A stretch of 64,000 bases of DNA from Citrus sinensis (taxonomy: Eukaryota; Streptophyta; Magnoliopsida; Sapindales; Rutaceae). This document shows, in pieces, positions 1-64,000 of this stretch (position 1 is its first letter; the number at the start of each line of letters is the position of its first letter). The stretch is from NCBI RefSeq assembly GCF_022201045.2, contig NC_068564.1, forward strand, positions 26,441,001 through 26,505,000, written 5' to 3'. Under the pieces are notes generated by a model that had not been told where the DNA came from, made no database searches, and saw only the letters and a program-made list of their open reading frames with translations. The translations under genes were made by a program, and so were the position numbers.

Positions 1-129
1 GTTAGATTCGCAAACATGCATGTATCTCCAAAGACACACATTAATGAGATACTTTATTCAATATTATTATCATCGTCTTGAACACGGTAAAAGAGAAGCA
101 AACAGATGGCAAATTAATTAAGAACTAAA

Positions 130-539
130 TCATGGAGGAGTATCATTGGAACAAGTATCCGTATAAAACTGGAGAGCGTTTATCCTGCTATTATAAATAA
201 GGCGCTTGTTCTGCTGATGCCAGGCTCCCAAGATTGTTCTTCCATTACCTGGTTGCAATGCAACGCAGAAGTATCCTTGATCAACGTTGAAGAGATTCAC
301 AAATTTCCCTTCTATATCGTATGAAGCTCCATCGAAATGGTAGGTGAACGATGCAAAATTATTAAAGCCTGGTGGGTTCGTGTAACAAAGCTGTAATCCT
401 TCAGGAACCCTGCCTATTCTCTCAAGCTTCAAGGCATCGTAATAATTCTGAAACGCTCCCATCACAGCCCTGTAAGCATTGCGGCCAACCGTAGTTTGGT
501 CTATTTTAGGGATTATAACTCCTGAGTCTATAATGCAAC
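130..539 (-). pseudogene. C-terminal part of aspartic protease gene, separated by retrotransposon
   Basis: This is the 3' part of a minus-strand A1-family (nepenthesin/CDR1-like) aspartic protease whose 5' part lies at 9362-10345. It carries the second catalytic motif, IIDSGV (residues 329-334 of the interrupted protein), then about 130 residues ending in the typical plant C-terminal core (ILGAWHQQNKRLIYN, close to the usual ILGNxxQQN). The stop codon is at 130-132. Removing the inserted copia element and one copy of the duplicated GCAAC gives a continuous frame of 462 codons, normal for the family, so the insertion is the only visible lesion. The canonical second motif is DSGT or DTGT; Val at the last position is unusual. 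No separate promoter for this fragment is visible. Confidence 0.85.
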
Positions 540-2086
540 TGTTGGGAAAATATGCTCTTTAAAAGCATATGTGTTTATTTAATTGTAATAAATAATTTTT
601 CTGATTAATAAAATAAATGAGGTATTTTATTCAAATATCTTAATTGCATTAATATTTGTATTAAAGTCCATTTAATCATATTATATGTATTTATGTGATC
701 ACCATGTGGATTCACAGAAGACATAAATACAAGTTATCTTATGATTAAATAAATTTAGTTCGCAGTTGATAAATAAAGTTGGGCACTTTATTTAGGTATA
801 GACTGTAATAAATTCATTGAATGATTTGTCTTAATCATGTATGAATTTATTGATGTAGTACGACTACATTGAACAGGATCACATATGAGATTTAATTAAC
901 TTTGTAATAACTGTCAGACTTATTAAATCTCATAGGCGTTGATTTTACTGTAATCTTAATCTTGAGTTAATTATGATTTCATGATTGTGATTGTTATTTC
1001 ATTTGAGTTACCAATGGGCACGACACATCCTTGTGGTCAAGATTACCCGGTATCTTGGTGGGAGCAATTATGAGTATTGGAGTTATGGATTAACAATATA
1101 GAATTTGTACAACACATCTCTTGATAGGTTTTCGGCACTTGATCATAGAATTCTCTGGCCAGAGTGTGTCAACATATTTAGTATGTTGAAAATGATCATT
1201 AGAGAAAACCAGTAAGGATCAAGGAATAAGATGTTATTAAATTGATTGGACAGTTGAGATATCAATTTAATTAACGATGTGGTACAAATGATTGTGCAGT
1301 AAAGAAATCAATGTGGCTTGGGACGAATTATTATTCGAGCATACAATTATGGAAGTCAGTTCCAATCTTTTAGTGGAGTAGATTTGGAATTAAATAATTA
1401 GGCTAGTTTAATTACAGGCCTAATTATTGTAGCCACTATTGTATGTTCCCAAATGATCCCCGGGTTAGCTCATTTAATTGACTGCACCACTACTGGACTA
1501 ATAAGTAAGATAACTAGCTATTTGGGTCAAAAGCCTAAATATATCATTTAGTGAGAGGCTCCATTTAATTAACTTTTGTATAAGGGGCCTTATGTTATTT
1601 TACAAGGTGGGTCCCCTATTGAAAAAGAAAATAACGTGAATTTTATTTAGAGCATTATTTGGAGCTTAGGGTTTTCACTAAAGGGTGATATAAAAGGCTT
1701 ATTTTTCCCAAAAGAAAATAGGAGAAGCCACTTTATACAGATCAGAGAATAAGATTTTTTTCTCCATTGTTGAGAGAAAAATTTTCTCGTGCTAGTTACT
1801 TTGGTAGTGATAAAGGCGCCCACACGTCAAGTGCAGATCGAACCTGAGTCATAACCTGGAAGATCATTGGTGACAGTTCGTGATCTAGCAAGCGTGGTGG
1901 TGACGGATCGTGATCTAACAGGAGTGGTGGCGGCGGATCGTGATCTAGGAGCCTAAATCATTTCAACGGAAAAAGCCAAATCGGATTTTCAAGGTACGAT
2001 TTCTGGATTACGTATTCTTATATATTATATGAGAGCGATCTTCAAAAGGTTTAATAAAAATTTAAAAACCTAATTTTTCCCCAACA
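540..2086 (+). repeat. 5' LTR of copia element
   Basis: Begins TGTTGGGAAAATATGCTC and ends TTTTTCCCCAACA. A TATAAAA box lies at 1689-1695. Downstream, at about 1861-1950, is a block of three 30 bp repeats each containing TCGTGATCTA. The 3' LTR and a solo LTR at 25232-26744 share the same layout. Confidence 0.95.
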
Positions 2087-2088
2087 AT

Positions 2089-2101
2089 TGGTATCAGAGC
2101 C
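2089..2101 (+). other. Primer binding site, tRNA-iMet type
   Basis: TGGTATCAGAGCC, two bases downstream of the 5' LTR, matches the 3' end complement of plant initiator tRNA-Met, the standard copia primer. Confidence 0.9.
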
Positions 2102-3960
2102 ATCTCATATTAATATATAAGAATTTCGTATGAAATCATTCTTGAAATTTATGTATTAGAGTGGCACAATTTATTTAGATATATATTAATTGTTTAATAT
2201 ATGAATAAAGTATGTTTTGGTTTGTCTTAATTCATGGTTAGATTTTCCGTTGTATTTTTTCTTTGGATCTGTAACAAGAGGGGTGGTTTTTTATCACCAT
2301 GTTTCCCTCTTGATTTATTTTACTGTTATAGAATTTTTGTAAGCCAAAATTGGCCTAGGAAATTTGTAAATCAATCACGGATGGCAGATCAAAGCGACGG
2401 AGGCCGGAAATTCTGACAGCGGCAACAAACCAGGGCACGCTGCGGCAGCGCGCGCGGCCAGCAATGGCCAGCGGCATGCGCTGCGCTGTGCGCAGCAAGC
2501 AGCGCGCGCGGCCAGCAAGGCCAGCAGCGCGCGCTGCATGTGCTGCAGCTGGAACCAACGCTGCCAGCAGCACGCACACGAGCGAGGCCAGCAGCAAGCG
2601 CGCGGAGGCTGGAAGCTTGCTGACGTTTGCGGCTGGCAGAGGGCGTCGTTTCGAGGCTTCCCGGCGTGGCGGTGATGGTCAAATCGGCGTCGGAGATGCG
2701 TGAACAGTCGCTGCCCTTTGTGCTGGTGGCGGCTGGGGAAGAAAGGAAAGGGAAAAAGATGGATTTAGGGTTTCAATGGTTTTTATCATTGAGGTCCCTA
2801 TGGTTCCATAATTTTTCATTTGGGTAGAAAGGTTTTTAATATTTTGCATTTAAATCCAAAAACAGTTTTGGGTTTAATGAATCCTAGTTTTAGGCCCAAT
2901 TTCAATTGGGCTTAATGGATTAAAAATGCATAGACAAAATTAAATACATTAAATTTATTTTTGGTCCAAAAGTTTTATTTTAATAAAAAAAAATAATAAT
3001 AAAACTATTTATTTATTTATTTCTTTTTAAAATTAAAAATTGGACCAATTATAAATTTAAAAGCCTAATTTCCCCTAGTCCATTAACAAAGACAAGATTA
3101 TGGAAGATGGACATTGACAAGAAGCCCAATGAAGATTAGGCTTAGGTTAATGTATTTTTCATTATTAGGAAAGCCATGAATTAAGATTATTTAATTGTTT
3201 TTCTATATGTTATGTTTTGGATGATAACATGCCATGATAACATGTCATATAGAATAGGTAGTGCCACTCTATGCATAATGATACATATCATTCATTAATT
3301 ATGAATTTCATTTTATTGTTTGAAATTTGCACATGCTTAATAATATTTGATATCATCTAGATAATATTATAGGAAGCATGCAATTAACAATATGTATGTT
3401 TTAAAAAGGAAAAACCAATTTTAAAATATTGAGTGGGAGAGGGAAAATTCAAGATAATTTTCCCACGGGCTCCATTGTTAGTTCAATAATAAAATTATAT
3501 ATATACCTCGACTTCATGATACGGTGATGCTCCCTACGGAGGGTATATATATTAGATATTTTATTTGATGAACTTCAAAGATAAAATTGAAATATTTTTC
3601 AATCGATTGTTCACCCCAACGGTGACTATTGATATGAAAAATACGTAGATTGAAACAATGGTTATACACTCAACTAAAGTTTGTTATTAACCTTCCCAAC
3701 GAAGCTCTGTTAACAAATTTAGGCCCAAAAAGATAACGATAATTATTTATCATGTCTTTACATGAAAGTAAATAATCTAATGGATAATTGGGTCTAGTAA
3801 GTGTAGACATGACTTCCCCAACGGATAGCTTGTCAAAGCGGTACTAGATTATCGTTACAATAAATTAAAATGCATTTATGGTTTTTTGCATTTTTGTCAT
3901 TTATTGTGAATATTGTTTCAAAGTATTTATGCATGTTTATTTTGTTTTGTTTTTCAGAAA
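2102..3960 (+). other. Long untranslated leader of copia element with a GC-rich block
   Basis: The 1.86 kb between primer site and gag holds no convincing coding frame. Bases about 2376-2760 are strikingly GC-rich in an AT-rich context and contain a 20 bp repeat at 2445 and again at 2499 (period 54) built of GCGCGC and GGCCAGCA words. The short open frames there are by-products of base composition. The sequence TTTTTCAG ends at 3957, just before the gag ATG at 3961, and resembles a splice acceptor, so the leader could be spliced; this is inference. Confidence 0.6.
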
Positions 3961-4734
3961 ATGTCTTCCATCAACCCATTATTAATTATCCTTGTTAAAA
4001 ATGAACTCACTGGCGAAAATTATTTAGATTGGAAACGCAATCTATTTAATATTCTCACTGCTAAGGGAAGCAAATATGTGTTGACCCAGCCTTGCCCTCC
4101 TGAACCATCTTTATACGATTATAGAAATCAGAGGGAGCCTTATGAGAAATGGTGCGAAGCTAACAAAATGGCTAAGCGCTATATATTGGCTTCGATTTCT
4201 GTGGAACTGCATAAGAAATATCGGAGCATGGAAACAGCCACTGAAATAATGGCTAGTCTTCATCAGATGTTTGGGCAAAATACCCATTTTGCCAGAGAAG
4301 CAGCATTAAAACGTATCACAGATACTAAGATGGAAGAGGGCACAAAAGTTCGTGATCATGTCCTCAAAATGATGGACTATTTGAATGAGGTAGAGATTCA
4401 TGGTGTTCAAATCAATGATAAATCAAAGATTAACATGGTGATTGAATCTTTACCTGATACATTCAAAGAGTTTAAGGTCAGCTATATCTTAAACAATAAA
4501 GATATGACCTTAATTGAATTAATGCACGAACTACATGCTATAGAAGAATTTTATCATAGCAGAAAACTTTCTGAAAAAGGATTCCCTTCAAGGCTTAAGT
4601 CGAAAGACAAGAATGAGCAAGCAAGAGTTGGGATCAGCAAACTGTCCACTAAAAGAAGTGGCAAGCCAAAAGGCAAGTGTTACAAATGTGGACAGAAGGG
4701 TCACTAGAAGAAAGATTGTCCTAAGATTATTAAA
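3961..4734 (+). pseudogene. copia gag, nonsense mutation in zinc knuckle
   Basis: The ATG at 3961 opens a UBN2-type Gag (LTGENYLDWKRN near the start; LPDTFKEFKVSYILNN in the middle). The CCHC nucleocapsid knuckle begins CYKCGQKGH and is then cut by TAG at 4705-4707, where related Gags usually have Trp (TGG). The frame continues past the stop as KKDCP and so completes CX2CX4HX4C. A single G-to-A change is the simplest explanation. Confident as gag; non-functional as a full Gag-Pol precursor. Confidence 0.85.
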
Positions 4735-4739
4735 ATCAG

Positions 4740-6240
4740 GTATAGGAAATCTTTAAGCTTCCTAATTAGTTCAGATTTCTATTGATTCATACAATAATGA
4801 ATTCTGAGATAACTAATCTTATTTGTAATTCATTTATTTGGTTTTCAGGAAACCAAGAGATTAAGTGAAGAAAGCTTCAAACAGCAGTTGAGGACGTGCT
4901 AGTTTATATCAATTGAAAGACTAGATCAATTTTACAAGACTTTAGTTTTGATATTTGTCTTTATATTAGAGGAATTTAATTTCGGTGGCTTGTTTTAATA
5001 AACAGGAGTACACTGTTATTTATGGATCCTCTGTTTATTACTTATTTTGGTTATTTATAAAGACAATTTATATCATAGAAGTACATTGATCTATTCAAAG
5101 TAAGATATAATGATAAAAAGTATATGCATTTATCTAAGAAAAGAAATGTTTCTTCTAACCAAAAATCACCTCTGATATTTATGCTTAAGTCATATAAACT
5201 ATAATAAGATTTTAAGAAAATGATTAATGATAGACTTATTGGCCTATTAAGATTGATCATTGTAACTCTATAAATCTTATTTAGAAAAGTAATATGACAA
5301 GGATGCTCTTCATGAGCTAAAAGCATAACATTGTATTTGATGATTTAGCGCATACAAATGTATACGGACTAATCATTTTACATGTTATAAGAGGTTATGA
5401 GTATTCTATCAATCTTGTTGATGAATATTCATTTTATTTATGTTTGTCTAAATGCGTCATGATTCCATTGCTTTTGAAATTCAAAAGAGTACGTGGATAA
5501 GACAGAAGCAATTAGACAGGAACATAAAAGAACTTCGATATGATCGAAACAAAGAATATCTCTATGGAGAATTCAAGCACTATTTGGTTGTCAATGAACA
5601 CTATGATACAATAGTGTAATTAAATGGAGAAACAAAATTCTTTTGGATAAGACAAGATATATACTAAGTGGTTTATCATTTACCTTTTTGATTCTAGATA
5701 CTAGAATTTGAAACTACAAAGTTTATTGAACTTAGTTTCATCTATCTCGGTGTCTACTACTCCAAGAAATTATGAAAAAGTCACAAACATGGTTTGAGAC
5801 ACATTCGTATTTGGAGTTTACTAGTATTTCTACTAGAATCAGAGATAGACAAGATGGATTCGTGTTCAGAAGCTTGCATGTTTTAGGTATCTTAAAGGAA
5901 CAAGGGAAAGTCTGAATTATAGTCCTCAAGATAGGAATGTATTTATAGAAATATTCTTTACTTTCTTTGAGGAAGACTATATAATGACTTATAACCTAAG
6001 AGTAAGGTAAAACTAGAGAAACAAAAGAGATCAGGTTGATGCTCAGCTTTCAACACCTGTTATAGAACAGGAAGAACAGCAACAACCAGCTGATCAGAAC
6101 AGGATTATCCTTGAACAATCATCACTTTTAGAACCTCGTCGTAGTGGGAGGGTAACTAGGTTACCTGCGAGATGCATGTTTTTGGGAGAAACCTATACGG
6201 CTATCTCAAATAAACATGTACAAGATCCTACTAGTTACAA
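4740..6240 (+). other. Decayed protease/integrase interval of copia element
   Basis: Between gag and reverse transcriptase there is no open frame longer than a few dozen codons in the sense direction, and I could not recognise the D-S/T-G protease or the HHCC/DDE integrase. The region is AT-rich and about 1.5 kb, much shorter than an intact copia PR-IN segment, so it is deleted as well as mutated. Open frames on the minus strand here are chance. Confidence 0.6.
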
Positions 6241-6243
6241 CGA

Positions 6244-7651
6244 AACTCTAATAGATAGAGATGTTGAATTTTGAAAAAGGTCATGAATCAAGAAATGGAA
6301 TCTATGTATTCCAATAAAGTCTGGGAACTTGTAGAGGCACCAAATGGGGTAAAACCTATAGGGTGCAAGTGGATCTACAAGAGAAAAAGAGGAGTAGACG
6401 GAAGGGTGGAAACATTTAAAGCAAGATTAGTAGCCGAAGGGTTTACTCAGAAAGAAGGAATCAATTATGAGGAAACCTTTTCTCCGGTTGCTATGCTTAA
6501 ATCCATCAGGATTATGCTCTCCATTGCTGCAGTGCTAGATTATGAAATTTGGCAAATGGATGTCAAGACTGTCTTTCTTAACAGGCATCTTGAAGAAAAC
6601 ATCTACATGCAGCAACCAGATGGATTTATACAAAAAAGGCCAAGAACACATGGTATGTAAGTTGCAGAGATCTATTTATGGATTGAAGCAAGCATCCAGT
6701 CATGGAACATCAGATTTGATCAAGCGATTAAATCACTTGGATTCATTCAGAACATTGATGAACCATGTGTGTACAAGAAAATTCAGGGAAAATTTGTAGC
6801 CTTCCTAGTTCTTTGTGTAGACAATATTCTCCTGATTGGAAACGATATAGGAGTATTGACTACAATAAAGATTTGGTTAGCAAAACAATTTGATATGAAA
6901 GACCTGGGAGAGACAAGTTATATTCTTGGTATCAAGTTACTATGAGACCGGAAGAATAAAACTTTAGCCTTGTCTCAAGCGGTCTATATCGATAAGATAT
7001 TGGCTAGATTTAGTATGGAAAATTCCAAGACTGGTTTATTACCATTCAGACATGGAATTACATTCTCTAAGGATCAATCACCTAAAACATCTGAAGAGAT
7101 AGAGAGAATGAGACGAGTTCCCTATGCAGAAGCTGTGGGAAGTCTCATGAATGCCATGCTTTGCACTAGGCCAGACATCTGTTTTGCGGTAGGGATGGTT
7201 AGTAGATATCAATCTAATCCTGGACCTGAACACTGGACTGCGGTCAAGCATATAATGAAGTATCTGAAAAGAACTTAAAATTATATGCTTGTGTATTCTG
7301 GTGATGAACTTACTCTAGTGGGTTATACTAATTCTGATTTTTTTGTCAGACAAGGATTTTAGAAAATCAACTTCTGGCTATGTGTTTACATTGGGAAGTG
7401 GAGCTACTAGTTGGATGAGTGTGAAACAATCTTGTATCACAGACTCAACAACTAAAGCTGAATATGTGGCTACATCTGAAGCTGCAAAAGAAGCTATATG
7501 GCTCTGCAAGTTCCTACGAAATCTTGAGGTGGTACCTGTTGTAACTGCACCCCTTAAACTATTTTGTGATAATGGTGGTGCGGTAGCTCAATCTAAGGAA
7601 CCAAGGAACCACAAGAAACAAAACATATTGAAAGGAAGTATCATCTTATAA
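6244..7651 (+). pseudogene. copia reverse transcriptase and RNase H, frameshifted
   Basis: The RT opens with WELVEAPNGVKPIGCKWIYK and YEETFSPVA motifs at 6319-6490. A frameshift near 6640 moves the frame to the KLQRSIYGLKQAS segment, and a second shift by about 6790 leads to the palm motif at 6814-6825. That motif reads CVDN instead of the conserved YVDD, so one catalytic Asp is gone. A stop near 7277 and a further shift near 7345 precede the RNase H part (STTKAEYVA, 7447-7473). It cannot supply its own reverse transcriptase. Confidence 0.85.
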
Positions 7652-7814
7652 AGGAATAGTGTAGAAAGGTTATATGACAGTACCCCAAATGGCATTAGAT
7701 GCTAAATGGCAGATCTTATTACAATGGCCATTAGTGGGAAACCTTTATAACCTGCACTTAGAGCCCTAGAGCATGTGCAATATGCCAGATATGCTTTGAG
7801 AGCTAGTGGGAGAT

Positions 7815-9361
7815 TGTTGGGAAAATATGCTCTTTAAAAGCATATGTGTTTATTTAATTGTAATAAACAATTTTTCTGATTAATAAAATAAATGAGGTAT
7901 TTTATTCAAATATCTTAATTGCATTAATATTTGTATTAAAGTCCATTTAATCATATTATATGTATTTATGTGATCACCATGTGGATTCACAGAAGACATA
8001 AATACAAGTTATCTTATGATTAAATAAATTTAGTTCGCAGTTGATAAATAAAGTTGGGCACTTTATTTAGGTATAGACTGTAATAAATTCATTGAATGAT
8101 TTGTCTTAATCATGTATGAATTTATTGATGTAGTACGACTACATTGAACAGGATCACATATGAGATTTAATTAACTTTGTAATAACTGTCAGACTTATTA
8201 AATCTCATAGGCGTTGATTTTACTGTAATCTTAATCTTGAGTTAATTATGATTTCATGATTGTGATTGTTATTTCATTTGAGTTACCAATGGGCACGACA
8301 CATCCTTGTGGTCAAGATTACCCGGTATCTTGGTGGGAGCAATTATGAGTATTGGAGTTATGGATTAACAATATAGAATTTGTACAACACATCTCTTGAT
8401 AGGTTTTCGGCACTTGATCATAGAATTCTCTGGCCAGAGTGTGTCAACATATTTAGTATGTTGAAAATGATCATTAGAGAAAACCAGTAAGGATCAAGGA
8501 ATAAGATGTTATTAAATTGATTGGACAGTTGAGATATCAATTTAATTAACGATGTGGTACAAATGATTGTGCAGTAAAGAAATCAATGTGGCTTGGGACG
8601 AATTATTATTCGAGCATACAATTATGGAAGTCAGTTCCAATCTTTTAGTGGAGTAGATTTGGAATTAAATAATTAGGCTAGTTTAATTACAGGCCTAATT
8701 ATTGTAGCCACTATTGTATGTTCCCAAATGATCCCCGGGTTAGCTCATTTAATTGACTGCACCACTACTGGACTAATAAGTAAGATAACTAGCTATTTGG
8801 GTCAAAAGCCTAAATATATCATTTAGTGAGAGGCTCCATTTAATTAACTTTTGTATAAGGGGCCTTATGTTATTTTACAAGGTGGGTCCCCTATTGAAAA
8901 AGAAAATAACGTGAATTTTATTTAGAGCATTATTTGGAGCCTAGGGTTTTCACTAAAGGGTGATATAAAAGGCTTATTTTTCCCAAAAGAAAATAGGAGA
9001 AGCCACTTTATACAGATCAGAGAATAAGATTTTTTTCTCCATTGTTGAGAGAAAAATTTTCTCGTGCTAGTTACTTTGGTAGTGATAAAGGCGCCCACAC
9101 GTCAAGTGCAGATCGAACCTGAGTCATAACCTGGAAGATCATTGGTGACAGTTCGTGATCTAGCAAGCGTGGTGGTGACGGATCGTGATCTAACAGGAGT
9201 GGTGGCGGCGGATCGTGATCTAGGAGCCTAAATCATTTCAACGGAAAAAGCCAAATCGGATTTTCAAGGTACGATTTCTGGATTACGTATTCTTATATAT
9301 TATATGAGAGCGATCTTCAAAAGGTTTAATAAAAATTTAAAAACCTAATTTTTCCCCAACA
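7815..9361 (+). repeat. 3' LTR of copia element
   Basis: 1,547 bp, two visible substitutions relative to the 5' LTR. TATA box at 8964-8970. Its end abuts the aspartic protease coding sequence at the GCAAC duplication. Confidence 0.95.
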
Positions 9362-10345
9362 GCAACCGCCTTGGCCATCTGGCCTAACTCTAAAGGTATC
9401 CGGTGCAAACCCTAACCGGCGTGTTCCAACACTTATATCTATCAAGCTCAAGTGATAGTAAAAGGATCCTGGCGGTGGCACAAACGTTGTGGCTTGAACA
9501 GTTCCTGAAAGTGGAGGAATATCGTTTCCGAATTTCACAATGCTCGGGGCCATCAGTGCATCTGTGAAGGGGACCAAACAATATGAGAACCGTTTGTCAA
9601 CTACATCACTCAATTGCATCACTATTGAATCTGGTGAGGAGCTTAGTCCCAAAATTCCTGAAATCACTCCTCTACTGGCAAACTGAATATTTTGGTTATC
9701 GTTCGAGCAACCAAAAATTATATTATCAACAGTCGTGGCACTGGAGGAATCAGTGGCAAACCTGAATGACTCAAAGGATGCAACGCCTTTTGTAGTGCCT
9801 CCACCGCCATAGCCAACACTATAGACGCATTGCTGATCCACACATTTGTAAAGGTTATTATCGCCTTGACAAAGAGGGTGATCGCAAGGAAGCTTTCTGT
9901 AAGTAGAAGATGCTACTGAATTATAAATGGGAAATTGTTGTCTGTAGCAATTCTTGCAAGGCTGGCACTGTGTCCAGATTAGGCCTCCTCCGGTGTCCAT
10001 TAACAAGAATACATTTAAAGGCGGGGATCCAATTCCAACCTGCACGATATAATAGAATCCCTCGCGAAGTAATGTGAAAACAATTCTCTCAGCGTCTACT
10101 GTTGCACTCGGAGTAGAAGACGATTCCAAATATGCAGCTCTAACGTCGGAGAATTTTATCATTCTTTCAATTCTTTCGAGTCCCGTGAGGTTTCCAGGAT
10201 ATAAGGGAGATTCGGGAGAGTCTCTGGGAATGAGCCTAAAGCTCAGTCCAGTTGGTTTTGAAGAAATGAAATGGAGGAGTCGGGAAAATGTAAGGAAGAA
10301 GAGAAAGAGTACTGTGGCTGCTGGATAAGTTCTCATTCTAACCAT
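9362..10345 (-). pseudogene. N-terminal part of aspartic protease (nepenthesin/CDR1-like) gene, interrupted by copia element
   Basis: The 5' part of a secreted A1B-type plant aspartic protease. Residues about 8-28 form a hydrophobic signal peptide; a propeptide follows; the first catalytic motif is MDTGG at 116-120, where the family normally has DTGS. The Cys-rich insert typical of nepenthesin-like enzymes (WTQCQPCKNCY and later Cys pairs) is present. The coding sequence has no intron. At 9362-9366 the frame runs into the end of the copia LTR. The rest of the gene resumes at 539 on the far side of the element. Members of this family act in the apoplast in defence or development; the substrate here is unknown. 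The insertion probably abolishes function, because transcripts from this promoter would read into LTR sequence and hit stops soon after the junction. Confidence 0.88.
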
Positions 10346-10382
10346 TTTCTTATGGCTTCATGGGAGCTAGCTGCTGTTACAC

Positions 10383-10391
10383 TTATAAATA
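10383..10391 (-). promoter_or_regulatory. Possible TATA box of the aspartic protease gene
   Basis: On the minus strand the sequence reads TATTTATAA, about 40 bases upstream of the start codon at 10345. The spacing would imply a very short 5' leader. Single-motif evidence only. Confidence 0.35.
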
Positions 10392-10449
10392 CTAGTTTCA
10401 AAAGCATAATTTATGAAGTTGCAGAGAGATGTTTTGCTAAACATGGTAA

Positions 10450-13400
10450 CTCATAAATTTCACAACTCACAGTTTGAAAATCCTTGCTTTGCACACCATA
10501 TATGGCTTACCTCTCTCCATCACTGCTTTTGTAATTAGGTTGTAGTCTTAGGCGAAAAATAGAAAGGAGATTACCCCACTATACATATCTATATTAACTA
10601 ACAATTTATATATTCTGCAGAACTAAGTTTTATTGATTATCATTAATATATAAAATCTGCTATACTAAGGAGGAAAATTACATAAATAAAAAAATTTGAT
10701 TATCATTAATTACTGATTAAAAAAATTAAGGTGCAACCTTACATCAAATCACTTTTGGATAATGGACAGTGGTTAATAAAAAATCTAGTTACCCAAGGAT
10801 CAAGTTCGACTGTGTACAAATGAAGAATTAATTTTATGAATTAAGTGAATTGGTAAACTAATAAAAGAGGGGAAATTATTTGAATGCTTTCTACCCGTAA
10901 TTAATCAAATTGTGATAAATGACGCTTATTTTACCTGCTACCGCAAGGGGAAAAGAAAATTAGTACTTAAAATAAGTTTTTTCCTTTTGCTGTTAGTTCT
11001 TTTATGATTTGTTTTTATTTGTTTGTTTATGTACTGTTTTTAATTAATTAATCAATCAATTAATTAATTAATTAATTTTATTCACGATTCCATAAATATT
11101 TATGTATTTTTATTTTTATTTTACCTATGACATCTTACTTTCATTTATTTATTTGTATTAATATTTAATATTAAAATAATTAATTAATAGTATATTATAT
11201 GTAGTAACAAATTATTAGGAAACATCCCATTTATCATTTGAATATTATATAAAATATTAACAATTGATAAATAATTAATTTTATATTTAATCATTTTCAT
11301 AATATTTTATTTAATAGGCAAAATATACATCATATAAAACATATAATTTAAATAAATTTAATTGTTCCAATTAACTATTATTTAACTTCACTTATATTTA
11401 ATTTAACATAATCTAATCCGATATTAATCATATATCCTACCAAACATAGGACAACACTATATATAATTCAGTCTAATTCAATCCAACATAGTTTAATCCT
11501 ATTTTTATTATCAATCCGATTAAATCTTACGTGCCAAACGTAGCTTAAGATAATAATTAATGACACTACAATGAGGCAGAGAAAAACAGATTTAGCTAAA
11601 AAGAGGTTTGTTGTAAGATATTTTAGGATAAGTTAACTACCACATTTGGAACTTTGTTCCAATTAGAGTTTAGAACTCTAATTTGTATAATCTCTGAAAA
11701 GTAATAAAGGGATCGACCAGTCTACCATGAGGCCACATACTTTAGTGTTAGTATTAAATAATTAAAGGTTATTAACGTTCAGTGTATAGTCGCATATACA
11801 AATTTTCAGATTAAAATTAAGTACTATAGATAGATTAAAAATCTAGTCATGACTCATGACACCGTGAGATGAAGTGGATCTTATGCTCTCATCAAATATG
11901 CAAAAATAAAGAGATGTGCAATTACTCTCTTCCATTGAATCCATGTAAGAACTTCAATTTTTAAGGTGAATCTGTTAAACTATATTGAATTAGAATTACT
12001 AAATTGAATCCTCATAACACTAATTTTCTCAAAATTATGGTTGAAGTTGAGTCTATTTGAGTTAACGATGGTGGGAAAAGAAATTTTCTAGGTCGTAACG
12101 ATATTCAAAAATGGGCAGCTTCTAGTTATGTTTCCCAAGTTAGGCATGTGTCTTAAGTTGTGGATTAGATGAATCATGTTTTGTTTGGTCAAAGTTGTTT
12201 TATGGGTTCTTTAACTTATAGTTTGGTTCGGAGGATTTTTCATTCGAAACCCCAAGCCTAGTTGATCATTTTTTGTCTTATGAAAAATAAAAATAAAAAA
12301 CTAGAATTTGTGTTTTTTTTTGTCAACCGTGAAGAGAGGAATACAAATTAAATTGGTTGGGATTTTAAATTGCTTGTTACATTTATGTGTTCTAATTCTA
12401 TTTGCAAATAAAATAAAATAAACCACCATATTTCATTCATTTAATCTTTGCGTCTTGTCACGTGACCTATGCACGGATGGATGGATGGATCGAAGTTAAT
12501 ATGCTGTGGGAGAAGAATGGAATATGCCACGGGTTTCATGATCAAGTCAAAAATGAACCATTAAATATTCGATTTTGATTAAGATTCCGCATCTTGTACT
12601 TTTTTTATATAGAAAAAAAAAATCACATTTTCTTTAATTATTCAGTGGTTGGCGAGTAAAAGGCGGCCAGGAATAAATAATTGATCTAAACTCTTGTACG
12701 AACACTTTGCTTGGTGTAATTAGCTTGGGAATTTATACAATATAAAAGTGGTGTAAGTAATGATTCTTTTTAAATTAAAATAAATAAACCTGCTTTTTAA
12801 TATAATAAAATAAAACAAATTGTAAAAGGACCGCAATTCTATTGGCCGATCATTCTCAAGACTTTGCAGAAAATGGCCTTCCTTATTAATAAACGTTTCA
12901 TTTATTTATTTATATTGAAATTGTTACACTTCTATATATTATAATTTGGTGTTATCGAAGAGTCATTGACCTATCATCGATTTAAACAACACTAACAATA
13001 TTTAATTCTAAATTCATAGTCTCGATTTATACATTCACAGTACTGCATATATTATGAAGGTATATTGAAAATTGAGAATAATTAAAAAATTTATATATTA
13101 GTGAGAGGTGTGACCTCTACCTTCAAAAAAACTCTTTAAATAAATATAAGTTAATATTATTTCTTTAATAAAATGTGATAAAATATAAATTTTAAAAAAC
13201 ACTCGATAATATTAAAAAGAAAAAATAATTTTTTACTTCAAAAAATTTAATTAAAATATTTTTTAAAATTTTAAATATTAACAAGACTCTTATTTATTAT
13301 TAATAAAAAAAATGTATATGCTTCTTCCCTATTTAATAAGCAACTTAACCGGTCCCCTCAACAATCAATCCACCAACCCCAAGCATTAATCTTTGATCAT

Positions 13401-13825
13401 TCTTTAAACCTTTTACCAGACAAAACATTTTATAATTTTATCACGAAAACCCATATTATAGCTGATTAAAAATTACTTGATTATACCCATGTGGGTTATA
13501 ATTTTTTTTTTTTATATGAGATTTTACTCTCATAACATTAATATTTCATATTAAAATTTGACAAAAAAAGAAAATGAAAAATTAGAAAAAAGATGATGCT
13601 GGTCAACAACTGCTATAACAAAACAAGATCTAAAAAGGGACGGAAATAAGGAGGAAAAAAAAAACTAAAGCTTAATTTTTGAAATTCAGTTAATTTTCTC
13701 GCACGGAATGCGGATCATGCCGCAATTTTGATGGAAACACTTTGATTTTTTTTTCAAAAAGTTTAAAAAAAAAAATTACGGGTGGTTGAGGACTTTAATT
13801 ATATGAGACCGTTGTTGACCCGCGA
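10450..13825. other. AT-rich intergenic region
   Basis: Spacer between the aspartic protease promoter and the GPT1-like promoter. No supported gene. It holds a TTAA/TCAA microsatellite at about 11040-11077, a GGAT tetranucleotide run at about 12475-12490 and many A/T tracts. Around 11390-11560 a segment ends in TGCCAAACGTAGCTTAA, a wording common at ends of Tourist-like MITEs, but I found no matching left end. Confidence 0.5.
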
Positions 13826-13830
13826 GCCCT

Positions 13831-13838
13831 ACACGTGT
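13831..13838 (+). promoter_or_regulatory. Palindromic G-box/ABRE upstream of GPT1-like gene
   Basis: ACACGTGT, followed at once by CACGTAAT, about 420 bp upstream of the GPT1 start; a TTGACC (W-box core) lies just before it. G-box cores bind bZIP and bHLH factors. Occupancy cannot be judged from sequence. Confidence 0.4.
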
Positions 13839-14260
13839 CACGTAATGAATGGCAACTTGGAAGTCGGGTGTACCGACGCTTCTCCACGCGGGAGTCAAGC
13901 CCATTGTCCACCAACTTTCCCCAACTCACCTTCTCTCACATAAGAAGAACCTTTTGGAATACGGAAAGTTGATGAAAGCAAAAAAAAAAAAAAACTTTAA
14001 TGCGTACAAATCACATGATCGCTTCATCGTGATTTTGGACTGAGGTTTCAGAGTAAAAATTCAATTTTTATTTAGTAGATTTCGAAGCGAAATCTACTTC
14101 TTGTTCTTGTCTTCTCCAACGGAGAGAAAAAAAAAAAACCATTAAAAATTTAAAATAATAAACAATCATTTTTTTTATATAAAAATCCCGTCTTTCTTCT
14201 CATCATTGTGAAAGTTTTGGTTTTGGTTTTTGGTCTTGTGATCTTTTGCGAATTGTCAAA

Positions 14261-17200
14261 ATGATTTCTTCTATCAAAGCCACTGTACCAACAGCAACGA
14301 TCAATGGGTCGGATTCAATTTTTCGAAAGAGATTGCTTTCACCAACACAGCGATCTCTGTTTCTGCCACCATTACAAGTGGACAGCAGTTCAAAATCTGA
14401 GTTTTCATTGTCTAGGCCTCTGCATATCTCGAACGTTTCATGCTTCGAGCCTGTGAGAGTTCAGAAATCCCTGACAAAATGCAAGGCTTATGAGGCGGAA
14501 CAGTCTCAGCCGATTGAACGGGAAGAAGCGAAATCGGCGGCGGCGCAGAAGGTCAAGATCGGTATATATTTTGCGACTTGGTGGGCTTTGAATGTTGTGT
14601 TTAATATATACAACAAGAAAGTCTTGAATGCGTATCCCTATCCTTGGTTGACTTCAACTCTGTCCCTGGCTTGCGGGTCGTTGATGATGCTGATTTCATG
14701 GGCTACCAGAATTGCTGAGCCCCCAAATACTGATCTTGAGTTCTGGAAGACTTTGTTTCCTGTAAGTACTGTGATGGGTTTTGTGGGTTTTTTTTGGTTT
14801 GTGAGAAAAGTGAGGAAATTTTGAGAAAATGATGTTTTTGGTTTTTAGGGTTTGTGCTGGTTTCGATGATAAGTACAAGTTTGTTTGGTTTCTGAGAAAG
14901 TGAAAGCAAGAAAAATGTTTTATGTTGTTTTGGATTTTGATTTTCTGGAAAAACAAGTTAAAATTTCTAATTTTTAGATTGACAGCTTTTATTTTCTCTT
15001 GGTCCCAGTAATGAAAATATCTGCTGTGTTAAATTCGTTTAAATTATTTTCCTTCTTTTATGCGACCATGCGCCTTTTTTTTTCCTTTCTTTTTTTTTCC
15101 TTTTAAATAAGAGGTCTATTATTTGGATTTTATTTGCAGTTAATTTGGTGTATGTTGTTAATTTTGTGGCGTATAGGTTGCTGTGGCACATACAATTGGG
15201 CATGTGGCTGCTACAGTGAGTATGTCCAAGGTTGCAGTTTCATTCACTCACATCATTAAGAGTGGAGAGCCTGCTTTCAGTGTTTTGGTTTCAAGGTTTC
15301 TTCTGGGGGAGACCTTCCCTTTGCCGGTTTATATGTCCCTTGTTCCAATCATTGGTGGTTGCGCTCTTGCTGCTGTGACTGAGCTAAACTTCAACATGAT
15401 TGGTAATCAGAATTTTCCTTTATTTCTGGAAACTGAAATAGCAATGTATATGATATATTTTCTTGTTGTCTGGTAAACTTGGTATCGATGGTTCTTATAT
15501 AATTCTTTGTCCATTACTTCAATTTAAGATATGAACTAAATTATTAATCTGGCAATTATACCATTTGGGACTTGGGAAGATGAGGACTGTAGCATGATTA
15601 TGTATAATGGAAGGCAGTTTGTCAATTATTTGATGCAATTTATGCATGTCACATGTTGAATTCACTTGCATTTATACATAGAAAATAAATAAAATTTAAA
15701 GAATAAGCAATTGTGAAACCAAAATTTGAATTTACTGCTATTTCAGCCTTTGAAGCTAAGCTGTCATTGCCACCCCACTCTTTAGAGTTTATCATTTTAT
15801 GGCTATCATGAATTCTTGCTGGTTGAGTCACATGGGTTTGGTCTATTGGGAAATTTCTGTAATTGGAGAAGGTTATTTCGATACATAGCTTTAATCGTTT
15901 GGGTTTTAGGGAATTTTTTTTTTTTTTTTAAGCTGAACTTGGTTGTTGGCTGCCAATTGTAGGTTTTATGGGGGCCATGATATCAAACTTGGCATTTGTG
16001 TTCCGGAACATATTTTCAAAGAAGGGTATGAAGGGAAAGTCTGTCAGCGGGATGAACTACTATGCCTGTCTATCAATTTTGTCTCTTCTAATCCTCACAC
16101 CTTTTGCAATAGCTGTGGAGGGACCACAATTGTGGGCTGCAGGATATAAAACAGCCATGTCTCAAATTGGACCGCAGTTCATATGGTAACCGGAAACTGC
16201 AGACTCTGATTTTCTTTGTGTTGTTTTGGTTGCCCTTAATTTGTCTACATGTAGTTGTTTTGATGTGGTAGGCACATGGTAAATTTAATTTTTATGGCAT
16301 GTTTTTATTACCAGGATCAAATAACTTGGAAGCCTGATATCTTCTTTGATTACCCTATGTGAATTGATCTTTAAAGTATTGTATTGGATCAAATCATGTT
16401 GAGTTACCCTATGAGAGGATTGACATCAAAATAATTTCCTAGTGCTTTAAGTAGTATGCTGCTTGTTGTTACCTGATCTTTTTCTAATACATGTTCACTG
16501 GGAAAATAATGATGTACTGGGAAGACTTTGTGGGTGTCTAGCATTCATCTTATAGTTTGGCATACTTGTCCTCTTAATGTGGTGTTCCTGCTCTATGGTG
16601 CGATTAACATCTTGGTGTAAACTTTTGTGCTCGGTCATAAGATTTTTATTATCTATTTAGTTATGACTGATGATCAGTTATTCTTCACATTTGCCTTTGG
16701 TAGTCTTTAACTTTGCTGCGCGGCACATTTTGACAAGTCTAATATACGATGCCTAACATTTCCTTTTTATTTGGCTTTGATTGATTGTTGAACGAACTTA
16801 TAATTTTTGTTATAATGATCTTTTCTTTCTTTCTTGTCTTCTACCAAAGAAATAATTGTGTGGCTGTCATTTTTCACTTGATAGGTGGGTGGCAGCACAA
16901 AGTATTTTCTATCATCTCTACAATCAGGTGTCTTACATGTCCTTGGATGAGATCTCTCCCTTGACATTTAGCATTGGAAATACAATGAAACGTATATCTG
17001 TCATAGTCTCCTCAATCATAATCTTCCACACACCTGTCCAACCCATCAACGCTCTTGGAGCTGCAATCGCCATCCTCGGAACCTTCTTATATTCCCAGGT
17101 AAATTACCTGTGCTTTTTACATCTTAAGTATGGTTGTTTATACCTCACCGATGGCTGTATGTTTTAAAAGAGTGGTGTGCCCTTATGACTTGGTTTGGGT

Positions 17201-18101
17201 TCAAAGAATCTGACTTTCTCTGGAGATGCTGACAATTTTTGCTTTATTAAACTCTTTCACTTCTTTTGTTTGTACATCAAGGATGCTAACAGAAAAAGAC
17301 TAAAAAGCCTCTCCTTACTTTGGAGGATACTTAGATAGGATAATACTTAGATAGGATAAGGTATGTCACTAACTGAACATAACATAGTAAAACGTTGCTA
17401 CCAAAGCAGAATTACCATCACTTTTTGGAAATATCGTCAATCCAGTTGAAACAAAAGATAGCATAGTGGGCTACACAACAGAATTTATTGCAACCATTGT
17501 GGCAGCTAGTTTATCCATCAATATACTTAGAAGTGTTGCATATTCGATGGATGTTAGGTGATACCGTGTGTTAGACCTGAAAGTAGTTCTGCAGCCATAG
17601 TGTTTGGTATATTTGTTTGACAAAATGCAGGAGTATGGTCCAATTTAGGCACCAAAGTTGGGCTTGGAACGGCTGTTTGATATTATTTGATGGTTGACCT
17701 CATTTAGTGTTAATGTGATTTTGATCTATCAGTGACATAATCTTGAACAACATTGTGATACTGATCTATCAGTGATATAATCACAAACAACAACACCAAC
17801 TTTTCCCCATCGTTCAATTTTATTGGTGTTGGGCAATTACTGCACCTGAAGGTAGCAGAAATGGAATTTTTTAAGAATATTTTTTTAGCCCTTTTATAAT
17901 AAGATAAAGCTATATGTGCATGTTAATTAAGATGCAGTTGTTTTATCCAAGCGGGTTGCTATAATCTTCATTTTTTTAGCCCTTTTATAATAAGATAAAG
18001 CTATATGTGCATGTTAATTAAGATGCAGTTGTTTTATCCAAGCGGGTTGCTATAATCTTCATCTAATCATTTGTTTTCTTTTTATACAGGCAAAGCAGTG
18101 A
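14261..18101 (+). CDS. GPT1: Plastid glucose-6-phosphate/phosphate translocator
   Basis: Exchanges glucose 6-phosphate for phosphate across the plastid inner envelope, feeding starch synthesis and the plastid pentose phosphate pathway. Hand-spliced coding exons: 14261-14761, 15177-15402, 15963-16185, 16885-17098, 18090-18101; all introns GT-AG; 391 residues. Residues 1 to about 80 are a Ser/Arg-rich transit peptide. The mature part begins near QKVKIGIYFATWWALN and shows the family core (HTIGHVAATVSMSKVAVSFTH; IKSGEPAFSVL; KRISVIVSSIIIFHTP) and several membrane segments, ending in SQAKQ. The start is Met 14261. Intron 4 contains a 91 bp tandem duplication. AATAAA motifs occur near 18231. GPT1 rather than GPT2 is preferred because a tryptophan synthase beta gene is next door, as in Arabidopsis. 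Confidence 0.95.
17881..18062. repeat. 91 bp perfect tandem duplication in GPT1 intron 4
   Basis: Copies at 17881-17971 and 17972-18062 appear identical, each starting TTTTTTAGCCC and ending in ATAATCTTCAT. The second copy ends 27 bases before the acceptor of the 12-nt terminal coding exon, so each copy brings possible branch-point and pyrimidine sequence close to that exon. Confidence 0.9.
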
Positions 18102-18749
18102 GAATGCTTGGGTTGAACAAGTTAAGATTCATCGTGTAACATAGATGATGAGAGAGCTATCTTTCAGGATCCATGCAGGCTGGATTTTGTTCAGATGGAC
18201 CAGCAGGGGTGTCTTGCTGTAGATAAAAATAATAAAAATAATAATGGGTGACTATAAGCAACATTATACGAGCAGTTAGGCAGTTTTTTGTGTTTTTTTA
18301 ATATTTAATGAAGTTGAGGGGGGGAAATTTCCCAACAGACGAGCATTATGTCTAAAGACCTTATCTGTTTCAAGAGGGAGAAATAACAACGATGCAGACA
18401 ATGTGATTTCTTTTGCATTTCTTGTTTAGATGTTTTCTATTGGAAAGTGGAATCTGCGAATGTGCCTCGGGCTACATTAAACGACCATTGGAAGAGATGA
18501 AAGCCGGTGGGTGCATCATTGTAAAAGTTTAGACCATTGACTCCATTGCTAGCTCATCAGCTGCGCGGGAGTCTCTTTGATAGATATGTCTCTCTGCGTG
18601 CATTGAAGGGGCACTTGCTTTGCCCCAATAGACTTTGTCATAAACGACACAAAGCCCAAAACAAAATTCAGAAACCTAGGTATCCTTAGGGTTCGTGAAA
18701 TGAATTGTGATATATATTTGGAGCTGCTTCTTTTTTAGTATATTACAAT

Positions 18750-20400
18750 TAAAAAAATTTACTCGGATTATCTTAAATCAAATCTATTAAGATACAACTT
18801 ATAATTTTTATCCTCACTCAATATTGAAGGGGGTTTCCGCTCATGCTCTCAATGGGCGGCTGTTTGGAGCTTCTGCTACTTATAATTCTGATAATCTTTC
18901 TATAGTTTGCGTTATTGGAGCATAAGTTTTTGGAAAAGCCTCTTTATATTCTTATTTACTTATATGACAAATAGAGTAGTGAAAAAGATTATATTTCAAA
19001 AGACTAATCAAATATAAATAAGTTAGTTAAATTTAACTATCCTCTTTTTTTTTTTTTAACAATATAGTTATAATACTTCTTTCTCTTCAATAATAATAAT
19101 ATTAATAATATAAAAATAATATAATATTACTTGAAGAGAGAAAAATTACTCTTCAATATTAAAAGAGAGAGAGAGAGAGAATCAATTTTATTTAAAGAAT
19201 CCTTTCTAACCCTTTTATTATGTGGCTCTTCATGGAGGAAGTACATTAAAATAATATTTTATCCTTATACTGAATTACTGATAATGATGATAGGGCGGAA
19301 TCGTGCTTCATCTTTTTATCCAAAGTCCAAACTTAAACCAAGCAACTTGAAAGAAACCTTTTAGATCAACCCAATATCTTCATGATCCGAGATTATGCCC
19401 TCTCGTCTCCTAAAAATTCAATTAGATAATTAGTTTGAACGATCAGTCAATTAAATCATTCTTGACCTTTGCAATTACCTCAAGAGAAGGTTAATTTGAT
19501 TATTTTTACACTTTTCAACGGTGATAATACCTATTTGTCCACAAAAACATGCGATCTAAGCGCGGAAAAAAGAAATAGAGAAGATTTAAATGACTTCTCA
19601 TGCAAATTGTTGATTTATTTGAATTTTACACGAAAAAAAACAAGGACTTCACCTTGAATTATCATAATAAGCAGAGTAATTTCACAAAATGTGGGCTGGA
19701 AATGTCACTGCTGATGTCATCGTAGTATCTTCATGATCCGAGATTATGCCCTCTAGTTTCCTAAAAGTCAATTAGATAATTAGTTTGAACTATCAGTCAA
19801 TTTAATCATACTTTTTTTCCCGATAGAATTAAATCATTATTAGTTTGAATATTGAATCAATTAAATCATACTTGACCCTCTGCAATTGCGTCAAAAATGA
19901 GGTTAATTTGATTATTTTACCCTTTTCAATGTGAGAATACCCTCTCTTTTTTTTTCATTGGTCAATGTGAGAATACCTAAATGTCCACAAAAACATGCGA
20001 TCTAAGCGAAAGCATAAGAAATTGGAGAAGATTTAACCCATTGGTCATGCAAATTGTTGATACATTTGAATTTGACATGCAAAAAAACAAGGGCTTCACC
20101 ATAAATTATCATAATAAGCAAGAGTAATTTCACTAAATGTGGGATGGAAATATCACTGGTGATATCTTCATAGAAAGAGCCTTTACCTCCAAAAAGCTCT
20201 GAGTCAGGACTTTCATAATCTAGTATATACTCAAAACATTCTCAAGAGATACAGAAAACTACTACAGGATTGGTGTGTATTAGCCGATCTCCAGATGAAA
20301 AGGGGAAAAAAAAAGGGCAATAGATGTAATATATAAAGTTTTAACTCAAATTACATAAGATGGTTCTCACATCTCTGAAATAACTAATGATACAAAATTC
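18750..20400. other. Intergenic region between GPT1 and TSB 3' ends
   Basis: The two genes are convergent, so this spacer holds only 3' flanks. It contains A/T tracts, a GA run at 19163-19180 and the diverged tandem duplication listed separately. Short open frames at 19131-19657 look like chance. Confidence 0.5.
19375..20175. repeat. Diverged tandem duplication, period about 351 bp
   Basis: Both copies begin TATCTTCATGATCCGAGA (19375 and 19726) and share the run through ACATGCGATCTAAGCG to GTGGG(C/A)TGGAAAT. The second copy carries extra insertions. No coding potential and no terminal repeats seen. Confidence 0.8.
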
Positions 20401-20476
20401 AAAAACAGAAGCTCAAGCAACCCATTTATTTGTTTTCAGTAAATGAATCATATATTGTGGGTTACAAGCATTACCA

Positions 20477-22712
20477 TCAAACTTGCAAATATTTGATCGC
20501 TGTCTGGACATCCTTGTCACCTCTGCCACTGAAGTTAACCACAACCTTAGTACCATCAGCAAGAGTTGGGCATAGCTTCTCCAAATAAGCCAATGCATGA
20601 GCAGTCTCCAAAGCTGGGATTATACCCTCTAGCCGTGATGACCTCTTGAAAGCTAGACAAAAAAAGAGAACAAAACACATATTAAAAATGTTACAAACTC
20701 CAAATTTTGTGTACATTATGACTACTTACATCAATAGACAGTAAAATGGAGATCAAATTTAACAAAAGCATTAGATGGTGAACAATGAAAGACGAATAGG
20801 CTGCGGAGAACTGGAAAATTAATCAAACAGGGAAAAAAAAAATAAAGACAAAAACAGAGAAGCAGGCCAATCCATTGAAAAATGAAGGGTGCATATTAGA
20901 TGATTCTACTGATTGATTAATTTCCTTGGCCTCATTGATTAAAACTCCAAAGTTTCAAGCAACTAAATTAACAACTAGTAAATTTCTCACTGTAAGAGGT
21001 TTGTAAGTCAATAATTCTATAAAGGAAGTACAGCACCACATTCGAAAAAAAACCAAGTAATATATCAACGAACAATTAATTTATGCAGACAATTAACAAG
21101 TAACCATAACCCACCATGTCTGCTGAGAAGCTTAAACGGTAATATCAAATATAATTTCATACCTTCCAATGCTTCATCATCTGTGACATTATAGTACTCA
21201 GCACGCCCTTCATCTTTCAGAAAACTATGCTCAGGTCCAACTCCAGGGTAATCTAAGCTGCATGCCAGCAGAACAGATTCATACAAAATTGATTACCAAA
21301 GTGAGCCACAGAAAAATTAATGACTGAAAAGGAAAAATAGAATCAAGTCTTACCCTGCACTAATGGAGTGTGGCTCAATTATTTGCCCATCTTCATTCTG
21401 CAACAAATAGCTCAAAGCACCATGCAACACCCCAACTTCTCCTTTGGACAAGGTAGCAGCATGTTTGCCACTGTCTAGACCAAAACCTGCTGCCTCCACA
21501 CCAATCAACCTAACATCCTTGTCATTAACAAATTCGTGGAAGAGACCCATGGCATTTGAACCACCACCAACGCATGCAATCAGCACATCTGGTTTCCCAC
21601 CCCATTTCTCCAATGCTTGTCTTCTTGTTTCTTTTCCAATCACAGCATGGAAATCTCTGACCATCATGGGGTACGGATGAGGCCCGGCAACAGATCCCAG
21701 AATGTAATGGGTAGTTTCCACATTAGTCACCCAGTCCCGTATAGCTTCTGATGTAGCATCCTTCAGCGTGGCTGTCCCAGAATGGACCGCTCTAACCTAA
21801 AGCATAAACAACGTGATTCATTCATATTGTCAGCACCATATGAATGCTATATGCTAAAAATGGCTATAATACCCTGGATACATATAACTCAACAATAAAG
21901 ATTGCTTATGTAATTGCAAATCATTACCAAAAATAAGTTCAAGTTCAGTGCACAAACCTCGGCACCAAGAAGCCGCATTCTGAACACATTAAGTGCCTGC
22001 CTTTCCATGTCCTGGGCACCCATGTAGACGATACACTGCAAACCAAACCGCGCGCAGACAGTAGCCGTCGCAACTCCGTGCTGACCGGCGCCTGTTTCAG
22101 CGATGATCCGGGTCTTACCCAACCGCTTGGCGAGCAGAGCTTGGCCAACAGCATTGTTGATCTTGTGGGCCCCAGTGTGGTTGAGGTCCTCCCTCTTGAG
22201 GTATATGTGCGGCCCTCCCCCGTTAGGCCGCCTGTAGTGCTCCGTAAGCCGCTCAGCAAAATAAAGCGGAGTCTCCCTGCCGACATAGTCTCTCAAAATC
22301 CCCGAAAGTTCCTCCTGCGATCACACAAGTGTTTAATTAGCACCGGCGGAAGCACTGAAATTACAGAAGTACCCTCAGTACGAACCTGAAAATCTCGGTC
22401 GTCGGCGAGTTTATGAAGTGCGGATTCCAGCTCAGAAAGCGCGTACATTAGCGTCTCAGGGACGAACTTCCCGCCGAACCTACCGAACCGGCCAAACACA
22501 TCAGGTCTCTGCCACGGGGCAGGGTCGGACTCCTTCTTGGCCTCCATGGGAACGACCGGGTCTCTCGCAATGGTACAGCGAATGGACGTCGATTTGGCTG
22601 GGCTGGCTGTAAATTTCTTCAACTTGAAGGGCGACTGCGAGGAATTCGATGTCGTGAAAGCGCAGGGCTTTGCGAGTTTGCAACAGGAGCTTGAACCTGT
22701 GGCGACGGCCAT
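20477..22712 (-). CDS. TSB: Tryptophan synthase beta subunit, chloroplast
   Basis: Catalyses the PLP-dependent condensation of indole and serine to tryptophan in the plastid, partnered by the alpha subunit. Coding exons in transcript order: 22712-22386, 22314-21958, 21796-21354, 21257-21163, 20652-20477; GT-AG introns; 465 residues. About 50-55 residues at the N-terminus form a Ser/Thr/Lys-rich transit peptide. The PLP lysine is K160 in [14 protein letters not shown], the catalytic Glu is E182 in AETGAGQHG, and the phosphate loop is GGGSNA at 305-310. The end, [16 protein letters not shown], is the usual plant C-terminus. The Met at 22712 gives the expected length. It is convergent with the GPT1-like gene. 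Family certain; which paralogue is less so. Confidence 0.96.
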
Positions 22713-22804
22713 TAGAGGTTTGTTGAGATTAGGGATATGGATCTTTCATTTAAACGGAAACGGTGCTCTGGGTTACTTTATTCATTTATTTGTTGACCGA
22801 TGGG

Positions 22805-22813
22805 TGACGTGGC
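22805..22813 (-). promoter_or_regulatory. ABRE/ACGT-type element upstream of TSB
   Basis: TGACGTGGC on the plus strand (GCCACGTCA on the gene strand), about 95 bp upstream of the TSB start codon. The ACGTGGC core is a typical plant bZIP target. Functional relevance is inferred. Confidence 0.4.
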
Positions 22814-22949
22814 GCATTATAACCCGAGCCGATTTTGTTTGTCTCGGTTTGTCCCTGGGGTCGCCAAAAACGACTTTTCCATCGACGGTTGCTCTCACTG
22901 CAGATTGCCTGATTGTTTTATGTACTTCGTTCGGGTTTTGATTTTCTTG

Positions 22950-24060
22950 CTATTTTGGTAAAGGGATTCCTTTTATCTGGCATTATTGTCATTACAATTG
23001 TTTTCATTTTAAAAGGCTGATGTGTTAGTATTTGGTTGTGGTGCATTGTATTCCTTTTGTTTCTATAATCATTTTCTGTCTATTATCGTAAAGGGGTTTC
23101 ACATATATTACCTGAGATAGGTACTAGGTAGTAGTCTAGACATATTTTTCTAAGTTTTAAGTAATTCTATCGCGTGATTTTTTTTTTTTTCTCCTCTCTT
23201 TTCGGATTGTAATTGTGTTTTATTGTTAAGAGTCACCTAACTTAGGCTTGAGTCTTATGCTTCATTCCATATATTGTACTTTATACATGACATGACCTTA
23301 TATTTACGCTCTGTTACAATGTATTGTTAGTCATTATTGGTCCTTAAAATGAAAGGCGTACTCTCTTATGAAAAAATAATAAAAAAAATATTGATATTGT
23401 ATGTTATAATTAGAATTCGGCTGATGTATTGTCATAAAAAATCTACTGAAATTGAGCTAGCTCATTTCTACAGGCAGTGCCCAAATTTTCATCTTCACCA
23501 GTTTGGAGTGATGTAGTTTTCCTCTATCCACAAAATTAGAAGATGTATTTAAGCTCGATTGGGATTGGGATTGGGATTTAAATACAATAAATGGCTCATT
23601 TAATAAGTTTTCACAAAAATAGTGCTTGATATAGTTTTTTTAAAGCCACCTATTTCATAATTTTCCTATTTTAAGAGTATGTATGGATTCCTTTCTATTT
23701 AATAAATGATCATACATTTTTAAAATATTCATTATAACCTTAATATTTTAATAAAAAGATAAATTTCATTTACGCCTATTAAAATGTTTTGAATATTTAT
23801 TAAAAATTCAAATGAGATATCATCGTCTATTCTTCGCGGCCTCCATAATTTACTCTAGCACAAATATTCAAAAGAGACTGCTAGTTGAAATAGTTTTGGG
23901 AATATTTCAGTTTTGACCCAGGAAACAAATTCTTACAATTTTAGCACTACATTCATTTTTCAGATTTCAGGAATACCCTTAAAGGTTCTTCAAATAACAG
24001 ATCGCCCATAATCCCCTCGTCTTTCTAATCTCCAGCCTAAAATAACTCGGGTTTTTTTTT
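22950..24060. other. AT-rich intergenic region
   Basis: No supported gene, RNA or element. Contains T-rich tracts and a short GGGATT triplication near 23560-23580. Confidence 0.5.
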
Positions 24061-24231
24061 TTGTACATATACCCATTCGCCCCAAGATACCAAATTTATG
24101 CCCCGATAATGTACCTATGCCCTAAGGATGAAGGAAAAGTCAAAAATACCCTTAAAAATCTACCTGCCCACATTTCTTCACTTCGTCGTTTCAAGCGCTA
24201 TACCCTTAAAAATTCATCTGACTACATTTCC

Positions 24232-24916
24232 ATACCTCAACATTTCAAATACTTTCTCACACCTCATAATTCTTCCTCTCTCTCATGGTTTTCTCCCCTC
24301 TCACCATTTCTCATCGTACCTCCAATACAAAGGTTTTTTATGAACATAAATATTTCAAAGAACTTAAAAGTAGTTGCATTATCAAGTGGTGGATAAAGTA
24401 TGTTTGAAATTTAAACATTTTGTATGCTTAAAGTTTGATTTGATTTTATTATAAGTATATTTACTAATAATTTATGAGTTTGTAATAGTAAATTATTTGT
24501 TTTAGTACTTGAGGAAGGAAGATTTAAATTAAACCCTTGCAACGCGTCTGCAGAGGCTCGAACCACTTCCGTCACACTTGTGAGGGAGTGGTTCTAGCTA
24601 CTGGGCCAAGCCCTGGTGGTTATATGCCTGCAGTTCCTTACCTCGTCATTTCAAACACTTTTTCACACCTCACAATTCTTCTTCTCTCATGGTTTTCTTC
24701 CTACTCACAATATTCTCCTCTTACCTCCAATATAAAGTTTTTTGATAAATATGAATACTTCAAAAACTTAAAAGTGGCTGCATTATCAAGTGGTGGATAA
24801 TGTATGTTTGAAATTTAAACATTATGTATGCTTAAAGTTTGATTCTATTATATTATAAGTATAATTACTAATAGTTCATGAGTTTGTAAGAGTAGATTAT
24901 TTGTTTTAGTGCTTGC
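24232..24916. repeat. Diverged direct duplication (two copies of about 275 bp)
   Basis: Copy A (about 24232-24505) and copy B (about 24642-24916) share the run from ACCTC..CATTTCAAA through TTCTCATGGTTTTCT and GCATTATCAAGTGGTGGATAA to GATTATTTGTTTTAGT, with scattered substitutions and small indels. The short frames in each copy end with the same few residues (ALSSGG), which only reflects the duplication. The copies are separated by a SINE-like segment. Confidence 0.8.
24537..24628 (-). mobile_element. tRNA-derived SINE-like segment with Pol III A and B boxes
   Basis: On the minus strand an A box-like TGGCCCAGTAGC (24608-24597) is followed about 32 bp later by an exact B box core GGTTCGAGCC (24564-24555). 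This spacing suits an internal Pol III promoter. The intervening sequence does not fold into an obvious complete tRNA and there is no CCA end, so a SINE head or tRNA-derived remnant is more likely than a functional tRNA. No clear target duplication or poly(A) tail was found. Confidence 0.5.
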
Positions 24917-25008
24917 ACACATACACACACAATTGCATGAAATGTATGAATTGAAGACCAAAATATTCATTTAAATTTTTGGATGATTTGAAAAATGATT
25001 CCAGGAAG

Positions 25009-27347
25009 AAGTCGAGTACGAAATTGGGTAAGTCGAGTATTTATTCAAGCAAAAAGTGAAGTAAATGAGTTGATTAAGTCAAATATATAGTCATGTAAGA
25101 AGTCAATTAAATAATTCAAGTAAGTCCAGTATCTAGTCTAGCAAAAATTGGAGCTAGTAAAGCAAGTTAAGATGTAAGTTGGGTAGGAAGTCAAAAAATA
25201 TGTCAAGTAATAGTTAGCCTAATGGTAAAGTTGTTGGGATTATATGCTCTTTTAAAACATATTAATTTATTTTCTGATTAATAAAATATTGAAGATATTT
25301 TCAACTGCATAAATATTTTGAATAAGGCCTGTTTAATCATATTATATGTATTTATGTTATCATCATATGAATTCACAGAAGACATAAATACAAGTTATCT
25401 TATGATTAAATAAATTAAGTTCGCAATTGATAAATAGAGTTGGGCGCTCTGTTTATATTTAGACTGTAGTAAATTCATTGAATGATTTGTCTTAATCATG
25501 TATGAATTTACTGATGTAGTTTGACTACATTGAGCTGGATCACATATGAGATTTAATTAACCTTAAAATGACTGTCAAACTTATTAAATCTCATAACCAT
25601 TGATCTTATTGTAATCTTAATCTTGAGTTAATTATGATTTCATGATTGTAATTGTTATTCCATTTGAGTTACCAATGGGCACAACACATACTTGTAGTCA
25701 AGATTACTCGGTATTTTGGTGGGAGCAATTATGATTATTGGAGTTATAGATTGACAATATAAAATTTGTACAATACATCTTTTGATGGATTTTCGGCACT
25801 TGATCATAGAATTCTCTTGCCAGAGTGTGTCAACATATTTAGTATGTTGAAAATGATCATTAGAGAAAACCAGTAAGAATCAAGGAACAAGATGTAATTA
25901 AATTGATTGGACAGTTGAGATATCGATTTAATTAATGATGTGGTACAAAAGATTGTGCAATAAAGAAATCAATGTGGCTTGCAACGAATTATTATTCGAG
26001 CATACAATTATGGAGGTCAGTTCCAATCTTTTAGTAGAGTAGATTTGGAATTAAATAATTGGGCTAGTTTAATTACAAGCCTAATTATTATAGCTACTAT
26101 TGTATATTCCCAAATGATCCCCGGGTTAGCTTATTTAATTGACTGCACCACTATTGGATTAATAAGTAAGATAACTAACTATTTGGGTTAAAAGCCTAAA
26201 TATATCATTTAGTGGGAGGCTCTATTTAATTAGCTTGTGTGTAAAGGGTCTTATGTTATTTTATAAGGTGGGTCCCCTATAGAAAAAGCAAGTACCGTGA
26301 GTTTTTATTTTCATTATTTGGAGCCTAGGGTTTTCACTAAAAGGAGATATAAAAAGGCTTATTTTCTCTAAAGAGAGAGAGAGCAGCCACTTTATACAGA
26401 TCAGGGAAAAATATTTTTCTCTCTATTGTTGAGAGAAAAATTTTCTCGTGCTAGTTGCTTTGGTAGTAATAAAGGCACCCACACGTCAAGTGCAGATCGA
26501 ACCTGAGTCATAACCTAAAAGATTATTAGTGACAGTTCGTGATCTACAAGCGTGGTGGTGACGGATCGTGATCTAACAGAAGTGGTGGCGGCGGATCGTG
26601 ATCTAGGAGCCTAAATCACTTCAGCGGAAAAAACCAAATCGGATTTTCAAGGTACGATTTTTAGATTACAAATTCTTATATATTATATGAGGACGATCTT
26701 AAAAGGTTTTATAAAAATTTAAAAAACTTGATTTTTCTTCAGCAAAAGTATAAGTGAGGTAATTAGACAAGTGGTATAAAATAATTCAAGTAATTAGTGG
26801 AATGAGTCTCTAAACAAGTTGAGTATAAATCAAGTAAGTTTATAAATAAGTAGGGTATGTCTATTGAATAAGCTAAGTATTAATTTTAAGTTTCTTGAAC
26901 ACGTCGAGTAGGAGCCGATGCCATTACCTAGGGAGAGATGCCTTGATTTAGATTTATATGTAAGTGTCTTAATTCTTTGTATTCATTTTTGTGTTGTTAT
27001 TAATTCATGCTTTATTTATTTATTTATTGTTGTTTAAACATGTATTAAATTCAAAATTATTTGTCTATATAGGATTTGATGGAGGATAATAGATGGTATG
27101 TTGTTCTTAATAAGTCTTGGAGTTTTTGGGTTAGGACTTGAGTGCTTCGAACAAGTGAAAGACTGTCCTAAGTCATTGTATAAGAATTTTTCGTACTGAA
27201 ATTGCATGATAATGATTGTGCTAGTTGTTATGAGATAACATTGTATTTAATGTTTGTTGGATGATTTATGATTGTTGCATGTATTATTATTTTTATGGTT
27301 ATGATATATCTTGAAAAATGATTATTTACTTATACAAATGAAGTTGA
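25009..27347. repeat. Degenerate short-period repeat array (AAGTCGAGTAT-type), interrupted by a solo LTR
   Basis: At 25009-25231 and 26745-26930 words such as AAGTCGAGTA, TCAAGTAAGT and AAGTTGAGTAT recur every 20-40 bp in a decayed array. The same vocabulary (GAAGTCGAGTATACTCAACT) appears in the array at 40977-41600 on the far side of the nested gypsy elements, so the whole block may be one old satellite-like tract repeatedly hit by insertions. Bases 26930-27347 hold nothing recognisable. Confidence 0.5.
25232..26744 (+). mobile_element. Solo LTR of the same copia family
   Basis: 1,513 bp starting TGTTGGGATTATATGCTC and ending TTTTTCTTCAGCA, alignable along its length with the LTRs at 540-2086 and 7815-9361 but visibly more diverged. 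It is flanked by the 5 bp duplication AAAGT at 25227-25231 and 26745-26749. A TATAAAA box lies at 26349-26355 and the 30 bp TCGTGATCTA repeats are near 26530-26605. Intact duplication plus no internal region means LTR-LTR recombination removed the rest. The open frame at 25979-26191 is chance. Confidence 0.93.
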
Positions 27348-27352
27348 GAATT

Positions 27353-28498
27353 TGGTAGTGTCATTGAGTGCACCAAATATTAAACCTTACTATTAGTATA
27401 AATAATTAGTATAAAACAAGTAAGGATCGATCCCACAGAGACTATGCTAGCTATATTTATTATCAACTCTAAAGCAAGACTTAAAATAAAATAATAATAG
27501 AAATAATTAATATAAATTAATCTAACTAAAGAAAATGCCAATTATAAATAAAATGAGAGTTTTTGAATTTTTAACTAAATAGCAAGAAATAAAGAAATTA
27601 AACTATGAAAACAAAAATTTAATAAAAACTCTAATTAAAGGAGAAAGAAATAATAATGATAAAAACTTTTGTTAAAAGATCATTCGCCACCATCAAACAT
27701 GCACATAATATATCAATTCTATCATCAATTTATATTGAAACTATCAACCGTAGATAACAATAACCTCAGTTAGTCTCAATCTTTCTTTAGAGTGTCGTTA
27801 GGCAAAACAAGCTCTTCACCTAATCTCTAACCATTAAATAATTTAAAACAAGCTCTTTAAATTTAAGATAACAGAAGCATTAAACAAAGAAAGATATTAT
27901 GTTGATCTATGCAATAAACACACAAACTCATATTATTTAACCTAGGTTATGTTCTCCAATTGAAATCATTGATTCCAACCTGCTACTAATGATTAAAATA
28001 TCAAGCCAATTACGGATCAAAAATTTTAATCTAGCAATAGAATTTATTCAAGTCCTATCTAATTGGCTACTCAAACAAGACGAGAATAAAATCATAAACA
28101 TTAATTATAGAAGAACATAAACAATCTCAATTAAATAAATTGAATGATAGAAATTAAAAATTAATCATATGACATGTTTGGGGTTTTGAATTCACTCTCA
28201 ACCAAATAGAAAATATAGCCTAACATAATTAAATTGGGAATAAGAAAATTGATCAAACCAATCATGAAGATTAATTCAAACAGCTGCCTTTTTCTTCAAT
28301 TCCCTTCGGCTGCACATGTAATTTTTTTTCTTGTCCTTTGCGGTAGCAAATTGTTTTGTATGTGTAGCTGCCGAATATCCCTTTTGTGTTGCTTCTGTTT
28401 GATCCTTTTATAATGCTTCAATTGCGGCTTTTAAATCCTTGCATGGAAAGAATTAAATCCAAAGCCAAAACCGCCCATGCCATAACGTGCTTGCCATT
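27353..28498 (-). repeat. 3' LTR of outer gypsy element, truncated
   Basis: Aligns with 39226-40384 with a few percent divergence by eye, then breaks off at CTTGCCATT. The missing part is the LTR's U3 start (equivalent to 40385-40971). Confidence 0.9.
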
Positions 28499-28499
28499 A

Positions 28500-30258
28500 T
28501 ACCCATTGGTGTGTAATGATATTGCTTTATCTAAGATCGCCATAGCTTCCTCTACCTCATCATCTAACTTTATCAAATTTTTCTGTTCCTTAGAATCATC
28601 TTTTGTAAGATATTTACGTATGGCAATTTCAAAACTATCATTACCGGATAAATCAAAGAAATCCTACACTAAAGTATTAATATCATCTATGGCAAAGACA
28701 GAATGTACATCACTAAGATACCTCATTGCCTCAAAGATATTGAAGTGGATCACTTCACCATCGAATTTCATTGTGAGGGTTTCATCATAAATATCAATCT
28801 TGGTTCAGACTGTCTTAAGGAATGGTCGCCCCAATAGAATAAGAGTGGGATTGGGCGATGACTCATCCTCCATTTCAAGGATATAAAAATCAGCTGGAAA
28901 GACCAATTCATTAACCTGTACAAGAACATCTTCCACAATCCCTTTGGGGTAAGCATTAGATCTATCAGCCAATTGAATAATTATACAAGTTTATTCTATT
29001 GGACTTAAATTCAAGGAATTATAAATCGAATGTGGCATAACATTAATTGAGGCCCCTAAATCTAGCATATATCTTTCGAATCTAGTATTGCCAATAGTGT
29101 AGGGGATAGTAAAAGTACATGGATCTTTGCACTTAGAAGGAAGTTTTCTTTGAAGTACAGCATAAACATTCTCTCCTACACTTACCTTTTCATTACCACT
29201 AAACTTTCGCTTGTTGCTACATAATTCCTTCAAAAATTTTGCATAACGCGGCACTTGTTTAACAGCATCAAGTAGAGAAATATTTACCTATATTTTACGA
29301 ATGGTCTCAAGGATCTCTTTTTCTTACTCCTTTTTCTTGGATTGTTTAAACATACTAGGAAATAATAGAGGAATGGAAAGGGTCTTAATTCGAGGTGAGG
29401 GGGTACTTACCCGGCTAGATGGGTCGACTGGTAATGTAGAGTGGGAATCGTCTTTCCTTGCTAAAGGAAAAGACTCGGGGGAGGGATTAGTCACAGAGTG
29501 CGATGATGTTGTGGACACTTTTGATGGCTTAGCTAATAATGGTTCCAACTGCTTTCCGCTTCTAAGAGACATAGCACTAGCATTCTCCTTTGAATTAATT
29601 TTTAGTTGAAAATGTATCTTTCTTGAAGTTCTAGCCTCTATCCTACTCATAAATATGGCCAGTTGGCTAATTTGATTATCTCAATGTTAGAGTTGTGTCT
29701 AAGTATTCTGTTGGAACTGCATAGAGTTAGTAGCGAGAGCTTTTACAAGATCTTCCAAAGACGTACCTTGATTTTGAGAAGGTGGAGGTTGCCGAACTTG
29801 GTAAGGTTGTTGCATCCGTTGTTGGGGGTAGCCTAATGGTCGAGACGGTGCCATATTAGAAATGCCTTATTGTTGGTTCTCATACCTAAAATTAGGGTGA
29901 TCCTTCCACCCGTCATTGTAAAAATTAGAATAGGGCTCCTACCTTTGTCTTGGTTGGCCTAGGAACCCCTCAACTGCATTAGCTTGCTTATGTGAACCCT
30001 CTTAGAGAGTAGAGAACATATCAGTCGTATGCTCGACCATGAAACAGACGCCACATGGTCTCACTTGTTGCCCTAGGGCTAATTGTTCCACCAAAGAGGT
30101 AAGATTTGAAACTTGTTATTCGAGGAAAGTAGTACTTACCTCATTGACTCTCTTAGGTGGTGGTAGTAGATCGTTCCTAGTGTTGAATTGTTGGGAATTA
30201 ACAGTCATATTAGCAATGAGATTTCGGGCTGCTTCTGGTGTCTTATCCACGAGTGCTC
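28500..30258 (-). pseudogene. gypsy gag C-terminal part and aspartic protease (outer element)
   Basis: Resumes gag after the nested insertion (LVDKTPEAARNLIANM), with several in-frame stops. Then follow a Gln/Pro-rich stretch, a Ser/Pro-rich stretch and the protease segment at 29254-28991. The active site reads MLDLGASINVMP; the D-L-G-A form is the usual one in Athila/Tat proteases. The frame after it decays and runs into the deletion junction at about 28498, so no RT follows. Confidence 0.8.
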
Positions 30259-31645
30259 TGTTGTGCAAATTTTAATGTACTCGCAAGCGCACGAATCTAT
30301 TGTAGTATAGACTAATGGTGACGAGTGTCGATCCCACGAGGAGGTGGATTTTAATTATATATAGAATTAATTTTGTAAATAGGTAGTTGGATTTATGGGG
30401 GAAATGATTTGGAATAAGCTAATACTTAAATTAAAATGGCGAGAATAAATTCTAAAATTGGAATTGCAATGGAGAGAATAAATTGAAGAGAAAATCTATT
30501 AAATTGACGTACTTGGGTATCTGGATCCGTATCAACATGCATCATGGGCTAAATAATCCGTATTAATGCCAATTAAATCATTAGGGGGGAATCCACACCT
30601 CATGAACCACGCTCTAATCAATATGGTGCTAAGGGCTTATCGTGCCAAATAATAATAACCTTATACTAGAAAGCCGGTGTAACCAAGGCGGTATCTAGAC
30701 AAGATCAGTATTATTTGTCGACGAGAAGTCAAAACATCCACAAAAATTAGAGGGGAAGAGAAAATAAATTTACCAAATAAAGCCCATGACACATGTTGAG
30801 ACTTCACCTTCAACCCAAGCTTGAAAGAAAATTAGCCACTCATAATTGAACTAGGGGCAAAATGGGAATTTATTAAAATACGAAGAAAATACAAGATGGA
30901 GAAGGAATTACAAAAAATGGATCCCAAAAATGGATTCAGAGATATCAAATTAGGGGGGGGAGGCCCCCTTTTTATAGATACATGGAGTAAATCATGGCCA
31001 TCGGATTAAAAACAGTTTGGACGCTCAGGATTGCGCCACGTCATCAGTCAACAGTCCACGGTTTGACCACGCGGATGAACAGTAACACGGTTTGACCCGA
31101 CTTTGAACAGTAACGCGGTTTGACCCGGATGAACAGTAACGCGGTTTGGTTGAAAATAATCCTGTGTGATGCATGCACCGTACGCGAGATTTTTCGTCCA
31201 CTGATATGCTGCCACGTCACCATCAACAGTACATAAGAATTTTAGTCCAACAGGATCGTGACACCTCATCAGTCAATGCCACATCATCGGTCAATGCCAC
31301 GTCATCATCCGTTTATGTGAACAGTGTCGTGAACAGTAACGTATACAGTACCGTACACGTGAATAGTACCGTACATGTGAATAGTGCCATTTTTCCTTTT
31401 ATGCTCCTCCTAAGGTTTTCGACCGTCCTGAGTTCAAAAGTGATGTCCGTTTTGCCGTCTGATCTCTCCTTTATTGTGAAATGACTATAATGCCCCTAAA
31501 ATACATAAAATACTTAATTAAAATAAAACACATGTAATTAAATCACAAGAAGGTTAAATATATAAAAGTAAGGGTTGTTAGTAAGACTTAAAATGTAAAA
31601 TGACGGTTTTCTCCTTTATAAATATGCATTTTCTAACACTCAACA
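30259..31645 (-). repeat. 3' LTR of inner gypsy element
   Basis: 1,387 bp. In element orientation it starts TGTTGAGTGTTAGAAAATGC immediately after a G-rich polypurine tract (GGTTGGGGGGTG). Near 31040-31145 and 31310-31390 it holds short repeats of the words GAACAGTAAC, GCGGTTTGACC and GTGAATAGTACC. Confidence 0.92.
30969..31304 (-). promoter_or_regulatory. LTR promoter: TATA box with clustered GCCACGTCA sites
   Basis: TATAAAAA on the minus strand (30976-30969) is preceded by three copies of GCCACGTCA on the plus strand (TGACGTGGC in element orientation) at 31035-31043, 31211-31219 and 31296-31304, all within about 330 bp upstream. TTGACC (W-box core) recurs between them. TGACGTGG is a known bZIP-binding word. 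The 5' LTR carries the same arrangement (for example 37798-37806), so it could drive the downstream ORFs. Confidence 0.55.
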
Positions 31646-33574
31646 CACCCCCCAACCAGCTTATTGCTAGTCCCTAGCAAATAAAGCGAAAACAAAATTC
31701 AAATTCAAAATAATTTTTTTTTTGTTTTAATAGAAACACTCGTATTTATTCCATCAGATTAATGATAGCAATCAAATAAAAGTATAAGCATTATCTCCAG
31801 TCTAAAGCAACATCACACCCACATCAACCATCCACATGAATTAGCCCAGTAGACTTTGTTTTAGCTACTCTCAAGAATGACATGTCAAACCCCAAAATCT
31901 CACTGGAAGTAGTGACACTCTCACAAATAAATTAATCCCAATAAAAATAGTCACTCCAATGAATGGTAATTGAGAGAGAAAATAATAAAGAAGTGATATC
32001 ACATGCTCTCACCAAGATGAAATAAATATGCCCTCAGCTTAGAAATAATACGATCTCAAGTCAAATAAAATGTTAGTCAACCCACTTTATTTATCTTTTT
32101 TTTTTTTAATTATGCATCACTACATCTTTTTAGCCCATATAACTAGCTTCTACTTCAAACTATAGTTCCCTAAAATCAAGAAGGACTTTTATTAGGACGT
32201 AACGTAGGCTAGGGACATGGCTAACAAAGAAGGAAAATAAGGAAAACAAAGTGTATGTTTGAGAAAAATGCAGAGAATTTTTTTTTTTTTTTTTTTTGGA
32301 AGTTGCAAGGTGGATTTCACCTATTATTTTTATTTTTTTTTCTTTTGAAACAACAACTTTTGTTTTGTTTGTTTTTTTTTTTTTTTTTTGCATAACTTTA
32401 CTGAACAACATAATTATTTACATTTTCTCAAACATATATAGGTGATGGAACTTATAAGACATTGGGTAATACTCCAAATCGGAGTGGGTCAAGATGATAA
32501 GTTGACAAAGAAAAAAGTTTTTATTTTTTATTTTTTTATTTTTTTTTTAAGGCTCAAAAGGGTTAACTATGGATATTTGATAAAAGGGATGGCTAGAAAG
32601 GCTCAAACGGATCAAAGATGGCCTTTCCATCGTCTTTTAGGGCTCTAAATAATCTTCCATATCTACTAGTTAGATGGGCCTCCAAATGTAGCAACACACT
32701 CTTTTTCTTTTTTTTTTTATTTTACAATTTTTTTTTTTAGGGTTAACTCAAAAGTAATTTAGAGATCGTGTATAAAATAATAAACTGCTAAGCTGTATAA
32801 AGAGTGGGCAAAAGGGTTATTCTCCAAGAAAAATAATAGGCTCAAAAACTCACTTGGTACTTATTATGACATGTTCATTCCTTCAAGCAACTCACATTTG
32901 TCTCCGACATCAACATGTAAAGTAGCAAACATAGCGTAACATCACTTAAGACCAAAGATAATACAAATACTAAAATTTAAATTAATCATGTCACCCAATG
33001 TTAAAACAAATCAAATTTTTTTTTTTTTAAAAAAAAAAAATTCTACCCCCCAACCTATTCTAAACATAAAAAAAAAAAAAAAATATGCATGCAGAAATGT
33101 GAAAATGATGTAGAAAAATTAATTTAGAAAAGTTACATTTAAAATGATAGAAAAGAAAATGATTTTTTTATTATTTTTTTTAAAGAAGATGCGTTTCTAG
33201 AGGAACTACACTCCATATTCAGCCATCTTCGACTCAAAAGTTGGGAAATGTATATTTATAGAGGAGAAATTAAAAAGAAGAAAAATAAACATAAACACAT
33301 AATAAAGAAAAAGAAAATGTCTGAATTTTTTTTTTTTTTTACGATAAAGATGCGTTTCTAGAGTCACTACACTCCATATTCAGCCATCTTCAACACAAAA
33401 AGTTAGCAACAGTTAGTTTCTACAACAAAAAATTAGTAAAAACTTAACCAAAATTTCATAATTGTCGACTATTCCCTCCCCCCAACCAGAAGGAAACATT
33501 GTCCTCAATGTTTGAAATGAAAGAAGTAGAGTTTAGAAGACATCACCTGGGTGGTGCAACACAGAAGAAAATAT
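31646..33574 (-). other. Noncoding 3' region of inner gypsy element with many homopolymer tracts and polypurine tract
   Basis: No supported ORF. About ten A or T runs of 10-18 bases occur (for example 32279-32297, 32373-32389, 33060-33080). A 53 bp segment beginning AAGATGCGTTTCTAGAG is present twice, at about 33186 and 33346. Near 33478-33512 the minus strand has CATTGAGGACAATG followed by a GGGGGGAGG purine run, a pattern familiar from Athila/Tat 3' regions. The polypurine tract adjoins the 3' LTR at 31646-31660. Confidence 0.65.
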
Positions 33575-34243
33575 TTACAGGCGGAGAGTTAAATCTAATT
33601 TGTACTTCTTACTGCGGCTACTGTTACCATCATTATTTGGACGCTCCAACACAAAGGTCCAGGGGTCTGGCTCCGGTCGATAAGCTTGTAACATATCAAG
33701 TAGCTCATTAGCAGTGTGAGCACAAATAAAAAGTTTTTTTACATTAGAAGGAATGAAATAGTTTTTTATTGCATGGTTAAGAAATACGATAAAGCCATCA
33801 TAAAAGTTATTGACATTTAACAAACCGATGGGTTTTTGGTGGATGTGCAGATGGGCCTAAGATGCTAGTGTGATAAGTGCCTCTAGTGTTGCAAGATCTC
33901 CTGGAAGGAAAATAAAAGCATCAGCATGATTAAGCATTTCAGTTATTCTTTCTTGCATACCTGAGACGACTAACTCTTCTCCAGTTGATGAGTCAGACGA
34001 ACTGCCCAAAGGTTTTAGGGCTCTTGGGATGATGCCTAACACTTGACTTCCTCTGATAAAAGCTGCTTCTGAGACCATTTTTGATAACCCTCGGTTACCT
34101 CCTCCATACACCAAGTGTAATTTTCTTGCTGCTATGCTTCGACCAAGATCTATAGCTGCCTCAACGAACTCTTTATGTTTGCCATAGGTAAATCCAGAAA
34201 GTACACAAATGTTCTTGAATTGTCTATTGGGAGCAGCTGCCAT
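33575..34243 (-). pseudogene. LONELY GUY (LOG)-like ORF captured in gypsy element, one in-frame stop
   Basis: LOG enzymes release active cytokinin bases from their riboside 5'-monophosphates. From Met 34243 the frame is 222 codons, the usual LOG length, with TAG at 33859-33857 (codon 129), where relatives have Trp. Family features: NICVLSGFTYGKHKEF near the N-terminus, LVYGGGNRGLSKMVSEAA (45-61), GVIP-like ILGIIPRAL, MQERITEMLNHADAF with Arg 99, and GLLNVNNFYDGF after the stop. The signature PGGxGTxxE is replaced by PGDLATLEA (114-122), losing a Gly pair and the catalytic Glu. There are no introns, although plant LOG genes normally have several, so capture was via RNA or from a processed copy. 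The frame is also open 46 codons upstream of Met 34243. Confidence 0.75.
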
Positions 34244-34556
34244 TGTGATACTTCTCGAAAATAATTTGTGAGTGCTTGACAAAAAGGAAATCACATTTAA
34301 GAATCTCGGTGATAGTGGGTCATGGTTGTGTATGAGGTAATATGTCAGTGTCAAATAACGCGTAAAGCATGTGGCTCGCAAGTCAAAAAGAAAACAGTAA
34401 AAAGAAAAAAAGCAAACAGTAATAAAATTATTAAAGACAATAATGCAAACAATAAGACAATAGTGAAATAATAAAGTAAAAGGATATTTACAGGTAGTTG
34501 CGACTGTGGCTCACATCTTCCTCTGGTTTTACGTCCAGAAACAGCTTGAACGCCCT

Positions 34557-35114
34557 CTATGGGTCGAGGATAGGCTTCCTATCCAGTTTTCTTATAAACT
34601 GGCAAACAGGGTCGTTTATAGTCAGATTCCCGAGACTATATCGTGCATGCTCTTTCTGGAATAATGGCCATAACTGGAGAATCGCTCCTTGCACATATCC
34701 ACTGGGATGCGTTTCAAGAGACAAAAGGATATCATCCAATGACTCCTTATTCAAGCCATCCCTAATGAATTGAATCTTATCTTCCCTGTTATCAGACATC
34801 ATTCCTAAAGAACATGGGTTTTTATTGCAACTCATTCTGGCACACTTATGACAAGCAACAGAAATTCTTCGAGCTCGTCGTTTTCTTGCATAATTTCCTT
34901 TACCACAACCAGGCATGTATGCAATAAATTTTGGAGGTAACTCACCTGCCGATCGTACTTTAGCCTCGATTAACCAACGGATGTCAGCAGGTATGTTATT
35001 CCTCATGAGTAATCGCATGCGTTCGGACCGAGCTTTATAGATCGTAAGGAGGGCATTCTGAGGAAGTGAAGGGAATCGCTTGTGAAGCTTTGCTAGAATC
35101 TCGTTTCTGTCCAT
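34557..35114 (-). CDS. Post-pol ORF B, Arg-rich/Cys-cluster protein resembling plant-virus small nucleic-acid-binding proteins
   Basis: 185 codons, 141 bases downstream of ORF A. The N-terminal part (FPSLP near residue 14; IPADIRWLIEAKVRSAGELPPKF) leads into GKGNYARKRRARR, then a CX2CX4CX4C cluster (CHKC, C, C). A basic YARKRRA-type stretch followed directly by a Cys cluster is the hallmark I know from the small Cys-rich nucleic-acid-binding proteins of carlaviruses and relatives, some of which suppress RNA silencing; there the Cys spacing is usually wider. The C-terminal 75 residues match nothing I recognise. The frame is uninterrupted, suggesting recent selection or recent capture. Function is inference. 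Confidence 0.5.
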   Translation of the reverse strand: MDRNEILAKLHKRFPSLPQNALLTIYKARSERMRLLMRNNIPADIRWLIEAKVRSAGELPPKFIAYMPGCGKGNYARKRRARRISVACHKCARMSCNKNPCSLGMMSDNREDKIQFIRDGLNKESLDDILLSLETHPSGYVQGAILQLWPLFQKEHARYSLGNLTINDPVCQFIRKLDRKPILDP

Positions 35115-35255
35115 ACTTTCGCCTCAGAATATCAGTTATTATGGGAAACTGAAGTAACCGACTTGATTGTCACGGAGTACCGTTATCCGCCACTTCACCG
35201 GGGTAACAAACTAAAGCACATAAACAGAAAAACAAATTAAAACACACAAAGAAAA

Positions 35256-35531
35256 TTAAAATCGTCCTCTTATTGAATTTACCTCAAGCTCCAACTGGAT
35301 GTCGTAAACACTTCTCTCAATGTCTCTGAGTTGGCTTTCTAAACCCTCAACATAGGCTACTAATTCTGGTGGTTGTAGAGCCCAAATGCGTTGTGTTTTA
35401 CAAAATTGAATCTGCCTTTTGAGATGAGTTTTGACACGTTGAAGTGGTTTAAGAATGTTCAGGAGGAACGATCTAAGTATGAGACTCATGATTAACAATG
35501 ATAAGAGAAAACTTAATGGTAAAATAAACAC
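35256..35531 (-). CDS. Post-pol ORF A, hydrophobic N-terminus plus possible coiled coil
   Basis: 91 codons, 84 bases after the integrase stop, same strand. Residues 1-27 are strongly hydrophobic (membrane or signal-like); residues about 50-85 are rich in Glu, Leu and Ile with a heptad-like pattern (VEGLESQLRDIERSVYDIQLELE). A later Met at residue 16 (MSLILRS) could be the true start. I do not recognise the family. Position after integrase is where some Athila/Tat elements carry env-like frames, but 91 residues is much too short for an envelope protein. Confidence 0.45.
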   Translation of the reverse strand: MFILPLSFLLSLLIMSLILRSFLLNILKPLQRVKTHLKRQIQFCKTQRIWALQPPELVAYVEGLESQLRDIERSVYDIQLELEVNSIRGRF

Positions 35532-35615
35532 ACTTATGCAAAAACAATTTCAATTAGCAAAAGAATAATAATAAAAAGAAAGAAAGAAAAATCAAATCAA
35601 CGAAAAGAAAAAAAA

Positions 35616-37164
35616 TCAATTCAAATTTGGTGGGTCACTCAAATTTATTTCGGTGTCTTCTTCATGTGGTTGGTACTCTAGATATGGCTTTAATCTTTGA
35701 CCATTAACTTTAAACGTGACACCATTCTTTGGGTCTTTAATTTCAATTGCCCCATGTGGAAAAACAATATGAACAATAAATGGGCCAGACCAACGTGAGC
35801 GTAACTTACCTGGGAATAGGTGCAAGCGAGAATTGAATAAAAGCACTTTCTGACCTGGAGTGAACGATTTTCTCATAATTTGCTTATCATGGAAGACTTT
35901 CATTCGTTGCTTGTAAATCTTGGCATTTTCGTACGCGTCATTGCGAATTTCTTCAAGTTCTGCCAGCTGTAATCTTCTTTCTGAGCTGGCTTGCTGCATG
36001 TCAAAATTGAATTTCTTGATGGCCCAATATGCACGATGCTCGAGTTCCACAGGTAGGTGGCAAGCTTTTCCATACACTAGCCTGTAGGGTGACATCTCAA
36101 TCGGGGTCTTGAAAGCCGTTCTATATGCCCATAATGCATCATCAAGTCTTAATGACCAATCTTTCCTGTCTGGCCTCACCGTCTTTTCTAATATGTGCTT
36201 TATTTCTCGATTGGAGATCTCAACTTGGCCACTGGTTTGCGGATGATACGGGGTCGCCACTTTGTGTGTGATTGAATACTTTGTCAAAAGAACTTTGAAT
36301 GCTTTGTTACAAAAGTGGGCACCACCATCACTGATTATTGCTCGAGGGAATCCAAAGCGCGAGACAATGTTGCTTTTCAAAAATCCTATCACCACCTTGT
36401 GATCATTGGTCCTACATGGAATTGCTTCTACCCATTTTGAGACGTAGTCAACACCAACCAATATGTATTGATGGCCAAAAGAAGGGGGAAAGGGTCCCAT
36501 GATGTCGATACCCCATACGTCAAAAATCTCAACCACTAAAATTTGATTTAGTGGCATCATGTTCCTTCGTGTAATGCTTCCCATTCGTTGACACCTATCA
36601 CATGAAGAACAGAAAGTGTAAGCGTCTCGAAATATAGATGGCCAATAGAAACCACATTGTAAAACTTTAGTCGCTGTCTTCTTAGCACTGAAATGGCCTC
36701 CACAAGCTTGTTCATGGCAGAATGAAAGGATATTCTGAATTTCACTTTCTGGGACACATCGTCTAAGAATTTGATCCGCACAATACTTGAACAAATACGG
36801 GTCATCGCAAAAGAAATTCTTTATTTCCGCAAAGAATTTGATCTTGTCTTGCTTGGTCCAATGCTCTGGAAGTTTACCTGTAACAAGATAATTAACTATA
36901 TCAGCATACCAAGGTAATACTTCCACACTCATTAATTGTTCATCTGGAAATGACTCATTTAATGGTAATTGTTCTATAATTGTGTCAAAATGGAGACGAG
37001 AGAGGTGGTCCGCCACAACATTTTCTGTCCCTTTTTTATCTTTGAATTCCAAGTCAAATTCCTGCAAAAGTAACACCCAACGAATTAGTCTGGCTTTTGC
37101 ATCTTTCTTTGTGAGAAGATATTTAAGAGCAGCATGATCTGTGAATATAATTATTTTACAACCA
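35616..37164 (-). CDS. gypsy RNase H (C-terminal end) and integrase, open frame
   Basis: The frame is open from the deletion junction at about 37164 to the stop at 35616. It begins in RNase H ([23 protein letters not shown]). Integrase follows: an HHCC zinc-binding region ending in [12 protein letters not shown], first catalytic Asp in WGIDIMGPF, second in IISDGGAHF, catalytic Glu in [13 protein letters not shown], then the GPY-like region. No chromodomain is seen, as expected for Athila/Tat. DDE residues are all present. Only the RNase H start, RT, protease and gag are missing, so the element would depend on a helper. Confidence 0.9.
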
Positions 37165-37167
37165 ATG

Positions 37168-38408
37168 AGATTTGGAATAAGCTAATACTTAAATTAAAAT
37201 GGCGAGAATAAATTCTAAAATTGGAATTGCAATGGAGAGAATAAATTGAAGAGAAAATCTATTAAATTGACGTACTTGGGTATCTGGATCCGTATCAACA
37301 TGCATCATGGGCTAAATAATCCGTATTAATGCCAATTAAATCATGAGGGGGGAATCCACACCTCATGAACCACGCTCTAATCAATATGGTGCTAAGGGCT
37401 TATCGTGCCAAATAATAATAACTTTATACTAGAAAGCCGGTGTAACCAAGGCGGTATCTAGACAAGATCAGTATTATTTGTCGACGAGAAGTCAAAACAT
37501 CCACAAAAATTAGAGGGGAAGAGAAAATAAATTTACCAAATAAAGCCCATGACACATGTTGAGACTTCACCTTTAACCCAAGCTTGAAAGAAAATTAGCC
37601 ACTCATAATTGAACTAGGGGCAAAATGGGAATTTATTAAAATACGAAGAAAATACAAGATGGAGAAGGAATTATAGAAAATGGATCCCAAAAATGGATTC
37701 AGAGATATCAAATTAGGGGGGGGAGGCCCCCTTTTTATAGATACATGGAGTAAATCATGGCCATCGGATTAAAAACAGTTTGGACGCTCAGGATTGCGCC
37801 ACGTCATCAGTCAACAGTCCACGGTTTGACCACGCGGATGAACAGTAACACGGTTTGACCCGACTTTGAACAGTAACGCGGTTTGACCCGGATGAACAGT
37901 AACGCGGTTTGGTTGAAAATAATCCTGTGTGATGCATGCACCGTACGTGAGATTTTTCGTCCACTGATATGCTGCCACGTCACCATCAACAGTACATAAG
38001 AATTTTAGTCCAACAGGATCGTGACACCTCATCAGTCAATGCCACATCATCGGTCAATGCCACGTCATCATCCGTTTATGTGAACAGTGTCGTGAACAGT
38101 AACGTATACAGTACCGTACACGTGAATAGTACCGTACATGTGAATAGTGCCATTTTTCCTTTTATGCTCCTCCTAAGGTTTTCGACCGTCCTGAGTTCAA
38201 AAGTGATGTCCGTTTTGCCGTCTGATCTCTCCTTTATTGTGAAATGACTATAATGCCCCTAAAATACATAAAATACTTAATTAAAATAAAACACATGTAA
38301 TTAAATCACAAGAAGGTTAAATATATAAAAGTAAGGGTTGTTAGTAAGACTTAAAATGTAAAATGACGGTTTTCTCCTTTATAAATATGCATTTTCTAAC
38401 ACTCAACA
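37168..38408 (-). repeat. 5' LTR of inner gypsy element, internal end deleted
   Basis: Matches 30408-31645 almost base for base. The 149 bases nearest the internal region (equivalent to 30259-30407) are missing, lost with the primer site, gag, protease and RT. The TATA box (37732-37739) and upstream bZIP-type sites are intact. Confidence 0.9.
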
Positions 38409-38413
38409 TGCTC

Positions 38414-38972
38414 CTCCACTAGCGGCATCAATCATACTCTTATCCATAGGCAGTAGACCCTCATAGAAATATTGAATAAGGAGTGGATCACTTATCTGAT
38501 GGTGGGGTCAGCTGGCACATAGCTTTTTGAATCGTTCCTAGTAGTCGTAGAGCAACTCTCCATTATACTGTCGGATTTCACAAATTTCTTTTCGAATGCT
38601 GCCAGCTTTTGATGCTAGGAAATATTTCTCAAAAAATAGCCGACACATCTCATTCCATATAGCGACAGTACCGGAAGGAAGATAATACAACCATTCCTTG
38701 GCTGAATCCGCCAAAGAGAATGAGAAGGCCATTAACTTCACTTGCTCTTCAGAAACTTCGGCTGGTTTCGTTGTGGAGCATACCACATGGAACTCTTTTA
38801 AGTGCTTATTTGGGTCCTCTCCTGCAAGACCATGAAAAGTAGGAAGAAGGTGAATCATCCCAAATTTGAGTTCAAAGTTTACCTAAGGGTTTGGATTCTC
38901 AATGCATAAGGGTTGCTAGTCCAAGTTAGGAGCTGCCAACTTTTTAAGTGTTCGGTTGTTGTTCTGAGCCAT
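38414..38972 (-). pseudogene. gypsy gag, N-terminal part (outer element)
   Basis: A Met at 38972 opens MAQNNNRTLKKLAAPN, followed by two in-frame stops before the well-conserved retrotransposon gag domain (FHGLAGEDPNKHLKEF; AKEWLYYLP; FFEKYF) at 38858-38538. The frame continues to the insertion point at 38413, where the nested element interrupts the sequence GGA/LVDKTPEAA. Confidence 0.8.
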
Positions 38973-39202
38973 TAGTTCAGGTTCTGGGTTGCCTGGCTCT
39001 GTCTTCGGGAGTGGAATGTGGATGGCAAAATCAGGTTCTGAATATAATAGGTTGCTCTAAGTTGTTCGAGTTTCAATCGAATGTCCTCTATGCTCATGAA
39101 AATCTAAATATAGAACATAAAATAACTAATTAAAATAAAATAAACAAATAACAATAAAAATTATTAAAAAAACGAGTGATAATAAACAAACTAGAAGTTA
39201 AT

Positions 39203-39219
39203 CCCCGGCAACGGCGCCA
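39203..39219 (-). other. Primer binding site, tRNA-Asp type
   Basis: TGGCGCCGTTGCCGGGG on the minus strand, the complement of the plant tRNA-Asp(GUC) 3' end. This primer is characteristic of Athila/Tat gypsy elements. Confidence 0.88.
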
Positions 39220-39225
39220 AAACTT

Positions 39226-40971
39226 TGGTAGTGTCGTTGAGTGCACCAAATTTAAAATCTTACTACTACTATAAATAATTAGTATAGAACGAGTAAGGAT
39301 CGATCCCACAGAGACTATGCTAGCTATATTTATTATCAACTCTAAAGCAAGACTTAAAATAAAATAATAATAGAAATAATTAATATAAATTAATCTAACT
39401 AAAGAAAATGCCAATTATAAATAAAAGGAGAGTTTTTGAATTTTTAACTAAATAGCAAGAAATAAAGAAATTAAACTATGAAAACAAAAATTTAATAAAA
39501 ACTCTAATTAAAGGAGAAAGAAATAATAATGATAAAAACTTTTGTTAAAAGATCATTTGCCACCATCAAACATGCACATAATATATCAATTCTATCATCA
39601 ATTTATATTGAAACTATTAACCGTAGATAACAACAACCTCAGTTAGTCTCAATATTTCTTTAGTGTGTCGTTAGGCAAAACAAGCTCTTCACCTAATCTC
39701 TAACCATTAAATAATTTAAAACAAGCTCTTTAAATTTAAGATAACAGAAGCATTAAATAAAGAAAGATATTAGGTTGATCTAGGCAATAAACACACAAGC
39801 TCGGATTATTTAACCTAGGTTATGTTCTCCAATCGAAATCATTGATTCAAATTATTGATTCCAATCTGCTACTAATGATTAAAATATCAAGACAATTACG
39901 GATCAAGAATTTTAATCTAGCAATAGAATTTATTCAAGTCCTATCTAATTGGCTACTCAAACAAGACGAGAATAAAATCATAAACATTAATTATAGAAGA
40001 ACATAAACAATCTCAATTAAATAAATTGAATGATAGAAATTAAAAATTAATCATATGACATGTTTGGAGTTTTGAATTCACCATCAACTAAATAGAAAAT
40101 CTAGCCTAACAAAATTAAATTGGGAATAAGAGAATTGATCAAACCAATCATGGAGATTAATTCAAACTGCTGCCTTTTTCTTCAATTCCCTTCGACTGCA
40201 CATATAATTTTTTTTCTTGTCCTTTGCGGCTGCAAATTGTTTTGTATGTGTGGCTGCCGAATATCCCTTTTGTATTGCTTCCGCTTGATCCTTTTATAAT
40301 GCTGCAATTGCTGCTTTTAAATTCTTGCATTGAAAGAATTAAATCCAAAACCAAAACTGCCCATGCCATAACGTGCTTGCCATTTAAAGCCATGCAAAAT
40401 ATTTGCTTTCTTTAATTTCCATGCACATGCCATTTCAATTCTTTATTTCCAATGCTTTGTCTACCAATTTTTTAGGCAATTCACGTGCATGAGATATGGC
40501 CATTTCCTTTTTTGTTCAATTTGCTTCCCATATTAACCATTGAGCAAGCCAACGCCACCTTAATGCTTGCACATGTAATTACCCTTTAAGATTCTTGATT
40601 CCAATTAAATGAAGCCACCAAATTGAATTAAATTCAATTCCCTCTTTAATCTCCACGTGATGGTCATACTCTTCTGAATATGCATGAATTAATTTTGTTG
40701 GCTTCGATTTTCTTGGTTTCCAAAAATCTCTAATTATTTCTCTTTTCTAATTCCTTCAAGTAGATTTCTTCTTAAATATTCCGATTTAAATTTCTCTTTA
40801 ATCTCATAGTATACCTAAAATAACAAAATAAAAAAACTAAGATAAAAATTAACACATAAAATATAATTTACTAAATTAAAAATTAACTAAAATAACTAGA
40901 ATAGTTAAGATCAAAACAAGGAAAAAATAGAGAAATTAATAACAAAATATATGAAAAATATGCACTTATCA
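39226..40971 (-). repeat. 5' LTR of outer gypsy element, full length
   Basis: 1,746 bp. In element orientation it begins TGATAAGTGCATATTTTTC and ends GACACTACCA, six bases before the primer site. It contains no gene; the open frames near 40157-40415 have truncated counterparts in the other LTR and are chance. Confidence 0.9.
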
Positions 40972-40976
40972 GAATT

Positions 40977-41600
40977 ACCCCACTTTCATGAAAAGGTCGA
41001 TAATTTTTCAAGGGCTTAATTGGTTGTAGTTCATTAGAAGTTGAATATACACAACTCGTTGCCCGAGCTCATAAAAAAAGTTGAGATTTTTTTTAGAAGA
41101 CTTAATTGGTTATGGTTCAATTGACGTCGAGTATACTCAACTTTTTACCTAATTTCCATAAAGAAATTGAGAATTTTTAGGAGACTTAGCGTGCATTTGG
41201 TAGCGTAGCTGCTCCCCATGCTATATTCTAGGAATATTTACTCCTAAAATATAGGGTGAAGAGCAGCGCCCCAAATGCACCATTAATTGGTTATGGTTCA
41301 AATGAAGTCAAGTGCACTCAATTCGTTTCCTAACCTCATTAAAAAAAGTCAAAATTTTTTTCAGGAGACTCAATTGGCCGTGGTTTAATTAAGGTCCATT
41401 ATACTAAATTCTTTATCCGACTTGATTAAAAAGGTTGACAAATTTTTTAGGGAACTTAATCATCGTGGTTCAATTAAAATCTAGTATCCTCAACTCGTTG
41501 CTAGACTTATATGAAAAAAGTTGAGAATTATTGAGGGGTTTAATTGAAGTAGTTTACTTGACTCAGATTTAATGGAGGGATATTTTCATATATTTCTAAT
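40977..41600. repeat. Degenerate tandem repeat array, unit about 95 bp, six or so units
   Basis: Units share GACTTAATTGGTTATGGTTC, AAGTCGAGTATACTCAACTC and AAAAAAGTTGAGAATTTTT with many substitutions. The array starts at the right duplication of the outer gypsy element, and its vocabulary also occurs left of that element (AAGTTGAGAATT at 27341-27352), so the element inserted within the array. One unit is split by the MITE at 41189-41282. Confidence 0.7.
41189..41282. mobile_element. 94 bp hairpin MITE, Tourist/PIF-Harbinger-like, TTA duplication
   Basis: The two halves are nearly complementary over their whole length (GTGCATTTGG..GCTGCTC..CTATATTCTAGGA against the reverse complement of its right arm), forming a long hairpin. 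TTA lies on both sides (41186-41188 and 41283-41285). The neighbouring repeat units read GACTTAATTGG without the element, giving an internal empty site. A transcript would fold like a small-RNA precursor. Confidence 0.8.
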
Positions 41601-41645
41601 CTTTTAAGAATATATATATATATGTAATACTAAAGGGTGTAATAA

Positions 41646-42933
41646 TCTATATATCTATATATCTACATAAAGCTGGGACTTGAGGAGGTGATGTGGCATC
41701 ACCATTTCTTATCTTTGTATATTCTCTATTATCTAATAAATAGAGAAATTTTCTTTTAGATTTGGCTTTTCATCTTCTCATAGTTAATTTGATTGTTATT
41801 ACACAATAACAATTATATAAAGAATTTATTGAGACATATTCTTTGTAATGAACATCCAAGGGGAGTGTTATGAATTTATTAAAATAAATGTAGATGTTCA
41901 TAACATATATCTCTTAGTCTCCCTACTATCTTCCATTAGCAACATTTAGCTTTCTTATAACTCCCACTATCTCACAATGAATTATGATCCATAATTTTTC
42001 ATTAATTTCATGGAGTGATTATGTAACTATAAAAGGAGAGCTCATCTTTTTGTTTTGTACACACACAATTGGAATGAATAAAATCACTCTAGAATATATT
42101 CTCTCATTTTATTCTTTATCTTGCGTTACTTCTTTATTTGTATTGCTGACTAATAGCTTTTTTTTTTTATAAGACTGCCTCATCTTAAAAAAAAATCAAT
42201 TCATATTTTTTATCAGTTTCATCAAGTGTAAAGTAAGAAAAAAAGATAATACTAATTTTTTTTCAAAGCTGCGTGAAGCGCGGTTCTATTTTCTAATATA
42301 TATATAAAGTTAGGATTTGAGGAGGTGATGTGGCATCACCATTTCTCATCTTTGTATATTCTCTATTATCTAATAAATAGAGAAATTTTCTTTTAGATTT
42401 GGTTTTTCATCTTCTTATAATTAATTTGATTGTTATTACATAATAACAATTATGTAAAGATTTTAATGAGACATATTCTTTATAATGAACATCCAAGGAG
42501 GAGTGTTATGAATTTATTAAAATAAATATAGATGTTCATAGTATATATCTCATAGTCTCCCCACTATCTCCCATTAGCAACCTTTAGTTTCCTTATAACT
42601 CCCACTATGTCACAAGGAATTATGATTCATAATTTTTTATTAATTTCGTGGAGTGATTATATAATTATAAAAAGAGAGATAATCTTTTTGTTTTTGTACA
42701 AATACAATTGGAATGAATAAAATCATTCTATAATATATTCTCTCATTTTATTCTTTATCTTGTGTTGCTTCTTTATTTGTATTGCTGGTTAATAACTTTT
42801 TTATTTTTTATAAGACTACCTCATCTTAAAAAAATTAATTTATATTTTTTATTAATTTAATTAAGTGTAAAATAAAAATATATATATATTAAATTTCTTT
42901 TTAAAACTGCGTGAACGCGATTTTATTTTCTAA
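41646..42933 (+). mobile_element. 637 bp tandem pair with Helitron-like termini
   Basis: Two head-to-tail copies (about 41646-42296 and 42291-42933) share AGGAGGTGATGTGGCATCACC near the left end and TATTCTCTCATTTTATTCTTTATC internally. Each right end has a GC-rich palindrome-prone sequence (GCGTGAAGCGC in copy 1, degraded to GCGTGAACGCG in copy 2) about 15 bases before CTAA followed by T. The left end starts with TC after A. These match non-autonomous Helitron rules (5' TC, 3' hairpin plus CTRR, A/T target, tandem occurrence). Plain tandem duplication is the alternative. Confidence 0.55.
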
Positions 42934-43020
42934 TTTAATTCATATTTTGGGTGATTTGGGGAAATGAGGTGTATGCCACGCAATTCCCCCAAATAACTCA
43001 ACAAAAACAAAACGCCCAGT

Positions 43021-43108
43021 TCCCAATCAATAATCGCTCCCACCAGTCACCACCGCCACTTCGCCACAAACATCACGCAAACACATACGAGCATTTCAAC
43101 AATTTCTG
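43021..43108 (+). other. Probable 5' untranslated exon of DDL-like gene
   Basis: A pyrimidine/C-rich AT-poor stretch ends in AATTTCTG/GTAAGC at 43108, a strong donor. The matching acceptor is probably TTTTAG at about 44231-44236, giving an intron of about 1.1 kb in the 5' leader before the ATG at 44265. The 5' end of the exon is not defined. Inside the intron lies a 9 bp stem (43411-43419 with 43441-43449). Confidence 0.45.
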
Positions 43109-44264
43109 GTAAGCAAGAATTTTCTTTTAGATGTAAAAAAAACTAATTAAAATGCATTGCATTGAGTGCTAATTTCTATTTCAAGGGTTTAGGTAGGGTT
43201 TTGTTTCTGCGATTAATAATAGTTCAGTCATTACTAGCAATAATGTGCCGGCATATGCTAATTTCGAAAATAAATTAAGAATTTTTTTATATTCCTTTTT
43301 ATATAATTGGGGATGTCTGGGGCTGCCGTTAAGATACTATAAAATCGGCGGTAGCGAATCTCTTAGAGAAAGAGAGGGACGAGAGTATTGAGAGGAAGCA
43401 AAATAGAAAAGGCTGTGCAATCCAGCCGCTCGCTTCTCACTGCACAGCCAAGTTCGCCGCTCCCCCTTTGCTTTGGTTTTACTCTTGCTTTTACCAGTAA
43501 TAAAGAGAAGTTTTGTTAGGTCGGTGAGAAGACGATGGAAATGAATTGGCTTTTTCTAAAAAAAAAGAATTAGTACGAAATTGTGTAGGATTTGATTATT
43601 TAGAAGGAAATATTATTGCGATTTCTTGCTTTTCTTTTCTCTTTCTAGTGATTTGATGTTTCACAAGATTTCTTACCTCCATTGCAAGTTCACATGTTGC
43701 TCCATCCACTAGGTTTCAGTCCACGCTTTTTTCGATTATTTGAACACCCAAAACGCACCCTTTCACTGTCGGAATGTGATGTTCAATTCTGTGAAACTAG
43801 TGCTTGAACACACATACAATTAATGAAACATTGAAACTGGAGCAGATTTAGAAAGCAACAAGAAAATTACATTAAGAAATTTTTCTTGCCTTATTTTGTT
43901 CGCAAGTTTATTAGATCTGCAAAGAATTGTAATTTTCATTTTGATAATTTGATCATAGCTTGGAATGTCCCTTTTTTTTAAAAACAAAAAAAAAAAAATT
44001 TCTGTGGATTGGGTCCCCGTCTCATTCTCCATCCCTGATTTTATAAGGGGATCATGGTAATTTTATTTGCTAGGGTTTTAAGTTTGATAGTTGAGGTGAG
44101 TTCTTCATTTGTGTTGAAAAGTTATGTTATTGCTGCTGTAGTAATATGTTTTGGCATAATTTTTCTAAATTTTGCTTACCCTTTTCTTTATTTTGATGAA
44201 ACCTAATGGTGCTTGTGCCTTGAATTCTCATTTTAGTTTTGATAAGCTGACTTGAAAGGTCAGA

Positions 44265-47200
44265 ATGGGACGAAATTTAAGCAATCATTCAGAATCCCCT
44301 GTTAGGGATCAAGGAGGGTCTTCTCGTAGGAGGAGTCTGTCTAGGAAGAGCCCTTCTCGAAGAGAAAGATCACCTGTGCTGCACAGAAGCTCGCATCGCG
44401 GAAGCTCTCCAGCAAGAGAGAAAGAGCGACATTCTAGTCGTGCTAAATCTCCAAAGCGTGCACAGTCACAGTCTCCGGTTTCTCGTTCACCCTCTCCACG
44501 TACGAGACGGTTAATGAGATCCCGAGATGAAAGAGAGCTGGGGAAAGTGACAGAGAGGGAACAGGAGAGAAATCATAGTAGGAAAAGTGACAGGGGAACG
44601 CATATTGGCAAATCATCCTCTCCTTCTCCACGTACAAGACGGCTGGCAAGAGCCCGTGATGAAGGAGATGCTGAAAGGGTGACTGAGAGGGATCATGAGA
44701 GAAATAATGGTAGGGAAAATGGTAAGGGAAAGCTTGGGGAAAGGACACGCTCTCCTGTTTCACGATCTCCTTCTCCTCGTACAAAAAGGTTGAGGAGAGC
44801 CCATGCTGAGAAAGATGCTGATAAACTGACGGAGAAAGAGCATGAGAGAAATCACAGCAGGACAAGTGATAAGGAAGCCCACTTACCTGTTTCTCGGTCT
44901 CCTTCGCCACATACAAAACGTTTGAGGAGAGCAGATGCGAAAGTGACAGAGAGAGAACGTGAAAACGATCATAGTAGAGCAAGTGATAAAGATATACATA
45001 GAGAAAGGGTTTCGGAGAGGGAAACTGGGAGTGAAAGAAAGGAAAGACGTGAAAGGGATTTTGAGGGTGACAGAGAGGGCAGGAAGTTGGGAAGAAATGA
45101 GGCCAGTAACCAGTCTTCCAGATCAAGACGTGATCGATCTACTTCTCCATTGGATCGACCCCCTAGGAGCAGGCATAGATCTCCTCAATCAGCTGATGGT
45201 TCTTGGGCTCGTCACGAGGTGTCTGGTGATATCCATCACTTTCTAAGCCTTTTTAGCTTCAAAATAGCATATGTTTGTATTTTGGAAAACTGTTACTCTG
45301 GGATCTTATGCACGTAACTGGCAGATGCCCTGTGTTTCTACCCTAATTTAATGCATCTAACCTGTACTCTGGGAGTGAAAATGTAAAAGTAGATATTAAT
45401 GCAAGATTTTGCTTATAAGCTTGAGTAAGAAATATACATAACAATAGCAGTACTCGGTGATTGGTCTGTGTATTCAGTTTCCTCCTAGCAGTTTCAATAA
45501 TATTTTTATGTCTAGAAATCAATGTGTTAATGAACCTTTGAGTCTACGTCAGATTTGCATCAGGATAATTGTATCGAGTTTTTGGCTTTCTTGCTGGGGG
45601 ACTCTTCTTTAAATTAGAGAAAACAAATGTTTTAAATGAATGTATTCGTTAAAGAATAATATTAGTAGATGATATTGCTATCATGCACAAGTAAAAGTGT
45701 CTGACTTAGTCATTTTTTCTTTTTTTCAGGTAATGAACTCCGGAGGAGCTGAATACAGGTGAGCTGCTTCTTGAACTCTGAACTTCTCTTATGCTTTTAT
45801 TGAGTGATGCTGCATCTTCTAGTTGTAAATTGTGCTTGTTGCCCTTTTTGGCATTTTAGTGACTCTAAAATAATTATTTCAAACAGATCTTTAGCATAGT
45901 ATTTCATTGTATTTGGGGGTTGAAAGTAAGATGAGTAACTTGTATCATTGAAAGGAATAATTTTGCATAAATCTAATAACTTAGGGTGCATCTGGCAGCT
46001 TGCTTTACACTATATTTCATTGCATTAAAATACTGTTCTTATGCTAACCCATGTTTGGCTGTAATTTATGGTTGCATTGTATTGCATTAAAAAAGTGGCT
46101 TGTACGTTGAAAGTTGTATAAAATAAACCTATTGGAGGGTAGGGTTTAGGCTGTATTGTATTAAAATACTGTTCATTTTTATATAAAATCATTGAACTTT
46201 TATTATTTAATAAATTATAGTAAATTTTTAAATTTATTAAATATTAATTTATGTTTACATCTAAAATAAAAAATTTAATTTAAATAATAATATAAAGATA
46301 GTAATAAACCTAAATATTTAATAAATAAATGATAATACACTATTTTACTTTCATTACATAAAATATTTTAATTATTTACTTTAAATACGTAATAAGTACA
46401 TTAATTTTATTAATCATTTATTATTTAATAAATAAAAATAAATTTATATAATTTATATTATATTATATGATATAATTATATATTATACTATATTATAATA
46501 TCTAATATATAGAAATAAGTTGTATTATAATATAATTATATTAATAATATAACTTAATATTGTTATATTTTCTTATTTAATAATATTATATTTTGTAAAT
46601 CATTGTTAACTTGTAAAAAATAATATAAAAAAATAATTATTTAATAGTTAATTTCAAATAGTAATAATCAAATCCTAAAATATTAATAGATTTAAATTAT
46701 ATTTTAACATTAATATAAAATAATACTATTTTATATATTACAGTCCATGCTACATCATTGCATTACAACTTAATGCAATGCACCCTAATGCAATACGGTG
46801 TGCCAAACACCCTTAATTTCCTAGTAGTGATACAATGTGCTCTGGTTGATTTGTAATTTTTTATAAACTTATAATATGTTGTAATTTTCTAGAAGTATGG
46901 AGATAAGATTGACAGAGAGCAGAATGTGTGTAATGTCAGCTGTTATGTGATTTTTTTATGTTTTCTCGGAATTGACTCCTTCGTGTTGACACTTTAAAGC
47001 CTCATTGTTATGCACATTTTATCCAATTGAAATTACTGAGATATCCTGAATATAAAAGTTGGATGGGAAAATTGGAAAATCAGGTGACTTTATGTGCCTG
47101 GAACTTTAGTGAAGTAATGCTGCGACAAGATCGAACTTATAATGGAACTTATAACTTATATACAAGATAAATCAACCAAAAGAAACCAAAAGGAAATTGA

Positions 47201-50200
47201 AAAGAATCACTCTGAAATAGAAGATTGAGGGAAGGTATCTTTGCAGGAATCCCTGAGAAAAAGATCTTCAGTAAAACTTCAATGATGTTTCCATTTGCTT
47301 TAGGGTCTAATGATCAGATTATGCTTATTTAGACTACAGTAAGATATTTTAAATGTGCATGATACCTCTTTATAATGCATGGTCTCGCCATATAAGTGGA
47401 CAAAAATCCTCTAAATCTGCTTTTCATTGTTGAAAAATATAATAGACTGATTTTGATGCTAATAGCATTGCTGTAGTTTTTGATGGGATGATGCCTACAT
47501 CTTTAGCAGGAATGATGATATTGATTCAGTGGCTCAAATGAAGGCTGCTGAGGAGGCCCTGCAAGCAAAAGAAAAGGTGGTTGTAGCTTTATTGGCTGGC
47601 CTTTTCGTTTACTTAGTTCTTTCTCTCTTTTGCTGGCAGTTATTTGTTCATTTATTTGGCCAATTTTTTTTTTGTAACTTGGGAGCTACTTGTGAATTAA
47701 TGATAATTTCTCTTTTCTACTTTGATCTCCGAGCATTAAGGTGTTGTACATTATTTCTGTGATAAATGTTTATCTGCTGTAACTTATTACTGTTGATTTC
47801 ATTGTCTTCCAAACTTGCAGCAAAAACCTTCATTTGAGCTCTCTGGAAAGCTTGCTGCTGAAACGAATAGATTTCGAGGTGAAATCCTCCTGCCTTTATT
47901 TTTATATGAGAAATCTGTCCACCTTGGTTGCTTTATCTTGGAGGGACTCTCTTTTATAATCTTAGCATGCATCAAGGCTTTTTCAAGACAGCTTCCTTAT
48001 TACCCTAATCTTGCCCAATTGCCTGTCATAAACTTACTCATCTGCTCGCGTTTGGTTGTTATTTGATGAAGTACTTCCATGTTTTTCAAATTCTATTTGT
48101 CTTCAAAATTACTTCTCACAATTTCTTCTTTAGACAAGATGCGTGCAGAGAGTAGCTGTTAGGTAGTGACAGGTCATCTGGCACTTTTGTTTTTGGCCTT
48201 GTGAAAGCTCCTCTAGAATTTCGCCTCAACGTACTATTGGCAGGAATTGTCCTGCATGGTTGTTTCTTAACAAAGGCCGAGATAGTCTGTGGGGGCCAAG
48301 CTCTTACTCATATTTGTTTAATTAGTTGTATCCTTTACACCATTACATATACTTGCTTTTGTTTTTCTTATTAAAAAAATAATAATAATAATAATAAAAA
48401 GTAGGAAGAATATCTTAAATGATCGATACATATATATGAATTTCTCTGTTCTAATCTCACTCTGCCACACGGATGTTACTCTGCCAGGTGTGACGTTACT
48501 TTTCAATGAACCCCCAGATGCTCGGAAACCTAGTGTAAGATGGAGACTTTATGTTTTTAAGGCTGGTGAAATGTTAAAAGGTATACAATTTTTCATGCAC
48601 ATGTTAAAGTTTATTATTTGTCCTTTGTCTGTGGAGCTCAGAGAGAGAGGGGGGGAGAGAGATCTTAGTGAGAGAGATGAATTCTTTTTATTGAGTCTCC
48701 TATATGTGTATGGAGCTTGATGATATTTGCTTGTTATTTCAAAGGAAAAACTTAGAAGTTTATTGAAACAATTGACCCAGAAACTTTTTAAATAATATAG
48801 TAAGTCAAAAATTTATGCTGTCACTAACAAGGCTGAATCTTGTCTTGTTAGGTTGAGTTGGTCAAAAACCATGCTGATATGATTGGGTGGATAGGGAGAA
48901 GCATCCTGTACCTTTTCCTGTTTGTAATGTGTGAATATAATTCCTGATTATTGAAGAAAGCTTGCAATCTGTTCATCTGATATCGTTGTGTTTCTAAGAT
49001 GTCTGCTCTCATTGACAGAACCTCTTTACATACATCGTCAAAGTTGTTACCTTTTTGGGAGGGAAAGAAGGGTAGCAGACATTCCGACGGATCATCCATC
49101 TTGCAGCAAACAACATGCTGTCATTCAATTCCGGTAGATCTGTGATTTGCATGATTTGCAGTTTATGTGGTTATTGATGTTCTGCGACATTATATACTAT
49201 GTTGATTCTGTTTTCCAGGCAAGTGGAGAAGGAGCAACCTGATGGTATGTTATCTAAGGAAGTAAGGTAGGAGCAATCTGAAGTATGTATACATGATCAG
49301 TTTGAAGATACTGTTTTTAGATTTAATATCTATTTGCCTATGTTTTCACTTTCAGGCCTTACATAATGGACCTTGGAAGCACAAATAAGACTTACCTTAA
49401 TGTAAAATCATCTTAATACTTAATTTCCATTTATTAATCTGTGTTTGCAATAACTTTTATCTGACATTTTATTTTGCATTTGCAGGATAATCCAATTGAA
49501 CCTCAACGTTATTATGAACTCTTTGAAAAAGACACCATTAAGTTCGGTAATAGCAGGTAGGGCACTGATCAATATTCATCGCAGGCTTTAAATTTGCTTT
49601 TGGTTTAATATAATATTCTTCTTTGTGCTGCAATGATAATGAAGTTTTTGAAAAGATACCATTTGTTTGATTGTATTAAGGTAAATTGTTGTTAATTTTT
49701 AATGTGCTTTCCATTTGCATGGATCATGATGTCATAACATGCTCATGCATCTAATTAAAATTGGAAGCTCCCTTCTATTAAAGCGTTCATTTGCTTTGCC
49801 TGATGTTGTAAACATTGGATACAAAAAGCAGAAGCTGCACCTGCCCACTCCTTCTGCCTTCTTTTCCCTTTTCCCTATGGAAAGTGGCCTTTTTGTTTTT
49901 TCCATTCATGTACTTTGATCATGTTTTAGTCTAGTTTAGCCAGTCAATAACTATCTGAATATTCTGGTAATTAGATGAGGCCTAGTTGTATTCTGCTTCA
50001 TAGTATAGGATGGGTTCTTAAAAGAAAAGACTACAGACTATTTCCCTTGGTCCATCATCTTTCAGGCTCTGGAATTTCGGTTTTCAGGGTCTGAAAGATG
50101 ATTGGCCCCTGGCCTTTGTTCGTTTTCTCGGATCTACAGCAATACAATATGGATGAAGCATTCATAGTCAAAATTAAGTCTAATACTTGTGGGGAACTTG

Positions 50201-50315
50201 TTTGCTTTCCTTGTATTTTCCTCTAGTGCTTCTAACCTTCCTTTTTTAAAAACATTTTTATGTGGAATTTTGCAGCCGCGAGTATGTATTATTGCATGAG
50301 AACTCGAATGATTGA
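44265..50315 (+). CDS. DDL: DAWDLE-like SR-rich, FHA-domain protein (SNIP1 family)
   Basis: Arabidopsis DAWDLE binds RNA and DICER-LIKE1 and supports miRNA biogenesis in the nucleus. Coding exons: 44265-45218, 45730-45758, 47510-47576, 47821-47878, 48488-48580, 49019-49133, 49219-49266, 49356-49401, 49486-49556, 50276-50315; 506 residues, phases all consistent. Exon 1 (residues 1-318) is an Arg/Ser/Glu-rich low-complexity region with about four tandem copies of a 45-residue repeat. The FHA domain follows: FGRERRVADIP (413-423) with GR at 414-415, SKQH at 430-433, and DLGSTNKTYLN from 460. The protein ends EYVLLHENSND. Exon 2 is only 29 nt. Intron 2 hosts a Tourist-like element and intron 5 a GA-rich tract (48645-48665). 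Confidence 0.93.
44470..45000 (+). repeat. Four tandem coding repeats in DDL exon 1
   Basis: Each unit of about 45 codons reads roughly SPVSRSPSPRTRRLxRA, an acidic/basic stretch, then TEREHERNHSR. Units start near 44471, 44611, 44751 and 44886. They are diverged in sequence but in phase, so copy-number change would keep the frame. Confidence 0.8.
45984..46812. mobile_element. Tourist-like (PIF/Harbinger) MITE in DDL intron 2
   Basis: TTA lies at both ends (45981-45983 and 46813-46815). Terminal inverted repeats are GGGTGCATCTGGCA and GGGTGTTTGGCA, imperfect. The interior is very AT-rich and contains further GCATTGCATTA words near both ends. At 829 bp it is long for a MITE. No transposase frame. 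Confidence 0.7.
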
Positions 50316-50399
50316 TTGGCATCAGGGGACTTTCTGCATGAAGGAGGTTCCTGATTTTTTCTTAGAAGAACTTAATAGCGCAACAAGAGTCGGGAGATG

Positions 50400-53300
50400 T
50401 TATCTTTCCGGGCTGTTCCCATCATGATCCGAAAGGCTTTCTGTAGAAGCAAACCATGTTTGATAATTTATGTTAGTGTATTATCATGCACTTTTCCTGT
50501 ACACATTTTCATAGAAATTATCACTTTAAACGAGTATAGTTAATTTTAATAGTATTCATGCTTGGATTGATAAGCATGCCGCCTGTTTAGTATTTTGCTA
50601 GTTGAGCAATTGTAACTTAAAAATTACAGTATTATATCTTGTTGTTTGTGATTTCAGAGCAAAACTGATTTTATCCCATACTTGGACAATGAAAAATCTG
50701 GGGATTAGGATCTTCTTTTAGTTTTTTTTTTTTTTTTTTTTTTTCCTTCTTCCCCTTCTATCCTCTCCTCTTCAAATTTAGTGATGGTTTAATTGTAAAT
50801 AAAGTGAAAAAATTGGTTTAACTATCAATATTGAAATTCAAAGCTTATTCTCGGCCATTGATTTAATTAGGAGAGGTTAGGAGAAAAAAAAAAAAAAATT
50901 TTGCTAGAAGAGGATCTTGTCTAAAATTTATAAAATCTATTTACTCAAAAGTTGGACTATAATACCAAATGAACACAAATATTTAAATATTAAAAAGACA
51001 CTACTGAGGTAGGAAGACGGTTATTGTTCAATGTTCATGTCATGGGACATCTTTAGAATTTTAAACATATTAAAATGATCCAAAGTACTTAATTAGCATG
51101 CTTAAGTAAATTAAAAAAAAATTAAAATTTATTCATCTTTTAAATTTGAAAAAAATATTATTTGTTAAAAATAATAGCAATAAATTTAACTAATTGGGAA
51201 CTCAATAACACAATTTGAGGTAGCTCAATTTGTAGAGGAAAATTTCCCTTAATAACAAGAGCCAAATTTCTTCCTCAAATTTCTCAAACAACACGAGCCA
51301 ATTTACTACAAATTTATTGCCTAAGAGGCAGAGAATTAATGTGAGTTTTATACATTTCGATCTCTAATTCTCTAATCATCACAACCTCTAACCGGGTATG
51401 AAAATTTTAAAAAATAATAATAAGTTAAGCAATAATCAATAAAGTTTGATAATTGAATAATAAAATACAAGTTTCTCATTTTTATTAGGAGAATAACTTT
51501 ACAAAAAAAAAGGGTGAAAATGACTGGGCGGTGGAGTGACCACTAGTATTTGGTTTTTATTAGTTATTGGCGGCGAAAGTCATGAAGAAGAAAAGGCAAA
51601 AATGAAAATAAAGAATTGGGAAGCATATTTTTTCATATTGAATGGTAGTTTTTATATATACACGTGGTGGTAGTTTTGTAAATTTTAATAATGATAATAA
51701 TTTTCTTTTATACGCGCGCACACACACACACACACACGACCTAGACAAAAAAAAAATCACCAACCTAGTGAGGGCACTACGTAGAATGAGCAAGCAAGCA
51801 TGTCCATTATTATTATTATTATTGCATTAAGAATTTGTGGAGCAAAAAGCATCGTAGTATTTTAATTGTTGGCCACGCTTTCTTCCGGTTAGTGAGTTCG
51901 GTTAGTATCATGATTGATGATGGTGTGAAGCTTTTAGTTAATTTTCCAATTATTACTCTAAACTTTTAAGCAATTAATTAATGCTTTTCAAGTTAGAGAT
52001 TTCATTGATGATCAATTAAATAATAGCATAGTTGAATTGTTTACGTCGGTGGGTTGGTTGGTTGGTCGGTCTAATACATACATGATGGTGGTTTAATTGA
52101 AGAATAGTGATATTTGATCCTTTCATTATATCTCATCATCCTTTATTTTTCATTTAAACTCATTAAAAATTTTAGGCTAATCTTTTATCTCTTTACGTAC
52201 TCTACTTAATCTTGAATTTATCCTTATTATATTTTTTTCTAAGCATCCACCACATAAAACTTATAAAATCAATTTCAAAAATTTTTTTTTTTATGGATCA
52301 CTATAATCTTTCTCTTTTTTCTTTTTTTTTTAAAAAAAAGTTTCATCCACCATTGTCGTAACCATAAAAAACAATTTGAGTATTGTAAAATAATTTCTTC
52401 TATGATTACAAGAGTAGAGAGTATACAATATTTGAGAAGAGAAAATAATTTTTTTTAAAAAAATTAGGATTTAAGAAAAAAATTGTTAAATTATAAATTA
52501 ATAAAAATTATCGTGTGGGTACACTTAAAAACTATTTACCATTTTAAGTCATTTCATATAAAGATAAAATAAGTGATAAGTAGGGACTAGTGAGATATAA
52601 TGAGAAATCAAATATTACAACTCTTAATTGAATCTGAACTTCTACTTAGAATTAAATAATGTTATCATGAACAAAAGTATCATAGAGCAATGACATTAAA
52701 AAGCTTATATAATTTAATTAAGTAATAAAAAATGGCTAGTGGCTAGTCCTAGCCTTTCTCTTTCTCCTTCTAATTATATAATACTTCGATTGAAATATAT
52801 TTTTCTTTCTCTAATTTATTCGTTTTACAAATATATTTTTCTAAAATTAGTGACGGTAAAATTTTGAGCTGTGTTATAAAAAAAAAAAAAATTGATTTAG
52901 CCGAATCTCAATAAAAGTTTAATTGTAAATATAGGTATAGAATTGCAACACATTAAAAAAAAAACTAATAAAAGTAAGTTTTCATCCACGAAATAATAAA
53001 AAGCATGCGTTATGTTTATGAGATAGCTAAGAGTAAGAAATAAGAAAGAATACTATTTTTTTTTTTTCTTTTGAATGATTTCAATTTAGGGCCTATTTGG
53101 AACTCTAGGTACATAAATTTATATCGCCCTCCTATTTTACTTTTGCAAAATCAGAATCGTTTATTAGGGCCAGTTGCTGATATCCCGACGACAGCGTCCT
53201 GAGTTTCGGCGGCATAAATTCTACTTTCTTCATTCACCGAATTTGCTTTTCTTTAGAAATGATCAATTCCACCTCCTGCAAGCCATCTTTATTATCACCT

Positions 53301-54950
53301 TCGGATGAAAAACAATTCTCCAACTTCACAAAAAACTATTTGATTTTGTATTCAGTGGTCACCAATTCTTCTTACAGAAGTCTTTCATTGTTACAGTTGC
53401 AAATGCTTGTAATGGTGACTTGAACAAAATAGAAAGAATTCACAAGAAATATAGATTAATTTAAGGAAATATGAACCTCCAAGACCAAGTATTAGTTATT
53501 CGAAAAATCAATAAACTCCAAAATACAACTTACAAAATTGTCAAAATAATAATAGTCATGACATTCTTTTTCAGTAATGTAAGACTTTTTAAATACAAGT
53601 TATCTTAGATTTACAAATCCGAAAAATAGCAAGCACTAAGCTTGTTCCCATATCGTGCTCCATAACTTAGACCATGACGCCACAAAGTAATGTCCCACTA
53701 CATTTGACTAATTAGACAAAAACTGCAAAAAAAAATAATAATAATAAATATATAAATAATAAAATATTAAGAGATCGTATCATTCATCGACTCCTCCATC
53801 AAAATTGCCAGGCTTTATGTCTCTCGCGGCCTCACCTGCGATGGTGTGTTTCCTGAAACAAGCTCTGACTTGCTCAATTTGGGCACCATCTTTAAAGAGC
53901 GGCATGCTGCTATAGAAACAGAAGATCAAAACTAGAAATCTGCCAAGCAATTCTGGAATTGGCTGTCCAGCCGCAGGACCAGCGATCTCAATAGACAGAT
54001 TTTTGGGCTATAAGAGGAGCAAGAGTTACGTTCGGCAGTATGATCCTAACGCACGTGTTATGTTATGTATAATTCAACTTATGTAGTGAATCATTAGTGC
54101 TCAATTAGGACAACTTGGGATTAGTTTTAATGATGTTGAGGCCATCACAGCTAAGATTTCTTGTGCCGAGTCCGAGAAGCTACTCGGTTACAATGTGTAG
54201 ATCGTTTCTTCTGACGATCGATCATTGGGTGCTTTCTGCAGCTGCAGGTGATTACGCAATTATTTTTAGGTCTACAAGAAATCTAAATACATGTGTTGAA
54301 AACATTAACTGGATTATCCATTTCTCATTCTACTCTTACCAATCCCTCCTCACCTAATATCCAAACTTGTTATAAGCATCAAAGTCCCTGCTAGAATGCG
54401 TCCACATGAACGCTTATCCTCTGTTCATGTTGCTGAATTCAATTTTTAGCAGTACATTATAAGCTAAATCAACAAAAGCCCACCACTGGCGTACCCCATT
54501 ACAGCTATTTTGCCGAGATATGCACCATCTATCGAGCATCAAACCCACCAAAATTCTCACATTAACGCATCAAATACAACAACCATCAAACAACTTTTAG
54601 TCGTCCCTAATTTTATAAACAAAAATCATACAACACGATGCCGTGAAAGGAAACTCACCCTTTTTCAGTGACGTGTTTTCCCCTGTTTTGTCACCCTTGT
54701 AGCTGCTGGGAGAGATTTTTGGAGCCGTTGGATCTGAATTAGATTTGATGGACGGACAGGGATGCCTGGGGGAAATTCGTGATGCTTTTAGTTGTCAATC
54801 GAACAGTCACCAATGATTAATTTGTCATCATTACTAACCGCCGAAAACCCAACCGTCACGATCGTTTATGGAAACATCACAACAAGTAATTTGCTTCTCC
54901 AGTAACTATTCCCATATATATAAAAAAAAAAAACACACACACACACAGCC
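50400..54950. other. AT-rich intergenic region with microsatellites and possible gene relics
   Basis: Between the DDL-like and F-box genes. Contains a CA run at 51719-51738, an ATT run at about 51807-51824 and a CA run at about 54932-54948 in the F-box leader. On the minus strand at 53918-53793 an acceptor-like TTTCTATAG precedes MPLFKDGAQIEQVRACFRK and a stop about 40 codons later; on the plus strand at 53985-54200 short coding-like words occur. These may be decayed exons, but I do not recognise them. Confidence 0.4.
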
Positions 54951-55012
54951 ACTGATTCTTGCATAAGTTTCCAAACAAAGAAAAAGAAAGAAAAACACAT
55001 TAATCCTTCATC

Positions 55013-56732
55013 ATGGCAGATAACGACGACGTGGACATGTTCTCCAAGTTAACGAACGATTTAGTCACCGTGATTATCTCTTACTTGCCCTTCAAAGAAG
55101 CAGCAAGAACAAGCATTTTGTCACGACGATGGCGCCACATTTGGCTTTCAACGAAAAAGATTGAGTTTCTTGAAAGCTTCTTCGTTAGAGATGATGACAA
55201 CGAAGAAACCAAACAGTTGCACAGGAGTCACTTCATAAATTTTGTTCATCAATGGATTGGACAATACAACGCAACCATTGTTAAAGCATTCCGCCTTGTG
55301 TTTTCGAGGCCTGTCAACTTTCTTGTGCAGAACTGTATCTCTTTCGCAATTGCGCGTGACGTGAAGGAGTTAGCCCTTGATTTTCATGATCCTTTGTGGC
55401 CAGAACATGGTTCGGAAAATCATGAAGCAGTGTTTGATTTGCCCATGCATGTTTACGGCCACGTGGGTCTTGAATCTTTGGAGTTGTTTTCTTGTAATAT
55501 TAATGCTTCTCGATTCAATAACTTCATTGCACTAAAGGAACTGTCTTTGGGCTGGATTCAACTAAGTGTGCAATCAATCAGAGAATTGTTGGTGCAGTGC
55601 CCATTCTTGGAGAGTTTGAGTTTGAAAAAATGTTGGGAAATAGAGTACCTTGATATCACTGTGCCTAATTTAAGGCTTAAAAGATTGGTCATTGATAAAT
55701 GCGATTTCAACCAATATAGGTATGAGATTGCGGCACCAAACTTAAGGTTCTGGAAATATTCTGGTACGGAGGGTATGTTTCGTGTCGAAAGACAGAACTT
55801 CCTGACTGAGGTAGAACTTGACTTTGCATTACAACCGGATTTTGATGAAGAAATTGGTGAATTTCTATATGAGCTCTTACGACAGCTTGAAATTGTTAGA
55901 GTTTTAACCGTGTGCAGTTTCTTGCTTCAGGTATCATCTTGAGTCCGTCTAATCTGTTCAAATGCCTTTTCCCGTTCTCATTTCTGAATTTGTTGCCTAT
56001 GATGATCAATTCTGGCTTTAACAATGCACGCAAATGGAAAATTTAAAAGCACTTTGATATGGCCACGTCATACTAAATGAATTTGTTTAAGAGTCAAGAA
56101 GCTATATATTTGGGATTTACATGAAACTCTTTGCTTATGAATTTTAGGTGATTCCTCATGCGGAGGAGCCATTCGGTATGACAGTTCCACTGGAGGTAAA
56201 GCATCTGACTCTGAATGCAGGCATGCACCCACATGAGTATTATGGAATCAACTTCATGCTCAAGAGTTGCCCTTCGCTACAAACTCTTACAATCAACATT
56301 GGTCCTGGCAGACGCTTTCCTGTAAGTAAAAGTTACACTAATGGTAAAAAATTGCTTTTAATGTTTTCTTAATTTTAGCAGTACTTCTTGATCTCAATGA
56401 GACATTTTGTTTCTTCTTCGGTTTGTCTGCAGAATTACAGACCTCCATTTGAATTGGACCCTGAAAAATGCTGGACTAAGAACATTGTACTCTATCCGTG
56501 CGTCACTTCAAGTCTTAGAGTTGTTAATGTGAGAGGTTTCAAGGGAACGATGACCGAAGCACGCTTTCTAAACTATCTGATATTCTTTGGAAACGTCTTG
56601 CAAGAATTGAATCTCTATCTTTCGGATGAAGTAGATGAAAATGGTGCAAACAGGGAAACATATCTGGGAAGAGCTCAACGCATGCAACAGTTCAAACGAG
56701 CCTCGGTTAACCTGAGCATATCAATATATTAA
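55013..56732 (+). CDS. F-box/LRR-repeat protein
   Basis: Likely substrate-binding subunit of an SCF ubiquitin ligase. Coding exons 55013-55930, 56148-56321 and 56433-56732; GT-AG introns; 463 residues. The F-box spans residues about 8-45 (KLTNDLVTVIISYLPFKEAARTSILSRRWRHIW). It is followed by irregular leucine-rich repeats (LESLELFSCN; LKELSLGW; CPFLESLSLKKCWEIEYL; LRLKRLVIDKCDF) and a C-terminal region starting LEVKHLTLNA and CPSLQTLTINIGPG, as in plant FBD/LRR-type F-box proteins. The family is large and fast evolving, so no symbol or target is offered. A CA repeat lies about 65-80 bp before the start. It is convergent with the SGP1-like gene, 423 bp between stop codons. Confidence 0.9.
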
Positions 56733-57155
56733 GAGGGCCTGTTCCATTCTGTCCTGACGTTACTAATCATATAGGTCTGCTTGATTCAAATAATTGACAT
56801 ACAAATACTAGTTTCTACACAGTAATGGAATTTGTTGGTGCAGTGGAATGTGATTGGATTGTTTGCCCTTACACAAATGTAAATGTTTCCTGGTACCGTT
56901 GATGTTAAACTTTTGAAATGCACGAAGAATCAACTGAAATCATATATTAATTCCTTGTGGCACTCAAGCACCCATGTGGCATCTGATTCCATGCCGAAAC
57001 AAGGACAGAATATTTAAAAAAGGACACCTAGGTGGGCTATGGAGTTAATTTTCTAGGAAAATATTGACTTGCTGCTATCTTTTGCCTTTTTCATTTTCTC
57101 TCTTTCTGGGTATGTACAAGAAAATGAAGAAAAATCATCACTGTGAAGTGAATTT

Positions 57156-59297
57156 TCAGAAGTCGATAATCGGCTCTCCGATAGTCAAGTTTCTCTTTAC
57201 CGTCCACGGCAAGTTAAAAAGCTTGGCCATTATGAACTTGAAAATTTTGTTGACATTTATGTTGTGCGTAGCACTTGAGAAGAAAAGGGTTGCTTTCATT
57301 GCCTTTGCATATGCCCTCGCCTGCACAAAGTTGTATAAATTGTCACATTCTTAGCACTTCAAAATAGAGATTTGAACGTCAGATACCCACAAATAGAAGG
57401 GAACCACATCATAATTCTCTAAAAGCATACGATAAATTTTATGCTCTCTTTAGAGAAAGTTTCAAAAGTAAGTGAAATTGTATGAATTCTAAGTTTAAAC
57501 TTTAATGAACACGTGGCCCCTCTGTGTTGCTGCTTATCTTATAACGCGGTGAGAGAGAGAGAAAAAGATGTCACAGATGTCAATTTAATCCAGAATTGTC
57601 AAAGACTCCAAGTCTCCAAGTCCTCCAAGACATTCTTCAAATTCACATGTCAATCGGTCTATGGCACAATTAAGCTCAAAATTGATCAACTTAACTATTA
57701 ATAATTGGGATTTTATATAAATTGACAAGCATTTCACTGTCTTTTTCTTTCTTCCAGCACAAGGGCACTAGAAAACTCCCTTTTTTGGCAATAAATATAC
57801 TAAAGGATACTGTTAAGCAGTGGGTTCGAAACAGAAGAATAATTTTTATCTTAGTTATGCGTTAAGAGGTTCAAGATTTTACCTGAGTTGCAATAGTCCA
57901 TTGCAAATCTGGTGGGAGTCTCACAAAATCATCAAATTTGGTCCCTATCAATATGGGAATCGCTGTCTGCATATTATTAAAATAAATTAAATAAATTTAT
58001 TGAAGAAAGTAGATGAAGAAGAAGAAGAAGAGCATTGACTACTCATAAAAAGACACATAATTAAAAGCTCATTAACGAGAAAACGGGTTCAGCCCACATC
58101 ACGAGTTTTGAGGCTCCACTCCAAAAAAGAAATTTTGGTGAGATTTTAAAAGTTTCCAAACCATCCTGGATTTTGATATCAATTCTCTTTAATGGTGGAG
58201 CCTGAATTTTGAGTCTGACGTGAAACCTAATAATGATTGACCAATTACTAGATCAATTCAATCTTATTTCCCTGTTTCATGAACAGAGTACTCTCATTCT
58301 CAAAATGCATATTATTGGCAAGCAATGAACAATTAGCTAATAATTATGTGAAAGAAAAGACTCTGTTTTGTTACCTGGTTCCACTTTCTGGCTTCACTGT
58401 ACCACCCAACAATACTGCAAAATCAGCAAAAGCATTCACTCTTTCCATTAACAAAGTGATCATTTTGTCCAACTAGTAATAAAATTTTAATCATTGATTA
58501 TGATCAAACCTGTTAAGGGTGCATCTGCTAGTAAGATCAAACATGAATAAAATTGCTACTGCATCTTTACAAGCAATTGGAACATGATCAAATGACCTGC
58601 TATCTCCTGCAAAAACAAATTTGCAGCAAGAAAATGTAAATTAAAAAACCATTTATAAGAAAAGAAACAGAAAAAAAAAAAGAGAAATTTAACAAGATTT
58701 ATGTAACATACCTCCAACATCCCAGATGCTAAAAGCAATTCTGGCACCTTGAACCATCAAAGTTTTATTTATCAGATTCAATCCTGCCATTTGCAAGCTT
58801 CTTTCTTGCTCATTTCCCACATACTTGACCTTTGAAAAATTAAAAAAAAAATTAATTGAATTAACTTCAGCATATTTGTTGCAAAAAAAAGAAAGAAAAA
58901 GAAATCACATAATTAAGCATAGAAAAAGATTGATAAAAGTACTAACCACGAAGCTTGTTTTGCCAATTTGGCAATCACCCAACAAACTGATCTTCAAAGA
59001 AACCAAGTCCGAATCCGTATCATACCCACTACTAAACGTCCTGGAAAGCTCCACAAGGCCGGCCTCCATAGTATCCGGCGCCGGAGAAGACTCCGACGAC
59101 GACCGGCGGGTCAACTTCTGGTACCTAACTGCCGGCTGCTTCCCAATCGAACAAACAAGAATCCTCTCCCAAATAAACCGAAAGAACCTCCGGAAAATCG
59201 ACACTCTATCAAACAAACTCCGTCTAATATTCACATGAACAACTCTTCTGCAAAGCTGAGTCATGTTTTCAGTAGCTTCATGGATTATTTTGGCCAT
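57156..59297 (-). CDS. SGP1: Septum-promoting GTP-binding protein (Spg1/Tem1-like small GTPase)
   Basis: Plant relatives of yeast Spg1/Tem1, thought to act with MAP4K-type kinases in a cytokinesis/septation-like pathway. Coding exons in transcript order: 59297-58947, 58829-58712, 58606-58510, 58414-58375, 57966-57883, 57320-57156; 284 residues. A basic, non-conserved N-terminal extension of about 100 residues precedes the GTPase fold. G1 is GDCQIGKTS (107-115), G3 WDVGGD (153-158, Gly-Gly rather than Ala-Gly), G4 GTKFD (210-214). The last exon contains the SATHNINVNKIF segment and ends EPIIDF. Long antisense frames overlap exons 1 and 6 and are shadows. It matches At5g54840 in family and in genomic neighbourhood. 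Confidence 0.94.
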
Positions 59298-59399
59298 TAT
59301 TGTTGCTGTTGCAGCGGCAGCAGCATCATAGTTTCTTTAAAAAATTAAAAAAAAAAATGGTTTATATTTTGATTTTGAGACGGACCAAAGAACTAAACT

Positions 59400-62300
59400 A
59401 ATAAGACTTCAGCTTCTGTTGTTGAAAGGTGACCGTGTCCTAACGGTTGACCGGTTTTTTTAATTTGATTTAGGATACCGAAAAGGTCCAAATTGCCGGC
59501 GTCTCTCGGGTAGCACGTAGCATGGGCATTTGGGTCAATTTCTGGAGTCCAATCCAATGTTCTGGTTTTAAGGACCGTGTGCTGTGGGAACTGGGAAAAG
59601 GGAAATGGGTTTAGTTTACATATATTTTGGTACAGGGGTATTTTGGGAAATACACTTGTTAAAGGGGTAGAAGCTTGTTAAAAAGATCAAAGTTTGTCGC
59701 TATCTACAGTGCATAAGCATCTTGTGAGGTGTCTTTAAGATAAGAATATAAAAAAATTTGATGCTCATAATAATAATAATTGTGATGCCCGTGTTTATGA
59801 TAATAAACTACGGTGTGGGTGTCATAATTAATTAATTGAACAATTCTAGGTATAAAATTGTTAATTATATGTTTATTGGTTGAAAATAATCTCATGATTA
59901 AGGGGAGAAAAGTTATAAAATGCATTAAAATGGTCAATTTTTCTTATACATCAAAGAGTGTTTATGGATATATATTAACTAATGAAGGTAACAAAAAATA
60001 AAAGGTTAGGTCACTAAATTCATAATTACTTCTTGACAAACAATTTGCCCAAGTGGAGATTTGCTTCTTTTGTGTGCTACCAAATGTCTTTCTCTCTTTG
60101 AAGTACCAATTTGTCATAATAATTTGATAGCCAACAAATATTACTTTACAAACTTTCCAAAAGTGACCAATGATCTTTTGATGGAGGCAATTGACTAATC
60201 AGCCAATTTTTTTCCCCCTTTATTTGGTTTTATATGCAAATGAATATTGAAATTTCAGTCCTACCCAATTAATAAAACAAAAGCAAAGAAATTAAAAATG
60301 ACATGGGGGGGTTAGCATGATCAATGACATGAACCAGAAGAAAAGTGGCATCTTCTTATTGGTTGATCTAGATCAAGTGATGCTAATAAATCTTTTGGAA
60401 TAAAGCAAAGCTGCATACACTACCATCACAATGACCCATACACCCTTTTTACCTTTCCAAAATTTACAAAGAGTGGACAAACTAAATAAATAAAATAAAA
60501 TAAAATAAAAGAATATCAAAAGAAGCTTTCGATTACTTGGCTTCTTGGCATTGAATCTTCACCTTCAATCAACCTATACTACATATTATTATCTTTTTCT
60601 CTTCACCAAGAGATGCTAATAATTAGATGCACTCATAGTCATATTTCGTAGTGTTTGTTCAAATTCCCAATGAAATGAAGTTCACTTTTTCTTTTTTAAT
60701 AGGGGAAAGGGAGCATGCTATGTAGAAAGCCTGTCATTTCCTTTAGTAATAGAATTTTGGATTGGGTTCAAATTATTTTGTTTTTTTTTCTCACTTTAGT
60801 TCATTTTTTAAGACACTAATTGAATTGATAGAATTAAAAAAAAATCTAATCAAAATAAAACAAATTTAGAAACAAATCAATCCCAACCGGTTCAGTTTTT
60901 TTTTTTTTTTTGGAAATCACCCAACTCCAAATTATATGAATTTTACTTTTAATATTTATGATTGATAACCAAATGTAGTAATAGTTACACTTCTAATGTA
61001 ATGATAGTTTTTTTTTTTTTAAAAAAAGAAAATTAGTGTTGAGCATTTATTATTATTATAAAATAGGGATAGGAGGGGTGTCCTTATCCCTTAATAATTA
61101 TTGAAATATTATTTTTAACTACTAGACATTTGGTGGGAGAGGGTCAAGCCACCAAGGGTGGACATGTATACTAAAACCACCAAACAAAGTTTACAAAATA
61201 TACTACTAAACTATACTTTTTTAGTTATACCTTATTTGGGTCTAGTGGAGTTGGGTGGTATAATATGAAAAAGGGCCTTACCAAACATGTCGTGATTAAG
61301 ATATTCATAACTTAATCTTATCTAGTTATGCAATATGCAATTGCCTTAAATGCTCAATTAGTTGATACTATCCATAATCATCAAATAAAAAAATCAACTT
61401 TATATTGTTGAACACACGAACCAAGTATGGATTAGGTCTGCTTTCTTTATTTTATATTATAACCTTATATTATATTTTATTTTATTTTCAATTTCCGTGC
61501 CAAACTTTAATTTGATGGGTTAATTAACACACGCACACGTGTTTGAGCCATCAAATTAAAGAAAGTGAAAAAAAGAAGAAGCTTGCTAATTGTGTGATTG
61601 ACTCAATGACTGAGCGATGGGTCCTCCTTTGAGAAGAAGTTACTAGGAAGAGAGTTTGATGCCCATCAAAATCATATGCACCCATTCATCGTTCTCGTAA
61701 TTCAATTTGTGTTTGTCATTTCTACTCTTTACTAAGAACAAATTGGCCAAGTGGGGACAGCCCCAATTTTCAACCAGCCCTATTAATGAAATCATCTAAA
61801 ATTAAAAAAACATCATTTTCAGAATCACCATCCACGATTAAATTGTAATATATATCCATCTTTTCTTACGTACGAAAAAAAGAGGAAGATAAAATACATT
61901 TTACTAGCATGTGCATGAATAGTAAATTTGTTGATAAAAAATATTAATAAATTGTAAATTTGATAGAAAAACATGGCTTTCAAATCAAGAGGAAAATGAT
62001 GGGTTATCGTTAGAAAACATTTAAAAATACTTATAAAAAATATTGGATAAATGAAATATAGTTTCTTTTATGACTAGAGGCTAGTGAAAATGACGAGGGA
62101 ACGAAGCAAGTTGCAAAGTTTCTATTGCTCTCCATGGGATGATTTGATGGCTTTTGGAACTCGACAAGGACCGTGCGTCATAATAACACAAGATAAAACC
62201 ACGTCGGTGCAGCAAACGAAATGGTCAAATATTTTAATTGTTCTCAAATCTCTGGTTACAATTGTGTGGCTATGAAAATCTAGTTAATTAATAATAAGTA

Positions 62301-63195
62301 TTATTATTGTTAGACCTTACGTATTATTGTTGATTTAGCTTTCCCGTGGCAGATCAGAGCCGAGTTTCATGACCGTATGATTCTTTTAAGAGTGGCGCAA
62401 TTGGCAACTCTTACAAAACCCCTTCTTAATCAATACTACAATCTTTTGTTCACCCTATTTAGATAATTCTTTCTTTAACTAGGAAACTTGTATGTGTGAA
62501 AAAAAGATTGAAACACAAATTAGTTAATTTTGCATATTCTTCTTGTAACTATATTTATTATCAAAATTCTTCCTCCTTTATTGCTGCCATAGGAATTACG
62601 AAGTCGAGAGTTAGGGTTCATGATGATTCAGTGAGAAAGAAAGGACTCCAAGGACTTTCTCTGAGGACTTCGATGGCTTTCTCTACGATTGACCTTTGAC
62701 TATTTGCACAGATGAAGTTAATTTCCACAATTTTATTGATCAAATTAAGATTTTCTCTTTAGGAGAGTGAAGACTGTAAACTTGTGTATGTTTAGTGTGC
62801 TTTGAAATTTTAAGAAACTGCAAAAAAAAAAACTATATTGGAGTGGAGTTTGTTTTTAAAGAAGACAAGCAACAAAGAAGATGATTGAAGAGAAACTAAA
62901 ACATATTAGAGATGAGAATTTATAAACTTGATCTAAACTAAAAGCCATCGCGAGTTTTTGATGCGCTGGCACAATCTGACGCAACTCCAACTGCCATCTG
63001 TCTTTTATCTAAATTTTATTTGATCATACTCAATTAAAATTATAGATTCGATTCAATCCGATCTGAATATAATCTAATTTGATTCGCTCCAAAATTCAGA
63101 TTGAGTTCGAGTGACTTTTTTCTTAACCTGATTAATTTAAAATTCGATTGAATTAATCCAAACCCAATTTTGCCCACCCATAATCACCACTCTTC
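59400..63195. other. Intergenic region, promoter side of SGP1-like gene
   Basis: Bases 59400-59600 are the likely SGP1 promoter (a TTGACC W-box core at 59449-59454, GGACCG motifs). The rest is AT-rich with homopolymers and an AAATA microsatellite (60485-60510). Short open frames at 62084-62275 and 62496-62699 have no recognisable domains and I do not support them as genes. Confidence 0.45.
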
Positions 63196-63199
63196 TTCT

Positions 63200-64000
63200 T
63201 TTTTTTTAAGAAGGTATGGATTGCATTAAAGAGATAAAGCATCAATTAATCAGGGTGGGGGAACAAGACTCCACTCACCCAAACCTGACATAGAACGCCC
63301 CACCCGAGCAACAGTATGGGCAGCGGAGTTCACAGATCGACGAACGAAAGAGAAAGCCACTTCTCCTAGAGATTAAGCCAAAGCTCTACAATCAGCTATA
63401 ATAGTCCCAAAACCATTAGGATAAACAACCTTATCGTTTAAAGCATTAAAGACTTGAAGGCTGTCCATCTCTAAGATAATAAAATGGAAAGCAAATTTCT
63501 TGAGCCAGCTGAGAGCTTCCTTTACACTAAAAGCTTCAGCCTCACGAGCTTCAAAACTACCAGGGAGGATGTCACTCTTTGCCGCAATAAAGTCACCTCC
63601 AGCTGAACGGATAACAGCCCCAAAACTAATCAAGCCTCTTGAGTTATCAATGGCTGCATCAACATTGCATTTGACCCACCCTATACTAGGTTTAAGCCAG
63701 CGAACAGAACCATGAGCAGCTGAGTCCAAAGATGGGGGGACAAAGACACTCTTGCGAGCTTGCTGCCACAGGAACAGATTCTGCCCAGCAGAATTCACCA
63801 CATTTTGGACCCTCCCTTTAACATCATTCCAAACTTTGTTATTCCTATTCAATCATAAACCCCAACAGACCATGGCAGATAGGCTACAATCATCAATATT
63901 ATGGCAAGAAAATAGGTCTTCCAGCCAATGAACAAAGCTCACACAACAACTCCCATTGAAGCCTAAAACAGAGGATATCCAGCATGCTTTAGCAAAAAGG
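63200..64000 (-). mobile_element. 3' end of a LINE (non-LTR retrotransposon), continuing beyond the window
   Basis: Minus-strand frame 63852-63373 encodes a plant LINE-type RNase H domain (RVT_3): WVKCNVDAAIDNSRGLISFGAVIR, then FEAREAEAFSVKEALSWLKK and ILEMDSLQVFNAL, giving the D-E-D catalytic set. A stop at 63373 interrupts a frame that continues as SLGEVAFSFVRRSVNSAAHTVAR (the usual HxxAR end of this domain). Another stop before 63852 separates the upstream part (NRNNKVWN). The element ends with ATGCAATCCATACCTTCTT and a poly(A) of nine at about 63200-63208. It is a degenerate copy. Confidence 0.85.

Follow-up and report, generated by a model that had tools for sequence, protein, structure and literature searches.

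The LOG-like frame and the element that carries it

The window, by which we mean the whole stretch of 64,000 nucleotides of Citrus sinensis that was analysed, contains a broken copy of a LOG-family gene lying in a Ty3/gypsy retrotransposon. We call this gene the retro-LOG. The features of the element are the following:

30259..38408, minus strand: Ty3/gypsy element, a deletion derivative (LTR pair, ends, target duplication)
37169..38408, minus strand: 5' LTR, its inner end lost to the deletion (99.5% identity in a self-BLAST match of 1240 bp; junction with RNaseH coding sequence)
35616..37076, minus strand: end of the RNaseH and integrase ORF (Pfam rve 4.1e-14, Integrase_H2C2 4.9e-13)
34557..35114, minus strand: second extra ORF, 185 aa, NABP-like, between integrase and LOG (weak Pfam matches)
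33575..34243, minus strand: LOG-like frame (retro-LOG), 222 codons, with one TAG at 33857-33859
33878..33904, minus strand: altered active-site motif PGDLATLEA of the window retro-LOG
33578..33610, minus strand: codons for KKYKLDLTLRL, the basic cluster and LxLxL tail at the C-terminus of the window retro-LOG
30259..31645, minus strand: 3' LTR (LTR comparison, ends)

A first-pass annotation had placed a LOG relative at 33575-34381, as cargo of a gypsy element and in the orientation of that element. The coordinates are correct, and the strand is the minus one; the plus strand of that interval contains 22 stops. The frame itself runs from an ATG at 34243 to 33575. Both of its halves match Pfam Lysine_decarbox (E 7.7e-11 and 3.2e-9), the closest solved structures are At2g37210 (2a33, 1.2e-25) and At5g11950 (1ydh), which are AtLOG3 and AtLOG8 in the naming of PMC4979012, and it sits downstream of the RNaseH/integrase ORF and upstream of the 3' LTR: this is indeed a LOG relative inside a gypsy element. 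Its best protein match, at 97%, comes from Citrus x changshan-huyou. The motif PGDLATLEA and the conserved arginine, Arg99, are as had been described, and the TAG at codon 129 is the sole internal stop, hence the only nonsense lesion. This TAG is not a variant common to sister copies, and it stands upstream of the tail codons; consequently, a product with the tail is not expected from the window copy. The initial description had thus seen the LOG cargo, but had overlooked the LxLxL tail, the virus-type neighbouring ORF and the deletion in the element.

The element ends in TG...CA, is flanked by an exact 5-bp target site duplication, GAGCA (30254-30258 and 38409-38413), and has LTRs that are 99.5% identical over the 1240 bp aligned by self-BLAST. 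The element is young, about 0.2 million years old if 1.3e-8 substitutions accumulate per site and year. The deletion extends from inside the 5' LTR into RNaseH, and with it went gag, protease and most of RT. The full layout is found in a sister copy (L075/L076): an LTR of ~1.59 kb, a PBS, an 1830-aa frame, the NABP-like frame, the LOG and the 3' LTR. The 1830-aa frame, between the LTRs, has the order gag-protease-RT-RNaseH-integrase, and no Pfam match to a chromodomain was found in it at E <= 0.001, as expected of a non-chromovirus. The PBS reads TGGCGCCGTTGCCGGGG, which we take to be Athila-like.

Three further observations concern the surroundings. The window element is nested in an older one, with LTRs at 27351-28498 and 39224-40384 that are 94.8% identical, and this outer element (27351-40384) has the same PBS-like sequence beside its LTR as the LOG-bearing element. 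Between the integrase and the NABP-like ORF lies a short open frame of 91 aa (35256-35531, minus strand), open in 47 of the 54 copies in which it was located. Elsewhere in the genome, pairs of LOG copies stand in the same orientation ~11.1 kb apart (C1:7549937/7561081, C2:2332353/2343498, C3:30624601/30635725, C8:12850746/12861838 and C8:21127726/21138852), as if tandem copies of the element had one LTR in common.

A family under purifying selection

The codon pattern of GDLATLEA has 938 exact matches in the genome (484 + 454), and that of KLDLTLRL followed by a stop has 955 (466 + 489); the reversed controls have none. Among the 150 LOG copies scored, the best of 2360 first-look candidates, all are at least 95% identical over a 174-residue part of the query, and 149 are stop-free there. 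A set of 60 sister copies was also picked through the neighbouring NABP-like ORF, from the best 150 of 1883 candidates, a choice in which old and decayed copies are under-represented. A LOG is present in 59 of these 60 and is ungapped and full-length in 57; the LOG counts that follow leave out the three others, one without a match and two in pieces, and the integrase counts leave out four.

The annotation had reasoned that, if sister copies lacked the stop, the family would be actively carrying the gene. Such copies are common, since 52 of the 57 ungapped full-length frames are stop-free, and the decay of one captured copy, an explanation that was considered, is ruled out by them. Mean pN/pS is 0.198 for the LOG (57 copies) and 0.098 for the integrase (56 copies). 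The LOG variants, sorted by the number of copies that share them, are as follows:

Singletons: 53 nonsynonymous, 43 synonymous, 8 nonsense
Two or three copies: 8 nonsynonymous, 8 synonymous, 0 nonsense
Four or more copies: 12 nonsynonymous, 26 synonymous, 0 nonsense (N/S 0.46)

Under neutrality one expects an N/S of 2.6-3.3, and 7 to 9 nonsense changes for each 43 synonymous ones. Nonsense changes among singletons are at the neutral level, and the singleton N/S of 1.23 is below the neutral value and above that of the shared variants, in which amino-acid changes are strongly depleted. Such a pattern is typical of a gene that is required while the element propagates and that decays once it has inserted. 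Purifying selection, seen in the pN/pS of 0.20 and in the shared variants, means that the family does actively carry its LOG; neither a single copy genome-wide nor a neutral dN/dS with stops in all copies was found, and the data agree better with retention for another role than with decay following capture.

Selection is also visible at a larger distance: between two citrus subfamilies, dN/dS is 0.224 for the LOG (dS 0.70) and 0.242 for the NABP-like ORF. The second subfamily is represented by a locus at C9:10999694-11009594, which has its own NABP-like ORF and a LOG 74% identical to the window type; the two together stand just upstream of another copy of the element.

A captured gene could also be a mere passenger, without a role, whose intact look is owed to the youth of the copies. 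The near identity of the window LTRs and the stops in 5 of the 57 ungapped frames would agree with this, but an N/S of 0.46 without nonsense changes among variants in four or more copies, against the neutral 2.6-3.3, and a dN/dS of 0.224 at a dS of 0.70 make it very improbable.

A single clade with a changed pocket

Residues are numbered here as in CgLOG (PMC4979012). Three protein searches, with the citrus-type LOG, the NABP-like ORF and an old LOG relic as queries, gave 748, 261 and 927 matches respectively, of which the best 120 were listed each time; 53 of the 240 LOG relatives thus listed were aligned, besides P0002.

Among the 120 citrus-type relatives listed, Gly116 has become Asp in 115, and Gly118 has become Ala, Thr or Val in 117. 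Glu122 has been lost from all 118 that have a letter there. Of the 108 with a letter at the corresponding positions, Lys100 is replaced by Ile in 106 and retained in one, and His97 is replaced by Gln in 104 and retained in none. PGDLATLEA, which had been read as possible damage to the window copy, is thus the state of the citrus family. Arg99 is kept in 99 of the 108 with a letter there (99 of 120 overall), and Thr119 and Glu121 are each kept in 115 of the 120. In CgLOG, alanine at the tested AMP-binding and catalytic residues, S19A excepted, nearly abolished activity (PMC4979012). Since such residues are lost in the citrus family, its members are predicted to be inactive: the citrus retro-LOG is a LOG homologue that, by the defining motif, is no LOG enzyme. 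Membership of the family, selection on it and the loss of the motif are the conclusions that we hold with high confidence.

The second LOG search, whose query was the old relic, named proteins of Populus, Reevesia, Diplodiscus and Xanthoceras among others. In its best 120 relatives, Gly116, Thr119 and Glu122 are present without exception (120/120) and Arg99 in 112; Lys100 is present in 4 and His97 in 17. The relatives in Populus and Malvaceae, with their catalytic motif intact, form one clade with the citrus retro-LOGs. The motif is also intact, as GGLGTLEE, in two relics of the genome, at C5:21026442 and C1:8962762; as read by eye, NABP-like remains lie upstream of the LOG in both, and those of an integrase are present in the C5 relic as well.

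The retro-LOGs make up a single clade of 26 rows (100/98) in a maximum-likelihood tree of 32, and the Xanthoceras relative P0358 joins them in a clade of 27 (96/89). AtLOG3, AtLOG8 and one citrus host LOG stand apart (99/97); the citrus-type copies are 44-47% identical to AtLOG3 in the rows listed. A search for host LOGs through the codon pattern of PGGYGTxEE gave one match, probably because introns split the motif. We infer a single capture, after which the pocket changed first and catalysis was lost later, in citrus.

These residues bear on two other readings of the family. In the first, the retro-LOG is an active enzyme of altered specificity, acting on some nucleotide, by which the element increases the host cell's level of cytokinin or of another base. 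The complete Gly116, Thr119 and Glu122, and the nearly complete Arg99, of the non-citrus relatives listed would suit such an enzyme. The citrus family, however, lacks Glu122, a residue whose replacement by Ala nearly abolished activity in CgLOG (PMC4979012), and even the non-citrus relatives have Lys100 and His97 in just 4 and 17 of 120; we consider this reading quite improbable. In the second, to which we would grant slightly more, the protein senses or traps a ligand, binding a nucleotide or a cytokinin nucleotide without cleaving it. The retention of Arg99, Thr119 and Glu121 in most citrus-type relatives listed speaks for it, as does the bacterial structure 5zbk, titled an AMP complex, which has Ala where 5zbj has the second Glu of TLEE, so that Ala is compatible with AMP binding. 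Against it, Gly116, Gly118, Lys100 and His97, which line the AMP or the prenyl site in CgLOG, are changed in nearly all of these same relatives.

Public records give retro-LOGs (P0002, P0247, P0257) the name cytokinin riboside 5'-monophosphate phosphoribohydrolase, or LOGL10 in Populus, and one citrus cluster under the former name has 705 members. The enzyme name is probably a misannotation.

The C-terminal tail

The citrus proteins end in KKYKLDLTLRL, and those of the Populus type in KKLRLDLSLSL or KKLRLDLSLRL. Setting aside proteins of fewer than 205 residues (34 of the 120 citrus-type matches listed, and 40 of the 120 in the second list), we find LxLxL within the final 14 residues in 69 of 86 citrus-type proteins and in 71 of 80 second-list proteins, while the other 17 and 9 lack it there; the value for shuffled proteins is 0.019. 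In 75 of these 86 and 74 of these 80 proteins, basic residues are clustered ahead of the tail. The codons for LxLxL are present in all 57 of our own copies, counted regardless of any upstream stop. Changes within the tail of these copies, with 2 nonsynonymous, 3 synonymous and 1 nonsense, are too few to show selection by themselves. The Xanthoceras relative P0358 has a C-terminus without LxLxL, and two citrus host LOGs (L081 and L084, with interrupted coding stretches) have no LxLxL end either.

The predicted model of the retro-LOG has the LOG fold, and its residues 196-222 have a pLDDT below 50, as would be expected of a free linear motif. A peroxisomal signal was considered for the tail and rejected by the PTS1 rule, since the final tripeptide starts with Leu and in many proteins has a non-basic residue in the middle (LSL, LCL, LNL).

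Leucine repeats of this kind are known from repressors and effectors. For SUPERMAN, PMC6479872 cites the motif DLELRL, which LDLTLRL of citrus and LDLSLSL of Populus resemble, as both required and sufficient for repression; SUPERMAN goes unmentioned in the excerpts of PMC8069471. In the downy-mildew effector HaRxL21, a C-terminal LMLTL mediates binding to the plant co-repressor TOPLESS, and ten other effectors with LxLxL did not bind TOPLESS (PMC7446885). By analogy, recruitment of TOPLESS by the retro-LOG tail is plausible.

The tail also bears on the possibility, raised at the outset, of dominant interference, in which dead retro-LOG subunits form mixed dimers with host LOGs and lower cytokinin activation, the tail being incidental. 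The fold is kept in the model and constrained by selection, and in CgLOG the residues Glu125 and Trp129 of the pocket are supplied by the neighbouring subunit (PMC4979012), as this possibility would require. Yet the tree and the identities to AtLOG3 set the retro-LOG clade far apart from the host LOGs compared, and interference leaves unexplained a tail that is the same in relatives with an intact catalytic motif. We regard it as improbable, on a par with ligand trapping.

The neighbouring NABP-like ORF

Taken alone, the NABP-like ORF of the window falls under the Pfam cut-offs (Carla_C4, E 0.0086; Viral_NABP, E 0.05). Its family does better: in an alignment of 30 of the 120 relatives listed, that is, 29 and the window ORF, 27 match Carla_C4 (best 2.7e-7) and 26 match Viral_NABP (best 2.9e-8) at E <= 0.01. 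Named relatives among the matches listed come from Citrus, Xanthoceras, Acer and Populus. The protein has a basic stretch followed by four cysteines, spaced C-x2-C-x4-C-x4-C in the window. The profile and this basic-plus-Cys4 layout are shared with the cysteine-rich, or NABP, proteins of carlaviruses; the spacing in Potato virus H is C-x2-C-x9-C-x4-C (PMC3689765), and, unlike the viral proteins, the ORF is 185 aa long and lies downstream of an integrase. A carlavirus-type cysteine-rich protein suppressed local silencing (PMC3689765). The structural model of the ORF is poor (pLDDT 56.5), and a fold search with this poor model gave no viral match at E <= 0.001; among solved structures the best E was 0.55.

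A search for the NABP pattern in viral contigs gave 37 stretches and no relative, and in genome contigs 74 stretches and one relative (L085, DAIEQH010000041.1), a plant-type RNaseH-integrase-NABP arrangement with no LOG in the next kilobase; the NABP-like ORF thus also occurs without an adjoining LOG. This contig is plant-like DNA in a Candidatus Nomurabacteria bin, probably a contamination. Two NABP/LOG protein pairs have longest contigs of equal size (P0138 and P0295, 8723 bp; P0170 and P0261, 4511 bp), which hints that the two genes may be linked outside citrus.

The pN/pS of the NABP-like ORF is 0.171, a biased value because the copies were picked by that ORF. Copy-to-copy DNA differences (L013-L072) amount to 0.67% in this ORF, against 1.9-4.0% on both sides. 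This local minimum would be expected if elements recombine, since the copies were chosen by that ORF.

A possible mechanism

It is natural to conjecture that the retro-LOG is a LOG-fold pseudoenzyme, kept by purifying selection, whose tail is predicted to recruit TOPLESS; we put the probability of this reading at about 0.5. An ancestral element would have acquired a LOG mRNA, probably in a single event that preceded the separation of the citrus, poplar and mallow copies. A tail made of a basic cluster and an EAR motif would then have been added to the captured LOG, the substrate pocket would have changed, and catalysis would have been lost in the citrus lineage, the LOG fold being kept as the scaffold that holds the tail. 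The retro-LOG may act in the nucleus, where it would occupy or redirect TOPLESS and blunt host responses to the element, and the NABP-like protein may add RNA binding or silencing suppression. Our confidence in the TOPLESS route is moderate. The fold is constrained too, so it may do more than display the tail.

A broader picture, which we offer tentatively and think rather doubtful as a whole, is that of a lineage of LTR elements of woody rosids with a virus-style, two-gene counter-defence cassette: an RNA-binding silencing suppressor of flexivirus type, and a TOPLESS-hijacking LOG pseudoenzyme with a SUPERMAN-like C-terminal EAR motif.

Known domains are mostly absent from the extra ORFs of plant gypsy elements (PMC9289625). 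The retro-LOG and the NABP-like ORF, two selected genes downstream of the integrase, offer a testable function for such ORFs. If TOPLESS is indeed bound, transposons would be a further group that uses this hub, next to bacteria, oomycetes and fungi. The enzyme name given to retro-LOGs may distort counts of LOG genes in citrus and poplar.

Comparison with known systems

LOG cargo as such is already published. A YgdH/LOG domain is reported in gypsy consensuses of Citrus sinensis, C. clementina and Populus trichocarpa by PMC9289625, which cites Steinbauerova et al. 2011 for an earlier report; these consensuses almost certainly belong to the same family as the window element. In its excerpts that paper reports the domain alone, with no mention of a lost active site, of selection, of an EAR-like tail or of an NABP-like ORF (the terms 'NABP' and 'EAR' occur 0 times). 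In the open-licence PMC literature we found no paper that describes an EAR tail or an NABP ORF in an element with a LOG, and the excerpts of PMC7264820 and PMC11593424 contain nothing on citrus or retrotransposon LOGs. If there is novelty, it is that the pseudoenzyme is under selection, that its tail resembles an EAR motif and that a virus-like ORF stands beside it.

With the plant LONELY GUY enzymes (AtLOG3, 2a33; AtLOG8, 1ydh) the retro-LOG has in common the fold and most of the length; it differs by its altered active-site motif and pocket, by the lack of introns and by the LxLxL tail. Gypsy elements of Phalaenopsis carry an ORF for an AlkB-type RNA demethylase, likewise an extra ORF for a host-like enzyme that has persisted through several replication rounds, but that enzyme is active in vitro (PMC9289625), whereas the citrus retro-LOG is predicted to be inactive. 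The leucine-repeat motif is shared with SUPERMAN and other EAR repressors and with EAR-bearing effectors (PMC6479872, PMC7446885, PMC8126959), and its position at the C-terminus with HaRxL21. Contrary to these repressors and effectors, the retro-LOG bears its tail on a transposon-encoded protein of LOG fold, for which the binding of TOPLESS is a prediction.
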